Below are positions 1 to 64,000 of a DNA stretch of 64,000 nucleotides, one piece after another. The position numbers were made by a program, and so were the translations under genes. The notes under the pieces were generated by a model. It saw only the letters and a program-made list of their open reading frames with translations, ran no database searches and had not been told where the DNA came from. Where the stretch lies: the NCBI GenBank assembly GCA_963971285.1, contig OZ020244.1, forward strand, positions 24,862,001 to 24,926,000, in the 5' to 3' direction. The first letter of the stretch is position 1; each line of letters starts with the position of its first letter. This DNA comes from Astropecten irregularis (taxonomy: Eukaryota > Echinodermata > Asteroidea > Paxillosida > Astropectinidae).

Positions 1-18
1 TGGCTGATTATTATAGCA

Positions 19-159
19 GGGGTCGATTTCACGAAGCCCTACGATGGATCATAACCTGAGTTACGAAGGATAACCCATCATATCCTACGTAGGGCTGCAA
101 TGCATCATAAGTCGTACAACTGATAGGAAGTTACAATGAGTTTGGTGAAATCGATCCCA
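19..159. repeat. Foldback family A (GGGGTCGATTTCACGAAG ends), copy 1
   Basis: About 140 bp beginning GGGGTCGATTTCACGAAGCC and ending TTTGGTGAAATCGATCCC, so the ends are inverted repeats. The interior carries the phrase TATCCTACGTAGGGCTGCAA. Six copies in the window, non-coding; probably a MITE-like element. Confidence 0.85.
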
Positions 160-790
160 GGTTTCTTACCTGACCACCTGGGACAAATTTCGTAGCCTTA
201 CTTGATGATCAGTGATGCTTTTATACTTCATATTGTGATTTACTGTAGCTTAAAAGTTTGCTTTTTTACTAAAATGCATTAATGTGTTTCGTGCCCTTAA
301 ATTTGTAACACATGTGGCGATTTTCAATGTTTGGTCATAGATCATTAAGTCTGGTGACTTAAGCAAGTTTTTTCTGTGTTCACTGTCAAAAACCTGCTTA
401 GCAAAACCTGTCTTAAAAATTAGGTAGGTAGTGAAGATGCATGTGTATTCCTTGTGACAACTACTAAGCTTATAAAGGGATGTGAATTTGTGCATTATTT
501 TATGCTCAGCAATATTGTGTGCTTAAGACCTTCAATGGTATAACTAACTAGCTTCCCAGTAATGGAACTGACCTGGCTTGGCAAAGGCAGGGGGGACTCC
601 GTTTTCCTGCTTTTCAAAGTCCAGACGGTCTTTCTTCCGCATCCTGAAAAAAAAAAAAAAAAAAAAAAATACAACAAAAAATTAATAAATAAGATTAAAT
701 TGATTTTGCTTCTCACAGATTTAAAACTCAGTAGGCCCTATATGGTCAAGATTCTTGAGAAACATTGACTTTTGGGTAAAAAAATAGCAA

Positions 791-957
791 TAGGCCTTAT
801 TCATTGCACATCCATTTTGTCACCTTCCTTGTATACCTGATGGAAAAGATAACACCAATTCTAAAAAGAAAAAGGGTACCAGACTGTTTTAAATCCAATC
901 CTCGGTTTGATTGCACTGCTTCGAATGTAGGATGGATGCACCGTGAATAAGGCCTAT
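791..957. repeat. Family H (TAGGCCTTATTCA ends), copy 1
   Basis: Ends TAGGCCTTATTCATTGCACA and GTGAATAAGGCCTATA are inverted repeats; interior GTCACCTTCCTTGTATACC and GATTGCACTGCT. Three copies in the window. Confidence 0.82.
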
Positions 958-2420
958 AGTGGACTATCATAACAAATATGCATACTGTTTGTGGGGGAAA
1001 ATGTATGCAATAAAAAAACTCATGTGAATGATTTCATGTAATACATACACATATTGTACACAACCAACACCACTGCGCTTACCTGTACATGTAAGCAATC
1101 ATACTGAATTCATTCCTGCTTCGGTTTAAAATGCATGTACATGTACATTAACATATTGCTGTTTAATGACAGACGCTGCTTTGTAAGTACATGTAGAATA
1201 AGACGAGCATCTCAATAACGCAGAGTGTAATGAAGTCCTCTTTCTGCGATAAACACACGTACATTGAAGGTACAAGGTCCATGTGCAGAGTGGTAATGAG
1301 GGGGGGGGGGATGTCTTGTTCCCAGAAACGAACTGCATATCATCTGCCTGTTATCAGTTCAAGTGTACACCAGACTAGTTTGACAGCAAAGGGTTTATAA
1401 TACTGCACGTTGGACTTAAACTGGAGTCAACTCGACATGCCTGGCCAATCAACCCAGAGTAACTGATCCATGCAGGAATGCCAACATAAAATACCAAATG
1501 TCACCAGCTAGAGAGAGCTGGAGAGATTCTAGGCTTCACCAGCCAGCCACACAGAACCCCATTCTTGACACGAGTTATGCCGCATGGTAATCCAAGAAGA
1601 GATAACCTTTAATGCAATATAATGCATCAATGTAGAAGCTTATCTTTAAATTCATGCATGCAACTTGGACTTGGACTTGGCTAGCCTTCATCAGGCAACT
1701 GACAAACTGGATGCTGCGGTGTCAATGAGCAATTGACAATGTCTCGAGAATTTCAGGCTAGGTGTAGGGTATAGTTAACCAGACCCCATGGATGCTATTT
1801 TGCAAATCTGTCTAATGCTTATGGGTACATTCTACCGCACAGAGCTCTTCCAAGAAATATCACTCAAACGAAGCTTTGCTTAAAAAATGCAGCGAATGGC
1901 ACGATAACAATCCCTCGTCTAATGTTGGCAGCAAAGGAAGAGGAGCCACCCACTGGAGCGCCCAGGGTTCACCTCCGGGCCACCAATGTGGTTAGGGAAA
2001 AAGGAGTCAAATCAAATGGAACAGCCTTCCTCAATCCAAAAATTAAAAAACCAGGGATCTCTGCCGCGTGCCTAAAACCTTTGCCGCAATCAGAGTGTGA
2101 CAACCAGGTTCTGATGCGGTAGAAGGAACGTGTACATACGTTGGTAAACTACTAGATAGGATATGGGGCATTAACCCAGTAATTATCCATTTCCCAATGA
2201 GTTAATTTTATCGTTAAAGGGTAGGAGTACACGTGGGGCCTGGGACTGGTGGATAAACTGGAGTGTTTGAAGTAAAAACAGCAGAAAGTCAACCGACAGT
2301 ATAAACTATACTCTGCCACAACAGTGCATCAACGAGAGGCCCTCTGAACTCCGAGTGTTAGGCCTATATACACATTGTGTCATGACTTCGCTTGATGGGC
2401 AGTTTTGCAGAATATGGGCA

Positions 2421-2616
2421 TTTACGAAACGGAGGCTTAGGCTCAGGCTCCAGCTCTGACATCCATATGCTGAAAATATAGGTTGTGGTTTTTCATTTAA
2501 GCTGACGCTCTATTTCCTTTTCAAACCAGAAAATCCACTTCAAAACCGCCGCCAAAATCCTCTTTTTTGTTGCCCGTTATTTCAGAATGGATTCCCGAAA
2601 TGAAGCTGGGGCTTCG
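2421..2616. repeat. Hexamer-end element family D, copy 1 (right end damaged)
   Basis: Consensus of the family: a CGGCTCAGGCTC-type array, then CATATGCTGAAAATATAGGT, GAAGCTGAAGCTCTGTTTTC, AACCAGAGAATCTACTTC, a block near CTCTATTTTGATAC, GGATTCACGAAATGGAGCC, and a GAGCCGGAGCCG-type array. The two arrays are inverted relative to each other, so they act as terminal inverted repeats. About 220 bp, non-coding. Here the right array is reduced to GAAGCTGGGGC. Confidence 0.8.
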
Positions 2617-2971
2617 TAGATGCCCCATAACTTCTCCTGATCATCAACCCTTCAACATGTTCAAGGTGCTCCTTTTCATCTCCTTGTTGTATTCATAGTC
2701 ATGTGAAAACCTTTGACGAAGATCCTACTAGAATCAGACCATCGGGCCTTCCTGGCTCTGAGCATCATATATTTCAAGTCATGACAGTATATCGTGCCGT
2801 CAGATCGGTCTATACTCCCTCCACTTTGATGAGATGTTTGCATGTTAGTTTGTCACAATAGATGCATTTTGAAAACTTGATGACTGGAATGATTGCTCTC
2901 TCCCCAAAACCAACCCAAAGCAACACAAAAACAAAGAAAGACCAATGACACTACCACATCCAGCATAGTTT

Positions 2972-3171
2972 NNNNNNNNNNNNNNNNNNNNNNNNNNNNN
3001 NNNNNNNNNNNNNNNNNNNNNNNNNNNNNNNNNNNNNNNNNNNNNNNNNNNNNNNNNNNNNNNNNNNNNNNNNNNNNNNNNNNNNNNNNNNNNNNNNNNN
3101 NNNNNNNNNNNNNNNNNNNNNNNNNNNNNNNNNNNNNNNNNNNNNNNNNNNNNNNNNNNNNNNNNNNNNNN
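2972..3171. other. Assembly gap of 200 Ns
   Basis: Exactly 200 consecutive N. The round number suggests a placeholder, so the true length of missing sequence is unknown. Confidence 0.98.
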
Positions 3172-3639
3172 AGACAAATTAATTCTTAAGAGGGCGCCCA
3201 CCCAAAAGATGGACCGACTTCCTGAAAGAGAGCTACATAAGTAGGGGAGTAACATCACTGACCCAAACCTGGCATATAACCCAAGATAGGAAATTGTTGA
3301 GACTCTTCATAGTGTACCTGCCATCTTGACAGTCCCACATATGCAAGGAAAGCATTTAAAGTCAAAAGCAAAAGAAGGTTTTAACATTTATTTCATTGAT
3401 TATGCATGACAGAGCAACAATCTTTATTGACTGTCACAGTTTGTATTTCTTCAAATTCTTGAAAAGGAAATGACTGCATCAGGGCCCTCACACACACACA
3501 ATATTTCAGCAATCAGCATCTGTGTGTTCTTGAATCATTGCCAAAAGATAAATCCATCCTTTTACAGCCTTCGGCTTCTGGCTATTTCTGAACAGCATTC
3601 TTGGATGCCGTCCAAACAAGGATTTTGATGCTTTCCTTG

Positions 3640-3668
3640 GGGGGTGGGGGGGGGGGGGGTGGGGGTGG
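3640..3668. repeat. Poly-G run
   Basis: GGGG runs broken by single T bases, about 29 bases. A C-run of about 20 lies at 5555-5573 and an A-run at 648-669. Confidence 0.9.
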
Positions 3669-3835
3669 AGAAACTCCTAGCATGATTTTAAAACTTAAAA
3701 GGCCCTTGGGATACACAGCGCTATGTGAGTGGTTTCGTGACTTCGGACTGGTTAACTAGCAAATATAACTAAGCTATGCTAACCAGCCAATTTTGGTGGT
3801 GCCTCCAATTGTCAATTTTCTTGTTCAATTGAAAC

Positions 3836-5591
3836 TCAGGAGCGGATCCAGGATTTTCCAAAAGGGGGGTCGTAAAAAATAAAATGCGCCAATTCAATAG
3901 TGATGGATAGGCCTGGGCGATTAACTCGATTAATCGATTAATCGCGATTACATTCCTGTGTCGATTACTCGATTAGTAAATTCTGAACTACTCGATTAAT
4001 CGTGCCAGCGCGATTAGTGCCTTCGAGTTGCGATTATATTCATGAGTTACTACTATTCTCAGTCGATCAATAGCCATGCCGTGTGTGTTGCACGGAGCAG
4101 CTGCATAGACTTGATGACAAGTCGTTAGACATTCGTGTTTTGTCCGTCCGTCTGTCAAAATTAGGTACAATCATTGTGCATCATGCATCGTTCGTATAGT
4201 GAGGCATCGCGATCTTTATTCAATAGGGGTCGAGGGTGTACATGTACCGCGGTCGCGTCCCCGCATGTTGGAAATAATGCAGGACGTACACAGTGTAATG
4301 TGAACACGCACACCGTACCCCTGGTGTAGCGATACAATTACCGACTTGATATCAAGTCTGCCTGCTGCATGTGCACCGGATGCCCGCCCAATTGTGACAG
4401 CACCATGACAACATTTTGAGATTACACTGTAATTGGCCAGTAGCCCTTCTAATAATACTGCCTTATATGGTCAACGTGGATGAGGCATGAATGAGGGCTA
4501 TACCATTTCGCTGTTTATTGTGGTACTTTTAGTTATGTTGCATTTTCAATGAATACTATTTATCTCACTTAGTAATGAAACAAAAGGTTGTCGCACACAA
4601 ACATAAGTTATTGAGTACATACAGTTTAAACGTGTCGCCGGGGTGAATTTTTATTCAACCCTGACAGCTGACAACGAAGTTTTTCTCAACCTAGGCCCAC
4701 GTGTTTACAATGGATTCAGCTACCATGGCCGGCCAGCAAGGCTTGGCGCATGGCGTGATGATATGACACTCAACTACTCGAGTACAGTGCAGACGCTATT
4801 CTATTAGACGATTACTGTACTGTATCGTATCGTATGATAATCGTGAAGTGAACATGTGGAGTAATCGTGAACTGAAAAATAATCGCGATGTGTTTAGTAA
4901 TCGTGAACTGAGTTATAATTGTGTTCACTGTTCAGTAATCGTGAACTGTATAATAATCGTGTTCACTGTTCAGCCTGCATGGGGTGTACATTGTGTCATC
5001 GTGTACTATCGTTGACCTGTACATGCATGGGTGGGACCACGTCTGTGTGTACCTACGGGAGGCTGTAACTGCATGCCTTGTCGGCCAACACTTCGCGAAA
5101 TTACCCTACTTTACTGAAGGAATACCAATAATTGGGGACGATATTATCTTCCCGAATTTTGCATTATACCTTGTCAGAGCAAAAATGGCAGTGCTCATTG
5201 CTCAATGCCTCGGAAATCAGAACTGATCGCTGTTGAAACTTGTAAGAATCAATGCATTACGCTAGTGCAGTTTACTGCAGTGTCGCTATGATGAAAATAA
5301 GGTACGTGCTGCTTGTATATAGTCACTTCCGGGTAATCGCGATTAATCGATTAATCGCGATTATTTCCTCCGCGATTAATCGATTAGTGAAAAGCAGTAA
5401 TCGCCCAGGCCTAGTGATGGATGCATTTCGGGCAATCAAAGCTAGCTAATTTTGTCTCCCCCTCTTTTTTTTGTCTCTTTTCGAGTCATCCCACCTCCAA
5501 ATATATATATATATTTTTTCTTTCTGGAAGAAAAGGGGGGACGTGCGCCCCCATGCCCCCCCCCCCCCCCCCCACCCGGATCTGCCCCTGA
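3836..5591. mobile_element. Outer element with TCAGGAGCGGATCCAGG ends, interrupted by a hAT-like insertion
   Basis: Left end TCAGGAGCGGATCCAGG at 3836 and right end CCCGGATCTGCCCCTGA ending at 5591 are inverted repeats (14 of 17 match). Removing the inner element (3908-5413) and one target copy leaves about 240 bp, a MITE-sized unit with G-rich and C-rich subterminal runs. Superfamily not determined. Confidence 0.6.
3908..5413. mobile_element. hAT-like non-autonomous DNA transposon, 1506 bp
   Basis: Terminal inverted repeats TAGGCCTGGGCGATTA (3908-3923) and TAATCGCCCAGGCCTA (5398-5413), with further ATTAATCG-rich inverted sequence inside. The flanks carry a perfect 8-bp target duplication, GTGATGGA (3900-3907 and 5414-5421). 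TAGGNCTGGGCGAT-type ends with 8-bp duplications are known for hAT elements. No transposase frame remains. A degenerate tandem of TAATCGTGAACTG lies at 4836-4970. Confidence 0.88.
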
Positions 5592-6077
5592 AAGTAGTAA
5601 AATGTCAGTCTACAACCATAGCAAAACATGGATGCGTAACAATTAATCCATTCAACACACCGAGCAGCGGTTTTTTCCAGGTCTGCAATAGAACTACTAG
5701 TCCAGTCTCTACCTCACAGCTGCAGCATTCTCCTGAAGATGGTCAGGCCAGAACGTCGAGTTAACCAGCTCTTTTCAGAGCCTACCCATACTCACAAGAG
5801 ATAAAATACATGTCACATGGTGTTACAGCAAACCTATTACTTCCACCATGCATAGCCTCAAATCTAAGTTATGGATGTATTTACACAGCCTGTGCTTGAC
5901 TTCACTAAAGCTTTGTGATTTGTGTTTTTTTGACGAGATGTCAATATCACCATGGGAACTTGTATTGTGACATATCACTTTCCACAGGGATGGAAACCGT
6001 TAGGTATTTCACGTTGACGATCAATCCTGGCCTATGGTGAAATCCACTGAACACTTGGGCAAAATTCCCCGGATCTC

Positions 6078-6330
6078 AATTTGTCTAGCAGTCACCCTTT
6101 CAAGACAAGTTTCTTTCTTCAATCTTCTCATGAACAAATTAATCACTTTTCTGGAAGAACAACGAACCCTTCTGGCCTGTCAATCAAACTGTGCGCATTG
6201 ACCAATTGGAGGATGCCTTTTAATCAGGTGATCACGAAAGCCTCGGTCAAACTCGGTCACATGTGGTATGCAAAACACACACGTGGGCGGGGCTTAAGAG
6301 CAAACAAGCCGGAACGGTCCGCTGATTTGA
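6078..6330. repeat. Family I (GTGGGCGGGGCTTAAGAGCA), copy 1
   Basis: Shares GGTCAAACTCGGTCACATGT and GTGGGCGGGGCTTA with two other places in the window. No clear terminal inverted repeat seen. Confidence 0.7.
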
Positions 6331-7822
6331 TCTACCATTGTGAAGCTCACTTCATACTTTCTGCAAATTAGCAAACAAATGTTCTTGCATCGCACTGGGA
6401 AAAACAACACAAATTGACTGTGACATCAACACAATTCCCTTGGCATCACAACTCACACCGAAGGACAAAGCCGGCTTTTTTTTAATAGCTATGAGTTTTC
6501 CTAAGGGGTGAAAATTATTATTCATGTGGCATATCTAAAGGGGGGGCAAGGGGGGCATGTGTCCTAAGCGCCACTTGTCAGGGACGTTAAAACGCAAGAG
6601 AAAGAAAAAGTAGCTGTAGACCCTACTGTCGTTGAAGTTATTGGAAATCTAATCCAATGAATAAACAAAGAAAGATTCCAATTTGAAATGTCCAAATAGG
6701 GACGCGATTTAAGTGCTTGCCCCAGGCGCCATTTTCCCTAGAAACATCGCTGAATAGAAGAATCCCACCTGAGCTTGACGATGGTTTCCATGGGAACAAA
6801 CAAATTTGCATTGAAGTGGCACATTTTGATTGAATGGCGCATATGTAGACCCCTGTCACCGGTCACCGTGGCCCGTAGCTAATGGTCACCTTTTCTTGGT
6901 CTCAATGGCTTTGCCCATTCTCTTTGCTTCCTGAGTGTCCACAAAGGAGGGCAAAACCTTACAGAAATATCAATATAATTATGCCTACAAGATATCAAAC
7001 GAGCAGTTACAGACTAAATTACGAATATCGGTTGAATAAAGGACTTTTGCTTTCTGCCAAGCACAATATTTGAAATATATATGGGCCACATGTGCCGCAT
7101 GAAAAATAATCCCCTACAAAAAGCAGGTACTTTTCAATATTAAAACGTACATCAAACAAGATATTCTAAATGTTGAAAAGCAAATGGGTGTGGATTGGGC
7201 GCAAGCGAGGAGAAGAATGATGGATGGAACGAAGCTGAAACGACTTCCAGATGTTCCATTCTGTCTAGAGTCATGCCAAAAGGCAGAGCACGGGCCAAAC
7301 AGGAAAACATGATGATGATAAGAACTGTCATCATTTGAAAGTCAACAACAAGAACTACAAACCTCCATAAACTATAAAATGGACTTTTCCCTACTTTTCT
7401 TCCCGTTCGTTCGTTAAAGACTAGAACGTGAAATGAAAAAAACGTAAAGCAAGGCCATTTGTATGATGAGAAACTTGGCATGCTACCAGAAACTATAGGC
7501 CCCCTATTATTATTAGCAACATACAGGAAATTGAAACTTCAAGAGGGATTTTTCTCTCTCCAAACTGGCTTGTAATAGTCTTGGAGAGAAGCCAAACAAT
7601 GACTGCATTAATAACTGCATCAGGATTGTTATGGTTTCATCGCATGATCTCCATGACTAATCACTCTCTGTGATTCCGTTTCAGGATGAAATTAAAAGCA
7701 CATTACGTTGTGTTGTCTCTCAGTTCCTTAAAGATTTTGTTTTAATTTGGGATGGTTAGACGAAGACATATATAAATATAGTTCTATTAAGATTTATTTA
7801 TTAGTTCTATTAAGATTAAGTC

Positions 7823-8113
7823 AGGGCCCAATTCCATGATGGAATCTGTTAAGGCAAATTTTTGTGCTTACAGCTGGCACTGCTACAAGTGAAATCTATT
7901 ACATGGAATCCATAAGCAAGACTTTTGGTAAATGAATAATTTCTAAGCTAACCTTAATTACTTTCTGTTGACGCGCTGCCACTTGCATTCTTCAGAAAGA
8001 CAGTGTAGCAAGAAAGAAAACTTTCCCTTGAAATACGCTTACGCAAAAAAGCCTGCTATCGGAAGCAAACATTATTTGCTTATTTGTGACGGATTCCAGG
8101 AAAATGGGCCCAG
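7823..8113. repeat. Foldback family C (GGGCCCAATTTCACGGAATC ends), copy 1
   Basis: About 290 bp with ends AGGGCCCAATTCC and GGAAAATGGGCCCAGG. The interior has paired GGAATCTGTTA and GACGGATTCC phrases. Five copies in the window, non-coding. Confidence 0.75.
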
Positions 8114-8813
8114 GTCAAAAGTGTGTTAATTGCTTTTGATAGCTATAAATTTAAACCAAAAAACCAAGAAAAGACAAATAAATTTGCAAGCTTCAAAACA
8201 AAATCTATGGTTGTCTTTATACCGCCTTTAGAGGCAGATGCATCAAAGTGAGATTTAAGGTTTGGCAAAATTCTTAGTAATCTGAAACTGGATCTTATAG
8301 CTCAAAGGCAACACAATTCGTTGTTTGTTCTCTTCAATGTTCTTCTTGTCTACAGAACTGCAGAAGTGTTAGCTGGCTTACTCGAATCAGTCTTGAAAGT
8401 GGAAAATGAGGATTTTTGCTCCTTTTCTTCATCATCTCATTAATGTGTACAGTAGAAGACTTTACAAATACTAACACTGACTAAATGTCAGACGAAATTC
8501 TTCGCTATAAAAGAAGTCTTCTGTAATAAAATAAGTTTCTTGGGTGTACACAGGGCAGGAACATTATTTTTCGAAAGGCAAGACAATCTTTCTTTTGCAA
8601 AGCATGAAAAACAAAACCAATTGTGAAATGTCACAACCCCTCGAGCCTCTAAGGATGTCAAAATTACAGTCTAGTGAAGCCGTCTGTCAATTAACCATGG
8701 TTTGAGATATGGCAGAGATGAATGGGTCCTACATCTGGGAAACTGCATGCATGACGTGACGTCCTATTTTGCCATGCATCTCAATTTTGTACAAAGTTGT
8801 GTCAATTTTGTGT

Positions 8814-9176
8814 TGAAGGTACAGTACAGGATTGGTAACATCCCCAAACAGAAATGTTCACAGATTTACGTATAACTTCCAGGGTATGATGATGGTGCTG
8901 GTAGAAACGTACCGTTAAAATATTTCTGCCTGAAATGGCGTATTCATCCAGAAATTAGTCAAACAACGACCGAAAACAGTTTTGATCTCGGGGTGAGATC
9001 AAAACCATTCTTTGTGTTTTATAATAAAAATTGAGGCGGGTTGTCGCTATTTTCTCGTGACTCAGATGTACGATTGAGCTCAAATTTTCACAGGCTCATT
9101 TTTTTATGTGTACATGCTGGATTACCGGTAGACAAAGTGTGAGTGCTGTTCTGTGACCATAACTAATCATGTGTAA
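8814..9176. mobile_element. TTAA-family MITE E, copy 1
   Basis: Family features: ends (TTAA)AGGT..AGTACAGGATTGGTAAC or AGGTAATATCATACTTTGG, an internal palindrome around GATCAAAAC, and TGTTCACAGATTTACGTATA near one end. This copy begins GAAGGTACAGTACAGGATTG; its outer borders are worn. Confidence 0.75.
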
Positions 9177-10104
9177 GCACATGCAAGGTGAGTGGGATAC
9201 TAGAGACAACCAAAAACAAGAAGTTCAAAGCAGTCTGACTAGGGTTTTTATAGTCTAGTCTGGTCACACATATGAGAATGAGAACAACTGAGACCAAAGC
9301 CTGACAGCTAAGTCATTCAACGTGGAGAAAAGAAATTCATAGTTTCTCTTGCGCATCAACAAACGCCGGCTGGGTTTGGATTAAATACAGACAAGGTATT
9401 TATAGAGCTTGAGACAAACTGGGGACCGGGGATGTGAAGGCTGAATGCCACTTTGCCTGAAGGAACCGGCTGGTGCTGATTTTGCTTATTCTTTTGCTTT
9501 TTGAAGCCCCAATTGCTGGTCAGAACCTGGGAAAGATTTCAGACTTTAGACTACTCCGATCACAGGAAGGGTGTCTGCCCGCCAAATGACAGCTGAGAGG
9601 AAAAAGAAGGGGGCGGGGAGGTTAAACAAGGGGAAGGGGAAACGCTGGGGTAGACTTAGACTAGGAGAGACTGTTTGGAAAGGCTTCTGGTTGGCTTTTA
9701 TAATGTGAGTTGAGCATTTTAAAATGTTAGCGTGAGGGGTGACAAATCGGGGAGGTGTCAAACTAGTTAATAGTTAGCATCGCTCAAATCTCTATCAGGA
9801 GTATGGGTATGGTCGTGTCATGTGTTCTCAAGATCAGAGCTTTCACAACCATTTACATGTTCAATCATTCATGGTGCAATCGACACACAAAGAATACCGC
9901 ACTGTAGGCAGGGTGCTTGCATAGCCAACATGTAGGCCGCTGACAATGCCTGCATTTAATATAAGTAGCCCAGAGAAGCTTAACCCTAACCCTCTGCACC
10001 TACCACACAAGACAAGACCTGCTTACCACACATTAACGCAGTCTCCACAGTGGGGACTGGAACATAAACGACACATTACCATGAAAACAACATTGATGCT
10101 CACC

Positions 10105-10392
10105 CGGGGGTGCATTCCACTTGCGCGAACAAATGCGAACATGTTTACGCGATGTTTACGTTACGCTTAGATTTTGAAGTAGAATGCACACGCAACAAAT
10201 GGCAAACATGAGTTGCGTATTGCGTCCATCTTTCATTCAATGTAGTTAGCCAACTTAAGCACACTCCTCCTCTACACCGTTAGATATGTTAGGCGAACGT
10301 TGTGTTCATGTTTGGTGAACAGCGCGTTCCGGTTTGAAAACGGTGTATCGTGCGCCGTGCGCGTAGTTACCTGGAGTGGAACGCACCCCTGG
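10105..10392. mobile_element. MITE with GGGGGTGCATTCCACTT ends
   Basis: CCGGGGGTGCATTCCACTT and GGAGTGGAACGCACCCCTGG are inverted repeats 290 bp apart. The interior is CpG-rich for this window. Single copy. Confidence 0.72.
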
Positions 10393-10435
10393 ATAACTCC
10401 GGATCTGAAGAAACTGACAAATAAGAAACATAAGT

Positions 10436-10605
10436 TTTTCAATTTAGCCCGTAGATCAGGCCGCATCACTGACTGAAATTTGATTAATCTGTTCGAAATG
10501 AGGAAGGTACTTGACCACGAAAGCCCTTGGTCAAACTCGGTCATGCGGTATGTAAAACACATGTGGGCGGGGCTTAGGAGCAAAGCCGGAATGGTCTATT
10601 AGGCT
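10436..10605. repeat. Family I, copy 2
   Basis: GACCACGAAAGCCCTTGGTC then GTGGGCGGGGCTTAGGAGCA. Confidence 0.7.
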
Positions 10606-10760
10606 TGTCCCTCATCAGCAATGTATACTCAGTGCTTTTGATATGCACATGAAAAAAACAAATCATGCGCTGGCTCGGGTGGGATTCCAACCCACGACTT
10701 CCTGTTTACAAGTTCGGATGTCATACCACAAGACCACCATTCTAGCTGGGGTCAGCTGGT
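10605..10760 (-). repeat. tRNA-derived SINE, copy 1
   Basis: Reverse strand carries a B-box-like GGTTGGAATCCCACC and an A-box-like GGTCTTGTGGTATGACATC. The first part matches the copy at 29485. Not a functional tRNA: stems do not pair. Confidence 0.72.
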
Positions 10761-11617
10761 TAATTTGAACCCAATATCCCAGGGGTACCAAGATTAGTCA
10801 CGAAAAACACTACAAGGACATCTTTGAGATGAAAACATCAAATATCCCTCTTAACAACATGCAACGTGCCACAACTGCCTTTTTAACAGCCCGGTAGCTC
10901 AAATCAGCTTTGGTTCAGACTTATGACTCATTTTGTTGTAGTAGGCACTGTATACATGTTAGTGTCCCTCATGAGTACTGCAACGATGATGGCAAACAGC
11001 ATCTTGTCTTGCCAACTGTTTGCCTCAAGGAAAAAAAAACCAGCTGTACAGCTTTAAAAACCATACAGTTTCTGTTGTCGATCACAATGCGCTATTAAAA
11101 TGTGAGACTTCAGTTTTTGAACAATCCAATCTTGATGAATCCTCCTGCAAAACGTCTATATTTAAGTGGTTGCACTGGCTCAGATTACAGCAACAGCGAG
11201 AGTGAAATTCAGTTTTTGGAGTAGACAGGCAGTGCTGGTCATCAATGCTTTGAGTGGACACCCTAGATACAAAACCCTAAGGGTAATATACATAATATAC
11301 CATGTACATTACATGTATATCACTGGCATTTTCAGAGTTTATCTATTTTTGACATTCACATTCCCCATCATACTCCCTTAAACAATGTGCAGATTCTTAA
11401 ATGCTATAAAGTAAACTTTACTCAAAATATTCAGATGAAAATTTGGCAAATACATGTAAATTACCTGAGAGTTTGTTTTAAATATCGTACCCGTAATTTT
11501 GAACAATGCCTATTAATATTGAAATAACCAAATGAAGATTAATTGTCAATAGTATTTTTTTTCTCACTTACGACTTACGACTGGGTGGGGAATTAAATGA
11601 AATTTCAGGTAAGATAT

Positions 11618-11988
11618 TTAAAGGTGTGCAGTACAGGATTGGTAACATACTCAAACAGAAATGTTCACAGATTTATGTACATTGTATAACTTTCAGGATA
11701 TGAAGATGATGCTGGTAGAAACATACCGTTAGAATATTTCAAGCTGAAATGGTGTATTAATCCAGAAGAAAAACAACGACCAAAAACAATTTTGATCTTG
11801 GGGTGAGATAAAAACTCCTGTGAATAGATTTGAAAATACCGTGAGCTCCTTTGACTGTTTTCTACAGTTCCGATTATAGCATGCATGAGCTGAAAATGCC
11901 ACAGGTTTGTTTTTATTCCCCGACAAATCAAATTATGGACAGTCTGTAGCTGTTCTGTCACCTTTACCAATCCTGTATTTGCCTTTAA
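11618..11988. mobile_element. TTAA-family MITE E, copy 2 (intact borders)
   Basis: Both borders preserve TTAA: TTAAAGGTGTGCAGTACAGG at the left and TACCAATCCTGTATTTGCCT then TTAA at the right. Confidence 0.85.
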
Positions 11989-12144
11989 AACAACATGTAG
12001 TCACAAATTGAAGTACTCCCTTATTCAGTTCATCTCATGCACATGAATGACATAACCTACATGTTCTTGTACTCCAGTCCTTTTCTAGGCTTTGAGTAAG
12101 ATCCAGCTTTGTATTTTTACTTGCATGTTCTTGCCTTCTTGTCA

Positions 12145-12240
12145 TTTAGCCTCGATTAAGATCCTGCTAGGATCGAAATGTGTCAGGTCATTATTTTGGT
12201 TGATGAGCAGTTTTTACTTATAAGATCCAGCTGGGATGGA
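12145..12240. repeat. Palindrome G-related fragment
   Basis: AAGATCCTGCTAGGATCGAA followed by CAGGTCATTATTTTGGTTGA, matching the right arm and downstream tail of the copies near 48.1 and 61.0 kb. Confidence 0.6.
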
Positions 12241-12599
12241 AACACCGAGCCAAACATTCTTCAACATGTACTGTAATCATGTGCCTATCAAATGGCAACA
12301 TTCTTTCAGTGATTGCAAAAGCCTTTCAATGACCCAAACATGTCACAGTGGCCACCCTTTAAGAAGAGAGCCATTTAAAGGCACATTATAACACAGACAG
12401 ACAGGGATAAGGGTACTATTAATAAAAATTCTAGCAGCTGCTCATTTACACCCAGCCAAGAAAAGGGGAGCGGAGACAGGAGGGAACAGAAGGGAAGTTT
12501 GACAGGAAAGTGTGCCACTTAGCAAATTAAGAGTGATTTCCTGATTCTTAAAACAATTACTGCCTATAATGTAGATAATCACCTCATTAACGCTCTGGG

Positions 12600-13550
12600 T
12601 ATGTCAATACGGCGTGCCTGTTGGAGTACGTTCTCCAGGACTTCGCAGCATCGGGCATTAAGCCCTCGGACTTTGCTCCAGCAGCAGGTCCACACTTTCT
12701 GCAGGGCATTTCCACAGGAGGCGCTGGGCAGACAGAGAGACATCCTTCGTGCAAATATGAATTCCTCGGCACGGAACGGGAAAACAGTCAGGAAAAAGGA
12801 AAACAACAACCACCACAGCAAAGCAGGGTCCAGCACCAAGCACGGCAATTTCGAAAACGACAATGTGATGTATTAAGAAGCCAGACAGCACAGTCTCCAA
12901 CGTGTACATGTACTAAGCAGCCTGCAACTAGTACAAATTATCCTAACGGGTTGCAGAACGGCCACAGGCCTCGGTGGCAAACTTGAACGACAATCTCAAC
13001 AACTTCGAAGATCATGCAGAAGAAGAAACCAGTCATCCGATCTCTGAGAATCTAAATTATCCGCAGAAAAGTGTCGGGACCAATTTAATTTGGTTAGTTG
13101 AGAAGCACCGAGCGGTAGTTCCCACGTGACAAGGGTCCATCCTGTTTATTGGGGAATCCAGTATCACTGAGCGCGTGCCTTCCCATCCCCCCCTGAGGGA
13201 CCAACAAAAATCAAGGACATGTCCGGTTTCCTTGCCCGCCAGCATTGGTCAACTAGAACTGCTACCCTATTAAAGAGGCAAGAGGAAAACCTCAGAAGAG
13301 GGGAGGAAAGGGGTACTCAGTCAGGACGATAAGAAGAGGTCACAGACCGACTGGTTGCCTTCCTCAACAACAAAGTGCAGTCATCCCACCCTCATGTTGT
13401 CATGGAGATACAGATCTGTGACGAACTCCAGTTGAAAGATCGTCCATGAGGAGATGGAAGCACTGGCAACTGCGGCACTGATCAAGAGGAAGCTGGAGAA
13501 AGAGGGGTTTCCAGGGACCTGTAGGGGTGAGCTTTGATTTTGGAGGGATA
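12600..13550 (+). pseudogene. Degenerate coding-like block, unidentified
   Basis: GC content and codon-like texture rise here. On + a frame at 12621-12986 (EYVLQDFAASGIKPSDFAPA) is open for 121 codons; further on, EEVTDRLVAFLNNKVQSSHP is open until a stop near 13449 and, after a shift, EEMEALATAALIKRKLEKEG continues. No splice signals explain the shifts. It could be a retroposed pseudogene or a transposon relic. I do not recognise the family. Confidence 0.35.
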
Positions 13551-14649
13551 CAGGTCACAGGTCAAATGCATTCAGTGGCATTCACATCATCTGCCAAACT
13601 TCTTCAATGCTGGTCCTTCAATATCACCGACCAATATTGATGCCAAAGAAAAATCAGATGCCATCGATTCTCTATTTTGAATTAAAGACAACATCTTTCA
13701 ACAACGACAAAAGATATCTGCAAGAATATCTCAGCAGGCTGGAGATGTATGTTTCAAAAGAGTCAGGGATGCGTTTCACATCAATATAATAGGAGACTTT
13801 GGAGCTGGGTCTTCAACTTGATAGCGCACGTGCACGCACATGCTCACAATTGACGCGCACATGCTCAGATGTAGCAAAATGGGACTTTGGTCTGCTGCCG
13901 CCAACTTCTTAAAAGTCTTCCATAAATGATAAACAGACTATTGGCTTGCAATGATGCAAGGTCGTATGCAAAAAGGTCCTATTACATGGCAATGTCAGTT
14001 TGCACACATTAACAATACTTGGTGCAATAAAGTCAAATCCTCAGCCAGAGCTTTCGTGCGTTCATCTGAGAACTTCGATCCTGTACGAACAACTTTTAAT
14101 CGCATGATGAAAAGCAAATACTGCAGAGTACCCGACGTGTAATTTGAAGAAACGACCAACTTCCGCTGACAAGAATGATTTATCATCAGAAACTGCTACT
14201 GTAGAGGATTTGAAGTCACCAGACGATCCTGCCTGTCTCAGTGCTCTACTGGAGCAATGCAATAGCCATTGACACATCAAGGCAACAGAATCTATTGCAT
14301 CCGGCTAAATATTTGCTAATTCTGAACTCAATGTCATACCTCTGCTTAAAACAGGCATGCAACTTACACTTTCCAAAAAAAGAGGAAATTCCAATCTTTA
14401 CCATACTTTGTACAGTGTTTTTCACTTTTCAATGGCATAAGAGTGAAGTGAAAAAAGAGGAAATCAGCTGATCCGAGGAAAAGTTGCATGCCTGTTAAAA
14501 CTAGAAGCGTCAAATCAGAGCTCACAGAAGCAGACAATTCTCTGCTTACGAAACCCTATTCCACAGATTAGCAAGGATTTTAAAGTTGCGTGTGTGCATA
14601 GTTCATGTAACTGAGGATTTCTCGCTTGCTCAAATAGCACAGAAATTTG

Positions 14650-14890
14650 ATGCTCACCCTGTATAAGGGGGTTAGTGTGCTTTAGTCCACAAGGATAATT
14701 TCAGACCCACATAATTTCCCTCAAAATTCAAAGCCGTGCCCTCTAGTTAAACCTAGAAACAAGTTAAACAAGTTAAAGGAAATCACAATTGGTCAACATA
14801 TCTAGGTGAGTTAGTTTACCATAGAGGCCATGTCTGAAAACAATCTTTGTGGGCTAAGGCACACGAACCCCTGTATATATAAGGATCATA
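14650..14890. repeat. Imperfect foldback with CCTGTATAAGGGGGTTAGTG end
   Basis: Left CCTGTATAAGGGGGTTAGTG and AGTCCACAAGGATAATTTCA pair loosely with TGAAAACAATCTTTGTGGGC and GCACACGAACCCCTGTATAT at the right. Single copy. Confidence 0.6.
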
Positions 14891-15010
14891 AACGCCAAAT
14901 TCTACAGTAAGCTAAGCCATGAAATTTGGCCTAGATGGCAAATTCCTGTGAGGCAGTATATGTTTATGTACATGTACAACACGTGCATGGGAATGGGACA
15001 CAAGATATCC

Positions 15011-15147
15011 AGGGCTGGATTTCACAAAGCACTCAGAGTGATCTTAAAGTTGAGTTGTCAGCATCACCATGCATCACACTCTGCTGAGCAATTAGGACTG
15101 ATTCAAATTAAAGATCAGTCTTAGTGCTTCGTGAAATAGGCCCCTGG
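15011..15147. repeat. Foldback near the transmembrane exon
   Basis: GGCTGGATTTCACAAAGCAC at the left pairs with GTGCTTCGTGAAATAGGCCC at the right. Related to 58985-59156 (shared TGAGTTGTCAG and ATCACCAT). It lies 52 bases past the donor of coding exon 12. Confidence 0.75.
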
Positions 15148-15198
15148 GCCCTCCCTAAATTTCTCGTGGACTCGTGTCCGTCCGTCCTCCAAACTTAC

Positions 15199-15358
15199 CT
15201 GATGAACAGAAAGCTGAGGCCCACGATCAGCAGGGCCAGGACGTAGGCCATCGCAAAGACCACTCCTACTATCGTCCCTGTGTGGGAGCCGGAGGGTTGG
15301 CTGGCCACAGTGCTGTTGGGAGCATTCGTAGTGCCGGGAGCCTCCGTAGTGTTGCCAA
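15199..15358 (-). CDS. Coding exon 12: stalk and transmembrane helix
   Basis: 160 nt, phase 1 in, phase 2 out. Acceptor CTATACAG|TTGG, donor ATCAG|GTAAGT. It encodes a Thr/Ser/Pro stalk (GNTTEAPGTTNAPNSTVASQ) with two sequons and then a helix of about 25 residues (core VVFAMAYVLALLIVGLSFLF). The next codon begins AG, so Arg or Ser starts the cytoplasmic side. If this donor is not used, the frame stops two bases later (AGG TAA), giving a tailless membrane protein. Confidence 0.88.
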
Positions 15359-18300
15359 CTGTATAGGTGGAGAACAAGAAACGACATGACATCATTATTC
15401 ATTATTTTTAATACATCGTGCCAACCAGAATTGTCTGACAATATCAATGAACTATCAATGAATAAAGGAGCCACAATCCATTACTGTGTAGAAACCCTGA
15501 TGGCACATTCTTTTGGACTTTAGGGTCAAGCCTGGCCATTCTAGCCCAATACAAAGTTATGGTGCCTGGGCTCCACTGTCCTGAATCCTTCCAAAATCTT
15601 ACGGCTAAGGGAATTTAAGAAATTACAACGTTTCTGACACAAAGTTTCTTGTTAAAAGCTTTTGAAGGAGATAACTGCACACTAATACATGCTCTAGGAA
15701 TCTGATGCAGAATCTTTTCAAAGAAATTTGGTTACAAATTAACACTGCAATTCCCTATTGCAAAGGTTTGATATTTTTCTTCTTTTTTAAGAACAACCCT
15801 GAAAAGTGTCCTTAAACCTCGAACCAAAACAGAATGGTTCAATAATTTCACCATGTAGCTTAAGCAGTACAGAGAAAATCTCCTCACAAAACGGACTAAT
15901 CCTACAATGAGAGACAAGCACACCTTGGAAGAAACCTTACCCCTGGCAGCAAGCTCCAGGACTTGCCCTACAAGCATACTAGTCCAACTGACAATTCCAC
16001 GACCTACAAGTTTACAATGTGGCGCTTCTATCACCACCAGCATATTATGTTAAACATGTATGTACTGCACATCCCTAGGTACACATAATCTCGAGTGGGA
16101 GTACTATATACCTACAAATAAAGTTGGTTTACTTTTCATCAATAGATAGATTGACAGTACTGACATTCTTTTCCCTTTTTTTTCTATTCTTTAGCATCTT
16201 TCATTCAATCTTTTATGGTATTTTTCTGGGGCAGGGGGGCAATCCTGGACGATGAGCCAATCTTAGGAATACACTGATCCGATAACACCTTGTGAATTGA
16301 CTTTCCAAGATTTAGAGGTGGGGTGGGGGCTGTTGCGACTATGATCAGTAAGACCATCTCAAGGTGAACCATTGTCAGATTGGGGGCACCTAGATCCAAT
16401 GTCTCATTGTATGTGGTGTAATGGACAAGGGGAGGCGGGGCCTGGAAAGGAAAGGAGGGGGGTATACTATATGCGAACAGCACTGTGCAGGTTAATATCT
16501 ATACATCAATTGTTTGTGTTGCCAAAAAGGAAGCTACATGTAGTTTTACTATCCCACACCATGGTCAGTCAATATTTCAATGTACACTATTACATGTCTG
16601 CATTACACAGATTGTCAGGTATTGTCAAAAACGGACGCTAGTTTTAGTATCCCACTATGTATTAAAAAAAATTTTAGTACCGGTATGCCTTGCCAAAAAT
16701 GGAGGCCAATCTTAGGATAACACTCAATAGCAATTTATATTGATTTAATATAATGTAAGAAACACTGACAGTTTGCGTTACTAAAGAAGCCGTGTTTACC
16801 ACACTTATTAATAGTAAACATTTGTATGCCTGCAGCCGATTTCACTAAACTTCAAATGCTGCATACGCAACATTTTGTTGCATAACTTATGCAACATTTT
16901 CCAGCCTTTGCTTGCACAAATTATGCCCGTTTTACGAAACTTATGCAACATTTCTACGTTGTGTAAGTTATGCAACATCTCGTGAAATGGGCAAACAGCA
17001 TACTATAGATGGTTCGCATTGCACAAAAGGAGGTAGTTGTACAATATAAACACTTAGAAGTCAGTATCATGTGTATATGGACTGTTCACCTTGCCATCAA
17101 TGAAATGACAGACAAAGTGAAGATGCAGCAAGGAACTGTATGAAGATGTCAATCTAAATAGATACCCCACAAGGCTACAAAGCTCTCACAAAAGTGCAGA
17201 GAATGTGATGAAGCGATAGCATACTCAGACCAACTACCCGCTGATGTTACCAGCAATTTAGTCCATTCCGCCACACGCTATCAAACCAGGAAATCGGACA
17301 ATAATAAGTGGCTTTTCAGGACATGGTTATAAAGATCTCCCATTCCCATCAATGATCCCAAGGCAAATAGGCCATCAATCACTCCACCCAGACTTGCTCA
17401 GCTAAAACATGCTGGCCAATCTGTCAATCTTAGATCTGTCCGCGACATTTAAGTCGCTAAATGGATTCTTTCTTTCAAATCTTGGAGTGATTTGATTGAT
17501 AACGAGAAGACATCGTCCAAAAAGCCCAACAGACGTATTGCTTGTTTTTTTTCCACACTTAGGTTGCTTGGAGTTATAGGAGGGCCTGACGCATTTTGAT
17601 CATAGCAGGATCTTTCTCACATTTTATTACTTGTATTCACACTATTCTTTTTCTTTTCTTATCTTACTATCAACTCTGTAAGTTTTTAGCCAGTGAAGTT
17701 TGTGAGTTACTTAATAAAATCAAATAAAAAGTTCAAGAGCATAATTCTATTATTATGAGTTTCTCTCGCATACCCACCAACTGCTTTTTACTAGGTCAAT
17801 TTTTTAAACATGCCTATTAAGTTAATACCCTCAATTTCATGTTAGCTCCATACTATTCCATAAAAAAATCCTTAATAATACAAGAACTTCATAAGCTCAA
17901 AACTTTGATACACATTTGTAATGTTTTTGCCAGAGCAAGCACAAAAATGTCTTGCTCAATAAAACATTTGTGGTCAGCGAACAGCCAAAGAACAATCACA
18001 AGCGATTGATACACAACACTTGGAAATCTGGTTGTTAGTTCCGTTTTTATTATTATAAAAGGAACAGTACAGGATTGGTAACATACCCAAACAGAAATGT
18101 TCACAGATTTACGTATAACTTTCAATGTATGAAGGTGGTGCTAGCAGAAACATACCGTAACAATATTTCAGTCTGAAATGCTGTATTTATCCAGAAATTA
18201 GTCAAACAAAGACCAAAACCAGATTTGATCTTGGGGTAAGATCAAAACTGTTCTTTATGTTTTATAGGAAAAATTTAGTCGGATTTTCACTTTTTATCTC

Positions 18301-21300
18301 GTGACTCAAATGTCAGATTGATCTCAAATTATCACAGGTTTATTATTTCATTTACATGTTTGATCAAACAAAGTGTAAGTGCTGTTCTGTGACCTTTACT
18401 AATCATGTATCATACCTTTAAGACAGAAATTTCATGGTTAGCAAATTTTGTGCTAAGCAGGGCCGTGAAATTGGCCCCAGGTCACCGATCCAAATCAGGC
18501 GCTGACAAGTTCTTGGAGGACCTACCTTGTTTCTCGATGGTAAAGAAGACCCACTCGGATGCTTCTCCCTGTTTGACCCTGGAGGAAGGTTGGCTGGAGG
18601 AGTCAGACAGCGACAGGCTGGTGGTGGCTGCCTGGACCTTCACCACGTACTGTACTCCGCCCTGTAGGTTCTCTAAGATTCTCCACAGCTTGTCAACCTA
18701 GGAAAGGTGGCATCAGATAGGGAAATGTAAGAGAGGTTTTTTTGGGGGGGCAGGAGATTTATTTTTTACCTTTTAACCTTTTCAGGCTCTTATTCGGGAT
18801 ATCCCAAGGATATGGAGCCCAACTGTGGGTAGAGTATATAAACATGTAGGTGATACTGAAAGGGGGCTATGCGGATGTGTACTCGACCTCATAGGGCCTT
18901 TACGAAAAATTGGCTTGGGCTCCGGCTTGCGCTCCATTTCTTACATCCAATAAAGTAACAGGTATCAAAATAGAGGTTTTGGGGTCCAGGTTTAAAGTAC
19001 ATACTCTGTTTCAAACAAGAAAATGGGGCTTCAACCTCTGAGAAAATTCACAACCTGTATTTTCAGCTTTTAGATGATGGAGCCTAAGCCTAAGCCCAAG
19101 CCCAAGCCGTTGTTTAATCCTAATCCATAGTGTATGAGACATATGGGGGCCAACTGAGTACAAAGTGTATGATACTGAAAGGGGCTACGGTATGTGGATG
19201 TGCACTCATAGTACATGTATGTGAAATATGGAAGGCTTGGAGGCCAACTGTGTGTATAATTTTTTTATCCACAAACTGGCTAGGAATCTTTGGCACTCTA
19301 TTGTGGATGTGGAGGTTCAACATGGCCCAAAGTCCAAAAGTTTCCGGGGGTCAATTTCACAAAGCCTTATGATCAATCGTAAGTCCAGTTAGGAAGGATA
19401 ACCCATCGTATCCTACGTGGGGCTGCAATGCATCATGTAAGTCCTATGATGAGTTATGATGAGTTTGGTGAAATTGACCCCAGCTCCCTTTGGCACAAAA
19501 GAGCCTTTGTTCCTATCTGCCTCTGGAGCAGCAGTTTAAAGTGGCTTAAAGTTGACGGGAGGCAATAGCAATTCCAAAAGTTCACTTGTTCCTAAAAACA
19601 TTTCAGTTGTGCCTTTAAGAGAGAGGGGAAATCTTAAACAGAATCCAGTCAACATTATGGAGATCTTTCACAACTTAAAGGTTTACTGTAATCAAAACAC
19701 ATATGAAGTTAAATACATCTGTATTGTTATAAAACTCAACCTGTCTATCACTGTTTGTGCTAAAAAATATTTTATATAGAAAACGGAGGTATTTTAGGCC
19801 CATAATTTAGCACCCCACTTTTTGCGTCGAAAAACCTTGCTTAAGTCACATGCAGAACGCCATGCAGTATACTGTGTGGCGAGCTTATACTAGTTCTGTA
19901 TGTGACGTCACTTTCTTTTGTTGCGTGGATAGATTCCAAGGGGGACTTTTTTGGGGGCGGGGCATACATTTACATGTACTGATTTTGAAACGTTTTGGTC
20001 GAAAGTAAGCACTTACATAAACATAAATATATATAGTCATTAATTATGTATTAAGAAATAATTTTAAAGTACTTTCACCCCTTTCCCAATTTTGATTACA
20101 GTAAACCTTTAACCAAAACAAACCCTGCATGGACAGCCTCTCATATGTGACCAAATGGTCAAAGGCCGGTGAGCTGCCATTTAACCCTCAACATCTATTC
20201 ATCCAGCCACGGTATCAAATGGAAACTCGTTTCAACTGGAATAGCCTAAATTTAGACAGAGCATTTCTAAATGCCATTTAAAATTAAGCACAGGCTCATG
20301 TTAATTTTTGTTCTTAACAAATGTTGAATGATGATAATTACTCCTAGGTTCTTAACAGATTTTCTTCAAATTTTACCTCCAGGGCAATCTTGGTCTTAAC
20401 CAATGTAACCACAGGGGATATTACTGGAAGACTTATATCCCTTCCTTGTAAGGTGCCTTGTGATCCTAGCAAGAGATACGTCTTGACAACTGGGAGTCAA
20501 ATTTACAGTGAGCATGAGGAAGTTCAATTATTCAGAAGAGGGGACCTTCTTTGGCTTTAAGAACGAAGCGCGCTGATTGCACTTTAAAGATCATAAAGTT
20601 CTGAAATTCATTATCATCACTGTGGGAGATTTGTTAGTGCGCCCTCTGTGGGTTGCTTCCAAAAGCGCCCTCTAAATTATTATGCAATACATGTATGTCT
20701 TCTCCAGCCACTCCCATACTGTAACTATCTTGTCTCTTGACTTGGCACTCACTCTCACATAATGACTGTCTTGGCTCTACTTTCCTCAATAGCTTGACAA
20801 GTATTTTACTCTTGGCAAACATCGTCCTGATGGAAGTCAAGTTAATAGTTCAATTTAACTTGGGCCCAATTTCACGGAATCTGTTACCGTAAGCAAAAAT
20901 TCTTCGCTTACGTTTACAAACTTGTATTGCTTCTGGTTAGCGTATTTCACAGAAGAGTTTTCTTTCTTGCTATGCTAAGCAAGGACTTTCTGCAGAATGC
21001 ACATGACAGCACGCCACCAGAAAAAAAAAATCATGGTTAGCCTCGAAATTCTTAGCTAACTGTTTAAGCGCCAAAAGTCTTGCTTACAAATTCCATGAAG
21101 CAGAAAAATAGACCGTAACAGATTCCATAAAAATTGGGCCCTGGTTGAAGTCTTTTCTCTTTCAAATCCGTATCCATGAAGTCTATCCAGTATCCACCCA
21201 AAACTACACAAAGAACATTTTTCTGACGTCCATAAGGACTGCTACAAAACAAATTGCAATTGTTCTTTGATATCACTTTTTAAACCCTGGGCAGGAACAA

Positions 21301-24300
21301 ATCATTGGACCTTTTCCCTGCCGCCTCATGCTGATGCTACTGCTCAGGAACAGCCAGATCAAGTTTCAACTTGCAAGCACCATCATCAAAATGAAACCCT
21401 AGATACACAGACCCTAGACAATAAGGGCCCTTGTAGAAACCACCAAGATTTATGGTTCTCTTCAGAGAAAATATGATTTATGATCCAACATGAATTGACA
21501 AGCCCTTGGAGAGACAGGACAGGGTAGAAAATGTGTTGCACACCTGGAACAGAAAGATATGACTCAAAACAAGCCTCCATTATGCCACACGCTCAGGCAA
21601 TGATAAAGAAGCATGGCAGCCCAGAAATATTTCGGTAGTCCTAGGGACAATTTCACGAAGCCCTACAATCGATCGTAACTCAAGTTACGAAAGATAACCC
21701 ACTTTTCCTAAGTATGGTTGCAAAACTTGCAATGCATCATAATTTTATAAGTTACGATGACTTTTAATAGTGAAACCTACCCCTGATCCTCACAGACAAA
21801 AGGAGAAAGGACTGAAATCCAGGATTACACAATTCCTAAGGGGAGATGATACCAGCTCAGGCTCTGGCTCTGTCTCTGTAATCCATATACTGAAAATATA
21901 GGTTGTGGTTTTTCATAGAAGCTGAAGCTCTGTTTTCTTCTTTCAAACCAGAGAATCCACCTCCAAACCTCTATAAAAAGCCTCTATTTTGATACCCGTA
22001 ACATTAGAATGGATTCACGAAATGAAGTCGGAGCCTGAGCCGGAGCCGAGGTTTGAGAAAGACCCTAGGAAAGCTTCTGAATCTGCTGCGCAGAGTTGAC
22101 TAGGCAAAGTAGGACACCTCATGACAGCTGCATCGTGGACCTCAACCAGCCTCGCTCACTTGCACTGTCACGGCCCTTGGGAACAAATTGCTAATTTCCT
22201 TCCCTCCTCCTCTACGACATCACATCACAGACCTGAAATTGGGACTCTCAACAGGCTAAAGCTTCCCCACCCTCCTTGCTAATAAAGCCCTGGGGTCAAT
22301 TCACGGAGCCCTACGATAGATCCTAATTCCACAAGGATAACCCATCCTATCCTACGTAGGGCTACATTGCACCATAAGTCCTACGATTGATAGTAAGTTA
22401 CGATGAGTTTGGTGAAATCGACCCCTGCTCTCAAATCCATTGAAAGACAAGTTTCGGAGAAGCCTTTGAAAGTGAGTACAAAGGTCACATGCAGGTCAAT
22501 GGAGGTCATGATTTCAGTTCCCTCAAGGTGAAAAATCAAGGTCTGCCCTCATAATGAAGTGCATGTATTGGAAATAAGGATGAGTAAGGAAAGAATTCCA
22601 CTGACGACCATTACGGAAAAGGGGTTAAATATCCTCTAGGAGTTAACTTACTGGAAACAAGTTATGATGAACTTCAATCTCAGCTGAGTAACACTATTAA
22701 AGGTAGCGTACAGTGTATCTGAAAGTGTGATTTATGGGGCGTTTTTTACCTTTACAATGATACATTTTGAATGCAGCAGCAACCATTTATTTCAAAACAC
22801 CCTCTGTTGGTCCAATAGGGTTTGTGCACAAGTGGTGGTCGTCAGTGGAATTCTTTCCATTAAGAATTCTGTTTTCATCCATTTTTATACCGGTAATACA
22901 AGATGCAAATTTTATAATTTTTTTCCCCTAATTTCGTGACATTTTTATAATGGCTTCCAAGTTCCAATCTCTTACATTTAGAATAACCAGTATGTGGTAA
23001 TGTCTAATGATAGCTCTATCTACATGTAGTTCTCCTGATGAGGACTAGAGCAGACTAGTCAAAGCATTGAGACCTAATTGCGAGAAGTGCGAACGATATA
23101 GAAGTGCGAACGACATAGAAGTGCGAAAGTACGAACGATTATTACATGGTGTTTCCGCAAAACGATCCACATACCAATTGTCACCATGCAAAGCCTCAAA
23201 TCTTTCTTGATAGCTCTATCATTACAAATAATGCAACAGACACAGGATCTGTACATGTACATTATCAAAACTGGCTTGGCATTGGTACATAATACACATA
23301 CGGTAAACCATAACTACAGCCACTGTAGTTTAAAATTATCTACCGTATGCAGTGTACAAATTACATTTACAAGCCTCTTGCTAATAACAGAGATCTATAT
23401 CATACAGTGCACATAGGCTACATGTAGGTAATGTAATTTCACTGCACATCAAGAAAGTTTAAATTGCCTCAAGTATTTGAACTGTTTCTACTATATATTG
23501 CTGATAAAACTCTACTAAATACTGGGAGTGGGGTTTTCAATGTACGAAATGCAGGTTAAATCCACAACAGAAGCAAATGCGTTAATAATATACATACAAT
23601 CTCAAGGCCAACACAGGCTGACATCGGTGAAGTCAAAACTGATGCAGAAGGTTGAAAAAACCACTTGGCAATGGATTGTGTTGAGTTATTTCATTTCATA
23701 TTTTATGTTATTAATACAGCTTTTGCATTTCCATTTACAGGGCAATAAATTAACAGAAAATAAAAAACCTTACCTGCCAATGGGTCAAAAATCCACCAGA
23801 AACATTTACTAGAAAACTATCAAATTTCAACTGAAATTCAAACCAGAAATATTAATTCTGCTGGCTGTGTATTAAAGCCAATGCACAAACCACTTCAGCA
23901 AATGCTACAGAGCATGGTTGGGCACAGGTGGTATGTAAATTGCAACACGTGTGCGTGACAAAACACAGACGATCAGGATTTGTCATGATGATTTCACTGT
24001 ATATATGTATGTGATAAACTGCAAGCTGAAATGCGGCACGCCCATGATGGAAATGAGTAAAAGGGTACAGCATTGGAATGGTTCATTATTCACTGTATAC
24101 ACAAATGTGTGGATTCATAACTCATTAAAGCAGCCATTAATTGCCTTGCAGAATTGAATTGCAGAATTATATATACTGAGCCACAAAAGAAACATAAACG
24201 ATGGGCCCATTACAGGTAATATCATACTTTGGTTTTTTGTCAAAGAAATACAGATTCATGGGCAAAATTATCAAGGAAGATACAGTTTTAACAGTCATCT

Positions 24301-27300
24301 GTGAAAATTCAGTCCCATACGGTGCCCGATTTTTGAAAACACAGTGAAAAATGCAACACAGTACTTTTAAATATTTTCATCGTTATTTGTTGCCTTTAAA
24401 AGATCAGAATTATTTTTAGATCATTGGTTTTTCTCTTTTCTGGACAAATACAGCATTTCAGGCGGAAACATTTTAACGCTATGTCTATATACTATCACCA
24501 TCTTCAATTCTTAAAACATAAGTTATAGGTAAATCTGTGGAGATTTCTGTTTCGGTATGCCAACAAAGTCCCAAACGATGGATCCTAATAATTGTTAATG
24601 TCAATGTTTTTTTTACATTTCATTGTGGCTGTTTAAATTAATCAAATCCAACAATTCAAAGATAGACCTGTTACAAACATGTAACCGTTTAAATTGTTTC
24701 CACCTGAAATGCTGTATTTATCCAGAAATGAGTAAAACAAAAGACCGAAAACAGTTTTGATCTCCGAGATCAAAACCTTAGTTACAATTACCTTACAATT
24801 TGGCGTAACAATTGCAACAGTTTTTCACAGTTCTCTACTGTTTCCATTTATCCATTGAGCCGCAAATTTAACAGGTTTCTTTTTATTCCATGACAAATCA
24901 AATTATGAACAGAAGGCAGCTGTTCTATTAACTTTTACCAAAGTATGATACTACCTTTATAGCTGCACAATTCCCAAATCCCAAAATCAATATTCCAACC
25001 TACCTTTACTGTACAATAGATATCAGTCAGAGTGAAAACTTGTACAAAGGCACACATCCACAGTGAGAATCAATCCCTTTATGTGTGCATTCCACAACAC
25101 CAAAATAAACTGGTTTTAAGCAAAAGCTGCAAGCGCCAAAGTTAACTGGGTCGGCCGCGCCGTTTTTCCCTGTTTTCAATTCCAGTTTAGTCTTTTTTAG
25201 TGACAATAAAAACCTTTGTGCTACTTTGGCAAAACTCTGTCATGCTTGACAGCAAACTGCTGGGTCAAAATTACAGTCAAATATTTTCTAAAAAGTGGGA
25301 GTAGGAGGTTTGGTTCGGTTTTTGTCTATTTTATGTTGCAGCTTTTTATTCATCTATCCAATTTTTTTTTCAGACAAGTTCCTTTTGTGGGCAGGATATT
25401 GGGCGTTTTTTCTTATACCAACTTCCTACATACAATCGGCCCAAACAAAGTTTAAGAAAAAAAAATTAATCATCAAATAACCACAAGGGGAACTGACTGG
25501 TTAATTATATAAAAATAAAAAAATTAATAAAATCACAAGTGTTTACTGATGCGTGAAATTACGGAACAATTTCTATAATGAATTTTGGATTCTTACAAGT
25601 CAATGATCATTAATAAACATGAGACAAGGTCGCAAATAGTGCACCACCCAATTGGCATGACTCAAGTATACATGTACATATAGAGTTGATCATCCGGGCA
25701 TGCTATTGTGAGGACATTATACTGCAGAAATAGTAAACCACTTGTTGCGTGGGTATTTTTCTTTTCATGGATGAAAAAAAAAAAAACCTCGTGACTCAGA
25801 TATAACTATCCTTGGGCTTTGAGTCTGCCTTTTCTCAGGGATATCAATCATTTCAGCTTGAATTGGCAAACTTAAGTCTATAATTTTGATTAACCGAAGT
25901 TAATTGGCCGTCCTTGATATGGGAGGGGGGGGGGTCCTAGCATTTTGTAGCAAGGTCAATGGTTGGTCGCTACAGCATGGACAAGATAGCATTATGTCAA
26001 AGTCGTGCAAAGCTCAGATTACAACTATCACGTCAGAATCACTTGGGTCTATTTCCACACTTTCAATATCCGGCACAAATCAAACAACTAATTTTTATTT
26101 ACCCACTTCCAAATTTCACTTTGAAAAGCAAATCTTCAACCCCTGTTCATTACTGAGTATTAATAAAAGAATTGGGAACTCAAAGAGTTTTTTGGGGAAG
26201 GATGGGAGGGTGTGGACTTCATTCTCTTCTGAAGTTATGAAAGAAAGTCTGAACGATTTAAATTCTAATCAGGAAACAAAATTGTCTTTGGTCAAACTTC
26301 ACTTCCACATTTCAAAATCTCTAATTTCTCACCTATCAGCTTAATGTAGGTACAGTGGAAAGCCACTATAATGAACACCGCTACACAAAACATTTGGCTG
26401 TACTGAACATCATCCTTGGCTCCAAATTTTTGTGTATTAAAAATACATAGGCCTACCGAATATGGTTCTTTGATTAAGTGTAAATTTCAAAACACAATTG
26501 AGACAATTCAAACTAAAATGAGTTGATGAGCTGGTGAGTAAGCCTGTGTAGAGGGCAAGACTGGATTCCATACAATAGTAACAATGGACAAATGGGTCTC
26601 CTGCAAGCCTTGAATTTAACGGAAGCCATGGCCTTCGTTGCCCTGGTTCTTGGCCTTGGTGCCCCTTAAAATGTTTCCATAGACATTATGATTTTCCAAT
26701 GGAAGTGCCCCTTGCAATGGAAAAGTGGCCTTTCCCCTTTCAGGACCAAACTCAAGGCCTGCGCCTGTAATGGAATGACAGCTTATATTTGAATGCACAA
26801 CTTTGTAAATTACACAATTCCACAAAATCCCTTCTTGGCTGGTCAGTGAATATAAAACAAGCAGCACTTTAGAATCAATGCATGTTATAGCGGCTGCAGG
26901 GATCTCTGGAAATTAACATCCAAGATGAAATCCATTGCATAGACCATCCGGAAAGACCGAGTCTGCAGCAAGTGGCCTTCAATATAAAACCAAAGATTGA
27001 TCGGTTGATTCTGCAGAATCCTTTACTGACAGGCCCCAGGGTGCTGATAGTAATTACATGTACATTCAAAGAGCAAACGGAGGCCGGATGCAAAAACGGG
27101 GATCAGCGACAAATCCACTTATCAATCAAAATGGGAAGAAAAAAAAAACAGTGCACAGGGAAATATTCTATCGCATCCCGGTAATTTTAAAGATCAGATG
27201 CAAGGATGAATGTTACTGCAAGGTCAAGGCCGGTACGTACTGATTGCGTATTCACAGCACACGCAGCACGGAGAACCCACAGAAAAACCCTCGTAGCATA

Positions 27301-30300
27301 GGAGAGAACCATTGCACAACTCTACTCACATACATGTACACACATGTATGACCGAAGCTGGGATCGAACCCAGGCCACATTGGTGAGAGGCGAGTGCCTA
27401 ACGCACATGCCACCTATGCCCCCTTCAAGTATGAACCAGCCTTCATACTACATACTATACGTGTACGTATGGTGTGTTTGTGCAACAAGGCTGTTTCTTT
27501 GTAACCTTTGGAATAAAGAACTCTGGATTCATTGCACCAAGCATTTATATTCATCTGAAATGTGAATAATCGATCATTAATTGCTGAACAAAGAGCGATG
27601 ACACAATACCAATCACCATGGTGATACTGACGACTCATCTTTATGATTCATCTTTAGTGATTTTGTGAAATCTAGCCCCAGATGCACAAAAATGCAACAA
27701 AATCGCAACTTAGATGACAAAACGTTGAGGAAACTGACACGACAGTCTGTGCTTACATAAAGTAATATGCATACATGTATCTCCCAGTACAACTTTATGA
27801 ATGTTCCTTTAAAGTGAATCGAACCTAGAAATCACAAATTAAGACGTATTAAAAATGCAGTTTCTGAAATAAACCTAGTATTCTCTAAATTTCTACACAA
27901 AAAAAGAGGAAAAAGTGTTAAGACACCTAAAAAAAGCTGAAATACAATCTCAAACTGCTTCAGTGGGATGTTACTTTGATAAACAGTCACCATTCTGTCA
28001 GCGCTGGCATCCATGACAACCCAGGAACAAAATTGTTCCAGCACCGGCCTTCAATGCTTACCAGCCAGACGGTAAACTCAAGACAGACACATAAAGGCAT
28101 TGAGAATACGCCTTATCCAACATATCCAACACATCCAACTTGTCACCTTCCTTGTATACCCACTGGAAAAGATAACACCAGTTTTAAAAAGAAAATGGAT
28201 ACAGACTACTTTGAATCCAATCCATTCCTTGCTTTGATTGCACTGCTCCGAATGTAGGATGGATGCAGCTTGAATAAGGTCTATTACGGCACACAAAGAC
28301 AACATGACCAAGAAGAAGAAGCACAACTTACTTTGGCTGTGATTCGGTAACGTGCTCCTTACACACAAGCCAAGAAGAGGCTCAAAAAGCACACCAAATT
28401 ACAAAAAAAAATCACTCACTGTTGCCTAAATGAATGAAAAAAAAAGTATGGCTGAATCCAATCCACACTGCAAGGGTATATGCACGATTGCACGTACACA
28501 TGTCAGGCTTAGTGACTTACACCTTAGTGCGTTAAATATTCCGTCAGCGTTTGACATTTCATGATCGATTTCCTATTCCCCGATGTCTTAATCGCATCTA
28601 GGAGAAAGAACCTGCGGCTATGCAGAATTTTCTTCTTTTTTTTTCCTTTTCATATCGGAGAAGCATAACCTTTGACAATCTTTGACAAGAATGCAGACCT
28701 ATGCAAATTGAAAGAGGCTGGGGTGGCACTAAGGGGTCCCTAAGTTTAAAAAGAAAAACAAATGGTTTTCAATTTTGTTGCTGTGTGGTTTTCGCATTAT
28801 GCAGGTTGATTTTTTTTTTTAAATCTTTTTGGTGGTTGCAACAGTTCAGGGATTTAATTTTTTAAACTGGATATCAGAAAAATACCGGTAGGTGCAATAT
28901 AAATGGCCATTATTAGCCGATATGCCTGTCAACAAGTCCTTCAGAAAGGGGCATCTCTTTGGCCTTATGTAGCCTATTGACCATATCTTTGAGGGGCACA
29001 GTTAACAATAAGTTATGCACAAAATCTCAAAATATCACAACAGTGTATTTCATTCTTGTGATTTAAGAATAATCAAATTGATTTATTTTTAATTGACTAA
29101 ATTTGTGAATTTTACTTCATGGAAAGGGATTGTCTTTCTGAATTGTAGCCTAAAATATGATTTCTGATAGAGCGCCTTCAAGAGAGCAATAATAAGATTG
29201 TATCAGGTTTCAAAAGCTGAGGAAAATACCTCCAAAGTGTCATACTATTAAGAAGCTCCTTTACAGCTCATTTCAGTTGTGCAGATGTCTATGATTTGAT
29301 TGTGTATTTATGGGTCTTGTTTGTTTCCCGTACGCGATAAGTGATCTTGCAATCCACGTCCCTTGCAGGATACGCTAAATTTGGATCAGGGATTTGAAAC
29401 AAACAGGCCCTTTTTAGCATCATTTGCAAAATTCTATCACCCTGATGACAAATCATTGATAACAATGATTAATTGCGGTACCCACCGTTATTGGATTTGA
29501 ATTACACCTGCTGGCCACGGCTAGCTTGGCAGTCTAGTGGTATGACATCTGTACTAAAAACCAGGAGGTCGTGTGTACGAATCCCACCTGAGCCAGTGCA
29601 TGACGGTTTTTTTCATATGCCTTTCAACATGATGCTAAAAAAACTTGCCAGGCTTGCGAGTTTTTCCCATCCTTCACCAGGGACGTCAGTCACTCCCAAG
29701 CATTGGTGTTTTTTTCAGCATCGTGTGAAAAAAGCTTTATAAGCACTGACAATACAGTCATTACGGTGCTGATATTATGTTATATCGGTGAAGGGCTAGC
29801 CTAAATTTGCATAACTGCATCAATTTGCATGACTGTTACCGAGGTATTGGGAGAAAAAAAATTTGGTTGAGGGTCCCAAGGAAATTAAACAAGCTGTCTG
29901 ATCTGGCTTCATTTGTTGTCAAGATATTTACCTTGACCCTAATCCATCTGAATCCACCCAAATCCATACTGAGGTTATTGTTTTGTCTCTTTCTTTTCCG
30001 GGGGTTTGGGGAGGAGATTTTGTAAGATTGCAGCTGTGTCTCCTCGTACAATCACGATCCTGCAATATTGCTATCTCAACAACTGTGTCTATATCAATCC
30101 ACTGAACTGGATCAACTAGAACAGCGAAGCTGTCATGGCTCGCTGCAGCTTTACGTGGATTACCAACATGATAGCAAATCAACACCAGAATGATGCAGAA
30201 AGAAGCAGATTTCAAAACTCAAACAACTAGACGTCTTTGTAATTGACGCAAACACTAAGTAAGTTTAACATTTCACCACACGGCCAGACGGCCAGGACAA

Positions 30301-33300
30301 ACGATACTATTACATAGGCTCACTCAGCTTGGAAGCTCGCCAAAAAATAACAAGCATTCTCATATCAATAGAGAAATGTTGAAGGGGTCCAAGGCAATAA
30401 GGGATTCTAAAACTTGACCCAAATCTCAGAGATCTAGATGTAGATCAAATTATTGTCAGTTACATTTTTTTTTTGGGGGGGAGCTTTTATTAAGACTGGA
30501 GGTTTAAATCACAGCTTCACGATGTTGAGCCACATTATGTGTACATTAAATAAATAATGCAATGAGGTGCAATGCACAAAAACAATTATACAGTAATCCG
30601 AGAACAAGTTTTTGAATGGCGCCCTCTTTTGAAAAAAAAAAAACTGCGGTGGTGTTTTTCAATCTAGTGTGCTACACCTCAAGGTCTGTACATGGTGCGC
30701 AATTTATTCCTGAAAAGAAATTAAGAGACTTGGAGAAAACTTTTCATCATGGACAACGTCTCCCGGATGTCCTTGCTGGTTTTTTGCTCGTGATAAGCTT
30801 TCCGGCTTCCTAGATTTAAATAAAAGAATATTTAAATAAAAGATGATTTCGCAGTGTGAAAAATATTACACTGACACCACCGCAGTGTTGCAATTTGTGT
30901 GGCGCCACCAAACATCTTTATGTTTTCTTCAGATTACTGTATAGGTAAAATCCAAGCTGCAACCTCTAACTTCAACTAGAAGTTTTTGGATGCTGTCAAA
31001 CTCACCTCTACGGCTTCCATGGTGACATTCTTGCCAGACTCCCAGTAAGTGACCGTGTAGCTGTCCACACTCTTATAGAACACCTCTGGCTTCATCCAGG
31101 AGACTCTGGCTCGACCCATGCCGATATCCGTGACTGTGACATTGACCGGAGGACTGGGGGCTGGTAGAGGGAGAAGGGTGGGGCAAGGGGAAAGAAGAGA
31201 AGAGAACAAGAAATACATCATTTTGGGTCATCTCTTGGCTGATAATACAAGGTCAAGATACAGTGGAACACCACTATAACAAACACCGCTATAACAAAGT
31301 TATGGCTATACTGAACATCATCCTTGGCTCCCAATTTTTATGTACAATGTATAAGACATGCTGAACATTGTTCACTGTAATGAACGACCACTATAACGAA
31401 CAATTTCTGTGCATCCCTTCGTGTTCGTTATAGTGAACCGAACATCATCCTTGGCTCCAAATCTTTGTGCACAATGTATAAGACATGCTGAACATTGTTC
31501 ACTATAATGAACGACCACTATAACGAACAATTTAAGTGCATCCCTTCGTGTTTGTTATAGTGGCATTCCACTGTACCGAACATCATCCTAGGCTCCCAAT
31601 CTTTGTGCACAATGTATAAGACATGCTGAACATTGTTCACTATAATGAACGACCACTATAACGAACAATTTCTGTGCATCCCTTCGTGTTTGTTATAGTG
31701 GCATTCCACTGTATAATGAACACCGTTATACCAAACAATCAGCAATACCAAACATCATCCTTGGCTCACAATTTTTGTGTACAATGTATAGGCCTACTGA
31801 ACATTGTCCGCTTATGATAGGTATTTTTTGTTTACGGTTCTTGTATTTCATGAGACAGTTTTATTTCTCGCTAGGCTAATGCACTACAACTCCGGCTTTG
31901 TGCATGGTGCACGATGTATTCCTGAAAGAAACACAGAGTAAGAATATTCGACATGGACAATATCTCCCGGATTTCCGCACCGGTCTTTTACTCATGATTA
32001 GATTTCCAGCTTCCCAGATTTCAATAAAAGGCGGTGTACAAAATAATATACTGAGACCACCACAGTTTCTTGTTTTAATCAAAAGAGGGCGCCATTCAAA
32101 ACCGTGTGCTCGAATTACTGTATTGTTTTGAATAGTTTATTCTAAAAACACGTTGAGAAGAACCACACTGGGCTGGCTTCAATACAAAGTAAGGCTTGTC
32201 ATATTGTTATGTACAGTTGAGATCCTAACAAAGTACATTATGAACTTGACTGATAACATTGCATTCCTTTTAACATTCCAGACTATCAAATATTTCCCCT
32301 CATGAACAACCTTAGCAGGAAATGTTTATAGTGAATTGAAAGAAAAGTTTTGAAATGCAGAGCTCTCATGTTCTTGGGACCACTTCATGAATGTAGCAAT
32401 GCCCTCGTTGATAAGTTTTATCACAAGGCAAACATGGAAAACATGAGCATGGTATCTTTCAAGGAATGCTTTTAGAGTTTATAAAGACGGAAGTATAGTT
32501 ACGGGCTAGCTTGTGATGCACTGGGATTTTGGACAACATGCAAGTATAATGTTGACGATACCAGTGAATACCCTCACCCTGACCAAACCTCCATTACCCT
32601 CCAAAATTCCTCTCGAGATATGAGCAACAAATATTACAATACTAAATCTGAGAATGTAACAACATTCTGACAATTCAATCCTGGCAGAATCTTTCTTGGC
32701 CCTTATCCAAACCTTGGCTCAGGCTCAGGCTCAGGCTCCATTTCATGTATCAATCATAATTACTGGGTATCAAATCAGAGGCTTTTTGCTACGGTTCGGA
32801 AGTAGATTCTCTGGTTTGAACAAGAAGACCATTCAATGAAAAACCACAACCTATATTTTTGGCATATGAATAACAGAGACGAAGCCACAGCCTGAGCCGG
32901 AGCCGAGATTTGGCAAAAGGGCCTTGGTGTTTGCAAAGAATCTCCGAGATTCAAAATGTCAGGTCAACTTTCATTCAGACAGACAGCCAAGAATAGAAGC
33001 TTGCCAGTGGAGTGATGTCATTCATGTCCCTGGATCTCAGAATCAGACAATGTGCGTCAAATCCACATGTAGCCTGCACAAACGGTACTGGAAGAGGTTT
33101 GTCTGATATACGGGTACTTCAGTCAAAGGTAACAGTCAATAGCCCTTATTCACAGTGCATCATATCCAAATTGCATTCGGAGCAGTGCAATCAAACCGAG
33201 GCTTGGATTCAAATTAGTCTGGTACCTGTTTTCCTTTTAGAATTGGTGTTATCTTTTCCAAAGAGTGTACAAGGAAGGTGACAAAATAGATGCGCCATGA

Positions 33301-36300
33301 ATATTAAGGCCTATCGAACACCACTGACATTAAGTCATTGCAGGCCTACCATGTAGTTTAATTGAACACCATGATTCAAATCCTGCTAGTAATGCACCAC
33401 TAGGGGCCAATTTAAAAAAGCTGCTTAAGCATCAAAATTTGCTTAAGCATCAAAAATGAAATAAAATCAGTATGCCAGCCCAAACTCCTTGTGAATGTTA
33501 TGCTCAGCAAACAATGGCTGAATACAAGTCGAAAGCAGTAAAAATCACATGGAAATTTGGTTGGTAATCCCGACTGGTCAAGACTTTTCATGCTTAAAAG
33601 CAAATTGTGTGCTTAAGCAGCTTTATAAAATTGGCCCCAGTGCCCTCATACAATAGCTGAACTATCCAGAATACACACATCTCCCTATTTTCAAACTCCT
33701 TCTGAACATTGCTGGAAGTGACTAGAAAACAAATCACACATGAGAATATTGATGAGGTAAGCATTCACGGTGAGTCATATATAAAGAGAAACACATTGAT
33801 GGCGTCTTGTAGTCTCTCTAGGGTGTACACTGACATACACTGGTGCCCTCATCAATGCCAATCCTACAAGTAGCCATATTCATGAGTCAACAGAAGATTG
33901 TTGGCAGTCAGAAAACTGATAAAGAACTATGAATGCCGAGTATAAGGCTGAGAACCCCTTATGTAGTGACTTACAGACCCTTTTAATAGTGTAGTTTCAT
34001 ACCAAGGACGAGGTGCAGTGGTCACCATGACACATGACACTTGGGGCGCGCATTACATTATTCACAGCTTGAAATTAACTATGAATATCATGCGCAAGAT
34101 GGCAAAGAATGGCGATGCAGGAGGAACATCGAACATCACAAATATCTGGGAACAAATTTGTGATGTTTGACACATCGTACATCACAAATTCACAAATATC
34201 TGCGCATGTTTTGTGATGTGCAATGTTTGCACAAATATCTGGTGCACATAATGACGTGTGATACACTTGTAATAGGTTACATTATTTTGCGGCACAAATC
34301 TGCGCACATGTGGTTTTTATATGTGGCATGATTTTTCTGAATAATCTTTCTTTGTTTAGTTACGGTACAAAGAACTAAAGTGAAATGTAAACAAAAAAAG
34401 TTATTATAACAGCGGTCAAGTGCAACGACATGTGCAATAACGGTGTGCAGTCAGCGGTTGTGATTCACCCATGTCATATGTCATGGCTGCAACAAAAATG
34501 TGTGATGACACTCTTCAGTGCTATTGGTATAGACAAGCATTAGTGTCTTGACTGCCTGTCAATATAGCTATAATATCCCCCCCATCATGCTTTAGATTAC
34601 TGGCAGTGAGAGTACAGGTAAAGAACTACAAATGCAGGGTCAGACCAATTCTTACAGTCCCTTTAGGTGCATAGACATGCACTATTGACCGGCAATAGAC
34701 AGGAACTTTTCTATCCCCAAAATACTCTCGTAACTACTAAAGAGTGCTGGTTGTGGATAAGCATTAGCACATTACAAGTGAGAATACTGATAAGGACTTC
34801 AAGTACAAGTTGTCGAGTGAAAGAAACCCTGTTTGTAGCCACTTCAAGACCTAGTTTACAGACATGCAGTTACAACCCTCAATGGAGGTCAATAGGTCTA
34901 CAGTATCCCCTAATCAGACCTTTACTAGAGAGTGCTGGCTACGGATAAGAAAAGCCGTACATTTGACCTGATCAAAAATATTGCAAAAGGGCTTCTAGTC
35001 CCCTGAGTCCAGATATCAGTTCCTATTCTAAACCCAGTGCTATTTGTTTAAGATATCTCTCTTTGCACACTAGTATAAACCGGCCCTTGGACTTACGCGT
35101 GGCATTCTCACCGGCCTCGCTCCGCGGCACGTGGGTCAAGGCACAGCGTATCTGGAGGATGCAGAGAGCCAGGAACGCCAGGAAGAATACGGTCTCCCAA
35201 CCGCCAATCTGCTGGATGCAGAGGTCCGTGAAATCCAGGCCGATCATCGGGTTTAATATAAAGATGCAACACACACTGGTTCCTTGTATTTGTGGAGAAG
35301 TTTCTCACAAGCAGGCTGGTCCGAAGTCCAATCAGATGTTGATGATGGTGATGTCACATGCTTCACGTGACATATGTCTTCTTTCCTGATGGCTACATAA
35401 CCTCGTTCTGTCTGTTGTTAATCCTTGAGAACAGACAACTATCCACAGCCAGCGGAAAGCATGATGATGCGCTTAACGACCGAACAAAATTCCTTTGGCT
35501 TGACAAAACAGCAAAAATCCGCACTACACCGTGGCAAGATTTCGCCAGTAACAACACCTGCAGGGTCACGACATAACCTTTTAGTTAAAAACATCCACGG
35601 GGAGGTAAAAAAAAAAAGAACGGCGGGTGCCAAGCTCGAGCCAGAATCAAACTGCAAGATCTCTGGTGCAGAGTTCAAATCTGAGGGTATTTTATGAATA
35701 CACTGCACGGCACACACGCGTCGATCCGCACAGACAAACATGAATCACACATCCCTGACTACAACTCCCCTGGAAGGTTGCAGTGACTGGCACAGCTGGA
35801 TCACCATCCCCCCAAACCACCAGCTCTAACAAACATTGGCCCGTGACTGTGATTTCTGCCACAATTCCTGCCGACCATCCAAGTGGGAACCCCCTGTCGG
35901 TCCCTGCCGATAAATCTAGAGGGTCCCCTCATTCATCCACTGAAAACACCACAAAGTCTCTCAGATTTGCTTGCAAGCGAGGCCACCGACCAGTACTTTT
36001 GAGGTCGGGAAGCCCAAACCGAGACAGCGTTAGTGCCGTATTTCCATGAGGTAATCCTCTTAAGCCGTCAGCTGTGTCGAGCAAAATCCCAACCAGTCCC
36101 CAAAAACTGGCTCACAATCCCATCCCGCAAAAAAAAAAACATGGAGCATTACTGGCTATCCGGACATTAAAGGGTGGGAAAGAAAAGAACCTGTACGCCA
36201 AATGTCAACGTTTACAGACCTCCTGGACGCCAGAGGAAGTGAAAAGGGCCAGAGGGGCGACAACCTGCAAGTTTGTGAGAATGAATCATCTTGCATATGT

Positions 36301-39300
36301 ACATGTACCTTAATACTCTCATTGAGAATACACACACACACACACAGCATGCCACTGTGCCTAAAATGAGTCGGTACGTACATGTAATCTCATGCAACAA
36401 AAATAACATCTTTTACTGCAGTTTCTCGTCGCTCCTGAACTGCTCAATACTGACGTGTTGAGCCACACCTTATTCTCAGGTCTAGCGAGTATGAAGAGTA
36501 ACTACCGGTACAATGTAATCCCTCATATTGTAACTACCTATTGAATTAGAAACATATGGTCAACCTTTGGGGGAATTTTAGAAAGGGATATCTCGAAATG
36601 GAACTAAAGGGCTTTTCACACTATCCAAAATCTCAGAGTTGGAACCGGGTCGAACCCCGAGATTTTTGTCAAACCCTTTTCACAACCCTGAGCCAACCTG
36701 AGTAGGACGGCGGAACCAGATCGAAATCAACCTTGGTAGGGACCAGCGTTGAAAATCTCAACCCGGTTCCAAACTGCACATTTTTTACATTGATCTGAGT
36801 CGCATGAGCTGGTTCACAAAACAAGTAGTGTGAACGTTGCGTCTCTTCGAGCCGGTTTAAAAACTTGCCGGGACTGAACCGGGGCAGATCCAGGTTGGTT
36901 TCAACGAACGAAAAGGAGACAGAGTGAAAAAGCTGGGTTTGCGGGGAGGGAGGTGAAAGAATTTCTCGCGCCTTAGGGAAACTTACCACAATTTAGGTTG
37001 AATATGTCTCCACAAGGAAATTCTGAAGGTGTATAGGTCTACACAAGATTTTCACAAAACTGATATTTGGAATAAACTCAACAAGGAGGAATTTCAAAGT
37101 TATTCTTATCCATTGCAAAGAGAAGTATTTCAAATAAGGGACGTTCGCTAGAAATTTCAACCCAGGAAAGTGATTCTGATTCAAATGGAAGCGTTTTCAA
37201 TTCTGCTCTTCAGAGAGTGCTCTTCATTAGTACACGAGAACAAAGCCATGTCTCCACAAGGATACAAGTTCAGGTATGGCTGTATGATGTTATGTGGCTG
37301 ATTAGTTAATAATTAAGGGAGAGTTACGGGAGACGGTGGGAGGTTCAGAGTTTGATCTCTCCTCTCTACAAATTGAGGAAGCTGAAGACTAGCTGGATTA
37401 GGGCTTCACGTCTGCCACCTGAATTTCACTGATAATAACATTTGCGAGGTTCTCTGAACTTTGAAACCACTTATCATACTTATTAGGATGTCCTTTTACA
37501 CAAATCATTTCAGACCAGGGGTCAATTTCATAGAGCTGCTTAAGCACCAACAGTTGCCTAAGCACCAAAAAATGTTGATAAATGAAATCAGTATGCCAGC
37601 TCCTTGTGAATGTTTTGCTCGGCAAACAATGGCCAAATGCAAGTCAAAAGCATCATTATGAAAATTTGGTTGATAATCCTGTTTGATCAAGGAAGATTTT
37701 GCATGCTTAATTGGCTCCTGTAGTGAATAATGATTCTGTGCAAACAACAGCTGACATAACTGACGTCACGAGCGCGGAGCCCTATTGATGAAAAATACTA
37801 CATGAACTGGACAGGCCAATATATGACACAGGAGCACACCATGTAACCTTCACAGAGTCTGGATTCTATTTACAGCTTGAGAGGAACCTTGGGGCATGTC
37901 TTGTGATCTGCAATTAACCCCCTTGCTACCTTCCCCCTACCCTAACATCCCCCCAGCCACCCACGCCTTTTCCCCTACCCAATAAGCCAAACCCACAGAC
38001 AAACTGAGGATGAAAACCGGACAAGGTCTGCCTAAAATAGAACCCTGCGGTAGTGCGGTTAGTAAAATTTACATTGTACAGTCAAACCTGCCTTAGCGAC
38101 CACCTGTGTATAACACCTATATATCCATAACGACCACTTTCAAACGCCCCCGTGGAAAAACCTGTAGTTTGTATACTGTGTATAGCGACCAACTGTCTAA
38201 CGCGACCAGCGAACACCCATTTCTGCACCCGTGCTGTCGCTGAAGCCTGTATAGAACAACCACAACTTGAGTCGTGCAAAAAAAAAACCTTCACCATCGA
38301 AAATCTGCTACAAAAGTTGCGTTCTTTTTGAAAGCCCCCCAAACCATTTAAGGGATTTAGTAAACCAACGATCAAGATATCTGGGGATATCTTCATTGGT
38401 GACATAACACATAACAGTGGTCACTATTACGGTAGGTTTATTGGACTCAATCTTGAACAACGGGTGCTCAAATATTGCCAACCTGTCAATAGAGACCTTT
38501 TCCGTTTCCCTTGAGTGGTCTTTAAAGGTAATATCATACTTTGGTTTTTGTAAAAGAAGTTCAGATTCATGGTCAAAATTATCAAGGAAGATACAGTCAC
38601 AGTTATCTGTGAAAATTTCAGTCCCATACAGTGCCCACTTTTTGAGAAAATAGTGAAAACTGCCACAGTATTTCCCTTTTATTTTTGATCTTTTAAAAGA
38701 TCAAGAAGATTTTCGGCCGTTGTTTAACTAATTTCTGGCATTTCAGGCAGAAATATTTTAACGGTAGGTTTCTACCAGCACCATCTTCATACCCTGAAAG
38801 TTATATGTAAATCTGTGAACATTTCGGTTTTGGTTTCTTACCAAAGTATGATACTTCCTTTAAAGACAGGTTTGACTGTATTTCAATTGCATCAGACGCG
38901 CAAGATGAGCATTCTACCACCAAGTAAAGCACTGTCACAAGATACCAAGACAGCACTGTTTACTAGTCATAATTCAATGCTCCTTGTTTTGTAGTAAGTA
39001 CTGGCTCTGTATTACCTAGAGATCAATGAGTGAAGTTACGTAGACCTGCTGGGTATGTGTAATACACTCCCACATCCTATTGTCAATGACAGGCAGTAGG
39101 CAGGGCTTGAACTCTGAACTTAAAGGGGCACGTCAGGGGGTCTTATCTAAACCTCGGCTCTGGCTCAGGCTCCAGCTTCGTCTCGGTTGTGGTTTTTTCA
39201 TTGGAACTGTAGCTCTGTATTCTTTTTCGAACTAGAGAATCTACATCTGAACCGTAGCCAAAAGTCTCTATTTTGATACCTGCTATTTTAGAATGGATTT

Positions 39301-42300
39301 ACAAAATGGAGACAGAGCCGGAGCTGGAGCTATGGTTTGGAAAAGGCCCCCCATTGCACTAAGCAAAGGGTGCTTAGTGCTTACCGTTTGTGCTTATAAG
39401 AGAGAAACAGTGGTTTGTACTGGAATATCTGATTGTACCAAAGTTGTAAACAGGGGCACAAAGGCGATCGCTTTCATTGCCTTGGTGGAGTTCTAACCCT
39501 TGGCACCAAGACCACAACCAGGGGCACCAAGGCAATGACCGGTGGCTCCAAAGCATAGCCTGTGTGAGAATTCAAGCCCATGGAACTGAGGCAATGACTG
39601 GGACATCAAGAAAATGGCATGGGGCACAAAAGCAATCAATTCCTTTAACCCCAGGCAACACGATTGGAACCTTACTGACAGGGGAATGTTTAATACAGCA
39701 ATTGCTCATATTAAGTGAGAAACTGTATTAATTCTTATGATACCAAGACAAGAGTCCCATAACATTACACGATAAATCAATTACCAACTTTCACTTTAGT
39801 ACTAAGCACAAAGACATCATTCCTGAAAGTAAAACCACACATATCGAATTGGTTTCCTGATTAATAATGACACCTGATTCTGATTGGTGAAACTCTCACA
39901 AATGCATGCACCAACAAAACAAAGCCAGATTTCCCAGAAAATAAAACCATGCTTGAAATTGGTTTCTGTCAACCTGAAGGAAAAGGAAACCTGGAGCCTT
40001 TCTCAAACCTCGGCTCAGGCTCAGGCTCAGGCTCTGTCATTCGTATGCTGAAAATATAGGTTGTGGGTTTCATTGAAGCTGAAGCTCTGTTTTCTTTTTC
40101 AAACCAGAGAATCTACTGCCAAACCGCAGGTAAAAACCTCTACTTTGATGCTAGTTATTTGAAAATGGATTCACAAAATGGAGCCAGAGCCTGAGCCGGA
40201 GCCAAAGTTTGGAAAAGGCCCCAGGTTTATTTCTGGTGGAGTAATGTCTTTGTCTTTGTGGTCTCTGTGGCAAAATCAATATAAGGTCTGAAACCACATA
40301 GGAAAGAAACATATAGGCATGAGCTGTTTCTGTGCCCCAGGGAAAACAACAACAACAACAAAATAGTCTGAAATGTCATTCTGAACAGTTCACACTTGCC
40401 AATAGGGAGCTTTAGATTGGTGTGAACATGGACCTCGTTCACGTCGACCACAAATGCGAGAACGTCGTGCTAAACGTCAAAACTATACTTTGTGTGTCCT
40501 CGACTCACTCAGACAACGTTGGTGACGACTTGACGCATGCGCAAAGACTCGGCATGACGAAATCACGTATCAGTCGACGTAGTCAACGTGAAAATCTTAA
40601 GCTCCCTAATGGCAGTCAACTCAGCTAGTAAACTGCCACCACACGAGGGCGCTGTTGCAATCAGATGGTGTAGGGACAAGCTGTGGTAGCCGGCCACAAG
40701 GGACAGCAATGAGGCTTCGGGGGCTGTTTCCTATATGGCTTATCATGGGATGACTTGTCCATGATACAGCATAACAGTCACTTCCTAGTCAAAGCAAAGT
40801 GAATCTGCAGACAAAGACTGATGAGTGACCGCAGGATGTCTCGACAGACTTCTCGTAGAAGATGGGAGAGGGGCTGGATCTTGAGTTTATTTTTGAAGAT
40901 AATGTGCTTTTGTGGGACAGGGGTAGGTTTTTTCTTTTCAAATACTGCTCAAGACAAGGCCCTAGAGGCCACTCAGAGGTGAAGGCTATTAAAAGGAAAG
41001 GGAAGAGGAAAACAGGGCAATTAGGAAGATCTAATAGCGAGAAAAATATTAACATTGTGTTTGAACTGAGAGAGGTTATATCCTGTATAGGAAAACAGGA
41101 TGAGGGCAGTGAATTCCAGAGTGAGGCAGTGCGTGTGAAGAAACTCAAGGAATATCTCGAGGTATTTGATTTTGGGGAAAGTAACAGAGAAAGGATGGGA
41201 ACTGCAAGAAAAGCAAGTTATGCGACCAAATGACCGGTGACCTAGGATGGAAGTGGCATCGCCGAGGCTTGGAATGGGTGCAGCGTGGGTAATATTCAGG
41301 GTTTATTCTGACTGGGAGGCGACAGGCATGGGTGGCTAGCGAGTCCAAGCTCAGACATGGTGATTCTGCTACTTGCATCCTAAATACTTCACACAACTCA
41401 CAAGTTAGTCAGCATAAGTGAGGTAACCGATGGATACAAGTTTCATTATCACTTGTGCACTGAAATAGCATTATGTAAATTCTGCACTCATTTTGTGCAC
41501 TGAAATAGCATACTATCGATTCTGCACTCATCCTGTGCACTGAAATAGTATTCTGTTAATTGTGTACTCATTTTGTGCACTGAAATGCCATTATGTAAAC
41601 TGTGTACTCATTTTATGCGCTGAAAAGTCATTATGTAAACTGCGTACCGGTACTCATTTTATGCATTGAAATAGCATTATGTAAACTGTACTCATTTTAT
41701 GCACTAAAATAGCATTATGCAAACTGTGTACTCATTTTATGCATTGAAATAGCATTATGTGAACTGTGTACTCATTTTGTGCACTGAAATAGCATTATGT
41801 AAACTGTGTACTCATTTTATGCACTGAAATGCCATTATGTAAACTGTGTACTCATTTTGTGCATTGAAATAGCATACTATCCATTATGGGCTCATTTTGT
41901 GCACTGAAATAGCACACTGTAAACTGTGGGCTCATTAGTGCACTGAAATGACACAGTGTCTTCAGCTGTTGGCTTATTTGAAACCAGACAGTATCTCAAT
42001 AGTCATGAAATAGTTCTAATAACCAGGGATAATGATGTGAAAGAGCGTTGACCTTTCCTTCGGGTTATGAAAACTGGCTATAATGAGGAAAGATTTAAAT
42101 AAATATCGCAAAACGAAACTGAAAGTTGCAACTTGCAACACAGCGCTGCTTGACAAAAGGAAAGGAAAGGAAAGGCAGCCCAAAACATCTCCGTCATCCA
42201 TGTGCTGAAAATATAGGCTGTGGTTTTTCATTGAAGCTGAAAGCTCTGTTTTCTTTTTCGAAACAGAGAATCTACTTCCGAACCACAGTCAAAAGCCTCT

Positions 42301-45300
42301 ATTTTGATACCTGTAGAATGGATTCACGAAATTGAGCCAGAGTCTGAGCCTGTGCCAAGGTTTGAAAAGGCCCAGGCTTTAGTCATCTGCAGCTTCCAGC
42401 TAGGAAACGAAAAAAACAAAACTAAACCATGTCCGTCTGAACAGCACTCACCAGCTACATCAGTATATGCCTTCAGCACAGGAGTGGACTGGCCTTCTCC
42501 GATGTTGTTTTCTGCCGTGACTTGAAACTCATACATGGTGTAAATATCTGGGGAAAAAGACACAACATTGAAAACAATTAAAAAATTGGAGAGTCATGTA
42601 AGTGCTGTACGGTCCTCGTAGTTTGAGAATACAAAAACACTGGTAACACTGTAAGCTGGGGTCGATTTCACGAAGCCCTACGATTGATCATAACTTGAGA
42701 TACAAAGGTTATCCCATCGTATCCTTTAACTTCTACGTAAGGCTGCAATGCATCATAAGTCCTATGATTGAAAGTTAGTTACGATGAGTTTGGTGAAATC
42801 AACCCCAGGTGTGCTTACTCTACAGAAAGTTGAGGGAATAATAGAATAAATAGGGAAAATAATTGAGTTACATGTACCATTGATTGTGTAAATGTGTAAT
42901 ATGAGTTTGGTATGGGGTTTTTGGCTATCAAGTTTGTTTCAAATAAGTTTGGGTTTTCACACATGCATGGAGCTAGCAGTTGCCACCGTAAAGGAAAACA
43001 CAACAATTGGTTTTAGTGGTTTGTGTTAGTGGTGCTTGTATCCTTAGGCAAGGTCCTCTTCAAAGTGCCCCTCTTCACCCAGGTGTAAATGGGTACCTGG
43101 GCATAAAGCAATCTTTACCCTAAGGTAGAGATTGCTGTGTGCTTGATTAGCCGTTGTGTGCCTTACAGCAGCCGAGGACTGTATACTCCAGGGAGTTGAG
43201 ATGGTTTCAGGAATGTTAATACAGTAAATACAGTGGAACGCCAATATAACGAACACGCTGGGATGCACTGAAATTGTTCGTTACTATGGTCGATCGTTAT
43301 AGTGAACAATGTTCAGCAGGCCTATATATTGTACATAAAAATTGGGAGCCAAGGAAGATGTTCGATACAGACAAATGTTCAGTATAGCAGTGTTCATTAT
43401 AGTGGGGTTCCACTATAAAATGCCCACAGAGATATCATTCATTCTGATATGTGCTTGATATAAGCCGTCTGACCCAAAGGAGAAAAAGAAACTGTGAAGT
43501 TTTACCGAGCATGGTCCTGGTATGATACATCAACAACGTAGAGGTCAAGACCCTGTTCCAGACAGAGCTACCACCCTTCCTGAAGTCCACGTTATACGTG
43601 GCCGACTCCGAGTTGAGACGGTCAGGCGGGAACCAGAATACTGTGATGCTGTCCTCATTACGACCCACAACCTTCAAACCTTTCGGAATGCCTGGAACTG
43701 AACAAGGCAAAAGAGTTCAGTTAATAGAAACAATGCAAAACTTATTCTTGTTCTGAAAATTGACAGGGGCGGGATTCGAACTTGCGACCTGCAGAATACT
43801 GTAATGGTACTCTACCAACTGAGCTATCCAACCCTATGTTGGCATTGTCCCAAATTGTTAATTGCATGTATCTTTGAAAAGTGAACAAAGAAAAATTGAC
43901 TGGAGCGGGATTCGAACCAGCGACCTCTGGAATACTGTACCGGCACTCTTACCAACCGAGCTACCCAGCCCTAAGTTGGTGCAGAATTCCAGAGGTCGCT
44001 GGTTCGAATCTGGTTCCTGTAAATTTTTCTTTGTTCACTTCAACGACTACAAATTCAGTCAGTTTCCTTTGTGGTTATCTGATACTTACAAGTATCTTTA
44101 CTCATTCGCCAGTCAGAAGCCATGAAACCATTCACATGCTAGACCTTTTCAAAAGCATGTGGACAATATACACAAAGATTGTTTATTTCTCAAAGTTCTA
44201 TACCATCCGCCATTATTGCGGTGTCCCCGCCCGCCTTTTGTGTGGCAACAAAAGAATTAATGCTCTGCCACACTCTATGCTGCAGGGTGTACATCCCCTG
44301 AGTGCGAGCGCAAAATCTTTTGTTGCATTAATTCTTGTGTTGCCACACAAAAGGCGGTCGTGGACACCGCAGTAATGGCGGAAGGTATGTCGTGTCGTCC
44401 GATCAGTGTATAGCTCATGTGGTCCAGTTTTCAACTGACAGGCACCTGTCTAGCGCCCTCTTGTGGTGACACACATACTGTGAATCACGTGTGTAATAAT
44501 ACTGTTATCTTACCATCCTCCATTGTCTGCACGACTACTTCGTTGCTGTAGGGACCCACTGCGGCCTCCCCCATACCAGTGTTGACTGCAGCTACCTTGA
44601 TGGTGTAGTTGGTATACGGCAACAAATTCATGACCTCTTTACGCTGAGTAAAGGAAAATACAACATACAAACATTCACATTACTAATATGCTGCGCACTT
44701 GAAATTAAGGAAGGTTTGCGGTGACACCGTGTATAAACTCTTTTCAAAGAGTGAGGTTCTGAAAAGAACCTATTACTCCATGAAAAGAGTTTATACAAGG
44801 TGTCTCCGCAAACCTTCCTTTCTTATGTAACTTCCACCATGCAAAGCTTCAAATCCTACAGATAGAAATTACACAAATCAGGACAGACACATGCGGAACA
44901 GTTACCTAGATATCAAATTACTACTGAGATAGAAAAACTTGAATACTGGCCGGGCCTAGCCACTGGAACGCCTGGCCATGCCTCGGCTTTGATTAGGCTT
45001 TGCAGCTTCTGTATTCCAACTTGGTCATGGGTACACAGTATTCGTTTGAAGTAAATCAATAGCCACATCATAGACTTGATGTGGGCAGGACTTCAGTCTG
45101 AGCAGGCCATCCAGTGGCCTGGCTTAGTGATTTAAGCAGCTCTGTTGGAATTGAAGATCAGACCTACCAAAAACGAGGATTTCAGGCCTGATGTCCATAT
45201 GCCTGGCCAGGCTTTTCAATAGCTAGGCCAGACTAGTATGAATGTTTCTCTGTTTTATGCTTTTCAAAGTTTGGAGGACAATTTTGCATTTCTTGTATTG

Positions 45301-48300
45301 TGTTCATGAACTGATAATAATTGCGAACATTTTTGTAACAGCTGGGGCCCTGCTTAAGCACAACATTTGCTTAAGCATGAAAAGTCTTCCTTGATCAAAC
45401 AGGATTACCAACCAAATGTTCATGTGATGTTTACTGCTTGTATTCAACCATTGTTTGCTGAGCATAACATTCAAAAGGAGTTTCGGTTGGTGAATTGATC
45501 TTTTTTACCAAGGTTTTTGAATGTTGGTGCTTAAGCAGCTCTATGACATCGGCCCCTGGCAAGCACTGAGCGAGTGTGTCAGGGGTGGGATGTGGGAGGG
45601 GATGTGGGAGGGGAGGGGAGGGGAGTGGGTCTCGATCAAAAATCAAACTTACTAGGCTGGAGCCGACAGACATCACCCGAGTAGGCACACCTTGCTGAGG
45701 GGTGAGTATGACCTCGTACCCAAACAGTTCCCCATTCAGGGAATCAGGAGGGGGCGCTGTAAATCTGACATCAATGACAGATGAGCTTGATGCTGTGGCA
45801 ATGACACCAGTTGGAGCAGTCGTTGGGGCTGCGAAGATCAAAGATCAAACAAACAAATAAATAGATGTAAATTAATAAATAAAAACTTAAAATTGACCTC
45901 AATCAAGGACAATTCCTCAGGAGTGCTTCCAACCATGGGGCAGCTTCCTACAGTTCCCAAAGCACTCAATTTTGCTCAGGCACAGAAAAATACGTTGCTT
46001 AGCATCCACAGGCCATCAATCAAAATCCTCCTTTGTTGTATAATCAAATTCGCAAATCGAATGACTTTGTACAGACTTTTTATGACTGGTGGGTTAACAT
46101 AAGCTATGATGAGAAACTGTTTCTTAATTACAGGAAATAAAAGGCGGGCGGGGACACCAGAGTAATGGCGGATGGTATTTCATGCTGTCTGATCGATGTA
46201 TATGCATGTCAATGCGTGTGGTAAAACTTCTAAGCTTCATGATTGCCCAGTGTCCTTTGCATGTGCATGCGTAGTGCCGAAAACGGGCTATCTTGGATAA
46301 CGTCCATGGACTCAGACTTACTACCAGGCCCTGTTCGAAGGACAGCCACCCCGCTTTGCTTGGTGTAACTTCCTACGTATTTAGCCTCCACCCAGAAGCT
46401 GTATTCAGTGAAGACCTCTAGGCCTTGCACCAGGAGCGAAGTCTCCAGTGGAGGAGAGATGGCAAACCTCAGGGCTGTGGAGTCTGGAGCGCCGGTAGCT
46501 GCCCCTTTCCTGTCAGGACAGAGCAAATCATGATATAAAAGAAGAGTCCCACATTTAAAGGACAACATCAATCAATCACAAACACAAAGACATGTCCTAC
46601 AAGCACTGGCTCACCAAAGCAGATGCCTCTTTCATAGAGCTGCTTATTAGCACAAAATTTGCTTCAGCATGAAAGGTCTTCCATGATCAAACAGGATTTT
46701 CAGTTGTATTCGGGCATTGTTTGCTGAGCATAACATTCACAAGGAGTTTTGGCTGGCATACTGATTTTATTAACCAAGGTTTTTAGTGCTTAGCAAATTT
46801 CGGTGCTTATGCAGTTCTGTGAAATCGGCCCTGTTGTGTTGATAGCTAATGCTATTTGCTTTCTGGTGAAATAAGGTCAAACTCCTAACCCACTGACCGT
46901 CTGAAACAATTTCCTATTGTCATTGATAAGTACCGGTAATGATAACACACGGTATTCACATACCATTACTCATGCACTGTAGTTCAAATAGCATCAAATG
47001 AATAGGTTTACCGGTATATGTGACATAAGGCTCTCAATATGTACATGAAATAATAAACCTGTGTAAATATGTGCTCAATGAGAATCTAAGTCATGAAAAA
47101 AAACCAAGAAAACCCGACTCAATTTTTCTTATAAAACATTAAGAATGGTTTTGATCTTACACAAGATCAAAACTGTTTTACATTTTTGTTTGGACTTATT
47201 TCTTGATAAATACACTATTTCAGATGGAAATGCTTTACGGCATTTTTCTACCAGCACCATCTGCATACCCTGAAAGTTGTACGTAAATCTGTAACTATTT
47301 CTGTTTTGGTTTGTTACCAATGTTGTACATGCCCTTTAAAGGTTGTCTTGCACAATGCAATGGCAAAACAAAACAAAACCATGAACAACTCTAGCTTGTT
47401 CATCCAGTTCAATTTTGTAAAACGTGCTACTACCGAACTGCAGAAACGTTATCAACAAACTGCACTTTTCAACGACAATCAGCCAACGGCACTTGTCGTC
47501 ATCAAAGTACGCAATTCATATTCTTCAGGGACTTGAGATTTTGTTTTTGTGGATTCTTAAATATTTTTCTCTCGTTTCTTCGCCAGTCTAGTTCCATTTT
47601 GCCAAAAGGGCACTGTCAATCTTGTTTTGACTAGCTATTGTTGCCTTATCAGCTTGTGAGAGGAGGTAATATTTTGTTCTCCCCGGGGATAATGTTCCCA
47701 GGTCATCTCAGAGAGAGGGCTGTGGTTTCTTCAATCCCGAGGAAATCTTAAGGAGAATCATTTCCAAGAGGCCTGTAGGCTGTAGATGTGAGTTTGTATA
47801 GTGTACAGAGTATTTCAAATCTGTTCTTAAGTAGGATTTGAAGCTTTGCGTGGTGGAGCTAACGTGTATTAAAGAAGGTTTGTAGAGACACCATGGAACT
47901 CTTTTCTAGAAGTGTGGTTCTGAAAAGAACTGGTGAGAAGTTTCCGATGTTCCAGCCAGTATACTCAACAAACCTTCTTTAAATTTGCTTGAAGTTAGGA
48001 GGGCCTGAGGCGTTTCGATCCTAGCAGGGCCAGGATCTTTATCGATATTAAAGATCCTGCTAGGATCGAAACGCATCAGGCCCTCCTAACTCCAAGCATT
48101 TTATAAATTTCAGGTCATTATTTTGGCTGATGAGCTGTTTACAGCAGATTATTACATTTTGTATTGACTTATTCAAATTTGTTCTAAATGTACAATCAAC
48201 CGTGGACCATTGGAGCATCGTTAATTTGTTGACCCGTACCAAAGCCGAGTTGGCTCACAGAGCTAGAGGGGTCAACATGAACAATGCAAGGGTTTGGACG

Positions 48301-51300
48301 GTTGGTCCATGGCCATGCGGAGTCAGACACCAACCTGTATAGAACCTCGTAGGATAAGACCGGTCCGTTGGTCGGATTCCACGTGATGTCTATCGATGTG
48401 TTTTTGGTCTCCCTGTTCATTGGGTCTCCCGGGGGCGACGGCTCTGCAGTTAGAAAAACGAAAGTTCAAGAAACAGAGGAGAACGGCCAATCAGAATGGA
48501 GACATGGTAAAATGCTATGTTGACATGATGAAGCTACTCACTGGAAAATACGTATCTTACCCTTCCGGCTTTGCTCTTTAAGCCTCAACCACGTGTGTTT
48601 TACATACCACATGTGACCGAGTTTGACCGAGGTTTTCGTGGTCACCTGATTCAAAAGTGTCATCTGATTGGTGAATGCATACAGTTTGATTGACAGGCTA
48701 GAAGGGTCCACTGCTCTAAATTGTTCCCTGAACAAAATGACCCTATTGATAAATGTATCTATGCAAAAATAAGGTGAAATACATGTAGCCATACGTTTTG
48801 ATGCTCAATAAGAAAGGCCTTTTAACCCTAACCCTAGTGCATACCACAGTTTACCACACATGGGCCCAATTTCATGGAATCCATTACGGCCTATTTTTAT
48901 GCTTACGGGCACTGCTACGCGTGAAATCTATTTCATGGAATACGTATAGCAAGACTTTCAGTTAACGAAGAATTTCTAGGGTAACCGTGATTATTTTCTG
49001 CATTTTCTACATTCTGCACAAAATCCTTGCTTACCGTTACCAAAAAGAAAACTCTCCTGTGAAATACGCCAACCGTAACCAAAAAAGAAGAATTTTTGCT
49101 AACGACAACAGATTCCATGAAATTGGGCAACATTTGGTTTTTCCTGTGGTTAAGTGTGGTACCGGTATTCTGAATACCACAATACAGCACAATGTGGTAT
49201 TCATGGTAAAGCATGGTTTATAATCCACCAGTGCCCAATTTCATGGAATCCGTTACGGCCTATTTTTGTGCTTATGGGCACTGCTCCGCGTGAAATATAT
49301 TTCATTATAAAGTTTCAGTGCTTTATCGGTTAATGAAGAATTTCTAGGCTAACCTTGACTTTTTTAACTGATAAAGTGCTGTCATGTGCATTCTGCAAAA
49401 AAGTCCTTGCTTAGCGTAGCAAGAAGGAAAACTCTCCCGTGAAATACGATAACCATAAGCAAAAAAGTCTGCTACCATAAGTGAAGAATTTTTGCTGACA
49501 GTAACAGATTCCATGAAATTGACCCAGTTCCTCTTGTGGTAATGTGTGGTAAGCAACTCTTGTCTTGTGCAGTAGGCGCAGAGGGTTCAGGTTTATAATC
49601 CAAGCTTTGATACAGCAACCGAGTTGCAATAAATCAAGTCCCAGGGATATCCTAAAAGGATTATTAACCCTCTCCTCTAAAACCAGGCCAAGATGTGACC
49701 TGATCTCTCTTTCCTGGGGTCGATTTCACGAAGCCCTACGATCGATAGATCATTACTTGAGTTACGAAGGATAACTAATCGTAGGAGGCTTATCCTACGT
49801 AGGACTGCAATGCGATCATTAAGTCCTAAGTTACGATGACTTTGGTGAAACCAACCCCTGGAGCCTTGTCCCCCTCCCTCCCCAAGAACCGTACCCCATG
49901 CTTGAAGACACCAAAGATCCCATTATAAACTGAACTTGTATCTTATCAATACTGCACTCTCGGGAAGAACATGAAAGCAAAAATGCCCTCCAAAAATAAC
50001 CAAAATGAGTGACAGCACAGCCTTGCAAGTTCCATTATTCAAAGGAACAGGTGAATCTATGGACAGCGGCAGACAGGTGAATACTGTGGCCAGAAATAAA
50101 CCCGTGATGATCCTGAAGCTAAGCTAGGGTCTCAATGGCTGTCATTCAAGACGCATAAAAGCATGTGCACCTATAGAGAGAGAGACGCGGTCACTACGTG
50201 GTCAATACCTCTCTACGAGAAGGAAGAAAAGTCAAATTGGAGGTAGTGCCTGCTTGCACCTGTGACAATAATCCTATGATTCGACCTCTGAGAATGGCAC
50301 AGAAGACAGACGGATCATTCCAACGCTGCAGGTTACTGTGGAAGAATTTGCCATCACATCGCATGATGTCTTTTTTTATGTATCAACATTGCTGATTAAC
50401 TAGTCAGGGGAATTGAGATTTTGAATGTGCGCGTACCATAAAAACAAGTCAGGGAAGCAGACATTAGGTAGATTTTGCAAGAGGGTCATTTGGGGCCTTT
50501 CTTAAAGCTCGGCTCCGGCTCAGGCTTCATCTCTGTAATCCGTATGCTGCAAATATAGGTTGTGATTTTTCATTGAAGCTGAAGCTCTGTTTGTTTGTTT
50601 GTTTTTAAACCAGATAATCTACTTCTGAACCGCAGCCAAAAACCCCTATTTTGATACTTTAGAAAGGATTCACGAAATGGAGGAGTCTGAGCCGGAGCCG
50701 GAGCCTGAGCCAAAGCCAAGCTTTGAGAAAGACGCCAGGTGTCTGAATTACTGGGCTAAGGATTGAAATTACACAAGAGTCCATTCGAAGTGGCTGCAGC
50801 AGCTTCCTATAGACACGTGTGTAAATCAAAGCCGTAGCCAAATAATTTGGTCACAGACTGAACATGTGCAGTGCTGCCTTGCATTCTCTATGAGCTTCTA
50901 ATGTTTTCAGCATAATTAGTGAAGAGTGCTATTGCCCCCATGCCTTCTGGTCATTGCCTTAGTGCCCCCAAAAACATTTCCATAAGACAATTTCTGTTTC
51001 TTGTACTATAGCGCCCTCTGTCAAGGAAACAACAAGTGCCCTGTCCCTTTAAGAACGTAAAGTCCCTGCCCTGGTGAAGGCAGGTGCGAACTAACAGAAT
51101 TGAGATGTTTGTTTAACCAGAAGACAAGATACATGTACAGTATGCGAGGTGAATGGCATGCAACATTACATGATATACACTGACGGTACATGTACATGTA
51201 GATGACAGTTTTGAGCGACATACAATAGGCATAATACATGTATTATTTTATTAATGTATACATGTACATGTACATTGTACAACGCTCTGTATAAACTTTA

Positions 51301-54300
51301 AATGTTGTACAACAGTGCCATTGAAATGAAATGCTGGAATTTTTTAAAGCTAATCAATGAAAGTGAATATCTCATTTTCTTCATATCCTTTCCATTGTAC
51401 ATTATGAAAGAAATTCACATACTGAAATACTGTACTCATGCAAATATGACACTACAAATATCAACAATTATACAAACAATAATTAATAAACTTCCTGAAT
51501 CAACATGCAATGATATATACAATAAACAGCTATTAAAAGTGAGATTAAATGGTTAATTGAGAAGGAAAACAATATCATACATGCACATATGTACAGTATG
51601 TGTATTGGTTCTTCAGTCTCTACCTGATTGTATGGGTTTTCCCCTGAGCATATGTTTGTTGTTTTTTGGGGAGGATTTCTCCTTCAGTTTCCAGAACTGT
51701 CATTTCCTTCCTGGTCTCAACCCATGAGACTCCAACGGAAACATGTGTATATTGCAATTGTGCATAAGGTGGGGAAAATGGGGATTTTCACCTGGGCTGC
51801 TAAGTGTTAGTCCAACCACAAAATGTCAGTAATATAATTTATACTATGCATTCTGAAGTACCAATAAGGTGCCAGCTAAGAATGTCCAGGGGCCAATTTC
51901 ATAGAGCTGCTTAAGCACCAAAATTTGCTTTAACACCAAAAACCTAGGTGAATAAAATCAGTATGCCAGCCAAAACTCCTTGTGGATGTTATGGTCAGCA
52001 AACAATGGCCAACAAGTCAAAAGTGAAAATTTGGTTGGTAATTCTGTTTGATCAAGGAAGACTTTTCATGCTTAAGCAGATTTTTGTGCTTAAGCAGCTC
52101 TATGAAATTGGCCCCAGTTCATCAATACAAGTACATGTACGAGAGACATGAACCACACAAACATGTGCATAGGCCTTTTCACACTAGACAAATCTCGGGG
52201 TTGATGCGGGGTTGAAATCGGCGGCGATTCACACTGGAAATTGTTCAACCCTGCGCCCCGGGTTGAAGGTGGGTTCGCGAGAGGCAAGTGTGAAATGACA
52301 CTGGGTTGAACGCGGGGTTGTAAAATCAAATTTCAACCCAGGGCGGGAATGGAGTTCGCCCCCGGTTGAGTTCGCCCCGGGTTGAAAGCTTACAGTGTGA
52401 AAAGGCCTATTGATGGTATTAGGGTTTAGATCAACACTTAAGTCATGCAGTTTTAATAATACTAACGGACTACTAATCTAAAGCTGCTAAAACCCATAAG
52501 GGCCCAATTTCATGGCTCTGCTCAACAAAATTCTGCGCTTATGATCCTAATGCACAATTGAAAAATTCCTTGTTTATCCATGAAATAGGATCTTATATTA
52601 AGCACAGAATTATCTGCTTCCATAAGTGCTGATTCTATGTTAACGGTAAGCAAAGCCATGAAATTGGACCCAGACTCTTCCCACACGTTTTACATGGAAA
52701 GGCTTGACGGCACCAACTTGGTCTAAGCTTTAAGGAATGAACAGCGCCTACAAACACAGTGTTGGACTGTTGAAGCTCCAAAACACTGACATTTTTACAA
52801 TCCTACACAGATCTTCTTTTTTTTCAAAATCGGTAATTCTATCCAAAACCTTCAAGCCTTTACATGTAAAACTATGCATTGGAAACAAATTAACAAGTGA
52901 AAATCTAGTGTTCTCCAAATGTTTACAATGTCAACACTCGTCCATGCTTTTTGCAAATTTCAATTTAATCAAGTCACAATCACAAATGGTGGCACAGGGA
53001 ATTTTGTTATGATTACACGTATGCCAGGTCCTTCTGAGGCAATTTGATATTGTATTGCTTTTAGGCCTAAAATCAAATTTTTATTTTTCAAAATGACTTT
53101 GCGATTACCTATTGGTGCATGGTTTGTGCAATGCGTTATTTGTGCAAATGAAATCACTTGTGAAATGACCAAAAGAAATTAGAATTTGTAGATTTAATGT
53201 GAGATTTTCATACTAAAATTCTGAAAGGCGTGCACAGTACAGGTAAAAAGTGCAGGTTAAAAAGAATTGAAAATGGATTTTCACTGTACAACTACAACTA
53301 CACCCACAGTTAAGGCGACTTTCCATATGCACGTTTTTTCATCCGCTGCGTATATGTTGCATGTGCGTCACCTCGCAAACAAATTTGCTCATTATAAAGA
53401 TGCAAACGACCCTTTCCAACGGACACGCATTATGGAAAGGGTCGCTTGCTTTTTTTATAACGATCGATTTTTAGCGACGAGACGCACACGCACATACACG
53501 CAGCGGATGAAAAAACACACATATATGGAAAGGCGCCTTAAGACACCATACATGTACACTAGTCTACTATCACTGAGTAAAAATCACACATTAATACGTA
53601 AAACGCAACAAATTCTTGAAAAAAAACTTTAACCACAGAGGAAGATGGTGGAAGATTTTTGCCAGGTGATTTCAAATCTCAAAAACTTGGCTATAAGATG
53701 CAAAATCAATGACATCTGATTATTTTCTGTGTACATGTACAAAGTGTACACTATGCAATTATGTGTTCTTGATAGAGTTTCTTCAAAGTTTTAAGAACAG
53801 ATTGCAATGGTACATGTATGCACATTCATTATTTGCTGATGTAACAATCTTTTCATACTATTCATCTATGACTGGTTGCTGGCGCCACATACCAAATGTT
53901 CATATGCTAATGTCATCTGGCAGTTGCTAAACTGTACAGTAAGTAATTGCTTCTGAAACCTGTACAACTGCCCATACAGGAACTTAAGGTTTGTGTGACA
54001 ATCGGACATTAAAAGTCAAGGTTTGCAATCAACAGGAAATATTGTTGTATGTACAAGAATTGGAGTCTGTGAGGTTTCGACAAAAAATACATGTACCGGT
54101 ATGACAAATACAACAATGAAACTGCTGCAAACTGCTCATCAACCCAAATAATGACCTGAAATACATGTACTTAGGGCCTGTTTACTTCAGGCATGAGATC
54201 AGTGATCCTGTTGATCCAGGAGCATTTCACTAACACTTTGTGATCATTGCTAAATCCATTGTTAAACACAAAATCGATCGCTACTTTGCATAGCAGTTTT

Positions 54301-57079
54301 CCGTTCAGCGATGGGTTTGGGCTTTAGCGTTGATCGCAAAGTTGGTGAAATCGGCCCCAGATCCCATTTTAGCATATCCTGCATGGGACGTGGATCCGTA
54401 AGATCACTGATCGCTTGCTGAAACAAACACAAGACAGAATCTACACCATTCCTCTAAATAACTAAGAAAAGAGAAAGACCGTTCCACCAAGTCCAGGGAC
54501 CGATTTCACAAACGCTTTGCAATCATCGCTAATGCCAAAATCCATAGCTAAACAGAGAATCGATCACTACTTTGTGTAGCAATTTTCCGTTTAGCGATGG
54601 ATTTGGGGTTTAGCGATGCTCGCAAAGCATTTGTGAAATCGGCCCCTGGGTCTATATCTATGGCATCCATGCTACAGCATCAGTACGCATGTACAGAACC
54701 ATTTGCTGTACTACATGAGTTGCACATTTTACAGAACTACTTCAAGTGAAACAGAAATCAATCCGTGCGACTTCAATGGAAGAATACAACAATGGCAATT
54801 AGGAGTCCCTTATAAAGTACACAGGATTCCTGATGGTGCATGGACACCAGAGATATCATACCCTGACCCGGTGGAACAACCAAGTGACAAATACTGTTAT
54901 GAAATGGGAAACGGACATGGACAGGGTTACAACACACACTACTATCAGTATCAGTACGTTAATGGGCCACATCTGGAGTGCTGGTAATTGGAACTCATGA
55001 GTCTTACCTTCTACTGTTAATGTAACATTACTCTCTTCGGATAGACGGCTGGCAGCTAGGGAAATCAGTGCAGGAATTTATGTTAAATTAACAAATTAAA
55101 AAACAACAACGGTTTACTTCTGTTTCAAACCACTGAAGACAATACAGTAAACTGCATAGTGCATACACTGTACCTGTGCAAAATGTTGTCTTCTAAGAAT
55201 TTATATTTCACATTTTATCATTCAAACTTGATCCTGCAGAAGTGTCAAGCATGTCATCCAGAATCCATGCACACATAAACCCTAACCCATACACATGTTA
55301 CAATTGTACATGTACCATGTACCATGTAACAATTGTACATCTTCAAATTATGTATTTGTCAGGAAGGGGGGAATCCTTCAATTGTTTATATCTGAAAGAA
55401 AGATACACAAATGTAATGTTACATTTTAAAAGATCAAAAATAAAAGAGAAAAGACTTAAGAAATACTGTGGCTGTTTTTCACTGTTCTCTCAAAAAGTGG
55501 GCATCGTATGGGACTGAAATTTTCACAGATGACTGTTATTGTACATTATCTGTATTGATATTTTTGCCCATGAATCAGTATTTCTTTGATAAAAAACCAA
55601 AGTATGATATTACCTTTAAGATATTTACCATTAACAATTAGCAAACCTGAGAAACGGTATCCAGTACAACTTGGGTCCAGGCCTCCGGGGCTCACTGAAT
55701 GAGGATAAGACAGATCTACAGTGGGCTTTAATCTCCCACCCCTAGTCCTTGCCTTGGTGTCCTCTTTGATGCCTATAGTTCCATAAACTGACATCATTAT
55801 CAGGCTCTGACCTGGTATACATGTAAGCTTCAATGATCAATGTCCATCTACATTACACCTGAACTAGATGCATGCATTATAGGGATCCAGAGGTGTAAGG
55901 AACCGGTCCGACTGTATCTACATTGTATCATCTGCTTGCTACACACGGACTGCAATTACCCAGACTGAAGATGCATAAAATGTATACAAATTGCTCCTAG
56001 GGGGATTTGAACCCTGACTGCAAGAAGGGGTGCACCAATGGAGCTGTACGTACATGTACGTGTACCAAAGGACAAGACCTCTGTAACCTCTGTGAACATC
56101 CAGGCTAGATTTTGAGAAAGGATCAGGCTCCGGCTGCATCTCTGTCATCCATATGCTGAAAAACATAGGTTGTGGGTTTTTAATGAAGCTGAAGCTCTCT
56201 TTTCTTTTTCAAACCAGAGAATCTACTTCTGAACCACACCCAAAAGCCTGTATTTTGATAACCGTTATTTCATAATGGATTCACGAAATGGAGCCGGAGC
56301 CGGATCTGGAGCCGGATCTGGAGCTGGATCTGGAGCCGGATCTGGAGCCGGATCTGGAGCCGGATCTGGAGCCAGAGCTGAGGTTTGGAAAAGACCTTTA
56401 GAAACAAACAGGCCCTACAATTAACCTCTCAAACCAAACAAGATCTACAGTGAACATGTAGGCTACATATAATGTAGAAAGTAAGCATATTCTATTATTG
56501 GTCTCTAAAAACTGAAGTGAATGAGTCAGATTTTTGATTACACACTGTACATTATGCCTACAGTTCATGTTCCATACATGTACATGCACATGGACATGTT
56601 CAAGACGGATATACTGCAAGGGAGTAATGCAAACAAATGTCAGTGGGAAGTTCTACAACAAATTGTCTCATCACACCGCCTTATAATTTACAACCTCTGG
56701 TGCCTGTTTATAAAGCCATCATCAAGTCAGATGAATTACTGCATTGAGTGCATTCTGCCTCTGTAATCAATTGCCTTCGCACTGCTCAGGAAAACAGACA
56801 TGGCAATCATTCTACATAAGCAATATGCTGAGGCTACAATGAACATGTATACATGTATACATGTGTACATGTGTATAGTCTCTATGGGGGTTTAAGCAGG
56901 CTTAGGCTCAGGCTTAGGCTCAGGCTCTGTCATCCATATATGCTGAAAATATAAGTTGTGGTTTTTCATTGAAGCTGAAGCTCTGTTTTCCTTTTCAAAA
57001 CGGAGAATCTTCTTCTGAACTGCTGCCAAAAGCCTCTATTTCGACACCCATTATTTTAGAATGGATTCACGAAATGGAG

Positions 57080-57110
<31 letters not shown>

Positions 57111-59809
57111 CAGAGTCAGAGCCATGCATAGCTAGAGCCAGAGCTAGAGCCAGAGCTAGAGCCAGAGCTAGAGCCAGAACAGGGCTACAGTTTATGCACA
57201 CAGGGCTAACTCATCTCATCGAGGCCAATGATGTTCTGGGAGACAATCTAACAATGCCCATTAACCTCTCAATTTGTTGCATGCCCCCATTGCAGGACAG
57301 CATTCTGTCAGGTAATGATTCGTTACAAAGATTACTTCCGCCATGGATGTACTTAATTTAAAGGGGCTCCTGTGCTGCAGCAGGCACAGACCCAGGTTGG
57401 ATAGTAATAACAACGTGTATGCTTTATGCATGGGGAGCTACCAATACAAAGCAATATTCTTTAAATTAAAACATAAGACCACATGTATGCATACACAAAG
57501 CATGTGCACACGTGTTGTGCTGAATGTCTCACAATAAAAAATTAATTAAGAATCAATACTTGTATAGAGTGCAGATGGCGGCATTATATACACATAAATG
57601 CACACAGAGCCCTACATGTGTACTACTACAAGCAAGCAGGATTCAATAGCAGAAAGTATTGTGTCAAGTCCCCCATAGTCCATTATATGGTTACATTAAA
57701 ATTATTTTGCAGTTTAAATCTAATTTGATGCACAGTACATGGTACATGTATACGGGTATACAATAATGTGTGTGTGTCGTTCCCACTGGTATTAGCAGTT
57801 CCAGCCAGCAACACAGGAAAATGACGACACTAACTGCTATCTCACCATTTCCTAAGGAAAGTACCGGTACACCTTTTGCTGTTTATTTTCAGAAAATGGT
57901 CCATTTTTTATTTTTTAATTAATGGCTTTTCACAGTACAAAAACTCTGTTTTGTACATAGGTCCAAGTCATGTAAAAGCGACTGACCTTTTCAACACTGC
58001 ATATGACCCATGTTGAAATTAAGGGCCTGTTTGTGCACAAGATCACAAATCCTCATTGATCCCATGTTAGCATACCCTGCATAAGACATGGATCTGCAGA
58101 TCTGGGATCCCGTGCGTTAAACAAACAGGCCCTAAACCTGTTTGAAGTTGAATTGAGTGGGTTAAGACTTGAGAGTTGCTGACCTGTGTTGTAAATTTTG
58201 ATTTGTGTTGAGAATGGTAGTTTAGTTTGAATGTCTTGAAGCGCATTTTGCGTTGTGCAGTCAGAACGCAGATCAGAATTGACCTGGGTAAAAAGTACCG
58301 AAGAGTGAAAAGCCTTTTTACAGACAGTGCACTTTAAACCCCCCTAGCCTGAGTCATTCATTTTGTCTGTGTGTGTGTGTCTGTTGCTAGTCATGTGTGC
58401 GCACACGGTGTGGGATCACTGCCAGAAACTTGCTGCAAGGCATATTACACACCGAGTACCGACCAACTGGTATTAATGCAAGGACTGTACATTATACGCT
58501 GCCCACATGACTGTATGCCAACTGTAGAATTCCCAAAGCTTTAATTAATCTGATTCTGCGGTTCATTACCGCTGAGACGTACTATGTACTATGTACATAG
58601 TGCCCTGTCTGATTATTAAACAATGTTGGGGGAGATGGATAGGGGAGGGGGAAGTAGGCTAGGGTGGGGTAGCAAAAGGAAAATTCACAGGTATGTACCA
58701 TGTACATATGTACATGTACATAGCCCATAGAGTACACGTATTGCAATATCTAGGTATTTAAAGCTATTGAAATAAAAGCACAAGACAAAGGGATTTCTTT
58801 GTTTTTTAAATGCCATAAAATAAAAATACAATAGTGCCGTAATTTCTGGCCCTTCTCTCATGTTAAATTTTTTGTTTAAAGCGACAAAGACATTTGACAG
58901 CTCTAGTTCTGATTAATTTCTCCCAAGTAATTCATTTCATTTTAGCGTATGGGAAGACTGCAGTCTATTCACGGTGAAGATAGGGGCCTACATGACAAGG
59001 ATGGTTTGCTTACAAAGCGCTGAGATTAATCTTAAGATGAGTTGTCAGTATCACCATAAATGTATGTAGTGATTTGTGACATCACATGTTGCTTATCAAT
59101 CAAGATGAATTCACACAAGATTAAGATCCATGTTAGTGCTTCTTGAAATCGGCCTTACACACAGTGAGTACATTTCTGAGGAGAACCGATTGGACTCAAT
59201 GTTTTGGAGCAACTATATGTATGCCCAAATTTTAACAAAAAACTTGTATTCGTTGTTCTACAGGAAATTGTGAACACGATGAAATTGCAAATTAAAACTA
59301 CAGGTATGAATAAAGTTCCAAAACCCAAGATGACCAATCCACATATGCAAACCACCTTTTAATATTGATGACTAAACTAGACTTGAGACAAAAACTGCAA
59401 ATCATCATGATCTACACTCGTATAATATGTGCATTATTAGGACACAGCTTCATATGAATATAAAATGCACAGTATGTTAAATTAATGTTCTTGTAAATGT
59501 GCGTACAACATATCTATGTTGCTCTGAAGATTCCAAACTGTACTTTTATACCCTCTTCACAATTTCAAAAGTATGCCCCAGTCGGACTGGACATTTTTGT
59601 TCTAATTAAGGAAAGTCAAGCCGATCATACATGTACATGTATGTATACATACCGTCAATCTGTATACATTTCATAATGGTCAAAGGTCCAAAGTCATTAC
59701 TTATCCGGCTTGGAAACACAGTCTTGGTTACCGTAAATTTGCCAAGCTCATAAAAGCTAGCTAGTGTAAATAGCAGTAAGATTTCTATACTGAAGTGAAT
59801 GTTGACCAT
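15199..59809 (-). CDS. Ig-like/FNIII x4 single-pass membrane receptor, ectodomain and TM (spliced span)
   Basis: Seen: twelve minus-strand exons with AG acceptors and GT donors whose phases match at all eleven junctions, giving 588 codons plus AG. Order: signal peptide (about residues 1-23), Cys-containing N-terminal domain (24-130, Ig-like), FNIII 1 (131-227), FNIII 2 (229-329), FNIII 3 (331-425), FNIII 4 (427-533), Thr/Ser/Pro stalk (536-563), membrane helix (564-588). N-glycosylation sequons sit at about N123, N144, N299, N433, N471, N538 and N550. Known: FNIII domains split by one internal intron and bounded by phase-1 introns are usual in animal adhesion molecules and receptor kinases or phosphatases. 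Inference: a cell-surface receptor or adhesion protein with a type I topology. The intracellular exons lie beyond the left edge or were not recognised in 1-15198, so family (RTK, RPTP, adhesion) stays open. No symbol is justified. Confidence 0.85.
16840..16995. repeat. Foldback with ATGCAACATTTT stems
   Basis: GCCGATTTCACTAAACTTCA to CATCTCGTGAAATGGGC, containing repeated and inverted TTATGCAACATTT and AACATTTTGTTGCATAA. Single copy in the window. Confidence 0.7.
17571..17625. repeat. Palindrome G, single arm
   Basis: One arm only (GGAGGGCCTGACGCATTTTG, then AGCAGGATCTTT). Confidence 0.6.
17905..18485. repeat. Foldback family B-like element split by a TTAA-family insertion
   Basis: Left part 17905-18056 (AGCAAGCACAAAAATGTCTT onwards) and right part 18421-18485 (AGACAGAAATTTCATGGTTA to TGAAATTGGCCCC) align to the two halves of the copies near 60.1-60.5 kb. 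The interrupting segment is 18057-18420. Confidence 0.7.
18057..18420. mobile_element. TTAA-family MITE E, copy 3, inserted in a foldback element
   Basis: Left border TATAAAAGGAACAGTACAGG (TTAA drifted to TATA), right border CATGTATCATACCTTTAAG. Interrupts the family B-like element 17905-18485. Confidence 0.82.
18526..18697 (-). CDS. Coding exon 11: FNIII domain 4, second half
   Basis: 172 nt, phase 0 in, phase 1 out. Acceptor TCCTAG|GTTGA, donor CAAG|GTAGGT. It encodes ILENLQGGVQYVVKVQAAT, the E-F strands, then a long Ser-rich insertion (SLSLSDSSSQPSSRV) before the final strand EWVFFTIEKQ. The Ser-rich loop makes the F-G loop of this domain longer than in the other three. Confidence 0.9.
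18910..19110. repeat. Hexamer-end element family D, copy 2 (inverted)
   Basis: Opposite interior orientation; the arrays have drifted to GGCTTGGGCTCCGGCTTGCG and CCTAAGCCCAAGCCCAAGCC. Confidence 0.8.
19346..19482. repeat. Foldback family A, copy 2
   Basis: Ends GGGGGTCAATTTCACAAAG and GGTGAAATTGACCCC. Shows the A-to-G drift TATCCTACGTGGGGCTGCAA in the core. Confidence 0.85.
19675..20112. mobile_element. TTAA-flanked element with 19-bp perfect inverted termini
   Basis: AGGTTTACTGTAATCAAAA at the left is the exact reverse complement of TTTTGATTACAGTAAACCT at the right, and TTAA flanks both (19675-19678, 20109-20112). 438 bp, no transposase. TTAA duplication is known for piggyBac and Kolobok; which one applies cannot be decided here. 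Confidence 0.82.
20862..21142. repeat. Foldback family C, copy 2
   Basis: Well-preserved copy: GGGCCCAATTTCACGGAATC at the left and GATTCCATAAAAATTGGGCC at the right. Confidence 0.85.
21643..21784. repeat. Foldback family A, copy 3 (diverged)
   Basis: Starts AGGGACAATTTCACGAAGCC; the right end is degraded (AGTGAAACCTACCCC). Confidence 0.75.
21853..22068. repeat. Hexamer-end element family D, copy 3
   Basis: Arrays CAGCTCAGGCTCTGGCTCTG and GAGCCTGAGCCGGAGCCGAG. Confidence 0.88.
22292..22425. repeat. Foldback family A, copy 4
   Basis: Starts GGGGTCAATTCACGGAGCCC and ends GGTGAAATCGACCCC; core TATCCTACGTAGGGCTACAT. Confidence 0.85.
24210..24961. mobile_element. TTAA-family MITE E, copy 4 (long, about 750 bp)
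   Basis: Borders ACAGGTAATATCATACTTTG and CCAAAGTATGATACTACCTT are inverted repeats. About twice the usual length, with two GATCAAAAC-type internal blocks, so it may be two overlapping copies. Confidence 0.75.
26351..26455. mobile_element. CAGTGGAAC family F, copy 1 (partial)
   Basis: Begins TACAGTGGAAAGCCACTATA. The family has CAGTGGAAC termini with TA flanks and CACTATAACGAAC subterminal runs, resembling pogo/Tigger MITEs (inference from end sequence). Confidence 0.65.
26620..26755. repeat. GTGCCCC/TTGCCCTGG-type low-copy repeat
   Basis: CCTTCGTTGCCCTGGTTCTT and AAAATGTTTCCATAGACA recur in diverged form at 39463-39625 and 50930-50995. Confidence 0.5.
27345..27423 (-). repeat. tRNA-like sequence, probably SINE-derived
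   Basis: Reverse strand has GGGGGCATAGGTGGCATGTG and a good B box (GGGTTCGATCCC). Acceptor arms do not pair, so a functional tRNA is unlikely. Confidence 0.55.
28108..28286. repeat. Family H, copy 2
   Basis: Same orientation as copy 1; the left end is rearranged into a CATATCCAACACATCCAAC run. Confidence 0.78.
29300..29412. repeat. AGGGCCTGTTTG family J, copy 1
   Basis: Right end GAAACAAACAGGCCC; interior CCCTTGCAGGATACGCTAAA matches the other two copies. Left end eroded. Confidence 0.7.
29485..29735 (+). repeat. tRNA-derived SINE, copy 2
   Basis: A box region GGCAGTCTAGTGGTATGACA, B box GTACGAATCCCACC, then a 3' body with CTTCACCAGGGACGTCAGTC. A pre-tRNA head (TGGATTTGAATTACACCTGC) is shared with copy 1 on the other strand. 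Confidence 0.75.
30591..30912. repeat. GAATGGCGCCCTCTTTTG family N, copy 1
   Basis: Starts ACAGTAATCCGAGAACAAGT. Shares CATGGTGCGCAATTTATTCC and CAACGTCTCCCGGATGTCC with copy 2. CTGCGGTGGTG at 30643 and CACCACCGCAG near 30883 are inverted. Its end lies 94 bases from coding exon 10. Confidence 0.75.
31006..31160 (-). CDS. Coding exon 10: FNIII domain 4, first half
   Basis: 155 nt, phase 1 in, phase 0 out. Acceptor TACCAG|CCCCC, donor TAGAG|GTGAGT. It reads PSPPVNVTVTDIGMGRARVS then WMKPEVFYKSVDSYTVTYWE. The core Trp (about residue 448) and the Tyr strand are intact. Repeats lie within 100 bases on both sides (ends at 30912 and 31259), yet the exon itself is clean. Confidence 0.9.
31259..31800. 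mobile_element. CAGTGGAAC family F, copy 2, tandemly expanded
   Basis: Starts TACAGTGGAACACCACTATA. Four head-to-tail partial units (each with ACATCATCCTTGGCTCC or a one-base variant at about 31314, 31443, 31581 and 31751) show internal tandem growth, 99 bases upstream of coding exon 10. Confidence 0.8.
31861..32124. repeat. GAATGGCGCCCTCTTTTG family N, copy 2
   Basis: CATGGTGCACGATGTATTCC and CAATATCTCCCGGATTTCC, ending AAAAGAGGGCGCCATTCAAA and CGAATTACTGTA, i.e. the other terminus of the same inverted-repeat element. Confidence 0.75.
32696..32925. repeat. Hexamer-end element family D, copy 4 (inverted)
   Basis: Opposite orientation; left array GGCTCAGGCTCAGGCTCAGG, right array GCCTGAGCCGGAGCCGAG. 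Flanking ends read CCAAACC and TTTGGCAAAAGGGCC. Confidence 0.88.
33138..33314. repeat. Family H, copy 3 (inverted)
   Basis: Opposite orientation, with ATAGCCCTTATTCACAGTGC and ATTAAGGCCTATCG at the ends. Confidence 0.8.
33403..33639. repeat. Foldback family B (GGGGCCAATTTCATAGAGCT ends), copy 1
   Basis: About 235 bp with ends GGGGCCAATTT and AAATTGGCCCC and subterminal inverted GCTTAAGC runs. The interior has the phrase CTTGTGAATGTTATGCTCAG. Non-coding. Confidence 0.85.
35097..35247 (-). CDS. Alternative first coding exon with second signal peptide (short isoform)
   Basis: Seen: ATG at 35247, in-frame TGA upstream (35305-35307), 50 codons plus one base, and a consensus donor ACGC|GTAAGT at 35097. 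The segment has a hydrophobic core (TVFFLAFLALCILQI), then RCALTHVPRSEAGENAT, as expected of a cleaved signal peptide. It leaves phase 1, exactly what the acceptor at 31160 needs, so it can replace the exon at 42452-42547 as the 5' partner. CpG-containing sequence and an inverted CCAAT box lie upstream. Inference: an internal promoter makes a short receptor form with only FNIII 4, the stalk and the membrane helix. It could instead be the start of an unrelated nested transcript. Confidence 0.6.
35328..35332 (-). promoter_or_regulatory. Inverted CCAAT box upstream of the alternative first exon
   Basis: The + strand reads CCAAT (GATTGG on the transcribed strand) about 80 bases before the ATG at 35247. 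No clear TATA box sits at a suitable distance; the AT-run at 35250-35262 is too close to the ATG. Weak evidence on its own. Confidence 0.25.
36604..36915. repeat. Element related to the CTTTTCACACT MITE
   Basis: Starts AAGGGCTTTTCACACTATCC and has repeated AACCGGGTCGAACCCCGAG and CCGGTTTAAA-type blocks, like 52169-52410. No right terminal repeat was found. Confidence 0.55.
37518..37718. repeat. Foldback family B, copy 2 (right end truncated)
   Basis: Starts GGGGTCAATTTCATAGAGCT; the right end stops at GCATGCTTAATTGGCTCC, so part of the right stem is deleted. Confidence 0.8.
38077..38880. mobile_element. CAGTCAAACCTG element (pogo/Tigger-like), interrupted
   Basis: Ends TACAGTCAAACCTGCC (38077) and GACAGGTTTGACTGTA (38880), i.e. 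CAGTCAAACC termini flanked by TA. The interior shows TTAGCGACCACC and AACGACCAC phrases. A TTAA-family element sits in its right part (38522-38863). No transposase frame. Confidence 0.75.
38522..38863. mobile_element. TTAA-family MITE E, copy 5 (intact, nested)
   Basis: TTAAAGGTAATATCATACTT at the left and AAAGTATGATACTTCCTTTA at the right, with TTAA on both sides. It interrupts the CAGTCAAACC element 38077-38880 at a TTAA. Confidence 0.88.
39139..39350. repeat. Hexamer-end element family D, copy 5
   Basis: Arrays CGGCTCTGGCTCAGGCTCC and GAGCCGGAGCTGGAGC, with GGTTTGGAAAAGGCCCC at the outer right border. Confidence 0.88.
39992..40224. repeat. Hexamer-end element family D, copy 6
   Basis: Arrays CGGCTCAGGCTCAGGCTCAG and GAGCCTGAGCCGGAGCC; outer borders GGAGCCTTTCTCAAACC and GGTTTGGAAAAGGC-like. 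Confidence 0.88.
40402..40609. mobile_element. MITE with ATAGGGAGCTTTAGATT ends
   Basis: ATAGGGAGCTTTAGATT and AATCTTAAGCTCCCTAAT are inverted repeats 208 bp apart. The interior has many CGTCG/CGACG motifs in both orientations, giving a long imperfect hairpin. Confidence 0.75.
40790..41240 (-). mobile_element. LINE retrotransposon 3' fragment (degenerate)
   Basis: On the minus strand a frame reads SFFTRTASLWNSLPSSCFP, matching the conserved end of many LINE reverse-transcriptase proteins (R-x-x-x-LWNSLP). Upstream a second frame (SHNLLFLQFPSFLCYFPQN) appears with shifts between, so the copy is dead. Only the last part is present. Confidence 0.6.
41450..41955 (+). repeat. 40-bp minisatellite, about 13 units
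   Basis: Units of the type CTCATTTTGTGCACTGAAAT followed by AGCATTATGTAAACTGTGTA repeat head to tail with point changes and small indels. It lies about 0.5 kb downstream (in transcript sense) of coding exon 9. Confidence 0.92.
42185..42375. repeat. Hexamer-end element family D, copy 7 (left array lost)
   Basis: Begins at CATCTCCGTCATCCATG; the left CGGCTC array is replaced by an AAAGG tandem run. Right array GAGCCAGAGTCTGAGCCTG. Lies 77 bases from the donor side of coding exon 9. Confidence 0.8.
42452..42547 (-). CDS. Coding exon 9: FNIII domain 3, second half
   Basis: 96 nt, phase 1 in and out. Acceptor CCCCAG|ATAT, donor GCTG|GTGAGT. It encodes YTMYEFQVTAENNIGEGQST, the FNIII E-F-G region. 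Its donor phase matches the acceptor at 31160, 11.3 kb downstream. That intron contains the alternative first exon at 35097-35247. Confidence 0.85.
42658..42806. repeat. Foldback family A, copy 5
   Basis: Lies about 110 bases upstream (transcript sense) of coding exon 9; ends GGGGTCGATTTCACGAAG and GGTGAAATCAACCCC. Confidence 0.85.
43229..43416. mobile_element. CAGTGGAAC family F, copy 3
   Basis: Starts TACAGTGGAACGCCAATATA and ends TATAGTGGGGTTCCACTATA. Lies 90 bases downstream of coding exon 8. Confidence 0.8.
43506..43697 (-). CDS. Coding exon 8: FNIII domain 3, first half
   Basis: 192 nt, phase 1 in and out. Acceptor GTTCAG|TTCC, donor CTCG|GTAAAA. It encodes PGIPKGLKVVGRNEDSITVF followed by WFPPD with the core Trp at about residue 352. 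Because it is symmetric it could be skipped in frame, although the exon at 42547 would then lack its domain partner. Confidence 0.85.
43765..43848 (-). repeat. tRNA-derived SINE with GGATAGCTCAGTTGGTAGAG
   Basis: Reverse strand reads GGATAGCTCAGTTGGTAGAG (A box) and AAGTTCGAATCCCGCC (B box). Upstream of coding exon 8 in the same intron as the next pair. Confidence 0.7.
43874..44043. repeat. Inverted pair of tRNA-derived SINE segments
   Basis: Left arm AAGTGAACAAAGAAAAATTG followed by GGGATTCGAACCAGCGACCT; right arm AGGTCGCTGGTTCGAATCTG followed by TTTTTCTTTGTTCACTT. The left arm carries a full tRNA-like head on the minus strand (GGTAGCTCGGTTGGTAAGAG); the right arm is truncated. Confidence 0.75.
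44203..44392. repeat. Foldback with CCGCCATTATTGCGGTGTCC ends
   Basis: Left arm CCGCCATTATTGCGGTGTCC through CCTTTTGTGTGGCAACA, right arm TGTTGCCACACAAAAGGCGG to CACCGCAGTAATGGCGG. A single diverged arm recurs at 46140-46180. Confidence 0.8.
44514..44643 (-). CDS. Coding exon 7: FNIII domain 2, second half
   Basis: 130 nt, phase 0 in, phase 1 out. Acceptor ACTCAG|CGTA, donor GATG|GTAAGA. It encodes LLPYTNYTIKVAAVNTGMGE, a classic FNIII E-to-F strand with the conserved Pro-Tyr-Thr-x-Tyr run, then PYSNEVVVQTMED as the last strand. Confidence 0.9.
44705..44822. repeat. Foldback with AAGGAAGGTTTGCGGTGACA ends
   Basis: Arms GGAAGGTTTGCGGTGACACC and GGTGTCTCCGCAAACCTTCC, centre GGTTCTGAAAAGAACC. 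A related copy lies at 47870-47985. Confidence 0.82.
45344..45556. repeat. Foldback family B, copy 3
   Basis: Inserted in the intron about 100 bases from coding exon 6, opposite orientation of the interior; right end GCAGCTCTATGACATCGGCC. Confidence 0.8.
45653..45828 (-). CDS. Coding exon 6: FNIII domain 2, first half
   Basis: 176 nt, phase 1 in, phase 0 out. Acceptor TTCGCAG|CCCC, donor AGCCTA|GTAAGT. It reads PTTAPTGVIATASSSSVIDV and then RFTAPPPDSLNGELFGYEV. The position of the usual core Trp is occupied by Phe (VRFTAPP), which is unusual but tolerated in some FNIII domains. It joins the exon at 44643 in phase 0. Confidence 0.85.
46322..46509 (-). CDS. Coding exon 5: FNIII domain 1, second half
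   Basis: 188 nt, phase 2 in, phase 1 out. It contains the FNIII second-half signature, GLEVFTEYSFWVEA, with the conserved Tyr/Trp strand. Two donors overlap: GGTA|GTAAGT at 46322 (stronger, chosen) and CCTG|GTAGTA at 46325. Both leave phase 1 and differ by one codon in the linker to domain 2, so the choice hardly matters for the fold. Confidence 0.85.
46626..46832. repeat. Foldback family B, copy 4
   Basis: Same orientation as copy 3; left terminus lost (begins at CTCTTTCATAGAGCTGCTTA), right end TCTGTGAAATCGGCCC. Confidence 0.8.
47100..47339. mobile_element. TTAA-family MITE E, copy 6 (left end lost)
   Basis: Right end TTACCAATGTTGTACATGCC then CTTTAA; internal palindrome GATCTTACACAAGATC preserved. 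Left border unclear. Confidence 0.65.
47870..47985. repeat. Foldback related to 44705-44822
   Basis: Shares AGAAGGTTTGTAGAGACACC and the centre GGTTCTGAAAAGAAC; right arm partly replaced. Confidence 0.7.
47994..48092. repeat. Near-perfect palindrome G (GGGCCTGAGGCGTTTCGATC), copy 1
   Basis: GTTAGGAGGGCCTGAGGCGT pairs with the ACGCATCAGGCCCTCCTAAC at the other side. The centre is AAGATCCTGCTAGGATC-like. Downstream it continues into TTATAAATTTCAGGTCATT, shared with copy 2. Confidence 0.85.
48335..48443 (-). CDS. Coding exon 4: FNIII domain 1, first half
   Basis: 109 nt, phase 1 in, phase 2 out. Acceptor CTGCAG|AGCC, donor TACAG|GTTGGT. It opens with the PSPPGDP linker typical of FNIII borders, then NTSIDITWNPTNGP with the core Trp at about residue 151, and SYEVLY as the next strand. 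The split last codon (AG|G, Arg166) is completed by the exon at 46509. Confidence 0.85.
48550..48735. repeat. Family I, copy 3 (inverted)
   Basis: Opposite orientation (CCGAGTTTGACCGAGGTTTT). The inverted copy places CCGGCTTTGCTCTTTAAGCC first. Confidence 0.7.
48862..49128. repeat. Foldback family C, copy 3
   Basis: Ends GGGCCCAATTTCATGGAATC and GATTCCATGAAATTGGGC. Sits inside an outer repeat recognisable by TACCACACAT and TTTATAATCCA phrases that continue beyond copy 4. Confidence 0.85.
49232..49525. repeat. Foldback family C, copy 4
   Basis: About 100 bases from copy 3 and in the same orientation; ends TGCCCAATTTCATGGAATCC and GATTCCATGAAATTGACCC. Confidence 0.85.
49716..49859. repeat. 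Foldback family A, copy 6
   Basis: Starts GGGGTCGATTTCACGAAGCC and ends GGTGAAACCAACCCC; contains a short local duplication (GATCGATAGATC) near its start. Confidence 0.85.
50492..50740. repeat. Hexamer-end element family D, copy 8
   Basis: Arrays CGGCTCCGGCTCAGGC and GAGCCGGAGCCGGAGCCTGA; includes an internal TTTG tetranucleotide run. Confidence 0.88.
51889..52116. repeat. Foldback family B, copy 5
   Basis: Well-preserved copy with both ends (GGGGCCAATTTCATAGAGCT and CTATGAAATTGGCCCC). Confidence 0.88.
52169..52410. mobile_element. MITE with perfect 17-bp ATAGGCCTTTTCACACT ends
   Basis: ATAGGCCTTTTCACACT (52169-52185) and AGTGTGAAAAGGCCTAT (52394-52410) are exact inverted repeats. The interior is GC-rich with several GGGGTTGAA/TTCAACCC phrases. 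Confidence 0.85.
52500..52672. repeat. Foldback family C-like short copy
   Basis: Ends GGGCCCAATTTCATGGCTCT and AGCCATGAAATTGGACCC; internal part shorter and diverged. Confidence 0.7.
53311..53540. mobile_element. MITE with TAAGGCGACTTTCCATAT ends
   Basis: TAAGGCGACTTTCCATATGC pairs with ATATGGAAAGGCGCCTTA (53523-53540), and TTTTTTCATCCGCTGCGTAT pairs with the CGCAGCGGATGAAAAAAC near the right end. Confidence 0.82.
54173..54430. repeat. AGGGCCTGTTTG family J, copy 2, interrupted
   Basis: Left end AGGGCCTGTTTACTTCAGGC, right part CCATTTTAGCATATCCTGCA to GAAACAAACAC. A foldback (54222-54361) interrupts it at a GATCC. Confidence 0.7.
54222..54361. repeat. Foldback family K, copy 1 (nested)
   Basis: GCATTTCACTAACACTTTGT to GTTGGTGAAATCGGCCCC. 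Matches copy 2 at 54497-54650 over most of its length, including the CGATCGCTACTTTGCATAGC stretch. Confidence 0.75.
54497..54650. repeat. Foldback family K, copy 2
   Basis: Ends AGGGACCGATTTCACAAACG and ATTTGTGAAATCGGCCCCTG are inverted repeats; the stem continues through GCTTTGC and GCAAAGC. Confidence 0.82.
55008..55055 (-). CDS. Coding exon 3: 48-nt microexon, last strand of the Ig-like domain
   Basis: A 48-nt exon with acceptor CCCTAG|CTGCC and donor GAAG|GTAAGA. Only one of three frames is open; it reads ASRLSEESNVTLTVE, which looks like the last beta strand of an Ig domain (NVTLTVE). It is phase 1 on both sides, so it is symmetric and could be skipped without a frameshift. Skipping would remove the final strand and the sequon N123. 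Confidence 0.65.
55420..55621. mobile_element. TTAA-family MITE E, copy 7 (half)
   Basis: Only one half is present, ending CCAAAGTATGATATTACCTT at 55617. It abuts the donor of coding exon 2, eight bases away. Confidence 0.75.
55629..55811 (-). CDS. Coding exon 2: N-terminal (Ig-like) domain core
   Basis: 183 nt, phase 1 in and phase 1 out. The acceptor is ACCAG|GTCAG with a poor pyrimidine tract; the donor is AATG|GTAAAT. It encodes residues 53-113, with Cys101 and a strand-like end (GYRFSGLLIVN). Cys48 in exon 1 and Cys101 here could form the domain disulfide. There is no obvious core Trp, and the Tyr follows the Cys instead of preceding it, so the Ig assignment is tentative. A second donor 16 bases further (55613, AAAG|GTAATA) keeps the same phase but falls in a dispersed repeat end. 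Confidence 0.6.
56110..56399. repeat. Hexamer-end element family D, copy 9 with right-array expansion
   Basis: The right terminal array has grown into about seven 12-bp units of the type GGAGCCGGATCT (56290-56380). The left array is only GGCTCCGGC. Confidence 0.88.
56897..57185. repeat. Hexamer-end element family D, copy 10 with right-array expansion
   Basis: Left array AGGCTTAGGCTCAGGCTTAG. The right array (57078-57180) consists of GAGCCA units followed by 12-bp GCTAGAGCCAGA units. In one frame it would read as a Glu-Pro repeat, which is incidental. Confidence 0.88.
58022..58133. repeat. AGGGCCTGTTTG family J, copy 3 (intact)
   Basis: Ends AGGGCCTGTTTGTG and AAACAAACAGGCCCT are inverted repeats, 112 bp in total. 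Serves as the uninterrupted reference for copy 2. Confidence 0.82.
58985..59156. repeat. Foldback related to 15011-15147
   Basis: Shares AAGATGAGTTGTCAGTATCA; right end GTGCTTCTTGAAATCGGCC. Confidence 0.7.
59653..59809 (-). CDS. Coding exon 1: start codon, signal peptide, start of N-terminal domain
   Basis: ATG at 59809 has G at -3 and G at +4, and an in-frame TGA lies eight codons upstream (59831-59833), so this is a credible start. The exon encodes 52 codons plus one base: MVNIHFSIEILLLFTLASFY is a typical signal sequence with a Leu/Phe-rich core, followed by a segment with Cys48 (LTIMKCIQID). The donor reads ACG|GTATGT and leaves phase 1, which the acceptor at 55811 needs. It could also be a non-first exon carrying the start codon, with untranslated exons further right. 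Confidence 0.7.
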
Positions 59810-60045
59810 CACTCTAATTACATAAGGGTATCATAAAGTAATAGAGTTATTCTGATTTTTCGAAAGACTGTAGATAGATAGCATTCATTCCAATCATGTC
59901 TTATTTTCCAAATTTTCTGTATTTGGGGTCCAGTTCAGTCTGAACACGGCTTTATTGCAGTATAATATTTTTTAGTGATATAGCAACTACACACAGAATG
60001 TTTTTTTAATGCACATGTATTCAGATACAGATCCAATCTAACCAG

Positions 60046-60480
60046 GGGGCCAATTTCACAGCCCTGGGGCCAATGTCATAAAACTGTTAAGCACAAAATT
60101 TTGCTTAGCACAAAAATGTCTTGGCCAATAAAACAATCCACCATTGAAAATTTCATTTGATATTTATGGTCAGCGAACAACAGCCAAAGAACAATCACAA
60201 GTGATACACTTGATTTTATTAAGACAGAAATGTCATGCTAAGCAAATTTTTGTGCTTAACAGTTTTATGAAATTGGCCCTTGATTAGCACAATAATTAGC
60301 TTAATAATAAGAACAGTATTAGCAACCAAATTTCCATTTGTTGTGTATCACTTGTCATTGTTTTTTGGCTGTTGTTCGCTGACCATGAATATCAAATGGA
60401 ATTTTCACTGGTGGTTTGTTTTATTGAGCGAGACATTTTGTGCTAAGCAATGTTTTTGTGCTTAAGATGAAATTGGCCCA
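60046..60480. repeat. Foldback family B-like element interrupted by another copy
   Basis: Outer ends GGGGGCCAATTTCACAG (60046) and GATGAAATTGGCCCA (60480). The outer sequence is broken at about 60064 by an inner copy and resumes at about 60281 with TTGATTAGCACAATAATTAG. Confidence 0.65.
60065..60280. repeat. Foldback family B-like inner copy
   Basis: Ends GGGGCCAATGTCATAAAACT and TTTTATGAAATTGGCCC, inserted in the outer copy. Contains an intact TTATTAAGACAGAAATG that serves as an empty-site comparison for the insertion at 18057. Confidence 0.75.
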
Positions 60481-60830
60481 AGGGAGCAGGGGCAGAGTCT
60501 CCCATATTGTGTACATGTACAATGCATGCCATACATGTATGCAGTTACTCAGTACATTGTAAAATGTGCATACATTGTGCACACTGTAGTTCACTGAACA
60601 TCTTTCAACATAGCCATACCATCTTTAAATTTCTCTGTGGAATACAGTACATGTTTGCCATCTATCTCTCAATCACATTCCAAACTGTGATCGGCTCAGT
60701 CCCCAAGTCAACACCCATCTCAAATGAAGTCCTCATCATACGATTTCACCAACATGACAACTGCTTAGGCCCCCATGTGACAATACATGCCTTGAGCAAT
60801 CATTTCTAAGTGGATTTTTTTTTTGCTTGA

Positions 60831-60974
60831 AGTTAGGACGGCCTGACGCGTTTCGATCCTAGCAGGATCTTTATTGAAGGCTAAAGGCCTGACACGTTTC
60901 GATCCTAGCAGGATCCTTATCGAAGGCTAACCTTCGATAATCCTGCTAGGATCGAAACGCGTCAGGCCCTCCTA
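60831..60974. repeat. Near-perfect palindrome G, copy 2 with duplicated stem
   Basis: CCTGACGCGTTTCGATCCTA occurs at the left, again as CCTGACACGTTTCGATCCTA, and inverted at the right. The left arm is therefore duplicated relative to copy 1. Confidence 0.85.
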
Positions 60975-61139
60975 CAGTGTATGTACTAAACTCCATGCAT
61001 TTTATAAATTTCAGGTCATTCATTTGGCTGATGATCAGTTTGCAGCAGTTTATTATTTGTATGGATTTTTTTTTTTGGCACATTTTTAATACAAGTCTCT
61101 GCTTAATAAGTATGCCTACCACATGCACCATGTATAATG

Positions 61140-61560
61140 CTGTCAGATCCAGGCTAGCTCAAGCTTGGTGTGAATTTCGATGCGAGGCAAAATATATTAC
61201 CACATATGGATATTCAGGAGCTGTGAATGTATCGCAAACAGTGGAGCACATTTCAACCCGTGCGAGCTGCCTGTCGCGAACTTACGACATAGCATTTGCC
61301 GTATTTGCGTCGCAATTTGCAGGAAATGTCAAACACTAAACAGACCTTTGCCCAAGTGCACGGATCCCAGTTTCGAAGAGATGCTTGTGTTACTCTATAA
61401 ACATTTGATCGGCAAACGTTTGTGGCAAACAAAAGATTTGGCGGAGAACCAGTTACAGCCGCACCAATCATATACCAAATGTTGCCTGGTAACCCAAGAA
61501 TGCAATAAAGCCCAAACCTTTCTGCCCTCCGAAATCTGACATGCCCTTTTTTGGACAATT
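61140..61560 (-). promoter_or_regulatory. Candidate promoter / untranslated first exon of the receptor gene
   Basis: This stretch has clearly more CpG dinucleotides than its AT-rich surroundings (for example around 61250-61320). It contains a strong minus-strand donor, TATGTC|GTAAGT, ending at 61286. A transcript starting near 61.5 kb and splicing from 61286 to an acceptor before the ATG at 59809 is plausible. No TATA box or initiator stands out. Frames of 100-120 codons exist on both strands here, which is more typical of CpG-containing non-coding DNA than of a gene. Confidence 0.3.
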
Positions 61561-62119
61561 TTAAAACCCACTTTCACTACATCACCAACGAAATGACAGA
61601 AAATGTCAACATTTCCAAAATGCATCTAGGATAATTTATGTAGATTGAGAAAGGGAAAAAAAACAATGTTACAACCTGCGAAGACTGACCACCCGTGTGT
61701 CAATGTCTGCGCTACTGCAATCTACAATGCAAATACACACACTTGACAGCAGAACACGTAAACAACTTAAATGGATGGGTGGGTGGGGAGGGGAGCTACA
61801 GGAGGGGGGAGGTTGGGGGAAATGTGACATACATGCCCAGTAGAATTCAGCGCCAAATGCCACTGATGCATAAGTCATAAATATAACTTATACTATAAAA
61901 AGATACTGCACAGCTCAAATTTCAGAACAAAAATCCCTCAAGACAGACGACATAGTACGGCTATCAAAGAAACTCGGCTCGCCTGAGAAATATTTCAAGA
62001 GAGTGAGACATTTACAATTTTTGAAAAACAAAATTCAGAGCTCTTTTAAAACTACATGTAACCTTCTGCTCACCGAAAAAAAAACACAGTGAAATAAATT
62101 AATAAAACAATTTCGAAGG

Positions 62120-62470
62120 TAAGTTATCATAAATTGGTTTTTGTCAAAAAAATGCAGATTCATGGGCAAAAATATCAAGAAAGATACAGCAACAGTCATC
62201 TGTGAAATTCCCAGTCCCATACGGTGCCCACTTATTGAGAAAAAACGCACACGGTATTTTCAAATCTGTTCACATGCAGGAGGTTTGATCGGCGAGAACT
62301 GTTTTTTTTTTTTTTTAATTGTACATTTTTCTGGATTCAAATAGATCAGATATATACATGTACATGTAAGAGTTAAGATATTCTAACGGTACGTTTCTCC
62401 ATCACCATCTTTATACCCTGTAGGTTTATAGACTGTGAAGATTTCTGGTTTGGTATGGTGCCTTTAAATG
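62120..62470. mobile_element. TTAA-family MITE E, copy 8
   Basis: Diverged copy recognised by GCAGATTCATGGGCAAAAAT, CCCATACGGTGCCCACTT and a right end GGTATGGTGCCTTTAA. Confidence 0.7.
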
Positions 62471-63244
62471 GAATGATATTAAAACAGTGTCGAATTTAGA
62501 AACTGTGGAAACTGAATCCTCTAAGCACAGCATTATTTAAAACATTGCGGTGGATGATCCGGTGTGAATGAAAACAAGCCACTACTAGAAAGGATCTGGC
62601 TGTCTAATATTACATTTATGTAGATACATGCATTCTGAATGCTTTCTTTCTTTTAAATTCTAACTGGGAAAATTCTGTTCAATTGTACAGGACTGTTGGA
62701 ACAATATATGATGTAAACACACATACAGTGTAAACATTATGAGTTACGAACACAATACTGATGTACATATCATGACATCGTGTACATATCGAGGACTTGG
62801 GCATTGTGCATCTATAGTTATTTTAGCATTAACAATTCCTACAAGATCCCAAACCACAGATTTAGTTTTGTTTTTGTGGCCACGGAACAGTCACAGGTCA
62901 GGGAAATAGAGGGAAAGGAGCTTAAGGAAGAAGAAAAAACTGACTGGATAACAATCATAGAAATGAGCCTATAGGGGATAAGATGAGGAGATTGTTTCAG
63001 TAGAATCCAGGTATGAATCATACAGAGGAAGAAGAATTGCAAATTAGCAATGAGCGCTGTCATCTCACTGATGGGCTTGGAGGGCGAGGACCAACTTGCG
63101 GCCAAACAGTTGACATTGCATTACAACTGATGAGACATACATGTACCTGTTACAGGGAAATGAGGAACTGTATGCTGTTTGAAGAAATGAATGAATATGT
63201 AAATACGCATGGGCAGGGCACTGTCAGTCTCTGATAAGAGATTT

Positions 63245-63600
63245 AGAGGTAATGTGTACTCTGGTTTTTGTCCAAGAAATGCAGATTCATGGACAAACAT
63301 ATCAAGAAAGATACAGTAACAGTCATATGTGAAATTCCCAGTCTCATACGGTGTCCACTTTTTGAGTAAACAGTGAAAAACGACCACGGTATTTTTAAAA
63401 TCTTTTCACAGGATTTTTTTATCTCCCAGAGATCAAAATTTGTTGGGGTCATTGGATTTTACTCTTTTCTGGACAAATCACAGCATTACACTACAGACAG
63501 AAAGATTTTAACAGAATGTTTCTACCATAGTTATACATATTGGCAATTCGTAGATTTTTGTTTCGGTATGCTACAAAAGTATGTAGGCCAATTAGAAACA
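63245..63600. mobile_element. TTAA-family MITE E, copy 9
   Basis: Recognised by GCAGATTCATGGACAAACAT and CTCATACGGTGTCCACTTTT; borders degraded. Confidence 0.7.
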
Positions 63601-64000
63601 GGCAAACAAAGCAAGCAAACTATTAAGTACCGGTAGATTGAATACAAACCCTGTCAGTTTCAGAACTGATTGGAAGATGTAATGCAGTATACTGCGTATG
63701 TCCCACACTCCCACTGATTCAATGTTCTATTGGCTCTAGATGTAGACAACAAATTGCATAATTTACCATTTAAGCATTGTCATCTACTATGTAAGACGTA
63801 ATTTGTTGGACAATTTGCAAGTGTGGTATGTATAATGTAGACTTACATGTACACAGTGTCCTTACTATATGCACATAAGCTTAATTTACTACTGTATATT
63901 ATACACATTACAGTACATGACATAAGGAAAAACTTATGCTTTTGTCGGGTTTGTACAAGTTTCTTAGCAAATCTTAGCGAGTTATGTCTTCCTATCTTAT

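Follow-up and report, generated by a model that had tools for sequence, protein, structure and literature searches.

The minus strand of the 64-kb window (the window being the whole stretch of DNA analysed here) carries ten coding exons that form one chain, as judged from splice sites, codon composition and Pfam matches (Table 1). When joined they contain no stop codons and encode four FNIII domains, a stalk, one transmembrane segment and a basic juxtamembrane piece; Pfam fn3 matches four stretches of the joined chain (2.2e-43), and every FNIII domain both starts and ends in phase 1. Splice sites were scored with an approximate matrix, and with it the donor at 48335 is also weak (1.8); the exon at 42547-42452 has a low coding score (5.1), the acceptor at 31160 is strong (7.1) and that of the juxtamembrane exon (643-573) is very strong (12.2). 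The juxtamembrane exon is separated from the transmembrane exon by a 14.6-kb intron, and because it contains no stop codon the gene seems to leave the window after it and to continue past the window edge.

Upstream of 48443 the window gave no convincing exon. An exon scan of the minus strand from 48.5 to 64 kb gave just five weak candidates (scores of 4.7 or lower), and we therefore place the N-terminal part of the long form, including its own first exon, probably beyond the window. Ten of the minus-strand ORFs in the interval 48.5-58.3 kb were compared with Pfam, and none of these ten matches an Ig domain; one may be encoded outside the window.

The FNIII array has a phmmer match to receptor phosphatase F (4.9e-23) and a better one to titin (6.1e-30), and the similarity is that of FNIII domains generally. 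The array is colinear with receptor phosphatase F (query 1-334) and delta (query 1-357) in alignments that span the 42452/31160 junction (residue 296), which supports a single gene, though the FNIII similarity is generic. A comparison with solved structures, made to name the receptor, gave generic FNIII matches alone. Similarity of this kind does not suffice to name the receptor or to assign it to LAR.

By eye, several copies of a unit containing GTTCGTTATAGTGGTCGTTCATTATAGTGAACAATGTTCAGCATGTCTTATACATTG are seen at 31300-31760 (minus), with similar sequence near 43420-43230, and a dispersed repeat with words like GGGGCCAATTTTATAAAGCTGCTTAAGC occurs at about 33690-33400, 45560-45340 and 46830-46630 (minus).

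Table 1. Coordinates of the receptor exons and of the predicted features of the internal exon within the window.
Feature	Positions	Strand	Remarks
FNIII domain 1, first half	48335..48443	minus	long-form exon; first convincing one within window
FNIII domain 1, second half	46325..46509	minus	long-form exon; donor -1.2; in-frame alternative 46322, donor 1.9
FNIII domain 2, first half	45653..45828	minus	long-form exon
FNIII domain 2, second half	44514..44643	minus	long-form exon
FNIII domain 3, first part	43506..43697	minus	long-form exon; donor weak (-0.6); in-frame acceptor 43691 scores higher
FNIII domain 3, end	42452..42547	minus	long-form exon before 11.3-kb intron; donor CTG|GTGAGT, phase 1
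putative promoter/5' UTR	35248..35400	minus	E-box, Y-box, raised CpG; suggestive only
candidate alternative first coding exon	35112..35247	minus	45 codons + 1 base, MIGLDFTDLCIQQIGGWETVFFLAFLALCILQIRCALTHVPRSEA; donor CCG|GTGAGA, phase 1
predicted signal peptide, residues 1-35, cut C35|A36	35143..35247	minus	von Heijne score 7.0; n-region acidic, not basic
optional 15-nt extension	35097..35111	minus	second donor CGC|GTAAGT; adds GENAT
FNIII domain 4, first half	31006..31160	minus	shared exon; phase 1 in, phase 0 out
FNIII domain 4, second half	18526..18697	minus	shared exon
stalk and transmembrane segment (GTIVGVVFAMAYVLALLIVGLSFLFI)	15199..15358	minus	shared exon
basic juxtamembrane piece, start of cytoplasmic tail (MRKKDRLDFEKQENGVPPAFAKP)	573..643	minus	shared exon, without stop

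The internal exon and its coding signal

The 11.3-kb intron contains a candidate exon that a sequence-only reading had put forward as an internal first exon. Its ATG at 35247, the upstream in-frame stop at 35307-35305, the frame open through 35097 and the GTAAGT at 35096 can all be read in the sequence, and the 151-nt exon leaves in phase 1, which matches 31160 just as 42452 does, with frames that stay open when joined. The earlier choice of donor stands only in part, as GTAAGT does follow 35097 but the better-scoring GTGAGA after 35112 had been overlooked, and either position may be the end of the exon. The two donors score 5.6 (35112) and 2.3 (35097, which lacks a G at -1); there are 13 minus-strand and 11 plus-strand donors with scores of at least 5.6. 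Because the two are spaced by 15 nt, phase 1 is kept by either. The coding score is 22.1 to 35097 and 18.6 to 35112, and the 3.5 bits added by the extension mildly favour inclusion of the 15 nt, the N-A-T sequon of which could be functional. The context of the ATG (cccgATGa) is weak at -3. The stretch that lies in frame before the ATG (35304-35248) has no acceptor scoring above -2, which makes a first exon the preferred assignment and cassette use not easy; a cassette exon entered from 42452 was ruled out on this ground and because entry at 35151 breaks the phase.

The three codon positions of the exon have GC fractions of 0.58/0.42/0.82 if it ends at 35097 and of 0.58/0.40/0.84 if it ends at 35112, a pattern of the kind seen in several of the shared exons, but stronger. 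None of 255 ATG-initiated 45-codon ORFs outside exons reaches its synonymous-codon or position-specific score, and among 11,483 open 45-codon frames outside exons one equals the synonymous score and none the position-specific score. In a second count, with a tenth exon masked as well, GC3 is reached by 1 of 11,414 frames, and the contrast between GC3 and GC2 together with GC1 at least equal to GC2 by eight of them. Sums over twelve codons in the exon frame are negative for starts 35337-35274 (-5.2 to -6.6 at 35319-35292), turn positive for starts 35265-35094 and are negative again from 35085, so that the coding signal spans about the ATG to just past the donors; non-coding sequence on the far side of the in-frame stop also has mildly positive sums (2.6 to 4.9, starts 35373-35346). 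The internal exon scores no more than +2.7 in a codon model that takes amino-acid content into account. The antisense frame over it has a coding score of 16.2 with weak splice sites, and such antisense shadows occur over real exons too (20.6, for instance, across a portion of 18697-18526). Counting ATGs on both strands, nested and exonic ones included, gives 2,781 (1,379 minus and 1,402 plus), 94 of which (50 minus and 44 plus) are followed in an open frame by a donor scoring at least 2. Seven of these 94 (three minus and four plus) are signal-peptide-like, and 35247 alone among the seven scores clearly coding (22.1/18.6, the next best being 0.6). Taken together, the composition tests indicate that the internal exon is coding rather than a chance open frame.

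The hydrophobic core described for the exon is present, with a 12-residue Kyte-Doolittle mean of 3.2. The signal-peptide prediction itself is mixed: the von Heijne score of 7.0 exceeds the customary cut-off of 3.5, but the n-region of 18 residues is acidic (D5, D8, E18), which is unusual in signal peptides and would also suit a reverse signal anchor. The codons of the core form a pyrimidine-rich run that closes with CAG, a cryptic acceptor at 35151 (5.2). A polypyrimidine tract just before exon 31160, at 31221-31161 (minus), in frame behind an ATG, reads MMYFLFSSLLSPCPTLLPLP and looks like a signal peptide, and we take it as a caution that pyrimidine tracts mimic signal peptides. A read-through first exon starting at this ATG (31221) was rejected, as it scores 3.2 and is weakly hydrophobic despite its signal-like look. 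At the internal exon, GC3 is 0.84 in codons 1-32 (before 35151) and 0.85 after, and the high value upstream of 35151 argues for coding over the whole stretch.

Putative promoter region, candidate splice partner and predicted product

The putative promoter region contains a palindromic E-box, TCACGTGA, at 35370-35363, which is the sole copy in the window, and a Y-box, CTGATTGG, at 35335-35328, one of five such octamers in the window; about 0.8 pairs of an E-box and a Y-box no more than 60 bp apart are expected per window. The CpG observed/expected ratio is 0.76 in 35248-35600 and 0.87 in the internal exon, as compared to 0.53 window-wide and 0.30 just downstream, and it ranges from 0.39 to 1.14 across the six other exons measured. 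Segment 35490-35091 ranks 255th of 3,150 segments in CpG observed/expected and 73rd of 3,150 in CpG count. These promoter signs are suggestive, not exceptional. A TATA-like TATATTAA sits 6-13 nt before the ATG, too close to serve 35247. A scan of 35000-35700 for bacterial promoters and terminators gave no promoter-like sites and is uninformative for an animal gene. Searches of viral contigs with the exon-10 peptide and of plasmids with 31006-35400 gave no relative, in collections that are not expected to hold animal DNA. No other copies of 36100-34601 are found within the window at E 1e-3, and a transposon origin of the internal exon was dismissed because this segment is single-copy there.

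No internal exon passes the thresholds on the minus strand between the internal exon and 31160 (35.1-31.2 kb), and exon 31160-31006, which is an in-frame partner of donors 35112, 35097 and 42452, is the favoured splice partner because it is the next downstream exon to pass them and its phase fits. The predicted short form has 231 (donor 35112) or 236 (donor 35097) residues to the window edge with no stops, with a Pfam fn3 match at residues 48-124; it would keep the membrane-proximal FNIII module alone, together with the shared transmembrane and juxtamembrane segments in frame. The alternative first exon of the sequence-only reading thus gains support from composition, predicted signal peptide and phase, while the Ig-like part that it had assigned to the long form is absent from the scanned ORFs and its number for the exon ending at 42452 (exon 9) is tentative, as the window gave no convincing exon above 48443. 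The short form may lack a "ligand-binding part", as that reading described it.

Open frames, matching phases, splice consensus, coding composition and the signal-peptide score are the observations on which we propose that 35247-35112 (or 35247-35097) is an alternative first coding exon of a short receptor, transcribed from an intragenic promoter and spliced to the shared exons, a reading to which we give a probability of about 0.68. A second promoter inside the 11.3-kb intron of this single-pass multi-FNIII receptor gene would drive the internal exon, and the transcript would be spliced from 35112 (or 35097) to 31160. The product would be a short type I membrane protein, in which a signal peptide that is cleaved off and a linker of about ten residues precede FNIII domain 4; its stalk, transmembrane segment and cytoplasmic tail would be those of the long form. 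The shared tail would then reach the surface without FNIII domains 1-3 and anything preceding them, and the short form, if it is delivered there, may be independent of ligand, compete with the long form or be targeted differently.

Competing explanations

If two genes are present rather than one, 35247 would start a small FNIII membrane protein (35247, 31160, 18697, 15358, and 643 onward) and FNIII domains 1-3 would belong to a separate gene ending before 35 kb. In favour of this, the internal exon has the character of a genuine first exon, and the joining of 42452 to 31160 is itself a prediction. A terminal exon that could close such an upstream gene was, however, sought in 42.4-31.2 kb (42440-31170) and none is convincing among the best 8 of 93 candidates (top total 10.1); moreover, the FNIII exon phases are compatible, joining 42452 to 31160 preserves the frame and yields an FNIII linker of normal appearance, and the array is colinear with receptor phosphatase F across the junction. 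We regard a pair of genes as unlikely. It is less likely still that the internal exon is coding but opens another transcript, such as that of a nested gene, whose next exon went unrecognised. Candidates were judged on composition and splice score alone, and weak exons (such as 42547-42452, with its score of 5.1) could escape; a terminal-exon candidate at 31921-31876 has a strong acceptor (7.7). This candidate is read in phase 2, however, which does not match the phase-1 donor, and with no internal exon passing the thresholds in 35.1-31.2 kb it is 31160 that combines a strong acceptor (7.1) with a fitting phase.

The two remaining explanations deny that the exon is a first exon, or that it is coding, and to each we assign a slim chance. 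The exon at 42452 could splice in, for example at 35151, making this an internal or terminal exon of the long transcript with the hydrophobic stretch serving as a transmembrane or frameshifting segment; the core does also make a polypyrimidine tract whose CAG precedes 35151 (acceptor 5.2), the frame continues beyond the donors to a stop at 35025-35023, and the charge pattern fits an N-out segment. By arithmetic, however, entry at 35151 gives an exon of 40 or 55 nt in phase 2, mismatching 31160, and both the equally high GC3 before and after this point (0.84 and 0.85) and the lack of any acceptor better than -2 in the in-frame sequence preceding the ATG speak against it. Alternatively the segment could be a GC-rich non-coding element (a promoter, enhancer or antisense exon) that is open and hydrophobic by accident, for which the E-box, Y-box and raised CpG hint at regulatory DNA and the antisense frame scores 16.2, though with weak splice sites. 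A chance ORF was rejected on the window-wide counts, the scores being matched by none of the 255 ATG ORFs and by at most one of the 11,483 frames outside exons; the composition also shifts near the ATG and again shortly after the donors, and it follows by arithmetic that GC1 would be lower than GC2 in the antisense frame of high GC3, unlike in the sense frame.

Relation to known short receptor forms

The proposed internal first exon can be compared with several short receptor forms, as they are described in the available portions of the sources cited. In vertebrates, a downstream promoter gives rise to beta-neurexin, which combines a signal peptide and an N-terminal stretch of its own with one LNS module, a transmembrane segment and a tail (PMC2570956), and alternative promoter use in neurexins is also described in PMC12665717. 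The likeness to the alpha/beta-neurexin pair would lie in a short single-pass form with its own N-terminus, a predicted signal peptide and one ectodomain module; the modules are LNS and EGF there and FNIII here, and the promoter and isoform are established there but predicted here. In the honeybee the alpha- and beta-like neurexin forms come from splicing rather than promoters (PMC2570956), and a short form thus need not imply an internal promoter.

Among Ig/FNIII receptors, an intronic promoter in intron 11 of rat LAR (PTPRF) gives a transcript without the upstream ectodomain exons (PMC2674045), and the likeness is that of a single-pass receptor with an intronic promoter, which here is putative. 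The short LAR form has no predicted signal peptide according to this source, and human has ACG in place of the ATG that closes the novel 5' UTR of this form (PMC2674045), whereas the internal exon described here carries a predicted signal peptide. PTPROt is made from an alternative intronic promoter and has the transmembrane and cytosolic domains of full-length PTPRO with eight extracellular residues (PMC8645932), as opposed to the whole FNIII domain in the predicted form here. Short-form RON/Stk is a receptor from an internal promoter (cited in PMC4979590); it differs in being a receptor tyrosine kinase, and an own signal-peptide exon is not described for it in the available portion of that source. 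A search of the literature for a matching case gave none among the matches listed. The kind of arrangement is thus already known, and its own predicted signal peptide together with the retained FNIII domain would distinguish this member. A more specific version, in which a beta-neurexin-like pair exists in an FNIII receptor gene, the tandem donors toggle five residues with an N-glycosylation sequon at the new N terminus, and a ligand-sensing long form stands beside a separately regulated, ligand-independent short form, is speculative, and we think it improbable as a whole.

Internal first exons can be spotted in a DNA sequence by itself through a shift in codon-position composition at about the ATG and the donor. 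If the internal exon is transcribed, the receptor tail and the main ectodomain would be separated under a second promoter, and knock-downs, antibodies or mutations targeting the upstream exons would miss the short form. The gene would then provide a further instance of the neurexin-type layout, in a different module family.
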